Shown here: positions 1 through 38,321 of the stretch, one piece after another
Position numbering within the stretch: the first letter of the stretch is position 1
How the letters are laid out: each line of letters begins with the position of its first letter
Origin: Spongiibacteraceae bacterium
GTDB taxonomy: Bacteria; Pseudomonadota; Gammaproteobacteria; Pseudomonadales; PIVM01
Reading direction: 5' to 3'
NCBI GenBank assembly: GCA_030618505.1
Contig: JAUXDF010000003.1
Location: 1-38,321, forward strand
Length of the DNA: 38,321 nucleotides
Position numbers and translations under genes: made by a program
Notes under the pieces: generated by a model
The model's database searches: none
What the model was told of the DNA's origin: nothing
What the model saw: the letters and a program-made list of their open reading frames with translations, nothing else

Positions 1-1895
1 CGCGCAGATCCGTACGTGCGCTACTAACGCATACGGCTCCTACATCGAGTCAAACACGCAACCGCTGGTTCGGGTACGGGTGAATAACACGCGCTTTCGG
101 AATGAACTCATCAATCAAACGAGTGAATCGACGCCACGGAACTGACTGGCCCCGCTGACTTCGCCTCCTCATTGATTTGATCCATAATCGGATCACCGCT
201 GTTCTGAAGCTGTCTAACGTTTTCATGTTGCTCGGCACGGCATAATAATTAAAGTAACCTTGAACCACAACTTTCAACCACGCACCAACCTTTACCGGGC
301 GGTCGTGATAGCGCTGCTTTAGTACCGACTTAATAGCGTTGATTTTTCCTCGTTGCCGCTTTGCAATGGTTTTACGCAAAAGGGTAAATCCATCATCGCT
401 GCGACGACGTGAACAGCAATGCGTAAACCCCAAAAAATCAAATGTCTGGGGTTTTCCTTCGCCTCGCTCCTGTCGATTGCTCGCTGCAAATCGACCAAAC
501 TCTATCAAGTGGGTTTTGTCTGGGTTCACTGTTAATCTAAACTCTGCCAATCGCTCTGTCAGTGCTTGTTGTAAGCGCTCTCCATCACGTTTGTACTGGC
601 AACACATGACACTATCATCTGCATAGCGAACGACGTAAACTTCTCCGCGCGCATGGCGTTTCCGCCACTGATTTACCCATAGATCTAAAACGTAGTGCAG
701 GTAGATGTTGCCCAGTAAAGGGGATATCACTGCACCTTGTGGTGTTCCTACCACTGTCTTCGATCGACAACCCTCATCCATCACGCCTGCGGTTAATGTC
801 AATTTAATTAATCGCAAAATGCGTGGGTCTGCTATCCGGTGCTTCAGGAAGGCCATCATCCAATCATGGTTGATGTTATCGAAGAAACCTTGAATATCTG
901 CATCCAACACCCAACTAACTTTCTTGACGGTAATCGCCATGTACACCGCATCCAGCGCTCGATGTTGATTGCGCGCTGGACGGAAGCCATAACTAAACCC
1001 CAGAAAGTCTGTTTCGTAAATCGACTCGAGCACCCAGACCAAGGCTTGCTGAACAATTTTATCTTCCAAACAGGTAATCCCTATTGGTCGTTGTTCGCCA
1101 TTGGCTTTGGGTATCCAAAGTCGCTTTACAGATTGCGGCCTATACCGATTGCCATGCAGTCGCCGGCAAAGCTGTTTCAGTTTTGGCGCAAGATTCTCGC
1201 CGTACTGACTCCAGTTTTGACCATCCACTCCAACGGCGGCACGCTTATTTAAAGACCGATAGGCCTTCTCCAGCATCGCTTCGGTGATAGTGTGCATCAG
1301 ATTGTTGAATTGCAGCGAGTTGTTCCGTTTTGCTGCCGTGTGTAGCCGAGCTAATACAGGAAACGCTGTTGTTATGCTCTGAGTCATAGTCACGTCCGAT
1401 TAACTCCACTTTCTCTCTGTCAAGACACTTCGCTCCACCCACTCCGCCGCCGTACTCACAACATGGTTTTCGTGGCCTTGTTCGCGGGCTTCTTCACTAC
1501 TATTATCTTGTCCGACTTCCTACCCTATAGTTTTCAGGATTCGCTAAACACTTCCCCGAAAATACCACCGCTGGAACGGCGGTGGTTACTGGTAGGATCT
1601 CCCGAGTTCCGCACAAAAGACATCCGTACATGCACCAGGTCTACGACTCCGGAGAGTCGACTATCGCACTCACGATGTCGCGCGATGGTCGTATTGCCTT
1701 CCCCTTCAGACAACAGGGTCAGCACTCTCAAGTGGTGATTTCGGAGCTCAATACTGAGCCTGCACATTCCTCTGTCAACGCTTAACCGTTAGCCTTACGA
1801 CTAACCGCTCATGACTCGAGGCCTCAGCGGGTCGTTACCCCTTACTGAGTAGAGGGCTTTCACCTCCAATCTTTTGCCGATTTATCTCGGCGCTC
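1..1895 (-). mobile_element. Group II intron, 3' end cut by window edge
   Basis: A bacterial retroelement on the - strand made of a 5' ribozyme segment (about 1394-1895), an intron-encoded protein, and the start of the post-ORF structure (1-49). The 5' segment contains GCCGAGATAAATCGGC followed by TTGGAGGTGAAAGCC, the usual look of domain I near the 5' end. The roughly 500-nt length before the ORF is normal for domains I-III. After the ORF stop, the - strand reads GAGCCGTATGCG...CGCACGTACGG, a hairpin typical of group II introns just past the RT gene. Domains V and VI lie outside the window. The 5' boundary is uncertain: the best candidate is GAGCG at 1895-1891, one base off the GTGYG consensus. 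The intron is antisense to the adjacent ppnP and ends about 40 bp upstream of it. Confidence 0.8.
50..1393 (-). CDS. ltrA: Group II intron reverse transcriptase/maturase
   Basis: A 447-residue intron-encoded protein that helps the intron RNA fold and splice, and copies it into DNA at a target site. The RT domain occupies roughly residues 40-330, with FSYGFRPAR near 133-141, TPQGAVISPLLGNIYL near 217-232 and the catalytic YADD at 257-260. The maturase (X) domain follows, with GWLKVVVQGYFNYYAVPSNM. The protein ends in IHPYPNQRLRV with no HNH endonuclease domain, so it is an endonuclease-lacking class that would use nicked or replicating DNA as primer. The track start is a GTG; an ATG two codons later is equally possible. 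The frame is intact and the catalytic residues are present, so the protein may be active. The symbol is the generic family name. Confidence 0.92.
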   Translation of the reverse strand: MTMTQSITTAFPVLARLHTAAKRNNSLQFNNLMHTITEAMLEKAYRSLNKRAAVGVDGQNWSQYGENLAPKLKQLCRRLHGNRYRPQSVKRLWIPKANGEQRPIGITCLEDKIVQQALVWVLESIYETDFLGFSYGFRPARNQHRALDAVYMAITVKKVSWVLDADIQGFFDNINHDWMMAFLKHRIADPRILRLIKLTLTAGVMDEGCRSKTVVGTPQGAVISPLLGNIYLHYVLDLWVNQWRKRHARGEVYVVRYADDSVMCCQYKRDGERLQQALTERLAEFRLTVNPDKTHLIEFGRFAASNRQERGEGKPQTFDFLGFTHCCSRRRSDDGFTLLRKTIAKRQRGKINAIKSVLKQRYHDRPVKVGAWLKVVVQGYFNYYAVPSNMKTLDSFRTAVIRLWIKSMRRRSQRGQSVPWRRFTRLIDEFIPKARVIHPYPNQRLRV

Positions 1896-1938
1896 TGCCT
1901 GTCCCTGTTGGTTCTTGGTATTAATCAGAGGGAAATTT

Positions 1939-2256
1939 ATGTCTGCATTTAACAATGTAACGGTAATCAAAGCCGCCAGTATTTACTTTGATGGTAAAGC
2001 TACCAGTCGTAAAATTACTTTTGCCGATGGCAGTATAAAAACCTTAGGCATTATGATGGTGGGTGACTATGATTTTGCTACGGTTGAAAAAGAGTTAATG
2101 GAAATTTTAGCGGGCGATATTGATGTGTTGTTACCCAAGTCAACTAACTGGCAAACAGTTAATGCATGGCAATCTTTTTAAGTGAGCGCAAACGCTTCTT
2201 TTAAAATTCGCGCTAAAACACTGACTGACTATTGTTGTTCATATTTAGCAGAATAA
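1939..2256 (+). pseudogene. ppnP: Pyrimidine/purine nucleoside phosphorylase PpnP, interrupted by in-frame TAA
   Basis: PpnP (formerly YaiE/DUF1255) is a small single-domain cupin that phosphorolyses several nucleosides to base and ribose-1-phosphate. The ATG at 1939 has AGAGGGA upstream. The first 80 residues fit the family (GKATSRKITFADGSIKTLGIMMVGDYDF, then DIDVLLPKSTNWQ and the WQSF stretch). A TAA then occurs at 2179-2181. The same frame continues without any shift as VSANASFKIRAKTLTDYCCSYLAE to a second TAA at 2254, which is the normal family C terminus ending in a CCSY-like motif. A single substitution (for example GAA, CAA or AAA to TAA) would explain this. The truncated product lacks the last cupin strands. 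The group II intron lies immediately upstream and may have removed the promoter. Readthrough or a sequencing error cannot be excluded. Confidence 0.85.
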
Positions 2257-2297
2257 TTTTTATAGTCACTCAAAAAAATCTAAAATAGATAGGTATA

Positions 2298-2337
2298 CCA
2301 AGCCACTTGAAGATGCAATATTCAGCAGGTGGCTTGG
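2298..2337. terminator. Stem-loop between convergent ppnP and DUF1254 gene
   Basis: CCAAGCCACTTG pairs with CAGGTGGCTTGG (12 bp with one G-U) around a 16-nt loop. It lies between two convergently oriented genes and can form on either strand. Neither side has a long immediate U-run, although the - strand has TTTTTTT about 25 nt further on. It is a plausible weak bidirectional terminator. Confidence 0.5.
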
Positions 2338-2392
2338 ATTCTATTAGAACAGAGATCAAAGTGTTATTTTCATCCCTTCAATCATGCTCCTT

Positions 2393-3946
2393 TTATTTAA
2401 GTTTGCGGAAGTCTTTCACTTTATTAATTACTGGAAACTTATAGGTGTCGTCAAAAAATGCTTTACCAGCACCATAACCACGCATATAAGGGAACCAACC
2501 ACGCTCAGGTAGCGTTCTAACAAAGTTAGCTTCCCAACCTTTAGGCGCTTTACCTGGACCTAAAAGCATATAATAAGAACCATCTGGGTTTGTACGAAGA
2601 CCAGGGGTTCTGCTACCTACCGTTGCTTTACCATCGCCATTTTTTTCACGATTATCAATAACCGTTCGAGTATCTGTATCATAAATTACAATCGACCAGA
2701 ATAGAGATGCAGGAACATCTTTCTCGATACGGATAATGTAGTTTTCCTCACCATGTAATCTAGCGCCAGTTTCATCTTCAAATTTACCAATGTACGCTTG
2801 AGCTCGCCCTCCTGTACGCGGAATAGTCATAGCAGGAGAGGTAGTAATTGCTTCATAGGTGTAACGAGCACGAGGATCAAAGATGTCATAGTATCTCATG
2901 CGTTGATTGCCTTTAATGCCATCACCCCATTTACCACCAAGAACCATGCGCCAGTTATTTTGACGTAAAACACCATCTAATCTTTCATTGAAGACAAAAG
3001 TCTTCGCCATTAGCTCGCCCTGTAATGCACCGTCGATTAATATTTTTTTCTGACGTTCGGTAGGGTTGAATGGTTTACCTTTTTCAATACCTAATGTTTT
3101 TAGCCAGTACATGAATAATCTATCACGCTCCATCACTAGCTCTTCATTGATCGCTATATGAAGCATTTCCCAATAAGCTAATCCACGAGGTTGATAGCTC
3201 ACCAGTAATTGATCGTTTGCATCTAAATGTTTAGTAACTGGTTTTTCTCCGTAGTAATTTATATACATTTTACTACTTAGTTCTTTAATTTTTTCAGGAG
3301 AACCAATAATACGACCTAATAATAATACGCGGTTTGTTTTAACATGGTGGACATGGAAGTCATCTGTAAGTGCTGAAGGTTCAGGTATCGTATCAACAGG
3401 CGTATTTGGACCTACAATAATATGTCTGCCACCATGACCCGCCTGAGCACTAAATAAGCCAACATCATCAGGGCTTGCTTGCCAGCTATCAACAACCATA
3501 CCGACAACTGTACCCGCGGGAATATCTAAGATAACGGCGGATTTACTGGTATCGGAAGTGGCGACGAAATAAGTGCTGGATTCATTTGCCGTTAAAACAC
3601 CTCTACGTTCATTGAAAGTGCTGATAGTAGCGAACCTGTTGTCGCCATAACCTTTAACTTTCTCTGTAAGCTCGTGTCTAATACGAGTAATGCCTACAAT
3701 CGGTAAGCCCCATAGATAAAGCTGAGTAGCACGTTGATGATCCATGAGATCATACATTTTATCAGCTGTTTCATGTGTTGGAAAACTATGATCAAGTTCA
3801 TATTCACCAAAAAATGTTTTTACTTTTCCGGTAATTGGCATCAAGCTTTCAAACTCTTTTTCAGTCTGAATTTCAGACAGTGCCATACTGGGAATTAATA
3901 AAACAGACATGGCAATGCTTAACAATAATTTCACTTTTATTTTCAT
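2393..3946 (-). CDS. DUF1254/DUF1214 domain protein, secreted
   Basis: A 517-residue protein of unknown molecular function. It starts with a Sec signal peptide (MKIKVKLLLSIAMSVLLIPSMALS, cleavage likely after residue 24), so the mature protein should be periplasmic or exported. The N-terminal half fits DUF1254 (ATQLYLWGLPIVGITR near residues 75-90, then a long beta-rich stretch). The C-terminal part fits DUF1214 (VPASLFWSIVIYDTDTRTVI, then PDGSYYMLLGPGKAPKGWEANFVRT and GWFPYMRGYG). AAAAAGGAAAA precedes the ATG. It is followed upstream by a second gene of the same architecture, making a tandem pair. The family is common in marine and soil proteobacteria, with no established reaction, and none is assigned here. 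Confidence 0.88.
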   Translation of the reverse strand: MKIKVKLLLSIAMSVLLIPSMALSEIQTEKEFESLMPITGKVKTFFGEYELDHSFPTHETADKMYDLMDHQRATQLYLWGLPIVGITRIRHELTEKVKGYGDNRFATISTFNERRGVLTANESSTYFVATSDTSKSAVILDIPAGTVVGMVVDSWQASPDDVGLFSAQAGHGGRHIIVGPNTPVDTIPEPSALTDDFHVHHVKTNRVLLLGRIIGSPEKIKELSSKMYINYYGEKPVTKHLDANDQLLVSYQPRGLAYWEMLHIAINEELVMERDRLFMYWLKTLGIEKGKPFNPTERQKKILIDGALQGELMAKTFVFNERLDGVLRQNNWRMVLGGKWGDGIKGNQRMRYYDIFDPRARYTYEAITTSPAMTIPRTGGRAQAYIGKFEDETGARLHGEENYIIRIEKDVPASLFWSIVIYDTDTRTVIDNREKNGDGKATVGSRTPGLRTNPDGSYYMLLGPGKAPKGWEANFVRTLPERGWFPYMRGYGAGKAFFDDTYKFPVINKVKDFRKLK

Positions 3947-4073
3947 ATTTTTTTCCTTTTTTAGCTACCGCGTACTCAGATTTGAACCCATATTTCACTT
4001 ATTGTAATTCAGGAATTATGAAATGGTATGTACATTCCTCATAACTCCTAAATTTAAGACCTAATCAGTGATT

Positions 4074-5621
4074 TTAATTTATTTTTTCAAAATCATTTAA
4101 TTTCCATGATCCATCCCAAAAAGTCTCAGTAGGACCATACCAACGAAAATAGGCGTGCCATGTTTTTCCTGGTATTGTTTGAACCCAGTTATTCTCTTTA
4201 CCTTCTGGCGCTGTTGGCCCTAAATAAAGATCTACAGATCCGTCTTCATTATAATCTAAGTCTGAAATTCTATTATTAAACTCAACACCTCGTTGTTCGG
4301 TTTCAATAAATGAGCGTGTTTCTACGTCGTAAATAGCTAAAGACCAAAAATGCTTAGCTGGCACATCAGCATCAACATGTAATTTGTAGGTGTTTTCACC
4401 AAAAAACCAATTGCTGTCACGATCTTTTGCGATAGCCGCATAAGTTTGCCCAAACCCTGGTGGGTATTCACGTGGCGTCCATACTTGTTGTACTGACACT
4501 ATTTGATACCAAAGGATTGACCTTGGTGTGTAGGCGCCATAGTTTTCTTCTCTTTGTCCTTCAAAATCAGACATAATTTTAAGATTCAACCATTCAGTGT
4601 CATCATACACGTGCCTAAGTTTAGGGTTTTTCAAGTTATCAGGAATCTTGTACCGAATAGTAAACGCTTCGTTTACAAGCATTGCGTGTCCAATAGTTTC
4701 TGCTTCAATCAGTATTTTCTTTAAACGTTCATCTGGGTTAAAAGGCTTTCCTTTTTCAATACCTATTTCTCGCAGCATAGATAGTGCATAAAGATCACGC
4801 TCTTCAATCTCAAGATTTTGAATTACCTCATTAATCTGTTCCCAATATTTAAGTCCTTTTTGGCGATTAATTCTATATTCTTTTCCACCCGTGGCAGGAT
4901 CACCCATTAAAACAAATTTCTTTTTAAAGGTGGGATCGCTGAGAGGATATGTTTTAATTTGTTGCAGTAGTGTCGTCGCTTTTTCCGCCGTCATATCCTT
5001 AGACAAAGGGACTCGTGTTATGGAATATACTTGGTAAGTCTTTGCCTGTGCAATTTGGTAACCCGACGGAATATCACCTTCATAGTTAGGTGGAAGAATT
5101 AATATTTTATCTCCCTTGGCTCTATTAGGGCCAACCATACCAAAGTCATAAAATGCTCGATTCCATTCATCGTAAAACCCTGCATTAATAGGGCCGGCAG
5201 GCACCTCATAAACAACTGGACCACCCGTTTTACGTAAATCAATATTATCAAAAAGATAAACTACCGACTGGTTTGGTGTTAAAACCTCATGACCTGCATG
5301 CACTTTCTCATTGTAGAGCATCGCTCCTAGGTTCTGTACACCGATTTCATCCATAGCCTTTTCAAATAAATAAGTATTATAAGCGGCCTCAACCCAGAAA
5401 ACAGACTGCGTTGCTCTTTGAAAATCAAGTTCATCAAATAGCTTTTGCGAACTCGCGGCTGTAGGTAAATCATGATCGAAATCTAACTTCCCAATTTTTG
5501 AATCCAAGGTTTTTTTATATTCTACACCCGAAGTTGATTGTGCTTTCGTGGTTGTATTTGCACAACTTATAACAAATGAAATAGTTGATATAAGCAGCAA
5601 AGCCTTCGCTATTTTTTTCAT
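4074..5621 (-). CDS. DUF1254/DUF1214 domain lipoprotein
   Basis: A 515-residue paralogue of the next gene on the same strand, with the same two-domain layout: DUF1254 in the N-terminal half (LDFQRATQSVFWVEAAYNT near residue 66 onward) and DUF1214 at the C terminus (VPAKHFWSLAIYDVETRSFI, LYLGPTAPEGKENNWVQT, WHAYFRWYGPTETF). The N terminus is a lipoprotein signal with a lipobox ending FVISCA, placing the lipidated cysteine at about residue 20, so it is probably membrane-anchored. AAAAGGAAA lies 5 nt before the ATG. The gene starts only 20 bp past the stop of the tnsA fragment. The two paralogues may be co-transcribed (about 130 bp apart) and differ in localisation. Substrate and function are unknown. 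Confidence 0.88.
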   Translation of the reverse strand: MKKIAKALLLISTISFVISCANTTTKAQSTSGVEYKKTLDSKIGKLDFDHDLPTAASSQKLFDELDFQRATQSVFWVEAAYNTYLFEKAMDEIGVQNLGAMLYNEKVHAGHEVLTPNQSVVYLFDNIDLRKTGGPVVYEVPAGPINAGFYDEWNRAFYDFGMVGPNRAKGDKILILPPNYEGDIPSGYQIAQAKTYQVYSITRVPLSKDMTAEKATTLLQQIKTYPLSDPTFKKKFVLMGDPATGGKEYRINRQKGLKYWEQINEVIQNLEIEERDLYALSMLREIGIEKGKPFNPDERLKKILIEAETIGHAMLVNEAFTIRYKIPDNLKNPKLRHVYDDTEWLNLKIMSDFEGQREENYGAYTPRSILWYQIVSVQQVWTPREYPPGFGQTYAAIAKDRDSNWFFGENTYKLHVDADVPAKHFWSLAIYDVETRSFIETEQRGVEFNNRISDLDYNEDGSVDLYLGPTAPEGKENNWVQTIPGKTWHAYFRWYGPTETFWDGSWKLNDFEKIN

Positions 5622-5641
5622 AACATTTCCTTTTCATAAGT

Positions 5642-5962
5642 TTATTTATAGAGAAGCCAAGATAGTTTCCCCCTTAAAATCAACAAACAGGGAAATTGCT
5701 CACGAATATCGACAACAATTGAAGCCCAATCATACAACAGGAATGCCGCCAATTCCAAATCAGATAATAGGTGGACGATTCGACCATGTGTTATTGCGGG
5801 CCGTCGATGAACACGACCCTTGCTAGGTACATCGCGAACTTCAAGAAAAGGCTTATATGATTTCCCGGTGCCTGCGCCCCTGCCATCTTTAAAGCGTTTG
5901 CGGATTTTGGGCTCTAAGAGCTCAATTACTGGTTTAGGGGAAGGTTCAAGAAAGGTGCTCAT
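5642..5962 (-). pseudogene. tnsA: Truncated Tn7-like transposase subunit TnsA (N-terminal fragment)
   Basis: A 106-codon ORF whose first 90 or so residues match the N terminus of Tn7 TnsA, the nuclease that cuts the 5' ends of the transposon. Matching stretches include KDGRGAGTGKSYKPFLEV, VPSKGRVHR, GRIVHLLSDLELAAFL and VVDIREQFP. Tn7 TnsA is about 270 residues, with catalytic Glu63, Asp114, Gln130 and Lys132. Here only the Glu of LSDLE survives. After FP the sequence becomes unrelated (CLLILRGKLSW) and stops, so the catalytic core is lost, with the breakpoint near 5690. It starts just inside a Tn7-type right end and reads away from glmS, exactly as tnsA does in Tn7 at attTn7. It is a remnant, not a functional gene. 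Confidence 0.88.
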
Positions 5963-6040
5963 AGAAAGATTCCAAACTACGCCTGAATTTTAAGCATAGC
6001 TTAGAAAGCTGAAAGTATGACACTTTATTGTAAGCTTACA
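5690..6040 (-). mobile_element. Tn7-like transposon remnant (right end plus tnsA 5' part) at attTn7
   Basis: Read from glmS, the element begins TGTAAGCTTACAATAAAGTG. Tn7R begins TGTGGGCGGACAATAAAGTC, so the terminal TGT and the ACAATAAAGT core of the outermost TnsB site sit at the same spacing. The TGT lies 25 bp beyond the glmS TAA, the canonical Tn7 insertion distance. The bases ATAGC at 6041-6045 are where a 5-bp target duplication would be expected. Inward of the end comes the truncated tnsA. No tnsB, tnsC or tnsD and no left end are visible, so most of the element has been deleted or replaced. Confidence 0.82.
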
Positions 6041-6065
6041 ATAGCGGTATCTCCCATTTTTAGAA

Positions 6066-7898
6066 TTACTCCACTGTCACCGATTTAGCTAAATTACGCG
6101 GCTGATCTACATCCGTACCTTTTAACACGGCCACATGATAGGAAAGCAACTGCAGAGGCAGGGTATATAAAATAGGTGCGACAATATCGGCTGCATGGGG
6201 AACATTAATTACGCTTACTCCCTCCTCATTTTTAAACCCTGCATCACTATCAGCAAATACATACAGCTTGCCACCACGTGCTCGCACTTCTTCCAGGTTC
6301 GATTTTAGCTTTTCAAGCAACTCATCATTAGGCGCTACAGCAACAATTGGCATATCTTCATCGACCAATGCCAGCGGGCCATGTTTAAGCTCACCCGCAG
6401 GGTAGGATTCGGCATGGATATAGGATATCTCCTTCAGCTTTAATGCCCCCTCCATCGCAACAGGGTAGAGCACGCCACGGCCCAGAAACAGTGCGTGACG
6501 CTTATCTGCAAAGGCTTGTGACATCTTTTGTATTGGGCCATCAAGCTCCAGCGCCCGTTCCAACAAAGAGGGAGTTTGATGCAAAGCCATAACAATTTTT
6601 TCTTCCTGCTCCGCACTCATACCATGGCGACGTCCCAGTGCCAAAGTCAGGATTAACAAGGCAACCAGTTGGGTAGTAAAGGCCTTGGTTGAAGCAACGC
6701 CAATTTCCGGACCAGCAAAGGTCATTAATGCCAGATCGGACTCTCTAACCAATGAGCTTTGTGCAACATTGCAAATAGTCATTGTTGAGGTATAACCCAA
6801 GCCCTTTGCCAAACGTAAGGCGGCGAGAGTATCGGCTGTTTCACCGGATTGAGAGATGGTAATTAACAGGGTATTTTTTTGTACCACAAATTTTCTATAA
6901 CGAAACTCACTGGCCACCTCGACACGACAAGGTATATTGGCTACTCCCTCAAACCAGTATTTGGCCACCATCCCAGAATGATAGCTGGTACCGCAGGCTA
7001 CAATCTGTACCGCTTCCACTTGATCAAGTATCGCTTTAGCATCTGCACCGAAGGATTCTTCAATGATTGTTTTTTTACCGATACGCCCTTGTAAAGTATC
7101 TTTAATAACCTCGGGCTGCTCGTAAATCTCCTTAAGCATATAGTGGCGGTATTGGCCTTTTTCAGCAGCTTCAGCACTTTCATGTATATGCTCTTGCTTT
7201 CGCTCTACGCTTTCACCCTTACTGTTCCAGATATGAAAACTATCCGGTGTAATTTCTGCCATATCACCTTCTTCAAGGTAAATAAATCGATCAGTAACCT
7301 GCCGTAATGCCAGTTGATCGGAGGCCAGAAAATTTTCTCCCAAACCTAATCCCAACACCAAGGGGCTGCCACTTCGGGCAGCAATAATTTTTTCAGGCTC
7401 AGCAGTGCTGATAACAGCCAAACCAAAAGCTCCCTCAAGCTCAGTAATTGTAGAGCGAAGGGCTGACATTAAATCAGCATTGGTTTTCAGTTTTTCTTTA
7501 AGCAAATGGACAATTACTTCAGTATCGGTTTCTGACTGAAATTCATAACCCTTTTGTTTCAGCGACTGTCTTAGCTCATCGTGGTTTTCAATAATACCAT
7601 TATGCACCAAAGCAATTTCCTCTCCCGATTGATGCGGGTGGGCATTGCTTTGTGAGGGTTTACCGTGGGTAGCCCAACGGGTATGGGAAATACCAACCGA
7701 TCCACTAAGTGGACTTTTATTTAGGCTGTCTTCCAATGCAGCGACTTTTCCAAGCTCTTTAACACAAGCGAGGTTATGTTGTGCATCAATGAGTGCGATG
7801 CCAGCTGAGTCATAACCTCGATATTCAAGACGTTTAAGACCTTCCACTAAAATAGCAGCTACTTCTCTTTTAGCTGCCGCGCCAACTATGCCACACAT
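6066..7898 (-). CDS. glmS: Glutamine-fructose-6-phosphate aminotransferase (isomerizing)
   Basis: Makes glucosamine-6-phosphate from fructose-6-phosphate and glutamine, the first step to UDP-GlcNAc for peptidoglycan and LPS. It has 610 residues (E. coli 609). The N terminus MCGIVGAA provides the catalytic Cys2 of the glutaminase domain, followed by HTRWATHG and HNGIIENH. Two SIS domains follow, with CGTSYHSG and SQSGETADT in the first and [18 protein letters not shown] in the second. The C terminus [11 protein letters not shown] is the strongly conserved stretch whose DNA is the TnsD recognition target, consistent with the Tn7 end found just downstream. It lies 23 bp after glmU, presumably in one operon. 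Confidence 0.98.
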
Positions 7899-7921
7899 AC
7901 TTTATGTCCTTTATATATTGA

Positions 7922-9286
7922 TTACGATTTTTTTACTGGTCGCTGCCAGCTTGTAATGTTTTTTTGTTTACCACGTGCAACAGCAAGGTTGTTATCACTC
8001 ACTTCTCTGGTAATAGTTGAACCTGCACCAACGGTAGCTTCTTTGCCAATAGTAACGGGGGCAACCAATGAGGTGTTGGAACCAATAAATGCGCCATCAT
8101 TAATTTTAGTTTTGAATTTATTAACGCCATCATAATTGCAGGTTATCGTGCCAGCGCCAATATTTACACCACTACCGATTTCTGCATCTCCAATATAACT
8201 GAGATGGCTTACTTTGGAGCCTTCGCCAATAATGGTTTTTTTGGTTTCTACAAAATTACCAATTTTTGCTTTTTCTGCCAATTGACTACCTGGTCGCAAA
8301 CGAGCAAAGGGGCCAATAACACAATCAGCGGCAACGCTGGCCTGTTCCAAAATACTGTTAGCTTTTATTTCTACATTATCGCCAATACTGCTGTCGCTGA
8401 TAATACAGTTAGAGGCTATTGTTACATTGTCTCCAATACTAACCTTTCCTTCAAATATCACATTGGTATCAATAATTACGTCGGTACCGACAGTGATTTC
8501 GCCACGCAAATCAAAGCGTGAAGGATCTTTTAAAGTGACGCCCTGCTCCTGAAGTTCTCTCGCCTGGCATAACTGAAACCATCGCTCGAGGTCCGAAAGC
8601 TGAAGACGATTATTGACACCCTGCACTTCTTGCTCGGAATCAGGATGAACCGTCTTTATTTCAATACCCTGATTGGCCGCCATCTCAATAATATCGGTAA
8701 GGTAATACTCCCCCTGAGCATTATTATTCGATAATTTTGGCAACCATTCTCGTAAATGACTGGATTTTACTGCCAGTATGCCTGTATTGATTTCACGTAT
8801 ATTTAACTGAGCCGTATCCGCATCTTTATGCTCAACAATAGCCGTTACTGAGCCTGAAGCTGAACGAACAATTCGCCCATAACCAGCAGCGTCATCGAGT
8901 TCCACCGTTAGCAATGCAATTGATTGCTCTGTCACCAATGAAACCATACTTTTAAGGGTCGATAGGCGAGTAAGCGGAACATCACCATAGAGAATTAATG
9001 TAATACTGTCCTCTTTTAAAAAAGGCAGCGCCTGCTGTACAGCATGTCCTGTTCCCAGTTGCTGCTGCTGGGTAATCCATTGGATATCTTCGTTAACGAA
9101 GCGCTCTTTTACTAAGTCCGCACCATGGCCAATAATAACCTGTAAATGCGTGTGTTCCAGCTGCTGTGCAGTATCAATAACATGTTTTAGCAACGATTTT
9201 CCGGCAAGATCATGTAAGACTTTCGGCAACTTTGATCGCATTCTACTGCCTTGACCCGCTGCCAGAATAACAACATCTATGTTCAT
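7922..9286 (-). CDS. glmU: Bifunctional UDP-GlcNAc pyrophosphorylase / glucosamine-1-P acetyltransferase
   Basis: Acetylates glucosamine-1-phosphate and couples it to UTP to give UDP-GlcNAc. It has 454 residues (E. coli 456). The N-terminal nucleotidyltransferase domain carries LAAGQGSRMRSKLPK at residues 8-22, QQQQLGTGHAVQQ and YGDVPL. From about residue 250 the sequence becomes the hexapeptide-repeat left-handed beta-helix of the acetyltransferase (for example GDNVTIASNCIISDSSIGDN), with RLRPGSQLAEKAKIGNFVETK and NYDGVNKFKTKIN. AAGGAAAG precedes the ATG. A strong terminator separates it from atpC, so glmU-glmS is a distinct unit. Confidence 0.98.
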   Translation of the reverse strand: MNIDVVILAAGQGSRMRSKLPKVLHDLAGKSLLKHVIDTAQQLEHTHLQVIIGHGADLVKERFVNEDIQWITQQQQLGTGHAVQQALPFLKEDSITLILYGDVPLTRLSTLKSMVSLVTEQSIALLTVELDDAAGYGRIVRSASGSVTAIVEHKDADTAQLNIREINTGILAVKSSHLREWLPKLSNNNAQGEYYLTDIIEMAANQGIEIKTVHPDSEQEVQGVNNRLQLSDLERWFQLCQARELQEQGVTLKDPSRFDLRGEITVGTDVIIDTNVIFEGKVSIGDNVTIASNCIISDSSIGDNVEIKANSILEQASVAADCVIGPFARLRPGSQLAEKAKIGNFVETKKTIIGEGSKVSHLSYIGDAEIGSGVNIGAGTITCNYDGVNKFKTKINDGAFIGSNTSLVAPVTIGKEATVGAGSTITREVSDNNLAVARGKQKNITSWQRPVKKS

Positions 9287-9375
9287 ATACTTTCCTTAAA
9301 GCCTAATGATTCTTTTATGCTATGCCTTCAACTATAAATTAAAAAGTTGCTGCATGAAACTGTAACGCTTAAACC

Positions 9376-9405
9376 AAAAAAGGGTAGCCTAAGCCACCCT
9401 TTTTT
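9376..9405 (-). terminator. Rho-independent terminator of the atp operon
   Basis: On the - strand, AAAAAA-GGGTGGC-TTAG-GCTACCC-TTTTTT: a 7-bp GC-rich stem (one G-U), 4-nt loop and a run of six T. It lies 25 bp after the atpC stop. The A-run on the other side makes it symmetrical, but no + strand gene reads into it. Confidence 0.9.
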
Positions 9406-9429
9406 ATTATTTTCTCTTCAACTTGTGAC

Positions 9430-9858
9430 TTATTGGCCGAGCTTTTTACGAATCTGCTGCAAGGTTCTCAACTGTGCCGCCGCCTCTGCCAACTGGGTTG
9501 CTGCTCTAGTGTAATCAAAGTCTGCACTTTGATTAGCAAGGGCCTGCTCGGCTTCTTTCTGTGCTTCAAGTGCTGCTGCTTCATCAACATCACCAGCACG
9601 CAAGGCAGTATCTGCCAAAATTGATACGACGCCAGGCTGAACTTCCAGATAACCACCGGAAACGTAATACACCTGCTCTTCTTCCTCACCCTCAACTCTC
9701 AGTCGTACTGGACCTGGGATAAGTGAAGTCAAAAGGGGCGCATGCCCGTAGTAAATACCAAGATCACCCAGAGCACCGGTGGCAATAACAACCTCCACCA
9801 AACCCGAGAATATCTCTTGCTCTGCACTGACTATATCGCAATGGATAGTCATAGCCAT
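9430..9858 (-). CDS. atpC: F1Fo ATP synthase epsilon subunit
   Basis: Central-stalk subunit that contacts gamma and the c-ring and can inhibit ATP hydrolysis. It has 142 residues (E. coli 139). The N-terminal beta-sandwich includes [17 protein letters not shown] and [19 protein letters not shown]. The C-terminal helical hairpin starts around [16 protein letters not shown]. It is the last gene of the atp operon, 40 bp after atpD and immediately before the terminator. Confidence 0.97.
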
Positions 9859-9898
9859 ATCTTATCCTCAATTAGCGTAAGTAACGCACCCGCGCTAC

Positions 9899-11308
<1,410 letters not shown>

Positions 11309-11396
11309 TTAAACCAAGTTTTAATTCTTTTATAAAGGGGTGAAAACTACTAACCCTTTATCTAAACTGTATATTACTGCTTGTCTTATGCGCTGC

Positions 11397-12260
11397 TTAG
11401 GAAATCGCCGAAGCACCACTTACTATTTCTGAAAGTTCCTGGGTAATCGATGCCTGGCGCGCTTTGTTATAAATAAGCTCCAGACCATCAATCAGGTCTC
11501 CGGCATTATCGGTGGCATTTTTCATTGCCAGCATGCGTGCTGCCTGCTCGCAAGCGCCGTTTTCAACCACGGCCTGATATACCTGGGATTCGATATAACG
11601 GGCAAATAAACCATCCAACAAATCGCGAGCATCGGGCTCGTAGATATAATCCCAATGATGTTTCATGTCTTCGCTTTGTTCAGCTTCTAAAGGCAGTAGC
11701 TGCGATACACCTGGATTCTGTGTCATGGTGTTAATGAACTCATTACCCACCAAGAACAGCTTATCGATTTTTCCTTCACTAAAACCGTCAAGCATGACCT
11801 TCACGCCACCGATCAGATCGGCAACATCCGGAGTTTCACCCAGATCCCTTATTGCGGCTATAACATTACCACCGTAACTCTTAAAAAATGCCGCCGCTTT
11901 AGCGCCCACTAAACAAAGATCGATCTCTACATTACTGTCGTGCCATTGTTTCATTGCTTTAATGGAGGCCTTAAACAAGTTAATGTTTAAACCTCCACAT
12001 AAACCACGATCAGACGAAACGATAATAAAGCCAACTCGCTTTACATCACGCTCCTGCATAAACTTGTGCTTGTATTCCGGTGTAGCATTAGCAACATGGC
12101 CAATAACCTGGCGTATACGCTGGGAATAAGGCTTACCCAATTGCATGCGTTCCTGTGCCTTGCGCATTTTACTCGCAGCAACCATCTCCATTGCGCTCGT
12201 AATTTTCTGCGTACTCTTAATACTGCCGATCTGAGTACGTATTTCTTTTCCGCCAGCCAT
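11397..12260 (-). CDS. atpG: F1Fo ATP synthase gamma subunit
   Basis: Rotor shaft of F1. It has 287 residues, the family's normal length. The N-terminal helix [36 protein letters not shown] and the C-terminal helix ([41 protein letters not shown]) form the coiled coil inside the alpha3-beta3 ring. The Rossmann-like middle includes [12 protein letters not shown] (here [12 protein letters not shown]). It lies between atpA and atpD in the standard order. Confidence 0.97.
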
Positions 12261-12361
12261 CTCTTCCCACCTGAACCTTGTTAAATAAGGTACAACTAAA
12301 TCTTATCGATTTAGCTTATAACAAGCCAGTCAAAGACTAAGTCTTTGACCGTACCGGATTT

Positions 12362-13906
12362 CTACCAAGTCTGGGTAGACTTGAATTTTTCTATTGCTTC
12401 TTTGAACTTGCCTTCAAACTCATCATTCCAGTTACCAGAGCTAACAATTGCTTTCATGGTGTCGGCAAATTCGCTGTTAGCAAAAGACAATAACGCTGAT
12501 TCAAAAGCGCCAATCTTTTCTACAGCCACATCTTTAAGGTGGCCTTCGTTAGCGGCATAAACCATCAAACCCATTTCAGCAACATTCATTGGAGAATACT
12601 GCTTTTGCTTCATCAATTCGGTAACGCGCTCTCCATGATCGAGCTGCGCACGAGTGGCTTCATCAAGGTCGGAAGCAAACTGGGAGAAAGCGGCCAATTC
12701 ACGATACTGGGCCAGCGCAGTACGAATACCACCGGACAGTTTCTTCATAACTTTGGTCTGCGCGGCACCACCAACACGAGATACGGATATACCCGCGTTC
12801 ATCGCTGGACGAATACCAGCGTTAAACATATCCGCTTCCAGGAATATCTGTCCGTCAGTAATTGAAATTACGTTGGTTGGTACGAATGCAGATACGTCGC
12901 CCGCTTGAGTTTCGATAATTGGCAGTGCGGTCAATGAACCGGTTTTGCCTTTTACTTCACCATCGGTGAATTTCTCTACGTAATTGGCATTAACTCGCGA
13001 GGCGCGCTCTAGCAAACGTGAGTGGAGATAGAATACATCACCAGGATACGCTTCACGTCCTGGTGGACGGCGTAGCAAGAGTGAAATCTGACGATAGGCC
13101 CAGGCTTGTTTAGTCAGGTCATCAAAAATAATCAGTGCATCTTCACCACGGTCACGATAGTACTCACCCATCGAAGCTCCAGCAAAAGGCGCCAAATATT
13201 GCATGGCAGCAGGATCCGATGCGGTAGCAGCAACAATAATGGTGTGATCCATAGCGCCATGCTCTTCGAGTTTTCGCACAACAGCAGCAATAGAAGAGGC
13301 TTTCTGTCCGATCGCTACATAGATACACTTAATACCAGAGTCTTTCTGGTTAATAATTGCATCAATGGCTATCGCACTCTTACCAATCTGACGGTCACCG
13401 ATAATCAACTCGCGCTGACCACGACCGATGGGCACCATTGCATCTACAGCTTTTAAACCAATCTGCACCGGCTGATCAACCGATTGGCGATCAATTACAC
13501 CGGGGGCTACTTTTTCGATAGCATCGGTCAGTTTAGCATTAACCGAGCCTTTTCCATCAATGGGGCTACCCAATGCGTCTACTACACGACCTTGTAATTC
13601 AGGCCCGACCGGTACTTCAAGAATTCGGCCAGTACACTTACAGCTCTGACCTTCGGCCAGACTGCGGTAGTCGCCCAAAATTACTGCGCCAACGGAGTCT
13701 CTTTCGAGGTTCAAAGCCATGCCATAGACACCGCCTTCAAACTCTATCATTTCGCCGTACATTACGTCGGCAAGACCATGGATTCGAATGATACCGTCGG
13801 TTACGGAAACAACGGTACCTTCGTTGCGGGCCTCAGTAGATACATCGAGTTCGTCGATGCGCTGCTTGATTATTTCGCTAATCTCGGATGGATTCAGCTG
13901 CTGCAT
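12362..13906 (-). CDS. atpA: F1Fo ATP synthase alpha subunit
   Basis: Non-catalytic nucleotide-binding subunit of F1. It has 514 residues (E. coli 513). The P-loop reads [15 protein letters not shown] around residues 169-183, with Ile and Ser where E. coli has Thr and Thr (GDRQTGKT). The lysine is kept, so binding should be intact. The arginine finger lies in [18 protein letters not shown]. The N terminus [14 protein letters not shown] contacts the delta subunit. It begins 16 bp after atpH. Confidence 0.98.
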
Positions 13907-13922
13907 GCTCTGTTCCTCAATC

Positions 13923-14459
13923 CTACAATTTCATTGATTCTGCAAGCTTGGCCAAACGGCCTCGCACAGAACCGTCAATGACGATGTCGCCGGCACGAAC
14001 TAATATTCCGCCCAGCAAATTTTTGTCTACAACTGTACTTACTCGTATATCGCGTTCCAGCTTTTTACTCAGTGCGTCATCCAGTTTTTGCTGAATATCT
14101 TCACCTAAAGTAAATGCTGTCGAAATCTCGACATCTACCGTACGCTCTTGATTTGCCTTTAAGTCAGCAAAAAGTTGCTGAATTTGAGGCAATAATCTCA
14201 GTCGCTTATTTTCAGCTAATACCGTGACAAAGTTGCGTCCTTTTTCACTCAGTACATCTCCACACACTTCAACCAGCATGTTTGACTGCTGCTGAGATGT
14301 TATAGAAGGTGACGCAATAATCTTTGTTACATTTTCACTCTGGCAAACTGCAGATAATATCGCAATTTGTGTTTCCCAACCCGCAAGATCCTTATCCGCC
14401 ATAGCCTGCTGAAAAACAGCTTTTGCGTAAGGTCGTGCCAAGGTATTTAATTCAGCCAT
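13923..14459 (-). CDS. atpH: F1Fo ATP synthase delta subunit
   Basis: Peripheral-stalk subunit that links the alpha N terminus to the b dimer. It has 178 residues (E. coli 177). It has the N-terminal helical bundle starting [22 protein letters not shown], and the conserved C-terminal [40 protein letters not shown]. It is 12 bp after atpF, so probably translationally coupled. Confidence 0.97.
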
Positions 14460-14471
14460 TAGATGCCTCGC

Positions 14472-14942
14472 TTAAAGACCAGCGGCCAGCTTGTCGACCA
14501 AATCTTTATGCGCACTTTCATCAATTGAGACTTCGAGAATTTTCTCAGCCCCAGCCAATGCCAATGCACCCACTTGCGCACGTAACTGCTCTTTTGCGCG
14601 ATTAACCTCTTGGTCAATCTCGGCTTGAGCGGCTTCTTTTAAACGATCACCTTCTAGTCGAGCCTGATCTTTGGACTCATCAACTATTTGGGTAGCTCGT
14701 TTGTTTGCCTGTTCAATAATACTGGTAGCCTCTATTTTGGCTTCATGCATTTTTTGAACGGCGTTCTTTTGTGCTAATTCCAGGTCTAGCTGTGCGCGAT
14801 CTGCTGCGCTCAAACCTTCATCAATAAGCTTTTGACGTTCCTGCATCGCTTCAATGACCGGTGGCCATATGAACTTTTTGCAGAACCAGACAAACATAAC
14901 GAAGCTTATGAGCTGGCCAAGAATTGTTAAATTGATATTCAC
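14472..14942 (-). CDS. atpF: F1Fo ATP synthase b subunit
   Basis: Peripheral stalk of the ATP synthase. It has 156 residues, identical in length to E. coli b. One N-terminal membrane helix ([24 protein letters not shown]) is followed by a long, charged, alanine-rich helix ([33 protein letters not shown] and on), which dimerises as a right-handed coiled coil. It sits between atpE and atpH. Confidence 0.97.
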
Positions 14943-15004
14943 TACAACACCTCTTGCTGTTGTGGAACGTTAGGTCTTAATCAACCCGCGTTTGTAAAAA
15001 CTGT

Positions 15005-15250
<246 letters not shown>

Positions 15251-15291
15251 CTAATGGTTATGGTTAATTTAAAATCGTTAATTTAAAATCG

Positions 15292-16170
<879 letters not shown>

Positions 16171-16174
16171 CTAT

Positions 16175-16588
16175 CTATCTCTTTGAATGACTATAGTGAG
16201 TAGAGCCTTTTGACTGCAGTAATACCGCTGCGCCAATCGTTCCTACTAATAAAGTAACAACAAAACCAATTAACAAAGCTACTGTGTGCAGGGGTTCTAT
16301 AAATTTGAACACCATTGCCATCAGTATTGCCATTACAGCAAATTTTCCAATCTCGGCCTTGTAAAATGAGCCGAGTACCTTATTGGCATAGCGCGTTCCG
16401 TTGTAACGAAACGCTCTCCAGCCAAAATAAGTATTTCCTGCAGTAACAACCAAAGCGCCCAAAGCCGCTGAAATTGCTGCTGTGACTCCTGAAATACTAA
16501 ACAAGACAGCTAGCAGCGCAGTTGTTAATAATTGTAAAAGTATTAAGCGATGTAGCGGTGGTTTAGCAATGACGGATGAGTGTTTCAT
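16175..16588 (-). CDS. atpI: ATP synthase protein I
   Basis: Small membrane protein implicated in c-ring assembly and non-essential in E. coli. It has 137 residues with four predicted membrane helices, near residues 14-30, 35-52, 80-98 and 102-123. Its place is first in the atp operon, 10 bp before atpB. The sequence is only weakly conserved in general, so the call leans on position and topology. GYFGWRAFRY-like and KAEIGKF motifs (NTYFGWRAFRYNG, FYKAEIGKFAVM) match the family. Confidence 0.93.
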   Translation of the reverse strand: MKHSSVIAKPPLHRLILLQLLTTALLAVLFSISGVTAAISAALGALVVTAGNTYFGWRAFRYNGTRYANKVLGSFYKAEIGKFAVMAILMAMVFKFIEPLHTVALLIGFVVTLLVGTIGAAVLLQSKGSTHYSHSKR

Positions 16589-16710
16589 GTTCTTTTAGCC
16601 TTATTATGAGCCTACCTCGCCACAACAAAGCCACACTGCCTTCCAGATAGTTACAAGAAACCCTGAAACTATATTGATTACCCCAACCCTACCTTTTACA
16701 AATACTGCCT

Positions 16711-16729
16711 CGTTAGCCCTAAGCTAACG
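16711..16729 (-). other. Stem-loop in the atp leader or parB downstream region
   Basis: CGTTAGC and GCTAACG form a perfect 7-bp stem with a 5-nt loop. It lies at or just after the predicted transcription start of the atp promoter, so it would be at the very 5' end of the atp mRNA. There is no T-run after it, so it is not a good terminator for the upstream parB. An mRNA 5'-stabilising hairpin is a possible role (inference). Confidence 0.4.
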
Positions 16730-16736
16730 GGGGCGC

Positions 16737-16765
16737 ATTATAAGGAATACGGATTAGGGAATCAA
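16737..16765 (-). promoter_or_regulatory. Sigma70-type promoter of the atp operon
   Basis: On the - strand, TTGATT, 17 bp, TATAAT. The -10 is a perfect consensus and the spacing is ideal. Transcription would start near 16730 and give a leader of about 140 nt before atpI. It is the only strong promoter in the 295-bp gap between parB and atpI, which otherwise holds no recognisable gene. Confidence 0.75.
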
Positions 16766-16883
16766 CTGCTACTGCGCCAATGATGCACCCAAATCCGGTA
16801 GCCGCACCATTTTGGTTCTTAATACCGATATTCATCACTGGTTTTACTAATTGGATAGGGATTCAATGGTGGTTTGGGTAAAA

Positions 16884-17768
16884 CTACTTAATATGGTTTA
16901 AAATCCCATCAAGCTCATCAAGGCTGTTGTATTTAAAAACCAGTTTTCCCTTACCTTTTGCGCTATGTTGAATCAATACTGTAGCTCCGAGCTTTCCAGA
17001 CAACTGCTCTTCCAGACGTTTGATGTCCGGATCAATCTTCTTCTCGGTATTTTGGTTATTGTGCTCCTGCTGCAAACGACGAACCAGCGCTTCTGTCTGC
17101 CTGACTGATAAGCCCCTGCTCACCACACTGCTAGCTGCACTGACTTGCTTATTCTCAGCTAGTCCCAATAAAGCCCGCGCATGCCCCATCTCAAGGTCAC
17201 CATGCTCTAGCAGACGGCGTACTTCCTCCTTAAGACTCATCAGGCGCAGCAGGTTGGTTATCGTAGTTCTGGATTTTCCTACCGCATCCGCTACTTCCTG
17301 TTGGGTTAACTCAAACTCCTTTTGCAGGCGTTGCAAGGCAATCGCTTCTTCAATTGGATTGAGATCTTCGCGCTGAATATTTTCGATCAGTGCCATCGCT
17401 ACTGCAGCTTCATCGGGTACATCTCGAATAATAACCGGAATATCTTGTAGTCCCGCTAGCTGACAAGCTCGCCAACGGCGCTCACCAGCAATAATTTCAT
17501 AATGGTCTTTGGAAACTGGCCGTACCACAATCGGCTGCATTACACCTTGAACTCTTATCGATGCCGCCAACTCCTCAAGAGCCTCGGGGTGCATATCACG
17601 GCGTGGCTGGTATTTACCACGCTGAATAAATTCAACCGGTAATTTTTTTAACTGTCCATCCAGGGACTTGGTTTCACTTTTTTGATCAACTATATCATCA
17701 GCAGCTGGCCTGGTGCCTGCTAGCAGGGCATCAAGCCCCCGTCCCAAACCTCGCTTTTTTGCTGCCAT
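16884..17768 (-). CDS. parB: Chromosome partitioning protein ParB
   Basis: Binds parS and spreads as a CTP-dependent clamp to form the origin segregation complex. It has 294 residues. It starts with AAKKRGLGRGLDALLAG and has ParB boxes KLPVEFIQRGKYQPRRDMHPEALEELAASI and IIAGERRWRACQLAG (CTP/arginine patch). The helix-turn-helix lies around LTQQEVADAVGKSRTTITNLLRLM, and a C-terminal dimerisation domain follows. It lies 107 bp after parA. Two matching parS palindromes are present in recF, about 12 kb away. Confidence 0.97.
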   Translation of the reverse strand: MAAKKRGLGRGLDALLAGTRPAADDIVDQKSETKSLDGQLKKLPVEFIQRGKYQPRRDMHPEALEELAASIRVQGVMQPIVVRPVSKDHYEIIAGERRWRACQLAGLQDIPVIIRDVPDEAAVAMALIENIQREDLNPIEEAIALQRLQKEFELTQQEVADAVGKSRTTITNLLRLMSLKEEVRRLLEHGDLEMGHARALLGLAENKQVSAASSVVSRGLSVRQTEALVRRLQQEHNNQNTEKKIDPDIKRLEEQLSGKLGATVLIQHSAKGKGKLVFKYNSLDELDGILNHIK

Positions 17769-17875
17769 AGAATCCTCTAGCTACTTCAAATTAGTATTTC
17801 TTTACGCTTGGTTTATTACTGCCTTGATGACAGCAGTAACCAAGTCGGACTTAATAAGCTTGGTAATCCATCAGA

Positions 17876-18670
17876 TTACAGTTCAACCACCGACTGACAG
17901 GACTTTTCATCCATTCTTCGTAATACTTCACCTGCCAGAACCAGGTAGGCTTTTGCTCCCCTGGAGGTTTTGTCATAAATCAGTGCTGGCAAACCATGGC
18001 TAGGTGCCTCTGCCAAACGCACATTACGTGGTATACAGGTTCGATAGAGTTGATCGCCAAAGTGACGTACCAGCTGTTTAGAGACATCTCGCGTTAAGCC
18101 GTTTCTGGGGTCGTACATAGTACGTAAAATCCCTTCTATTTTTAAATCAGGGTTTATCACATCTGTAATACTGGCAATTGTCCTCAGCAGATCACTTAAA
18201 CCTTCCAAGGCGTAATATTCACACTGCATGGGAATAATCACACCATCGGCGGCACAAAGCCCATTAACGGTCAACATATTTAACGAGGGGGGGCAGTCAA
18301 TAATAATAAAATCATAGTTATCAGCAACCGTACTTAATGCCCTACGTAAGCGAGTTTCTCTGGCTAAGGTATCCAAAAGCTGGACTTCAGCTGCTGTCAG
18401 ATCGGCATTTGCTGGTAATACATCGTAAGCACCGACAGTATCATAAACACAACAATCACTAACCGTGGCCTCATCAACCAGTACATCGTAAATACTTAAC
18501 TCGAGGTTATTTTTATCGACACCACTACCCATAGTGGCATTTCCCTGCGGGTCAAGATCAACCAGTAATACGCGCTTTTTGGTTGCTGCCAGCGAAGCCG
18601 ACAGATTTACTGTGGTGGTGGTTTTAGCTACACCGCCCTTTTGATTTGCTACCGCTAGTATTCTGGCCAA
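17876..18670 (-). CDS. parA: Chromosome partitioning ATPase ParA (Soj)
   Basis: Walker-type ATPase that moves ParB-parS complexes over the nucleoid. It has 264 residues. The deviant Walker A KGGVAKTTTTVNL is at residues 11-23, with LLVDLDPQGNATMG and the Walker B stretch DFIIIDCPPSLNMLTVNG. It lacks the N-terminal DNA-binding extension of plasmid ParA proteins, as chromosomal ParA/Soj does. It sits between rsmG and parB in the conserved mnmG-rsmG-parA-parB order. Confidence 0.97.
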   Translation of the reverse strand: MARILAVANQKGGVAKTTTTVNLSASLAATKKRVLLVDLDPQGNATMGSGVDKNNLELSIYDVLVDEATVSDCCVYDTVGAYDVLPANADLTAAEVQLLDTLARETRLRRALSTVADNYDFIIIDCPPSLNMLTVNGLCAADGVIIPMQCEYYALEGLSDLLRTIASITDVINPDLKIEGILRTMYDPRNGLTRDVSKQLVRHFGDQLYRTCIPRNVRLAEAPSHGLPALIYDKTSRGAKAYLVLAGEVLRRMDEKSCQSVVEL

Positions 18671-18701
18671 ACTGTAATTCCTGCTCTAAGCGTGGTATTG
18701 G

Positions 18702-19331
18702 CTAATTTGCTTGAATAACCACCAAGTGGCGCTCGCCCTCCAAATCAGGCACGGCAAGCGTATAACAGGCTTTGACATTAAAGCCTTTTGGCAAATCCCT
18801 CAACTCTTTTTCAGGGTATAAGCCTTTCATCGCATAAAAACTGCCCTGCTCTGCGCAAAGCGCTTGAGTATAAACCAACATTTCCCTAAGGGAAGTAAAC
18901 GCTCGGCTTAATACACCATCAAATTTTTTCAGGGGAGTGAAATCTTCTGCTCGTGCTTTAACCACCTGCACATTATCCAAGGCCAGTTCCGCTTTTACCT
19001 GTAATAAAAAACGTGTTTTTTTGCTGTTGGTATCCAATAAGGTAAATTGCTGCTCCGGTAATGCTATTGCCAGTGGAATGCCGGGTAGACCTGCACCAGT
19101 ACCAACATCAACAAAATATTCTCCCTCAAGAAAAGGCGCGATACTTAAACTGTCCAGTAAATGCAAAACCAACATATCTTCAGGTTTTTTGATTGCGGTT
19201 AGGTTATAGGACTTGTTCCATTTTTCAATCAACAGCAGATAGTTGATCAAGCAATTTTTTTGTTGTGTTGATAAAGTAATAGCTAGAGTTTCCAGGCCAC
19301 AATTAAGTCGAGAATCAAGCTGAGACTGCAT
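18702..19331 (-). CDS. rsmG: 16S rRNA m7G527 methyltransferase
   Basis: Methylates G527 of 16S rRNA using SAM. It has 209 residues (E. coli 207). The SAM-binding loop is EYFVDVGTGAGLPGIPLAI, preceded by the N-terminal helices (LINYLLLIEKWNKSYNLTAIKKPEDMLVLHLLDSLS). It also has the conserved VLSRAFTSLREML. It lies 8 bp after mnmG and before parA. Loss of this protein is known to give low-level streptomycin resistance in other bacteria. The gene is intact here. Confidence 0.97.
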   Translation of the reverse strand: MQSQLDSRLNCGLETLAITLSTQQKNCLINYLLLIEKWNKSYNLTAIKKPEDMLVLHLLDSLSIAPFLEGEYFVDVGTGAGLPGIPLAIALPEQQFTLLDTNSKKTRFLLQVKAELALDNVQVVKARAEDFTPLKKFDGVLSRAFTSLREMLVYTQALCAEQGSFYAMKGLYPEKELRDLPKGFNVKACYTLAVPDLEGERHLVVIQAN

Positions 19332-19339
19332 ATCAATCC

Positions 19340-21235
19340 TTAGGCGCTTTTTTTATCAAGAGCGCCACGTTTTTTCATATAGATTAGCAGCAGGGAAACC
19401 GCAGCCGGGGTAACACCAGGGATACGTGATGCTTGACCTAAAGTTTGTGGTTTGGTGCTTATTAATTTCTGCTTAACTTCATTGGATAACCCTTCAACGG
19501 GCTGGTAATCAAAATCATCAGGCAGTAAACAGTTTTCATAACGGTGCATACGATCAATTTCATCTTGCTGGCGAGATATATAACCCGCGTATTTCACCTG
19601 TACTTCTATTTGTTCAACAACCTGCTTGTTAATATTTTTTTTATCTTCATTATCATATGCCGCCATCAGCTGTTGATAACTAACCCCTGGTCGTTTTAAT
19701 AAATCCAGTAGGTTATATTCTCTACTCAAGGGATTTTCTAATACTTCATTTAGCTTTTGTGCTTGCACACTATCGGGTTGAATCCAGGTTGTAGCCAACC
19801 GCTGCCTTTCTTTTTCGATGGCTTCAAATTTTTCTGAGAAAAACTGCCATTGCTGATCTCCAAGTAAACCCAACTCCCGTCCTTTTTCACTTAAGCGTAA
19901 ATCCGCATTATCTTCACGCAGAAGCAAACGATATTCTGCCCTACTAGTAAACATACGATAGGGTTCACTCGTACCCAAGTTAATCAAATCATCAACCAGT
20001 ACGCCAATATAGGCTTCATCTCTACGGGGACACCAAGGCTCTTTTTGCTGTGCGGCTAGTGCCGCATTACAACCGGCTAATAAACCTTGAGCAGCAGCTT
20101 CTTCGTAACCGGTGGTGCCATTAATCTGACCAGCAAAAAACAAACCCCTAATAGCTTTGGTTTCTAAAGAATATTTAAGACCACGTGGATCAAAAAAATC
20201 ATATTCAATGGCATAACCCGGTCGAGTGATATGAGCGTTTTCAAAACCTTTAATTGCCCGTATTAAATTAAGCTGTACATCAAAGGGAAGACTGGTGGAA
20301 ATACCATTGGGATAAAGCTCGTGGGTATTTAAGCCTTCAGGTTCAATAAAAATTTGGTGGGAATCTTTATCAGCAAAACGGTGGATTTTATCTTCTATTG
20401 AAGGGCAATACCGAGGACCTATACCTTCGATAACACCGGTGTACATAGGCGAGCGATCTAAACCGGCACGGATAATATCGTGACAACGCTCATTGGTGTG
20501 GGTAATCCAGCAACATATCTGTTTTGGGTGTTGATCAACGCTGCCCTGAAAAGACATTACCGGCCTTGGCTGATCCCCCCACTGTTCCTCCAAAATTTCA
20601 AAATTAACACTGCGCGCATCAATACGCGGCGGAGTTCCGGTTTTTAAACGTTCAACATTAAAGGGAAGTTCTCGCAGACGATCTGCCAAAGCCAGCGATG
20701 CTGGATCTCCAGCGCGCCCACCCTGATGGCTTTGTAAACCGATATGGATTTTCCCCGCTAAAAAAGTTCCTGCGGTTAGTACCACGGAGTCTGCGAGAAA
20801 ACGTAAACCCATATTGGTAACAACACCATTTATTTTATTATCGCTAATAATTAAATCATCGGCTGTCTGTTGGAAAATAAAAAGATTTTTTTGGTTTTCC
20901 AGAATATTACGTATCGCTGATTTATAGAGCGCTCGATCAGCCTGCGCTCGAGTCGCTCGTACCGCAGGACCTTTTCTGGCATTAAGAATACGAAACTGAA
21001 TACCGGCCAGATCAGTGGCTTTTGCCATTGCCCCGCCTAAAGCATCAATTTCTTTAACCAGGTGGCTTTTGCCAATACCGCCAATAGCGGGATTGCAGGA
21101 CATTAAACCCAGGGTTTCAATATTCTGGGTTAATAGTAGAGTTTTAAGCCCCATCCTGGCGCTAGCGAGAGCTGCCTCGGTGCCAGCATGTCCACCGCCA
21201 ATAACAATTACTGCAAATCGTTCAGGGAATTCCAC
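19340..21235 (-). CDS. mnmG: tRNA U34 carboxymethylaminomethyl modification enzyme, FAD subunit
   Basis: Works with MnmE to install cmnm5 or nm5 at U34 of several tRNAs. It has about 631 residues (E. coli 629). The FAD-binding [17 protein letters not shown] is near the N terminus, followed by LSCNPAIGG-type ([24 protein letters not shown]), [12 protein letters not shown] and [20 protein letters not shown]. The track begins at a TTG at 21247. I prefer the GTG at 21235, because GAGG sits 6 nt upstream and the resulting N terminus ([15 protein letters not shown]) matches the family. Its 5' side is the AT-rich, DnaA-box-bearing region, an E. coli-like arrangement. Confidence 0.96.
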
Positions 21236-21249
21236 GACTAACCTCAAGC

Positions 21250-21829
21250 TGATTATTCTACTGCTGGATAAAAAAGGGTGGCCGATTATACGCAGAACTG
21301 ATTAAAGGATCAAAAGGCTTGTTTAATCGTTAATCAGTTATAAATCACTTACTTTTTGTTTTCGTGGAGTCTTTAAGTATAAAGATCTTTATGTATATAT
21401 ATGTATTATATATAGAAGATATTTAATATAGTTATTATTAGGGAGCCTATTTTCTGTTTATAAGTAGTTATTTTCAATTAAAAACAACCACTTATAGAGA
21501 ATGTAAGTGCTGTATTAACTAAGTATTTACTTGTGTAATAGCTCTTAAAGAAATTGTGGATAAAACCGATTGCAATAAATCTGTGGATAAACTTCATAGT
21601 TATCATTGTTTCGTTGACAAGTTATACACAGCTAGTTCAATTAGCTCAACTAGTATTCATGGGAGATTGATAAATAGGGATAAGTTTTAAGTTTTGTTGT
21701 GTATAAGTTGGGGGTAGCTGTTTAATAGCTTGTTAATACTGGGGTACAGACGAAATAGTAGATATTTTCGCTTCTCAATATATCTTGGGTATATATTAAT
21801 TTTGTAATGTTTGCTTCGCCTTTATTTAC
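21250..21829. other. Candidate replication origin (mnmG-mnmE intergenic), four DnaA boxes
   Basis: An AT-rich 580-bp gap without a gene. It contains four perfect TTATNCACA-type boxes: 21555-21563 and 21582-21590 (both TGTGGATAA, - orientation), 21622-21630 (TTATACACA, + orientation) and 21698-21706 (TGTGTATAA, - orientation). A very AT-rich stretch of roughly 21355-21440 (TATATATATGTATTATATATA) could be the unwinding element. The position beside mnmG resembles oriC of E. coli. A competing region exists next to dnaA. Confidence 0.6.
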
Positions 21830-23239
21830 CTACTTACCTATACAAAAACTGGAAAATATTCTTCCCAGTAGATCATCAGGGCGAAAGTCCCCGGTTATTT
21901 CTCCAAGAGATTGCTGGCAGAGCCTTAGATCTTCAGCCAGTAATTCTCCTGCTGCAGCTTGCTGTAGCTGTTCAAGCCCACACCTTAGATGATTTTCTGC
22001 TTGCTCTAGCGCGCGTAGGTGGCGCCGCCTGGCACTAAAGCAACCTTCTATATTAGTTTGATAACCCATACACGCTTTAAGGTGGTCGCGAAGATCATCG
22101 ATAGCCAAACCCTGCTTGGCAGAGAGAGCAATTGCTGGATGCTGGTCTATCTGCTCTGCTTGCATGCCTGGCTTTAAGCTAGACAGGTCACATTTGTTTA
22201 ATACAATCGTGGTATTGTTTTTCTCGATCAAAGCTTCACTACCCGGAGGCCAAAGTTCACTAGAGCTTGTTGGCAGTTTATCGCTACTATCGACAACCAG
22301 TAAAATACGATCTGCCTGCTCTATCTCCTGCCAGGCGCGACGAATTCCTTCACGCTCTACTTCATCAGGACTTTCTCTTAAACCTGCGGTATCAATAATA
22401 TGCAGGGGCATACCATCAATTTGTATTTGTTCGCGCAGTACATCCCGGGTAGTGCCTTCGATACTAGTTACAATGGCACTGTCTTTACCGCAAAGCATAT
22501 TTAGCAAACTTGATTTTCCGGCATTGGGACGACCAGCAATTACCACACTCATACCTTCTCTTATTAGTGAGCCTTGTTTAGCCTGCTTAAAGATCCTACT
22601 TAGCGTATTTTGAATATTGTGTAGGTCACTCAGTACCTTGCCATCACTTAAAAAATCTATTTCTTCTTCAGGGAAGTCGATAGCGGCTTCTACATAAATT
22701 CGCAGTTTAATGACTTCTTCATTAAGCGCATTAATTTGCCGGGAGAATTCTCCCTGTAAAGAACGTAGTGCATTACGAGCAGCTTGTTCTGAAGCACTGT
22801 CGATTAAATCTGCTATGGCTTCGGCTTGCGCCAGATCGATTTTGTTATTTAGAAAAGCCCGCTCAGAAAATTCACCGGGTCTGGCTAAACGTGCTCCCAG
22901 TGATAACACCTCCCGTAGAAGACAGTCCATAATAATAGGGCCGCCATGGCCCTGTAGTTCCACTACATCCTCTCCGGTAAAAGAGTTTGGCGTTGGAAAA
23001 TACAGACTTATTCCCTGGTCGATAACATTTTTATTGTTGGACTGTTGCTGGCACTGTTGGTAAAAATTACCATAATGGGCGTAACGGGGTTTGAGTTCTT
23101 TTTCAGTAATTTTAACTGATATTTTATAAGCCTTGGGCCCAGAAATACGGATGATAGCAACCCCGCCTTTTCCAGGTGGTGTTGCTAGAGCGGCAATAGT
23201 GTCGCCGTTAAGGGAGGAGTTTATTGGTAAATTATCCAT
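21830..23239 (-). CDS. mnmE: tRNA modification GTPase
   Basis: GTPase partner of MnmG in U34 modification. It has 469 residues (E. coli 454). The N-terminal formyl-THF-binding domain includes [21 protein letters not shown]. The G domain carries [16 protein letters not shown] (G1), [11 protein letters not shown] (G2), [10 protein letters not shown] (G3) and LNKCDLSS (G4). The C terminus ends FCIGK, the conserved CxGK. It is separated from yidC by a terminator, so it has its own promoter or depends on readthrough. Confidence 0.97.
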
Positions 23240-23296
23240 AGGGAGTCTCTATTTATTGCTTTTAACTTTGCTGTAAATTTCCCATAAAAATAAGCT

Positions 23297-23322
23297 AAAA
23301 AAAAGACCCTTGCGGGTCTTTT
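23297..23322 (-). terminator. Rho-independent terminator after yidC
   Basis: On the - strand AAAAGACCC-GCAA-GGGTCTTTT runs into a T-rich tail of about eight or nine T. It has a 9-bp stem and 4-nt loop. It lies 16 bp after the yidC stop and ends the rpmH-rnpA-yidD-yidC unit. Confidence 0.9.
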
Positions 23323-23337
23323 AAAATTTCCAGTACA

Positions 23338-25044
23338 TTATGATTCACTGGCTTTTTCAATTTGTCGAGTAATAATGTATTGTTGAATGATCGAGAGAAT
23401 ATTGTTAACCACCCAGTACAAAACAAGGCCAGCCGGGAACCACAGGAAGAAAAAAGTAAAAATTACCGGTAGCCATTGCATAACTTTTGCCTGCATAGGG
23501 TCAGGTGGTGGAGGATTAAGTTTTTGTTGAATGAACATACTAGCGCCCATAACCAGCGGCAGGAAGAAATAAGGATCCATAGCTGACAGATCTTTAATAT
23601 AACCTATAAAAGGTGCATGGCGCAGTTCAACCCCTTCTAGTAATACCCAGTACAGTGCTATAAATACCGGCATTTGAATGACTATGGGTAAGCAGCCTCC
23701 TAAGGGGTTAACGCCTTCTTTTTTATAAAGCGCCATCATTTCCTGAGATTGTTTTTGTTTGTCATCAGGGTGTAGCTCTTTAATTGAGAGCATTTTAGGT
23801 TGTATCTGACGCATTTTCGCCATACTGCGATAAGAAATAGCAGAGGGGTAGAAGAAGGCAGCTTTTACTGCGATAGTTAATAAAATAATTGACCAACCCC
23901 AGTTGCTGGTTAGGTTATGGAAAAATGTTAGTAAGGCAAATAATGGTTGAGCAATCCACCATAACCAGCCGTAATCGACACTAAGGTCAAGGCCTTCAGC
24001 AAGTTCTTCAAGGCGATACTGATCTTTTGGACCTACGTAGAATCCGGCTTTAATGCTGCCTTGTGTTCCTGGGGCAATAACAACCTCTGAGCCAGTAAAA
24101 CGGGCAATATTTTGTTTGGCACTGGTGACTACGGTTGAATAAGTATATTGCTGATTATCTTCGGGGATCCAGGCGGTCAGAAAATAGTGTTGTAGCATGG
24201 CAATCCAGCCGCCAGTTCGGGTAGTGCTGAAGTTATCTTCAGCCATTTCCTCAAAATCTATTTTTAAAAATCGTTCTTCTGATGTGGAAGTAGCGACACC
24301 AAGAAAAGGCTGCATACCCATACCATTACCACTATCTGCTGCAGGGTCCTGACTATTGTCTCGTTTTATTTGACCATACAAAACTGCTTTCCAGTTTTCT
24401 TCGCTTTGGTTATTAATAAGGTATTCGATAGAAACCAGGTAGTCTTCTCGATGAAAACGATAACGCTTGGTAATCAAAATATTGTTTTCACTCGGTAAGG
24501 TGAGATCTACGATCAGTTCATCAGCACCTTCTTCCAGTTGATAAGATTTTTGCTCGCTATTAAAGTTTGGTCTCCCTTTATTAGTGTCGGTGCCATTAGG
24601 GCCCACCAAGCCACTTTGTGCTATATAAAGCCGCTTGTTATTTTCCAGTAAGGTAAAAGGAATGTCCGGTGTATCAATGTCAGCAAAATGTTTTATTAGC
24701 GCAGCATAGATAATATCTCCACCTAGTAGATCTATATTGAGCTTGAGTACATCGGTTTTTACTTCAATAATATTTTGTGAGTTGGCAATATTATTCTCTA
24801 CCATTACTTCTTTGCTAGCACTGACAACAACAGGAACATCACTGCTTGTTTCAGATATTTGCCCTGCGGAGGGGGTAATGTTTCCAGGAATAGCACTACT
24901 ATTCTCCATAACCTCGTTAGTAGTAATGTCACTGGTGATAGTTTGTTCAGTTCGCTGCTGCTCCTTAAAAGGAACCCATTCTTGCAGCAGCAGCATGGTG
25001 ACTACGGCAATAGCGCCAATAAGTATAATTCGCTGAAAATCCAT
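23338..25044 (-). CDS. yidC: Membrane protein insertase YidC
   Basis: Inserts and folds inner-membrane proteins with or without SecYEG, including Fo c subunit. It has 568 residues (E. coli 548). One N-terminal membrane helix (RIILIGAIAVVTMLLLQEW) is followed by a large periplasmic beta-domain (about residues 60-345) and the conserved five-helix core with NWGWSIILLTIAVKAAFFYPSAISYRSMAKM and GGCLPIVIQMPVFIALYWVLLEGVELRHAPF. It starts 4 bp after yidD stops. Confidence 0.97.
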   Translation of the reverse strand: MDFQRIILIGAIAVVTMLLLQEWVPFKEQQRTEQTITSDITTNEVMENSSAIPGNITPSAGQISETSSDVPVVVSASKEVMVENNIANSQNIIEVKTDVLKLNIDLLGGDIIYAALIKHFADIDTPDIPFTLLENNKRLYIAQSGLVGPNGTDTNKGRPNFNSEQKSYQLEEGADELIVDLTLPSENNILITKRYRFHREDYLVSIEYLINNQSEENWKAVLYGQIKRDNSQDPAADSGNGMGMQPFLGVATSTSEERFLKIDFEEMAEDNFSTTRTGGWIAMLQHYFLTAWIPEDNQQYTYSTVVTSAKQNIARFTGSEVVIAPGTQGSIKAGFYVGPKDQYRLEELAEGLDLSVDYGWLWWIAQPLFALLTFFHNLTSNWGWSIILLTIAVKAAFFYPSAISYRSMAKMRQIQPKMLSIKELHPDDKQKQSQEMMALYKKEGVNPLGGCLPIVIQMPVFIALYWVLLEGVELRHAPFIGYIKDLSAMDPYFFLPLVMGASMFIQQKLNPPPPDPMQAKVMQWLPVIFTFFFLWFPAGLVLYWVVNNILSIIQQYIITRQIEKASES

Positions 25045-25048
25045 AATG

Positions 25049-25363
25049 TTATTTCACGGTTAGTTTGTTTTTGCAACAGGGATGAGAATGTGTGGGTACG
25101 GGATCCATACCCCCTTCGTGCCAGGGGTTACAGCGTAAAAGTCGTCGAGCAGCCAAGTATGTGCCTTTTATTACCCCAAAGCGGCCTATTGCTTGATGAG
25201 CATATTCTGAGCAACTGGGATAAAAGCGGCAATTTTGTCCTAATACCGGAGATATAAATAGCCGGTAAAACTGGATAAAAAGAAGGAGTACACTTTGAGG
25301 TAGTCTTTTCAGATGCTGAAGAGAGAAAGCCAGGAAGTTTTTAAGCGTTAACCAGATTTTCAT
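25049..25363 (-). CDS. yidD: Membrane protein insertion efficiency factor YidD
   Basis: Small membrane-associated protein that assists YidC-dependent insertion. It has 104 residues (E. coli 85), with an N-terminal extension of about 20 residues. The hallmark core is IQFYRLFISPVLGQNCRFYPSCSEYAHQAI, followed by RLLRCNPWHEGGMDPVP, with three conserved cysteines. It lies 9 bp after rnpA and 4 bp before yidC. Confidence 0.95.
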   Translation of the reverse strand: MKIWLTLKNFLAFSLQHLKRLPQSVLLLFIQFYRLFISPVLGQNCRFYPSCSEYAHQAIGRFGVIKGTYLAARRLLRCNPWHEGGMDPVPTHSHPCCKNKLTVK

Positions 25364-25372
25364 TTTTCTTGG

Positions 25373-25756
25373 CTACTGTGCTAGAGATTTTTGCTGATCA
25401 TTTTGACACCGCTTAAGCAGGCGCCGCCATAGTCCCGTTGTCTGATTTAATACTTCAGTGTTATTTAAGAGGCCTGCATCCTTCCTTGCTAGAACGATTA
25501 TATCAATACCAGTGAGTTGGTGCTGATTTAAACGAAAACTATCCCTGATTAAGCGCTTGATACGATTACGTTGCACAGCTAGTCGCACATGCTTTTTTGC
25601 GACAACAATACCTAAACGGGGTTGGGCTAGTTCATTAGGGCGACAAAGTAATAAAAATTCCTTTGTCGAAACCTTCCAGTGCACATTATTAAAAACAACT
25701 TGATAATGGCTGGCGTTTAATAAACGCAATTGTTTGTTGAACGAATAATCTGACAC
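25373..25756 (-). CDS. rnpA: Ribonuclease P protein component
   Basis: Protein subunit of RNase P, which matures tRNA 5' ends. It has 127 residues (E. coli 119). The RNR motif lies in VRLAVQRNRIKRLIRDSFR, with the upstream RLGIVVAKKHV strand. It begins 32 bp after rpmH, the usual pairing. Confidence 0.96.
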   Translation of the reverse strand: MSDYSFNKQLRLLNASHYQVVFNNVHWKVSTKEFLLLCRPNELAQPRLGIVVAKKHVRLAVQRNRIKRLIRDSFRLNQHQLTGIDIIVLARKDAGLLNNTEVLNQTTGLWRRLLKRCQNDQQKSLAQ

Positions 25757-25788
25757 AGAAAATCAGGCAATTGCGTAATAACAGACAA

Positions 25789-25923
25789 TTATGCAGAGAG
25801 CTTCTTACGACCCCTGGCGCGACGCCGCCTGATAACTGCTTGACCACCTTTGGTTGCCATACGTGCACGGAAACCGTGGTTACGTTTACGCTTAAGGTTA
25901 CTGGGCTGAAATGTTCTTTTCAT
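25789..25923 (-). CDS. rpmH: 50S ribosomal protein L34
   Basis: Absent from the ORF track because it is only 44 codons. Translation of the - strand gives [20 protein letters not shown] and onward to [13 protein letters not shown], then TAA. This is the standard highly basic L34. It is the first gene of the rpmH-rnpA-yidD-yidC unit, with a clear promoter 70 bp upstream. Confidence 0.98.
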
Positions 25924-26515
25924 GATGATACATCCAAAAATTATATAAAATCTGCTTTGTAAGCCTTATGGCGTTTACAAAGGGCGGCAAATTTTAGTGA
26001 ATTTTGTACTAAATATCAATTAACTATGCATATTAAATGTAATTTTATTATCAGGCTTCGAGAATTATGTGCTGGATTACCTCGGCAGAAGCCTATATTA
26101 CCTGCCCGGGAGGCTTAATATTATTCTTAATAAGTTCTTATCTTGTTGTTTTACCTAATTATTATTTCAATTTTTTATAGAATAAAATATGTATAGTTTC
26201 TGCCTAAGATATATATAATTTAATCAAAATATTATTTATACCGCTTAATGCACAAAACACCCATAAGTTACTCACAAGTTATCCACAGCTTTTATTTTAA
26301 ATGCTGTATTTTTTTTTGTTTATCTCTCTGTCAATAAAATATTAACTCTATGAATTCACAATAAAAACACTACAATCCTTTAAATGGTTTTACGGGAATC
26401 TTATGTGGATAACTATGTATAGTTCATAGTAAAATGCCGCCTCCGGCCACCATTCAAGTGGTCGTTTGTTGGGCTTACTTAAATAACGATCTTATTATAA
26501 ATTCAGGGGGCTTTT
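25924..26515. other. rpmH-dnaA intergenic region, candidate second origin element / dnaA control region
   Basis: An AT-rich 590-bp gap without a gene. Two perfect DnaA boxes: TTATCCACA at 26279-26287 and TGTGGATAA at 26404-26412. The intervening run ATTTTTTTTTGTTTATC is extremely AT-rich. Pseudomonas uses this position for oriC. The box at 26404 is about 110 bp before the dnaA start, so it could also serve dnaA autoregulation. Both readings are inference. Confidence 0.5.
25991..26019 (-). promoter_or_regulatory. Sigma70-type promoter of rpmH operon
   Basis: On the - strand, TTGATA, 17 bp, TAAAAT. Good hexamers and ideal spacing. The start would fall near 25984, giving a leader of about 60 nt before rpmH. 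Confidence 0.65.
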
Positions 26516-27937
26516 TTGCCTGATATTATCTGGCAACGCTGTGTTGATCGACTTCAAGACGAATTACCGTCTCAGCAGTTCAATACATGGATTAGACCGC
26601 TTCAGGCTGAAACTATAGCTGAAGGCTTGAGGTTAATGGCGCCTAACCGGTTTATAAAAGAATGGGTTAATGACAAATACATCGATCGAATCGCTGAATT
26701 AGTCTCTGAGGCTAGTGAGGGAGAATTTGCACAAGTTTTAGTTGAGATAGACCAAAAAAATATAGGATCTGCTGTCCGTCCCAGTAGCCTTAATCGCCGG
26801 AGCGAAAAGACTAATATCACTTTAAACCGTGATTTTGATAAAACGCCCCCTCCGGCAAATATTAACCAAACTAAAGTGCTCGATCGGCAGGTAGAAATTG
26901 AAGGCGCCATTAAACACCAAAGTCACCTGACAGAAAGTAATACCTTTGACACCTTTGTAGAGGGTAAATCCAACCAGTTAGCGCGAGCAGCAGCTTCCCA
27001 AGTTGCTGAAAACCCCGGAGGCTCCTATAACCCACTGTTTATTTATGGCGGTGTTGGTTTGGGTAAAACTCATTTAATGCATGCCGTTGGTCATTCTTTA
27101 CTAAAACGAAATCCGAACGCAAAAGTTGTCTATTTACATTCTGAGCGTTTTGTCGCTGATATGGTAAAAGCTTTACAATTAAATGCGATAAATGACTTTA
27201 AGCGTTATTACCGTTCGGTTGATGCTTTGCTGATTGACGATATTCAGTTTTTTGCCGGTAAGGAACGTTCTCAAGAAGAATTTTTTCATACTTTTAATGC
27301 CCTGCTGGAGGGTGGCCAACAGATGATACTAACCTGTGACCGTTACCCTAGAGAAATAAATGGGGTTGCTGAGCGATTAAAGTCTCGGTTTGGTTGGGGT
27401 TTAACGGTCGCCGTTGAACCACCGGAGTTAGAGACACGAGTTGCTATTTTGATGAAAAAAGCAGAGCAAGCAAAAATTGATCTTCCACCTGATGCGGCTT
27501 TTTTTATTGCCCAAAGAATACGTTCTAATGTCAGGGAGCTTGAAGGCGCTCTAAAGCGGGTTATCGCTAATGCACATTTTATGGCAAAACCCATCGATGT
27601 AGAGCTCATTCGAGAGTCATTAAAAGACCTTTTGGCTCTGCAGGACAGACAAGTTAACATTAGTAATATTCAGCGTACGGTTGCAGAGTATTATAAAATC
27701 AAAATGGCTGACTTGCTTTCAAGACGAAGAAATCGTTCCATAGCGCGACCCCGGCAGATGGCAATGGCTCTAGCTAAAGAGCTGACTAATCATAGTTTGC
27801 CAGAGATTGGAGATGCCTTTGGTGGCAGAGACCATACTACTGTGCTGCACGCTTGCAGAAAGATCGCTGAACTAAAAGAAGCAGATTCAGATATAAAAGA
27901 AGACCATAAGAATTTATTAAGATTATTGACTACCTGA
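26516..27937 (+). CDS. dnaA: Chromosomal replication initiator DnaA
   Basis: Binds DnaA boxes and opens oriC. It has 473 residues (E. coli 467). Domain I begins [29 protein letters not shown], a short variable linker covers about residues 85-135, and the AAA+ domain has Walker [10 protein letters not shown] at residues 178-186, Walker [10 protein letters not shown] and an arginine-finger region. Domain IV ends with the box-recognition signature [15 protein letters not shown]. The start is a TTG, supported by AGGGGG 6 nt upstream and by an N terminus at the usual place. A weak start for dnaA is common and limits expression. Confidence 0.97.
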
Positions 27938-27991
27938 TATGTCTGTTTAAAACAGAATATTCATAAAAGGGAAACATAAGAGACGACCGTT

Positions 27992-29095
27992 ATGAAATTT
28001 ACAGTAAAAAGAGAAGCACTACTTAAGCCACTCAATTTGGTGGCTGGTGTTGTAGAGCGTCGTCAAACTCTGCCCATACTATCTAACGTTATGTTGGTTT
28101 TAAATAATAATCAGCTCTCCTTAACCGGCACAGACCTGGAAGTTGAAATAGTAGGTAGGGTGCTAGTTGAAGATGGCGGCGATGATGGTGAAATTACCGT
28201 ACCGGCAAGAAAGCTGCTGGATATTTGTAAATCCTTACCGGATGGTGGGGATATTCAAATTAGCCTTAAAGATCAAAAGGTTGTGGTAAAAAGCGGCCGT
28301 AGCCGATTTACTCTTTCTTCATTACCTGCTAATGATTTTCCTAATATCGAAGAAGGACCGGGAAGTTTTGAAATTGACATACTGCAGGGACAATTAAAAC
28401 GCTTGATTGAAAGAACTTCCTTTGCAATGGCACAGCAGGACGTGCGTTATTATCTTAATGGTATGTTGTGGGAAGCATCAAAAGATCAGCTAAAAGTAGT
28501 AGCTACCGATGGTCATAGACTCGCTATGTGTAATCTTGCTACAGAGCTCAATATTTCAGAGGTAAAACAAGTCATTATTCCACGTAAAGGGGTTAATGAA
28601 CTCCTGCGTTTGTTGATGGAAGAAAAAAAGGGTATCAAAATTGTGTTTGGTACTAACCACATGAAAGCGACCACCGATGACTTTACTTTTACCTCTAAAT
28701 TGGTTGATGGTAAATTTCCTGATTATGACAGAGTGTTACCTAAAGGTAGCAATAAGAGTGTCTATGGTTCTCGCCAGGAATTAAAGCAGGCTTTCTCACG
28801 TACGGCTATATTATCAAATGAAAAATATCGTGGTATCCGGCTAGTTCTTACTGATGGCAGCCTACAAATACTTGCTAATAACCCAGAGCAGGAAGAGGCT
28901 GAAGAGACTGTTAGTGTTGATTACCAGGGAGAAAACCTGGAGATAGGTTTTAATGTCAGTTACCTTGTTGATGTTATGACCGTTTTATCCGGTGATCAGG
29001 TTAAAATTAATCTCTCAGATTCCAATAGCAGTGCATTAATTGAAGAGTCTGACGATAGTGACTCTCAATATGTTGTAATGCCGATGCGACTTTAA
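27992..29095 (+). CDS. dnaN: DNA polymerase III beta sliding clamp
   Basis: Ring-shaped processivity clamp. It has 367 residues (E. coli 366). It has the three-fold clamp repeats, beginning MKFTVKREALLKPLNLVAGVVERRQTLPILSNVML, with the hydrophobic-pocket stretch VVATDGHRLAMC and the C-terminal YVVMPMRL. It lies 54 bp after dnaA and 20 bp before recF, presumably co-transcribed. Confidence 0.98.
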   Translation: MKFTVKREALLKPLNLVAGVVERRQTLPILSNVMLVLNNNQLSLTGTDLEVEIVGRVLVEDGGDDGEITVPARKLLDICKSLPDGGDIQISLKDQKVVVKSGRSRFTLSSLPANDFPNIEEGPGSFEIDILQGQLKRLIERTSFAMAQQDVRYYLNGMLWEASKDQLKVVATDGHRLAMCNLATELNISEVKQVIIPRKGVNELLRLLMEEKKGIKIVFGTNHMKATTDDFTFTSKLVDGKFPDYDRVLPKGSNKSVYGSRQELKQAFSRTAILSNEKYRGIRLVLTDGSLQILANNPEQEEAEETVSVDYQGENLEIGFNVSYLVDVMTVLSGDQVKINLSDSNSSALIEESDDSDSQYVVMPMRL

Positions 29096-29115
29096 ATGGC
29101 TGTTAAGAGGCATAC

Positions 29116-30228
29116 TTGAACGTGCACCCTACCCTTTTAGAATGTTTAACGGTGCAGGATGTACGAAACATAGAAAATATAAAACTGGATCAGCTTACTA
29201 ATATCACGATTTTGTATGGAGAGAACGGCAGTGGTAAAACCTCTATACTGGAAGCGATAAATATATTGGGTTTGTCTCGATCTTTTAGAACGAATAAAAT
29301 CAACACTGTAATTCGCAAAAATAGACCCGAGTGCATCGTATTTGGCAATTTAAGAGAAGAAAACTCGGAGCGACTTACCCCCTTGGGTATTAGTCGCTCT
29401 AGTGATGGTAAGCGCAAGATCCAGGCAAACCAACTGGAGATTAAAAGAATTAGCGAGCTTGCCAGGCTTTTGCCTATACAGGTTATAGATGCACAAGCGT
29501 TTAAGTTACTGGAGGGCGGGCCAAAAGAAAGGCGACAGTTTCTGGATTGGGGGGTGTTCCACGTGGAACACCAATTTGTTTTATTGTGGGCAAAGCTGGA
29601 ACGCTCGGTAAAACAACGGAATGCGACACTACGGCAATATAAAGTAAATACCACCCCTTTGCAGGTAGAAATATGGGATAGGGAAATATATACGCTTGCT
29701 GAGCCTATTCATCGCTTGCGAAAGAGCTATTTTAATCGCTTTAACGAAAGGTTTTGTGAGATATGGCGTAAGATTAATAGCGGCATTGAGATTGAGCTTC
29801 AATATGATAAAGGATGGAGCGTAGATCAGCCCCTTGATGCTGAGCTCAAACAAAGGTTTGAACTGGATAAGCGCAGAGGTCTTACCTCTATTGGTCCCCA
29901 CAGAGCGACAATTGATATAATTAGCGCAGGTAGACCAGCACATCTTATCTTGTCGAGGGGGCAGCAAAAACTTGTCGTTTCGGCATTAAAAATCACGCAG
30001 GGGCAGTTATTAAGGGACTATCTTTCGAAAAAAACTATTTATTTGCTCGATGATTTACCCTCAGAATTTGATAAATCCAACCGGAAAGTTATTTGCCGGT
30101 TGTTAGAAGATATAGATGCGCAGCTATTTTTAACCTGCGTAGAGGCCGATAGCCTTAAGGGCTGCTGGAAAAATGAGACCCAAGTGAAAATGTTTCACGT
30201 GGAACATGGCACAGTCACAGAAGTTTAG
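29116..30228 (+). CDS. recF: DNA replication and repair protein RecF
   Basis: SMC-like ATPase that helps load RecA at gaps. It has 370 residues (E. coli 357). Walker A is YGENGSGKTSILEAIN near residues 34-49, the ABC signature is LSRGQQKLVVSAL, and Walker B is IYLLDDLPSEFD. The start is a TTG with AAGAGG 5 nt upstream. A GTG two codons on is possible but is spaced worse. Two parS palindromes are embedded in the coding sequence, one encoding part of GVFHVEHQ and one near the C terminus encoding MFHVEH. Confidence 0.95.
   Translation: MNVHPTLLECLTVQDVRNIENIKLDQLTNITILYGENGSGKTSILEAINILGLSRSFRTNKINTVIRKNRPECIVFGNLREENSERLTPLGISRSSDGKRKIQANQLEIKRISELARLLPIQVIDAQAFKLLEGGPKERRQFLDWGVFHVEHQFVLLWAKLERSVKQRNATLRQYKVNTTPLQVEIWDREIYTLAEPIHRLRKSYFNRFNERFCEIWRKINSGIEIELQYDKGWSVDQPLDAELKQRFELDKRRGLTSIGPHRATIDIISAGRPAHLILSRGQQKLVVSALKITQGQLLRDYLSKKTIYLLDDLPSEFDKSNRKVICRLLEDIDAQLFLTCVEADSLKGCWKNETQVKMFHVEHGTVTEV
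29555..29570. promoter_or_regulatory. parS site 1 (inside recF)
   Basis: TGTTCCACGTGGAACA is a perfect 16-bp palindrome matching the ParB-binding parS consensus TGTTNCACGTGNAACA used by Pseudomonas and most bacteria. It encodes part of the VFHVEH stretch of RecF. It is the nucleation site for the ParB encoded in this window. Confidence 0.93.
30191..30206. promoter_or_regulatory. parS site 2 (3' end of recF)
   Basis: TGTTTCACGTGGAACA has a conserved CACGTG core with one asymmetric base pair in the arms relative to a perfect palindrome. It matches the parS consensus. It is 636 bp from parS site 1 and again encodes a FHVEH stretch, so both sites use the same reading frame relation in RecF. Confidence 0.9.
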
Positions 30229-30245
30229 TGTGTTTTTGGAGATAA

Positions 30246-32672
<2,427 letters not shown>

Positions 32673-32710
32673 GTGCTTTTGTTGTGGGTTCTCACGAGAA
32701 ATGAAAAATT

Positions 32711-32743
32711 CTCACCTAAAATGAATCAAATATTTTAGGTGAG
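32711..32743. terminator. 12-bp stem-loop downstream of gyrB, possible terminator
   Basis: CTCACCTAAAAT and ATTTTAGGTGAG form a perfect 12-bp stem with a 9-nt loop, 38 bp after the gyrB stop, followed by TTATAATAAAA. The stem is AT-rich and the T-run is poor, so termination is possible but weak. The left arm is itself a copy of the TTCTCAC repeat family. Confidence 0.5.
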
Positions 32744-32794
32744 TTATAATAAAATCAGTAACTTACAAATAATTACCATATAATAATTATTGTT

Positions 32795-32828
32795 AATTGG
32801 TCGGGTAAATCACTTTTTCCGACCAATT
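32795..32828. repeat. 10-bp inverted repeat
   Basis: AATTGGTCGG and CCGACCAATT are perfectly complementary around a 14-nt spacer (GTAAATCACTTTTT). The T5 tract lies inside the loop and not after the stem, so it is not a typical terminator. Function unknown. Confidence 0.6.
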
Positions 32829-32913
32829 CTATACAGTTGAAAGCACAGATAAAGCCTCTCTAAAACCATTTTATAGTTGTGTTGGCTCCCACATAATGGC
32901 CAAATCCGACCTT

Positions 32914-32937
32914 TTCTCACATAAAATGCACTTTTCT
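32914..32937 (+). repeat. Left copy of 24-bp terminal-like inverted repeat
   Basis: TTCTCACATAAAATGCAC followed by TTTTCT. The reverse complement at 35811-35834 matches at 23 of 24 positions. The pair brackets the xre-res-exonuclease operon and the small phage-like gene, a segment of about 2.9 kb. Confidence 0.75.
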
Positions 32938-33103
32938 GCCAGACACCTCAGCCTAAGCTTGTTGATTGGCTCCAGCAATTAACCGCCCTGATTCTTTTAA
33001 CATTCAACGGCTTACAAAGCCAATTGGCGCGAAAAACCACCTGCCATTTAACATTTTAGGGACACAGAAAACTCAGATCAGTTAGTAAACTCGGCCTAAA
33101 TAA

Positions 33104-33146
33104 CTTTAATATTGAAGTATATTTATTTTATGCTACAATATTAAAG
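33104..33146 (+). promoter_or_regulatory. xre-res promoter with spanning operator palindrome
   Basis: The -35 TTGAAG (33112-33117), 16 bp, and the -10 TACAAT (33134-33139) are embedded in an inverted repeat with perfect 11-bp arms, CTTTAATATTG (33104-33114) and CAATATTAAAG (33136-33146). One arm touches the -35 and the other the -10. This is the arrangement expected for autorepression by the Xre antitoxin, alone or with the toxin. Confidence 0.75.
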
Positions 33147-33165
33147 CAGATTAAGGAGGCCTATC

Positions 33166-33567
33166 ATGAGCCAATACGCAGATTTCACGAAAGAAAAAAG
33201 AAAAGAAGCTGCCGGCCCTTTAATTAAGGCTGTACTTCAAATATTTGAACGCTGGAGACTAAATAATACCCAGCAGCAATCCTTATTGGGCCTGCATAAT
33301 GAGGGTACATTCTATAACTGGAAGAAGAAGCCTGAATCAGCAACGCTCACTAATGATCTGCTAGAACGAACCAGCTATATATTGGGAATTTGGAGATCAC
33401 TTCAATTACTTATTCCTGAGGAAAGGGTCTCTGATTCTTGGATCACCTCGCCTAATAGTAGTATTGCGTTTAATGGGCAGTCTCCACTAGAAAGAATGCT
33501 TGGCGGCCAGATCGTAGATCTAGCCCATGTGCGTCAATATTTAGATTCGGAAAGAGGCGGTTGGTAA
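33166..33567 (+). CDS. Xre/MbcA/ParS-type antitoxin
   Basis: A 133-residue antitoxin partner of a RES-domain toxin. The N-terminal half is a helix-turn-helix-like region (NNTQQQSLLGLHNEGTFYNWKKKP, about residues 32-55) that should bind the operator upstream. The C-terminal part is the toxin-binding domain (IAFNGQSPLERMLGGQIVDLAHVRQYLDSERGGW), typical of MbcA/ParS/Xre antitoxins. A very strong AAGGAGG lies 6 nt before the ATG. The stop codon overlaps the start of the res gene by one base (TAATG). Confidence 0.93.
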   Translation: MSQYADFTKEKRKEAAGPLIKAVLQIFERWRLNNTQQQSLLGLHNEGTFYNWKKKPESATLTNDLLERTSYILGIWRSLQLLIPEERVSDSWITSPNSSIAFNGQSPLERMLGGQIVDLAHVRQYLDSERGGW

Positions 33568-34256
33568 TGGACGTTAATGGTCTGGATGTCACTAAAGTAG
33601 AAGAGACTACCTACCGTCTAATTCCAAGCAGGTTCCCACCTATTGACCTCTACGGGCGAGTCTCTACCCCAGAAGAGTTTGAATTTCTCCATGAAATAGA
33701 ATCCCTAACTAACGAAAGACTAAGAGATCAGGTTGGCGATATTAATCTCGTTGCCAAAGAAGACCGCATAGCAGGCCCAGGAACCAGCTATATCATGGCT
33801 GCATTTACGCATGCAAAAGTAGATGGTGACGGTGGCCGATTCAATAAGGGCTATGGTGTCTTTTACTGTGCAAAGGAGATAGAAACTGCACTAGAAGAGA
33901 CGAAGTATCACCGAGCAAAATTTTTTAACGACTTCAATAGTTGCCCCACAACCATTGATATGCGCTCGTTAGTATCTGACTTATCCCATGAACTTCACAC
34001 TATTCTTGATAAACAGACAGAGCTTCCTGATATTTATGATCCTGATGATTATTCTACTGGCCAAGCTCTTGGTCAAAAGCTAAAAGAAGCAGGCTCATGG
34101 GGCATTGAATACTCGAGTGTTCGCAAAGATGATGGAACATGTTATGGCGTTTTAAGACCACCAGCCCTATCAAACTGCCGACAATCAAAACACTACGAGT
34201 ATCATTTTGATGGAAATGAAATTTCACATGTAGTGGAGAAGATACCAGTCGAATGA
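33567..34256 (+). CDS. RES-domain toxin (predicted NAD+-degrading)
   Basis: A 229-residue toxin. RES proteins are ADP-ribosyltransferase-fold enzymes named for conserved Arg-Glu-Ser, and several break down NAD+. Here GGRFNKGYGVFYCAKEIETALEETKYHR contains the Gly-Arg-Phe-Asn core and the conserved Glu. The Arg is likely in TTYRLIPSRFPP near the N terminus, and the Ser in GIEYSSVRKDDG. The track start is a TTG at 33561. I choose the ATG at 33567, which overlaps the antitoxin stop and has GAGG 9 nt upstream. The stop overlaps the next ATG (ATGA), so the downstream gene is coupled. Confidence 0.92.
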   Translation: MDVNGLDVTKVEETTYRLIPSRFPPIDLYGRVSTPEEFEFLHEIESLTNERLRDQVGDINLVAKEDRIAGPGTSYIMAAFTHAKVDGDGGRFNKGYGVFYCAKEIETALEETKYHRAKFFNDFNSCPTTIDMRSLVSDLSHELHTILDKQTELPDIYDPDDYSTGQALGQKLKEAGSWGIEYSSVRKDDGTCYGVLRPPALSNCRQSKHYEYHFDGNEISHVVEKIPVE

Positions 34257-34834
34257 ACGATATATTATTGCCATTCACCAATCTTCCCGACGCATACATA
34301 GTCCTTGATACGGAGACCACAGGCCTACTTGATGAAATAGGCCCCCCTGGCATCGTTACACTTGGATTAACTCCAGTAGATAACCATAAGATTTTAAATT
34401 CTATCGAATTTAAATTAAAACCCTACCGCAGTATCAACGATGAAGCACAACGCGTGCACGGCATATCAAACACAGAAGCTAGTACATTCGATGACATATC
34501 AATTAAATGGCCTGAGATTAAGGGTTATTTAAACAATAACTATGTCGTTATCCACAATGCTAGCTTTGACTGGCCTATAATCGAATTTCACATCCAAAAA
34601 TTCGATTTAGACCCTTTATCTAACGTTTCGATATTCTGTTCACAAAAATCTGCTATTCCCTTCGCTAAAGAAAACAACATTCCAATGAGTTCTCGTGGGC
34701 CCTCTTTGGATGCCCTCACTGAATACCTTAATACTTCGTCTTTACGGGTGAATGGAATACATGGCGCGGCAATAGATACTAAACAAACAGCACTTGTCGT
34801 AGAGGCCTTAAGGAAGCTAGGAGAAAATAAGTAG
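34253..34834 (+). CDS. DEDDh-family 3'-5' exonuclease (DnaQ-like), third gene of the xre-res operon
   Basis: A 193-residue stand-alone exonuclease domain. All five catalytic residues of the DEDDh (DnaQ/epsilon) class are visible: Asp19 and Glu21 in VLDTETTG, Asp106 in HNASFDWP, and His170 with Asp175 in IHGAAIDT. No helicase, polymerase or clamp-binding domain is attached. It would degrade DNA or RNA from 3' ends with two metal ions. The ATG overlaps the RES stop (ATGA), so it is translated from the same mRNA. RES-Xre modules are normally two-gene systems, which makes this third gene unusual. Whether it modifies toxin action, serves defence or is a separate cargo cannot be told from sequence. 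Confidence 0.92.
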   Translation: MNDILLPFTNLPDAYIVLDTETTGLLDEIGPPGIVTLGLTPVDNHKILNSIEFKLKPYRSINDEAQRVHGISNTEASTFDDISIKWPEIKGYLNNNYVVIHNASFDWPIIEFHIQKFDLDPLSNVSIFCSQKSAIPFAKENNIPMSSRGPSLDALTEYLNTSSLRVNGIHGAAIDTKQTALVVEALRKLGENK

Positions 34835-34871
34835 ATGTTAAAGGAACTCGAGTTTAGAGCGAGCTAAACCC

Positions 34872-34895
34872 TCAGGCCAATATTTTCTGGCCTGA
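34872..34895 (+). terminator. Stem-loop downstream of the exonuclease gene
   Basis: TCAGGCCA and TGGCCTGA (8-bp GC-rich perfect stem, 8-nt loop), 38 bp after the operon's last stop. There is no T-run after it on the + strand, so intrinsic termination is doubtful. It is the only strong hairpin there. Confidence 0.4.
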
Positions 34896-35152
34896 TTGAG
34901 CTAGTTCCTCTGCTTGTTTTATCGTATTACGCGGCGTTTCTTTGCTCATCCGCATATTCCCTTTTTTTCGTCCTGTCAGGCGGCTCGAATTTTTTGCATT
35001 TACTGTTCCACCAAGACCTAGCGGCAACATGCCTAAAAATGTAAACAAGCCCCTTGCGAATTTGCGCTGCCGTTTGCGGATTGTTCTTTCGCCACGGCGA
35101 ATGACAACACAATTGCGCCTCCCTCTCACTATCCAAACAACAGTCATTTGAT

Positions 35153-35179
35153 GTGAGAGCCAACATTGTTGGTTCTCAC
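35153..35179. repeat. Head-to-head pair of the TTCTCAC repeat
   Basis: GTGAGAGCCAAC-ATT-GTTGGTTCTCAC: a 12-bp stem (one G-U) and 3-nt spacer. Each arm is a copy of the GGTTCTCAC(ATAAAATG) repeat found at the island borders, meeting with their outer ends facing. The arms extend outward as CATTTGAT and GGAAAATA, in line with the repeat consensus. Confidence 0.7.
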
Positions 35180-35253
35180 GGAAAATAAATTTTCTATTAT
35201 TTTCAAGGAGTTGAGAGTTTCTCTCGCCACATTTATTCACTCTAAATCACATT

Positions 35254-35285
35254 TTGGTTGGGTAACTGCACGGTTACTCAACCAA
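35254..35285. repeat. 13-bp inverted repeat
   Basis: TTGGTTGGGTAAC and GTTACTCAACCAA pair over 13 positions (one G-U) around a 6-nt loop (TGCACG). No T-run follows on either strand. It does not overlap a supported gene. Function unknown. Confidence 0.55.
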
Positions 35286-35407
35286 GACCCTTGATAAAGA
35301 AGCTAGATATTTACAAAAGGGTTTAGTTTATCTAATAACTGATGAGTCTATCGAAATGTGGGCGGCCTACAGGGTGATATAGACAGGGGGAAAGATCAGG
35401 GCGCGTG

Positions 35408-35659
35408 CTATTTGGTTTTTGTGATTTTGCGGAGGGCCGTATCAATATGGTTATTGTTAGCATAGGCATAAATGTTTACGTCTCCGTCAATACTGATGCC
35501 GTCACCTATTTTGATTCGTGATTTTTCCAGCATATCCCACCGGTAGCGTTTAGCGCTCAAGCCAAGAGAAGTGTAATTATCCAGGGTGAGGCCTGTTCGG
35601 GCAATAGTGCGTTTTACCGCACTCTCCAAAACGGCATAGTCTTCTGGTGTGATTTTCAT
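35408..35659 (-). CDS. Small hypothetical protein of a prophage/ICE-associated type
   Basis: An 83-residue acidic-to-neutral protein without signal peptide or membrane helix. AGGGAG lies about 8 nt before the ATG, which supports expression. The pattern of an N-terminal helix (MKITPEDYAVLESAVKRTI), a central LSAKRYRWDML and a C-terminal YAYANNNHIDTALRKI resembles short unnamed proteins common in prophages and integrative elements of enterobacteria and vibrios. That resemblance is from memory and was not tested. It points to mobile-element ancestry of the island. No function is assigned. Confidence 0.65.
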   Translation of the reverse strand: MKITPEDYAVLESAVKRTIARTGLTLDNYTSLGLSAKRYRWDMLEKSRIKIGDGISIDGDVNIYAYANNNHIDTALRKITKTK

Positions 35660-36179
35660 TCTGACGCTCCCTGGTTGCTGTTTATGAAAGATCGTAAATC
35701 GTTATTGGAAGAACTGACAACAAGGAATGGCGTTGACACGAAGCCGCTTATGTACCCCGAAAAGAGAAATATATCAACGGTTTGAAGCGCGATAACTTAT
35801 TCAATTATAAAGAAAAGTGCAATTTATGTGAGAACCAGCATTGTATAGTTCTAGTGCCAAGTAAAATCCGTCAATATAAAGTATGTAAGTGCTTACAAAC
35901 TTTGTATTGTCTGCCCCCCCTCTCAATGTCATTAACTTAAGGACATTCTTAGGCCCGTAGCCGTGATCAGTGTGCCCCGTGTAACGCTTTGGGTATGAGC
36001 TTGCGAAATCAAGGGGGTTACTGGATTAATTCCCGGATTTCATTGACGATCTGCTTTAGACATTGACCCAATAAATGAAAAGGTTACCGAGTTGATCAGT
36101 TTACAGTTGAGAGTAGCCAAGCAGGAATATGAGAATATTTCTTTATCCCATGAAAAAAATGCTTTTCCCGCAGTCACAG
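35660..36179. other. Gene-free stretch at the right border of the island
   Basis: A 520-bp gap. It contains the right copy of the 24-bp inverted repeat (35811-35834) and an imperfect palindrome at 35878-35903 (AAAGT-A-TGTAAG-TG-CTTACA-A-ACTTT). It also has a 33-codon ORF at 35684-35785 that I do not support as a gene, and an open frame without a start just before the plsC-like stop. No RNA gene is seen. Confidence 0.5.
35811..35834 (-). repeat. Right copy of 24-bp terminal-like inverted repeat
   Basis: On the - strand TTCTCACATAAATTGCAC then TTTTCT, 23/24 identical to 32914-32937 in inverted orientation. Outside the 24 bp it continues as GGTTCTCAC with CTGG before it, matching other copies of the family better than the left copy does. 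Confidence 0.75.
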
Positions 36180-36911
36180 TTACACGTCTTGGTTCATTTC
36201 GCTTACTTTATTTTCTATCCACTCTTGTGCCATGGCAGTAATTTCGCGACTGGTTTTGCCTTCTACTGAAATAGGCTTACTAATTTCAATTTGAATAACA
36301 CCGGGAAATTTCAGGAACTTTCTTGCCGGCCAGTAGCGACCAGCGTTGTGTGCAATAAACACCACGGGAGCCTCGGCTTTTATGGCCAGGTTGGCGCCAC
36401 CACGTGCATAGTTAGTTTTGGTGCCATGCTCGGTGCGAGTTCCCTCGGGGAAAACCAGCACAGTGTTGCCCTCCTCCAGGCGTTGTTTTCCAAGCGCCAT
36501 CATTTGTCTTAAGGCCTCTCGAGGATTACCACGGTCGATAGCGATAGGCTTCATTAAACGCAAACCCCATCCAAAACCCGGAATATCCAATAACTCTTTT
36601 TTTAATATAGTACTTAGAGGATCACATAAATTAAGTAAAAAATAGGTTTCCCACTGACTCTGGTGGTTACTTAATATGACATAGGCTTGATCAGGAAGGT
36701 TTTCTCGTCCTGTTAATTGATGTTTCACACCACAGGACCACTGTAGCCAGCGAATAACACCACGGTTCCATAAAAGAATATAAGGACGACGATGAGGGTA
36801 GGAAAAAAACCTCATAATAGTTAATGCTGTTATCCCAAACCAGGTAGTGAGAGCTGTATAGCCAATATAAAAAGCAACTGTCCTCAAGCCCAGAAAAAAA
36901 GTATTAAGCAT
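36180..36911 (-). CDS. plsC: 1-acyl-sn-glycerol-3-phosphate acyltransferase (PlsC-like)
   Basis: Transfers an acyl chain to lysophosphatidate, giving phosphatidate for membrane lipids. It has 243 residues. An N-terminal membrane segment (FFLGLRTVAFYIGYTALTTWFGITALTIM) is followed by the acyltransferase motif NHQSQWETYFL. This is an HX4E form of the usual HX4D, shared with the Pseudomonas homologue beside gyrB. The substrate motif is VFPEGTRTEHG. The ATG overlaps the gmhB stop by 8 bp. This subfamily is broad, so acyl-chain and acceptor preference are uncertain. Confidence 0.9.
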   Translation of the reverse strand: MLNTFFLGLRTVAFYIGYTALTTWFGITALTIMRFFSYPHRRPYILLWNRGVIRWLQWSCGVKHQLTGRENLPDQAYVILSNHQSQWETYFLLNLCDPLSTILKKELLDIPGFGWGLRLMKPIAIDRGNPREALRQMMALGKQRLEEGNTVLVFPEGTRTEHGTKTNYARGGANLAIKAEAPVVFIAHNAGRYWPARKFLKFPGVIQIEISKPISVEGKTSREITAMAQEWIENKVSEMNQDV

Positions 36912-37464
36912 TATCTTGATGATCCTTCTTAATCAGGTAGGCTGCCGCCTGTGACAGGCTTTCAAAGACCAGCAGGTTTTTCCACTCATCAGCTGAATGA
37001 ATAGCTTGAAGCGTTTTTTCCCCTTTACCCGTTTTGACCAAAACAGGTATACAATCTTTAGCCTTGGCAGCTTGTAAATCTTTAATGCTATCACCAATAA
37101 AATAGGCGCCTCTGCTATCACAGTGCAGTTCTTTTTCGATGGCATCGATTAAACCGGTTTTGGGTTTTCGACAAGAGCAGTTTTCATCAGGATGGTGGGG
37201 GCAGTAAAAAACACCCGCTATGCTGCCACCCTGTTCTTCAACCAGGTTCAACATTTTTTCATGCATAGCCTCTAATGCATCAAGGTTAAATAGACCTCTG
37301 CCAAGGCCGGATTGGTTAGTGGCAACGGCAACAGTAAAGTTATTATGTAAATCTGCTATCGCCTTAATGCTGCCGGGTATCGGCATCCATTCATCTGAGG
37401 ATTTAATGTAATCCTCAGAGTCTTCATTAATAACCCCATCCCTATCCAGTATCACCAACTTCAA
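36904..37464 (-). CDS. gmhB: D-glycero-beta-D-manno-heptose-1,7-bisphosphate 7-phosphatase
   Basis: HAD-family phosphatase in ADP-heptose synthesis for the LPS inner core. It has 186 residues (E. coli 191). Motif I is LDRDGVINEDSEDYI at the N terminus, with TNQSGLGRGLF and a zinc-binding loop FYCPHHPDENCSCRKPKTG, then IGDSIKDLQAAKA. It lies 12 bp after glyS and overlaps plsC. The same three-gene neighbourhood is found in Pseudomonas. Confidence 0.95.
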   Translation of the reverse strand: MKLVILDRDGVINEDSEDYIKSSDEWMPIPGSIKAIADLHNNFTVAVATNQSGLGRGLFNLDALEAMHEKMLNLVEEQGGSIAGVFYCPHHPDENCSCRKPKTGLIDAIEKELHCDSRGAYFIGDSIKDLQAAKAKDCIPVLVKTGKGEKTLQAIHSADEWKNLLVFESLSQAAAYLIKKDHQDNA

Positions 37465-37476
37465 TTGTGCGACTCC

Positions 37477-38321
37477 CTACTTATTACTGGCAAGCAGGGA
37501 TATATCAGCGACTTCGCTGAATAGGCCATGAAGTTGTTGTAACAAAGCGAGGCGGTTATTGCGCAGGGCATCATCGTCGGCCATTACCATTACCTGATCA
37601 AAAAATGCATCTACGCAAGGACGGATGGATGCCAGCTTACTGAGAACCTGCTCATAATCCTTATTGGCGATCAAAGGTGCGTTATTCGCTGCAAGTTTGC
37701 TTAGCGCAGCGGCGAGATCTTTCTCTTCAGCCTCGAGCAGCAGTTTATTGTCAATCGTACTTGATGGACTGCTGCCTTGTTTTGCAAGAATATTAGCCAC
37801 CCGCTTGTTGGCTGCTGCCAGCGCACTGGCATCGGCCAGTTGGGTGAAGGCATGAACGGCATGAATACGTTTATCAAAATCAAGAGCCCAACTTATTTGT
37901 TTAGCATTAACCGCGAGAAAAACTTCAGTAGCAATATTTTCATTACTGTACCAGGCCTTGAAGCGCTCAATAATATATTTGAGTACCTGATCAACCAGGC
38001 CATCCGGGACGGGTAAGCTTGCGTAGTTTCGCTGGGCGGATTCAAGCAGCTGACGAAGATCCAGATCCAGCTGCTTTTTAACAATAATATTTAAAATACC
38101 CAAAGAGGCACGTCGCAAGGCAAAGGGGTCTTTGTTGCCAGTTGGTGGCTCGCCGATACCGAAAATTCCCACCAGGGTATCGATACGATCGGCAATAGCC
38201 AAGGCGCAGCCGGTGAGAGTGACAGGTAGTTGATCACCGGAGAAACGTGGCAGGTATTGCTCGTTCAGCGCAAGCGCGACCTCCTCTGTTTCTCCGTCAA
38301 AGCGGGCATAGTGGCTAGCCA
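37477..38321 (-). CDS. glyS: Glycyl-tRNA synthetase beta subunit, 3' part only
   Basis: Beta chain of the alpha2-beta2 glycyl-tRNA synthetase. The window ends inside the gene. The track's start at 38202 is an internal TTG. The frame remains open to the edge, reading YLPRFSGDQLPVTLTGCALAI just upstream, which is normal GlyS sequence. It continues with ADRIDTLVGIFGIGEPPTGNKDPFALRRASLG and ends in the alpha-helical DALR-type anticodon-binding region. About 281 codons of a roughly 690-codon gene are present. Confidence 0.95.
   Translation of the reverse strand, partial: ASHYARFDGETEEVALALNEQYLPRFSGDQLPVTLTGCALAIADRIDTLVGIFGIGEPPTGNKDPFALRRASLGILNIIVKKQLDLDLRQLLESAQRNYASLPVPDGLVDQVLKYIIERFKAWYSNENIATEVFLAVNAKQISWALDFDKRIHAVHAFTQLADASALAAANKRVANILAKQGSSPSSTIDNKLLLEAEEKDLAAALSKLAANNAPLIANKDYEQVLSKLASIRPCVDAFFDQVMVMADDDALRNNRLALLQQLHGLFSEVADISLLASNK

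Follow-up and report, generated by a model that had tools for sequence, protein, structure and literature searches.

Introduction

PpnP, the pyrimidine/purine nucleoside phosphorylase of Pfam family PF06865, is represented by E. coli ppnP and by the solved structures 7EYJ and 3HQX. The ppnP gene described here resembles these proteins in its full-length sequence and in its predicted cupin fold. It differs from E. coli ppnP in carrying a TAA after residue 80 and in belonging to another, longer subfamily, which has DYCCSY or a similar motif at the C terminus. Two other described systems bear on a gene of this kind. Bacterial pseudogenes made by nonsense mutation share with it a single premature in-frame stop, a redundant copy and a mobile element alongside, while the present gene is unlike them in being so fresh that further decay is not measurable. 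In-frame stops that are common to orthologues, with constraint around them, have also been described in bacteria and have been proposed to be read through in many genes, the sign of readthrough being that orthologues share the stop (Int J Mol Sci 2021, 22:1876, PMC7918605). The present gene is like these in that the frame and the constraint around the stop are kept, but its stop is shared by no orthologue found.

The window, that is, the whole stretch of 38,321 nucleotides that was analysed, is the complete contig C308 of a draft metagenome-assembled genome (MAG) of 3.29 Mb in 461 contigs, 83.8% complete and with 3.2% contamination. In our view the ppnP gene it carries is, with a probability of about 0.8, an incipient pseudogene: a redundant copy, gained horizontally, that was recently hit by a lineage-specific nonsense mutation. 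We see in it ordinary gene decay under way, with no sign of unusual reading of the stop, and a small example of how a gene of this kind is lost beside a mobile intron before any decay becomes visible.

The interrupted ppnP frame

The frame lies on the forward strand at 1939-2256 and translates as MSAFNNVTVIKAASIYFDGKATSRKITFADGSIKTLGIMMVGDYDFATVEKELMEILAGDIDVLLPKSTNWQTVNAWQSF, a stop, VSANASFKIRAKTLTDYCCSYLAE and a second stop. Its first 80 codons run from the ATG to the internal TAA (1939-2181), which stands at 2179-2181 in place of a sense codon; the remaining 24 codons, followed by the natural TAA, are kept at 2182-2256 and encode VSANASFKIRAKTLTDYCCSYLAE, a segment that covers the greater part of the final strands in the predicted barrel. 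A Shine-Dalgarno-like AGAGGGA (1927-1933) is read in the sequence 5 nt before the ATG. When the TAA is written as X, PF06865 matches the whole read-through frame with 115.7 bits (E = 1e-33, profile positions 2-92 of 92) against a curated cut-off of 25 bits; NCBIfam NF007875 matches as well, with a score under that model's equivalog cut-off. Relatives align across the stop without a gap, which excludes a frameshift, and the frame has neither an indel nor a second internal stop. The first-pass annotation had described a single in-frame TAA with no frameshift and with the C terminus preserved beyond it, and the translation, the Pfam match and the ungapped alignment all confirm this description.

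Relatives of the gene have a sense codon where the window has its stop. A ppnP match was present in 253 of the 392 genomes searched in the host's order. Of the DYCCSY subfamily, 26 members from the order align without gaps across the stop, every one of them with a sense codon. Scanning public genomes gave 80 loci (a few of them from genomes already covered by the order search), all with an unbroken frame as far as the natural C terminus; the residue at the stop column was E in 45, N in 10, D and T in 6 each, Y in 5, with a few others. At the codon level the subfamily mostly uses GAA or GAG, and TAT or TAC occurs in four Colwellia copies, among them the two that resemble the window gene most. 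A single base change is enough to turn TAT or TAC into TAA, and the same is true of GAA. No other internal stop was found among the matches listed in the order search or among the 80 public loci. That relatives have the same stop was considered and rejected: of the three other stop-flagged matches among those listed, two (G244/L039 and G101/L152) had a terminal stop and one (G314/L153) had its stop ahead of the start.

Beyond the stop itself, the window gene has two replacements at conserved positions, V21A and G77W, which are absent from the other members compared; G77W lies four residues before the stop. These two changes may hint at some relaxed constraint. Counted over all conserved sites, the departures of the window gene are at the high end, yet within the range of intact members.

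What the truncation would do to the protein can be judged from a predicted structure. The read-through sequence, folded together with 34 relatives, gave a model of ten strands with a mean pLDDT of 93, which matches the solved PpnP structures 3HQX and 7EYJ with TM scores of 0.92 and 0.80, respectively (by query length). The last three predicted strands span residues 79-82, 86-92 and 96-103. According to the model, ending after residue 80 removes part of the first of these and the whole of the other two. As one strand of the barrel is cut and two more are lost, an active product is unlikely, and the 80-residue chain, lacking the final strands of the cupin barrel, would probably be unstable and inactive.

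Selection and the age of the mutation

A codon model fitted to 14 sequences gave an omega of 0.033 on the window branch, compared with 0.048 elsewhere, and a model with omega held at 1 there has the lower likelihood (lnL -3151.6 vs -3145.0). The lineage of the window gene has thus been under purifying selection, with no long neutral decay. Adding a neutral tail to the window branch never improves the fit, the best estimate of its length being zero; a tail near 0.2 substitutions per codon, or about 20 in the gene, costs about 1.9 log units, and we take this length as the upper limit of neutral decay. Given the length of the window branch and the saturation at synonymous sites, the codon model bounds the event and gives no date. 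The absence of a second stop says little on its own, since about half of the simulations with 20 neutral substitutions end with no further stop in the frame.

These results bear on two earlier claims. The proposal of a very recent nonsense mutation is supported by the single step from TAT/TAC or GAA, by the lack of any other disruption and by the absence of detectable neutral decay within the limit of about 20 substitutions. The related claim that an old pseudogene is unlikely holds on the strength of the same codon models and the same limit. An old pseudogene was accordingly rejected, as the codon models lend it no support and the changes at conserved sites stay inside the range of intact members.

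A redundant copy of probable foreign origin

The same assembly has a second, intact ppnP on contig C16. It is of the other subfamily, the usual one in the host's order. It is probably the native copy, given its 71-74% identity to copies in other families of the order. It is worth pointing out that C16 is only 3 kb long in an assembly with 3.2% contamination and could be misbinned, in which case the redundancy of ppnP would lose its support.

The interrupted copy has a different affinity. Its closest proteins come from Colwellia, at 71-72% identity, and a tree places it among Colwellia copies with a modest support of 0.80. By contrast, its neighbour in the contig, glmS, shares 70-72% identity with the best-matching members of the order to which the bin belongs and only 62-65% with Colwellia. 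With ppnP closest to Colwellia and glmS closest to its own order, the ppnP gene was probably gained horizontally from a Colwellia-like bacterium. The contig also carries what look, by gene order, like the atp operon and dnaA-dnaN-recF-gyrB, which would make it core chromosome. A contaminating Colwellia contig was therefore rejected, on the grounds of these apparent operons and of the closer relationship of glmS to its own order. None of the public ppnP loci showed synteny with the neighbours of ppnP in the window. In the two nearest Colwellia loci, ppnP follows a gene that we take, by eye from the sequence, to be ilvC. In Colwellia (L068 and L069, 4390-6320) it stands between an ilvC-like gene and one that we similarly named a TauE/SafE-like permease gene.

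The group II intron upstream of ppnP

A group II intron lies antisense to ppnP at 1-1895 on the reverse strand, its 3' end being beyond the edge of the contig. It is recognized by a match to Rfam RF02005 at 1637-1860, and it encodes a reverse transcriptase/maturase of 447 aa (50-1393, reverse strand) that matches Pfam RVT_1 and, with 350 bits and above the cut-off, NCBIfam TIGR04416. The 5' end was put at 1895 from the GAGCGCC start and from a perfect 8-base pairing of CAACAGGG in the exon with CCCTGTTG in the intron, and 43 bp separate it from the ATG of ppnP. At the other end, contig C187 (16794-16912) has an overlap of 119 identical bases with the window, and the 3' end of the intron runs into this contig; the join of C187 and C308 was left open by the assembler and may be one of several links. 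Past the intron, C187 has a C-terminal transposase-like fragment (FQLPLKPLAHFEGNITEQPQTG...), presumably of the REP-associated type as judged by eye from its translation. As the fragment has no N-terminal part, the intron may sit in the remnant of a truncated transposase. Elsewhere in the assembly, at C272:1516-1812, a further piece of a group II intron reverse transcriptase, 58% identical, has an in-frame TAG inside the match.

No promoter-like site was found on the forward strand from 1400 to the ATG of ppnP. The intron is antisense and only 43 bp upstream, where the two nearest Colwellia loci instead have the ilvC-like gene, and so it is plausible that its insertion removed the promoter of ppnP.

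The course of events that we infer for the loss of the gene begins with the horizontal gain of a Colwellia-like ppnP. By the time a tyrosine or glutamate codon became the TAA at 2179-2181 through a single base change, the group II intron would already have entered close upstream of the gene in antisense orientation, parted it from its promoter and silenced it. Translation would since then end after 80 residues. Such a loss would be tolerated because of the intact ppnP of the other subfamily and, presumably, because of the intron upstream. What accounts for the case thus goes beyond the features noted in the first-pass annotation, and takes in the second ppnP of the assembly, the Colwellia-like origin of the interrupted one, the antisense intron and the further unusual changes V21A and G77W.

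Alternative explanations for the stop

Next to this recent nonsense mutation, the explanation that survives best is an error of the consensus or assembly, in which case the organism has a sense codon at 2179-2181 and its ppnP is intact. The sequence comes from a draft MAG of 461 contigs, a difference of one base would be enough, and the frame is otherwise undisturbed, all of which suit an error. However, the overlap of 119 identical bases between contigs suggests a short-read de Bruijn assembly, and consensus substitution errors are uncommon in a 38 kb contig of this type. The other genes checked on the contig are open, and V21A and G77W, if they do reflect relaxed constraint, would speak for a real mutation. 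We thus regard an error as less likely than a recent nonsense mutation, with a small but real chance of being right.

A third explanation is that the TAA is read through or recoded, either as a programmed event or as a tolerated one, to give full-length PpnP. The preserved frame and C terminus fit it, as does the purifying selection on the window branch, and constraint kept downstream of the stop is also what it leads one to expect; readthrough of in-frame stops has, moreover, been proposed for many bacterial genes (PMC7918605). Against it, the stop is shared by none of the orthologues examined, and TAA terminates 14 of the 22 neighbouring genes in the window (these being named mostly by gene order), showing that the codon has not been reassigned; an altered genetic code was rejected for the same reason. 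Among the 25 tRNA matches of this genome, which is 83.8% complete, none showed a UUA anticodon. Frameshifting at the T run is no way around the stop either, as the +1 frame hits a stop at once and the -1 frame does so after a few codons, short of the family C terminus. The suggestion of recoding in the first-pass annotation thus found no support, with a stop that has no counterpart in orthologues, TAA as an ordinary terminator nearby and no suppressor tRNA among those matches, and we consider readthrough improbable. A weaker version, in which low but useful readthrough of the TAA would supply spare nucleoside phosphorylase in small amounts or under stress, strikes us as slightly more improbable still. 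Efficient readthrough of TAA is rare in bacteria, and it would take a demonstration of full-length protein to give the locus wider importance.

Least probable of all is a split protein, in which ribosomes terminate at the TAA and start again at the directly adjacent GTG (2182), and the fragments of 80 and 24 residues assemble. This GTG is the ordinary codon for valine V82, which is conserved in the family; it has no clear Shine-Dalgarno sequence before it and would place the break within predicted strand 79-82.

The downstream neighbourhood

Between ppnP and the convergent DUF1254/DUF1214 gene lies a strong, near-perfect hairpin (2288-2345; -26.9 kcal/mol, z = -6.6 vs shuffles), which is probably a transcription terminator for ppnP, for the DUF1254/DUF1214 gene or for both. 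Two DUF1254/DUF1214 genes stand in tandem at 2393-5621, just downstream of glmS and beside the probably acquired ppnP. The region just past glmS is well known as a site of insertion. Its GC content is lower (0.39 vs 0.43), which fits foreign DNA.

Follow-up and report, generated by a model that had tools for sequence, protein, structure and literature searches.

Organization of the locus downstream of glmS

The sequence analysed here (the window) is a stretch of 38,321 nucleotides that makes up the whole of contig C308 in a Spongiibacteraceae genome bin of 461 contigs, with 84% completeness and 3% contamination. From glmS towards the contig edge, the window contains a short sequence resembling the right end of Tn7, the 5' part of a tnsA gene, two tandem genes for DUF1254/DUF1214 proteins, a PpnP-like frame and part of a group II intron (Table 1).

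Table 1. Features of the glmS-linked element in the window and on contig C187 (locus L016)
Feature	Location	Strand	Basis or remarks
glmS	window 6066..7898	(-)	610 aa; C-terminus ...NLAKSVTVE; ORF and Pfam SIS/GATase
Target-site duplication ATAGC, right copy	window 6041..6045		5 bp; read from sequence
Right end TGTAAGCTTACAATAAAGTGTCATACT	window 6014..6040	(-)	terminal TGT and one canonical TnsB-like site
Remaining right end / tnsA leader	window 5963..6013	(-)	from alignment
tnsA 5' fragment, codons 1-92	window 5687..5962	(-)	open frame
Putative deletion junction and leader of first DUF1254 gene	window 5622..5686	(-)	
DUF1254/DUF1214 protein, 515 aa	window 4074..5621	(-)	Pfam E=2e-18 and 2.7e-29
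Second DUF1254/DUF1214 protein, 517 aa	window 2393..3946	(-)	Pfam E=1e-13 and 8e-21
PpnP-like frame, 81 aa	window 1939..2181	(+)	profile positions 2-70 of 92; Pfam E=1.2e-22
Group II intron	window 1..1860	(-)	5' domains 1637-1860; RT/maturase ORF 50-1393
Group II intron 3' domains D5/D6	L016:16760-16834 (C187)		39.7 bits; gathering score 40
Patatin-like phospholipase, 313 aa	C187, between intron and metallo-hydrolase		
Metallo-beta-lactamase-fold protein, 600 aa	C187		alkylsulfatase dimerisation domain
Third DUF1254 protein, 371 aa	C187, next to left end		
Left end	L016:11170-11322 (C187)		ATAGC + TGTGGACATACAATAAAGCATCATACT; three TnsB-like sites in all
Target-site duplication ATAGC, left copy	L016:11170-11174		

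The C-terminus of GlmS is 74-88% identical in relatives, and the 3' end of the gene is where the TnsD recognition site is expected. Exactly 25 bp on the minus strand separate the glmS stop codon (window 6066-6068) from the TGT of the right end, and the adjoining copy of ATAGC falls 21-25 bp past the stop. Insertion at attTn7 is expected about 20-25 bp downstream of glmS with the right end towards the gene, as found here, and for Tn7 itself, insertion about 20 bp past the stop codon of glmS, accompanied by duplication of 5 bp, has been described (PMC2918618). The right end consists of TGT, six bases and then ACAATAAAGTGTCATACT, a layout shared with the right ends of L021 (the NAT4 element), L022 (Endozoicomonas acroporae) and L023. 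By alignment, the right end of the window has no canonical TnsB site beyond the first, compared with three such sites in NAT4 and two in L023; within this closely related group the number per right end thus ranges from one to three.

A truncated tnsA gene adjoins the right end

The open reading frame at window 5642-5962 (-) matches TnsA of E. coli Tn7, residues 16-93 (1t0f, E=2.5e-22; 1f1z, E=2.6e-22), and the homology breaks off at about residue 92, leaving 92 of about 285 residues. Pfam and NCBIfam scans of this fragment had no hits with thresholds as loose as E<=10 and E<=0.1, because the models need a longer sequence, whereas the pairwise search succeeded; we assign it to the TnsA-type endonucleases on pairwise homology and context. 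Of what we take to be the catalytic triad of Tn7 TnsA (E63, D114 and K132, with the offset taken from the 1t0f/1f1z alignment), the fragment retains the residue aligned with E63 and lacks the region that carries D114 and K132. The original prediction had placed a Tn7-like insertion at attTn7, with its right end by glmS, tnsA first in the order and orientation of Tn7, tnsA cut at about residue 90 and the catalytic genes gone, and all of this was borne out, with no tnsB-E between the ends.

Identity to the TnsA proteins of intact glmS-linked elements is 70-71%, and the nearest TnsA found, in genome G128, is about 77-79% identical. Measured against NAT4 TnsA, the window fragment and G128 TnsA have the same identity of 71%. 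There is neither a stop nor a frameshift ahead of the break. Since the fragment has accumulated no excess of amino-acid change and its frame is open up to the break, the break is probably recent on the scale of amino-acid divergence.

Beyond the break, the tnsA frame runs through about 14 unrelated codons and closes at 5642. In a metagenome bin as fragmented as this one, a chimaeric junction between tnsA and DUF1254, or the dropping of transposase genes from the bin, has to be considered. We regard such an assembly artefact as most improbable: the junction lies 5.6 kb inside the contig in single-copy sequence, the leader of the DUF1254 gene, with a ribosome-binding-like site, follows it directly, and the bin holds no TnsB fragment.

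The left end lies on a second contig

A search of the window for ATAGCTGT found no left end, and we therefore scanned the whole genome for TGTN6ACAATAAAG. The scan returned two exact matches, the known one by glmS and a second on contig C187. The left end had been thought lost, which proved wrong, whereas the guess that an ATAGC duplication would flank the element was correct. Two further TnsB-like sites follow the terminal one on L016, one at 11250 with two mismatches and an exact one at 11305, and the left-end block GTAAGTCATTGATTTTATTAGAG recurs in three other elements of the subfamily, likewise at the left end. ATAGC stands at both element ends as a 5-bp target duplication, oriented as it must be for TGT...ACA ends. 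TnsB-binding repeats of the Tn7 family are dense at the right end and spaced at the left; here the TGT/ACA termini are accompanied by three predicted sites on the left and one canonical site on the right.

The last 119 bases of C187 are identical to the first 119 bases of the window, a sequence that is otherwise absent from the genome. This overlap sits inside a single group II intron (window 1-1860 and L016:16760-16912), so placed that the intron spans the contig break, and joining the contigs gives an element 11,659 bp long. One copy of the intron was seen in the bin, where the only other intron-like stretch is 85 bp at 79% identity on C272. We treat the join as a strong inference that draws on the assembly overlap and not on reads or a closed genome. 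The element has a GC content of 40%, and its flanks 43-44%. Outside the left end lie PAS, MCP, Usp and RND genes, which do not adjoin glmS in 20 order-level relatives; in a comparison set of this depth, with no close relative, left-flank synteny neither confirms nor contradicts the join.

Across all 3.29 Mb of the genome, each strand has a single copy of the extended motif TGTN6ACAATAAAGNNTCATACT, and the reversed control gave zero matches. The motif is found in 4 of the 392 genomes of the order, the source genome among them. When the joined sequence (55 kb) is compared with the inner 18-mer, every site outside the two ends differs from it at four or more positions. The match at the right end is not due to chance.

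These data bear on the alternative that the right and left ends stem from two insertions, with the DUF1254 genes being chromosomal and joined to a right-end relic by deletion. In its favour, the assembly keeps the contigs apart and synteny at order level lends the left flank no support, but the two ends share the same 5-bp duplication and the same end motif in the correct orientation, the motif has exactly one forward and one reverse copy in the genome, the contig overlap is unique and the intron continuous across it. Two separate insertions are therefore, in our estimation, hardly likely.

Cargo between the ends

From the right end, the gene order is tnsA fragment, two DUF1254 genes, PpnP-like frame, intron, patatin, alkylsulfatase-like metallo-hydrolase and third DUF1254 gene, the last three forming a cluster at L016:12044-16195. 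The PpnP-like frame falls short of the full profile and is possibly truncated. It had been left undecided whether the tandem DUF1254 genes are cargo or DNA joined to the element by a deletion; because both lie between the two element ends, we read them as cargo, and the second option falls. Within the order, the best matches to the DUF1254 cargo do not exceed 36% identity, and the best plasmid match, from Sinorhizobium, reaches 37.8%. CRISPR-associated (I-F3) Tn7-like transposons carry Cascade genes and a CRISPR array; no cas genes were seen among the annotated larger open reading frames between the ends.

Transposition genes are absent from the element

Similarity to tnsB, C, D or E was found neither in the window nor on C187. 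TnsB was also sought throughout the source genome, where no relative was detected with a query that matches five comparison genomes; because the bin is 84% complete, this absence is no proof, and a helper transposase could be encoded elsewhere. With TnsC likewise missing from both contigs, the element is Tn7-derived and transposase-less and not a complete member of the family. Nor is a TnsD encoded in the window or on C187; as the elements of relatives have tnsD, the gene has presumably been deleted.

The island is now likely to be immobile, for two reasons: the searches turned up no transposase, and its right end has a single canonical TnsB site. The second of these arguments carries moderate weight, as a one-site right end need not signal decay: E. 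acroporae has one site beside an intact tnsABCDE, which weakens the single site as a sign of decay.

Related elements at glmS

Intact elements after glmS, which the original prediction had proposed to look for in relatives, were found, with the same ends, in NAT4, E. acroporae and G128, all relatives at the level of the order. The NAT4 element, from a Pseudomonadales metagenome-assembled genome (L021, the G194 record), resembles the window in its order of glmS, right end TGTAAATCAACAATAAAGTATCATACT and tnsA, and its left end has the same motif and spacing; its duplication is AGCGC. Unlike the window, it has a complete tnsABCDE (286, 703, 550, 528 and 544 aa), three TnsB sites at the right end and other cargo. 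The E. acroporae element (L022) is likewise at glmS. So is the G128 element (L098), which has the same end motif but differs in being about 26 kb long with a complete tnsABCDE. Likeness to the prototype Tn7 of E. coli extends to TnsA homology, TGT...ACA termini, the ACAATAAAG core of the TnsB site, the 5-bp duplication and insertion about 20-25 bp past glmS; the prototype differs in having tnsABCDE, resistance cargo and, at the right end, four partially overlapping TnsB sites, the final two of which must overlap for function (PMC11406308).

The element of genome G376 (L099:1493-11627) also sits at glmS. It measures 10,135 bp and has both ends, a TAAGC duplication and retained cargo, while tnsB-D are absent. 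It differs from the window in its RHS-type cargo protein of 2204 aa, a frameshifted tnsA remnant, a tnsE fragment and two right-end sites. We consider it a second, independent case in which both ends and the duplication persist without working tns genes.

In G128, a gene-free element of 349 bp that has both ends (L098:12322-12670) lies between glmS and the complete element, and ATAGT is found at all three junctions of the pair. One possibility for it is a natural mini-Tn7, another is a tandem insertion shrunk by deletion. Tn7 target immunity makes a tandem of the same end type unexpected.

Relatives that carried the same end after glmS and no Tn7-like genes would speak against a Tn7-like insertion. 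None were encountered: among 19 relatives, sampled downstream of glmS with no advance knowledge of an element, TGTN6ACAATAAAG was absent from that position, G015 alone having a decayed version, and the relatives that do show the end carry tns genes or tns remnants, so that end-like sequence is found together with tns genes or with what is left of them. In G015 (L086), which belongs to the same genus as G376, the decayed right end begins 24 bp past the glmS stop, has three mismatches in the TnsB site and is followed by a tnsA-like start (MKDFLCPI). A class-wide survey of 369 genomes for the end motif yielded no further element, and the end subfamily is therefore narrow.

Discussion

Altogether, we think it probable that the region downstream of glmS is an attTn7 island, derived from a Tn7-like insertion of the tnsABCDE type and immobilised by an internal deletion. 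We envision that a tnsABCDE-type element inserted into attTn7 in the standard orientation, with its right end and tnsA towards glmS and ATAGC duplicated, and that it did so by the ordinary TnsD pathway, using TnsABC and TnsD. A single internal deletion, with one edge at about codon 93 of tnsA and the other a short way upstream of a cargo DUF1254 gene, would then have taken the rest of tnsA together with tnsB-E. What would be left is an 11.66-kb island that kept both ends, along with the three DUF1254 genes, the metallo-hydrolase, the patatin, the PpnP-like frame and the group II intron.

An unlikely alternative is that the island is a natural non-autonomous Tn7-like element whose ends and cargo are moved by a related TnsABC(D) acting in trans, encoded either in its own genome or in a visiting one. 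The element still has its two termini and its duplication in intact form, as trans-mobilisation would lead one to expect, and paired-end elements that lack working tns genes recur, in the 10,135-bp G376 element with its TAAGC duplication and in the G128 mini element, whose end motif is that of the neighbouring complete element. Against this, the genome has no TnsB relative, the element is present in one copy only, and its single canonical right-end site contrasts with the four of the prototype and their functionally required final overlap (PMC11406308). Immobilisation by deletion is thus the reading that we favour.

That Tn7-like islands occur at glmS, degraded ones included, is already known in kind, and the individual element described here is otherwise ordinary. 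Large surveys of Tn7-like elements start from core tns genes and define candidates by adjacent tns genes (PMC8649781). Because of this starting point, islands without tns genes go uncounted and their cargo is taken as ordinary chromosome. Paired ends and a target duplication, by comparison, give the exact limits of an island, even one that is spread over two contigs, and a strict search for ends in one order produced a second independent case as well as a 349-bp element that consists of ends only. A wider possibility, which we put forward tentatively and consider rather doubtful, is that transposase-less paired-end Tn7-like elements are recurrent at attTn7 in this order and are kept since some behave as natural mini-Tn7s that are mobilised in trans. 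Examples of this one recurrent class would then be the window element, the G376 element and the 349-bp element of G128. How frequent stranded attTn7 islands are, and whether some of them move in trans, can now be tested.
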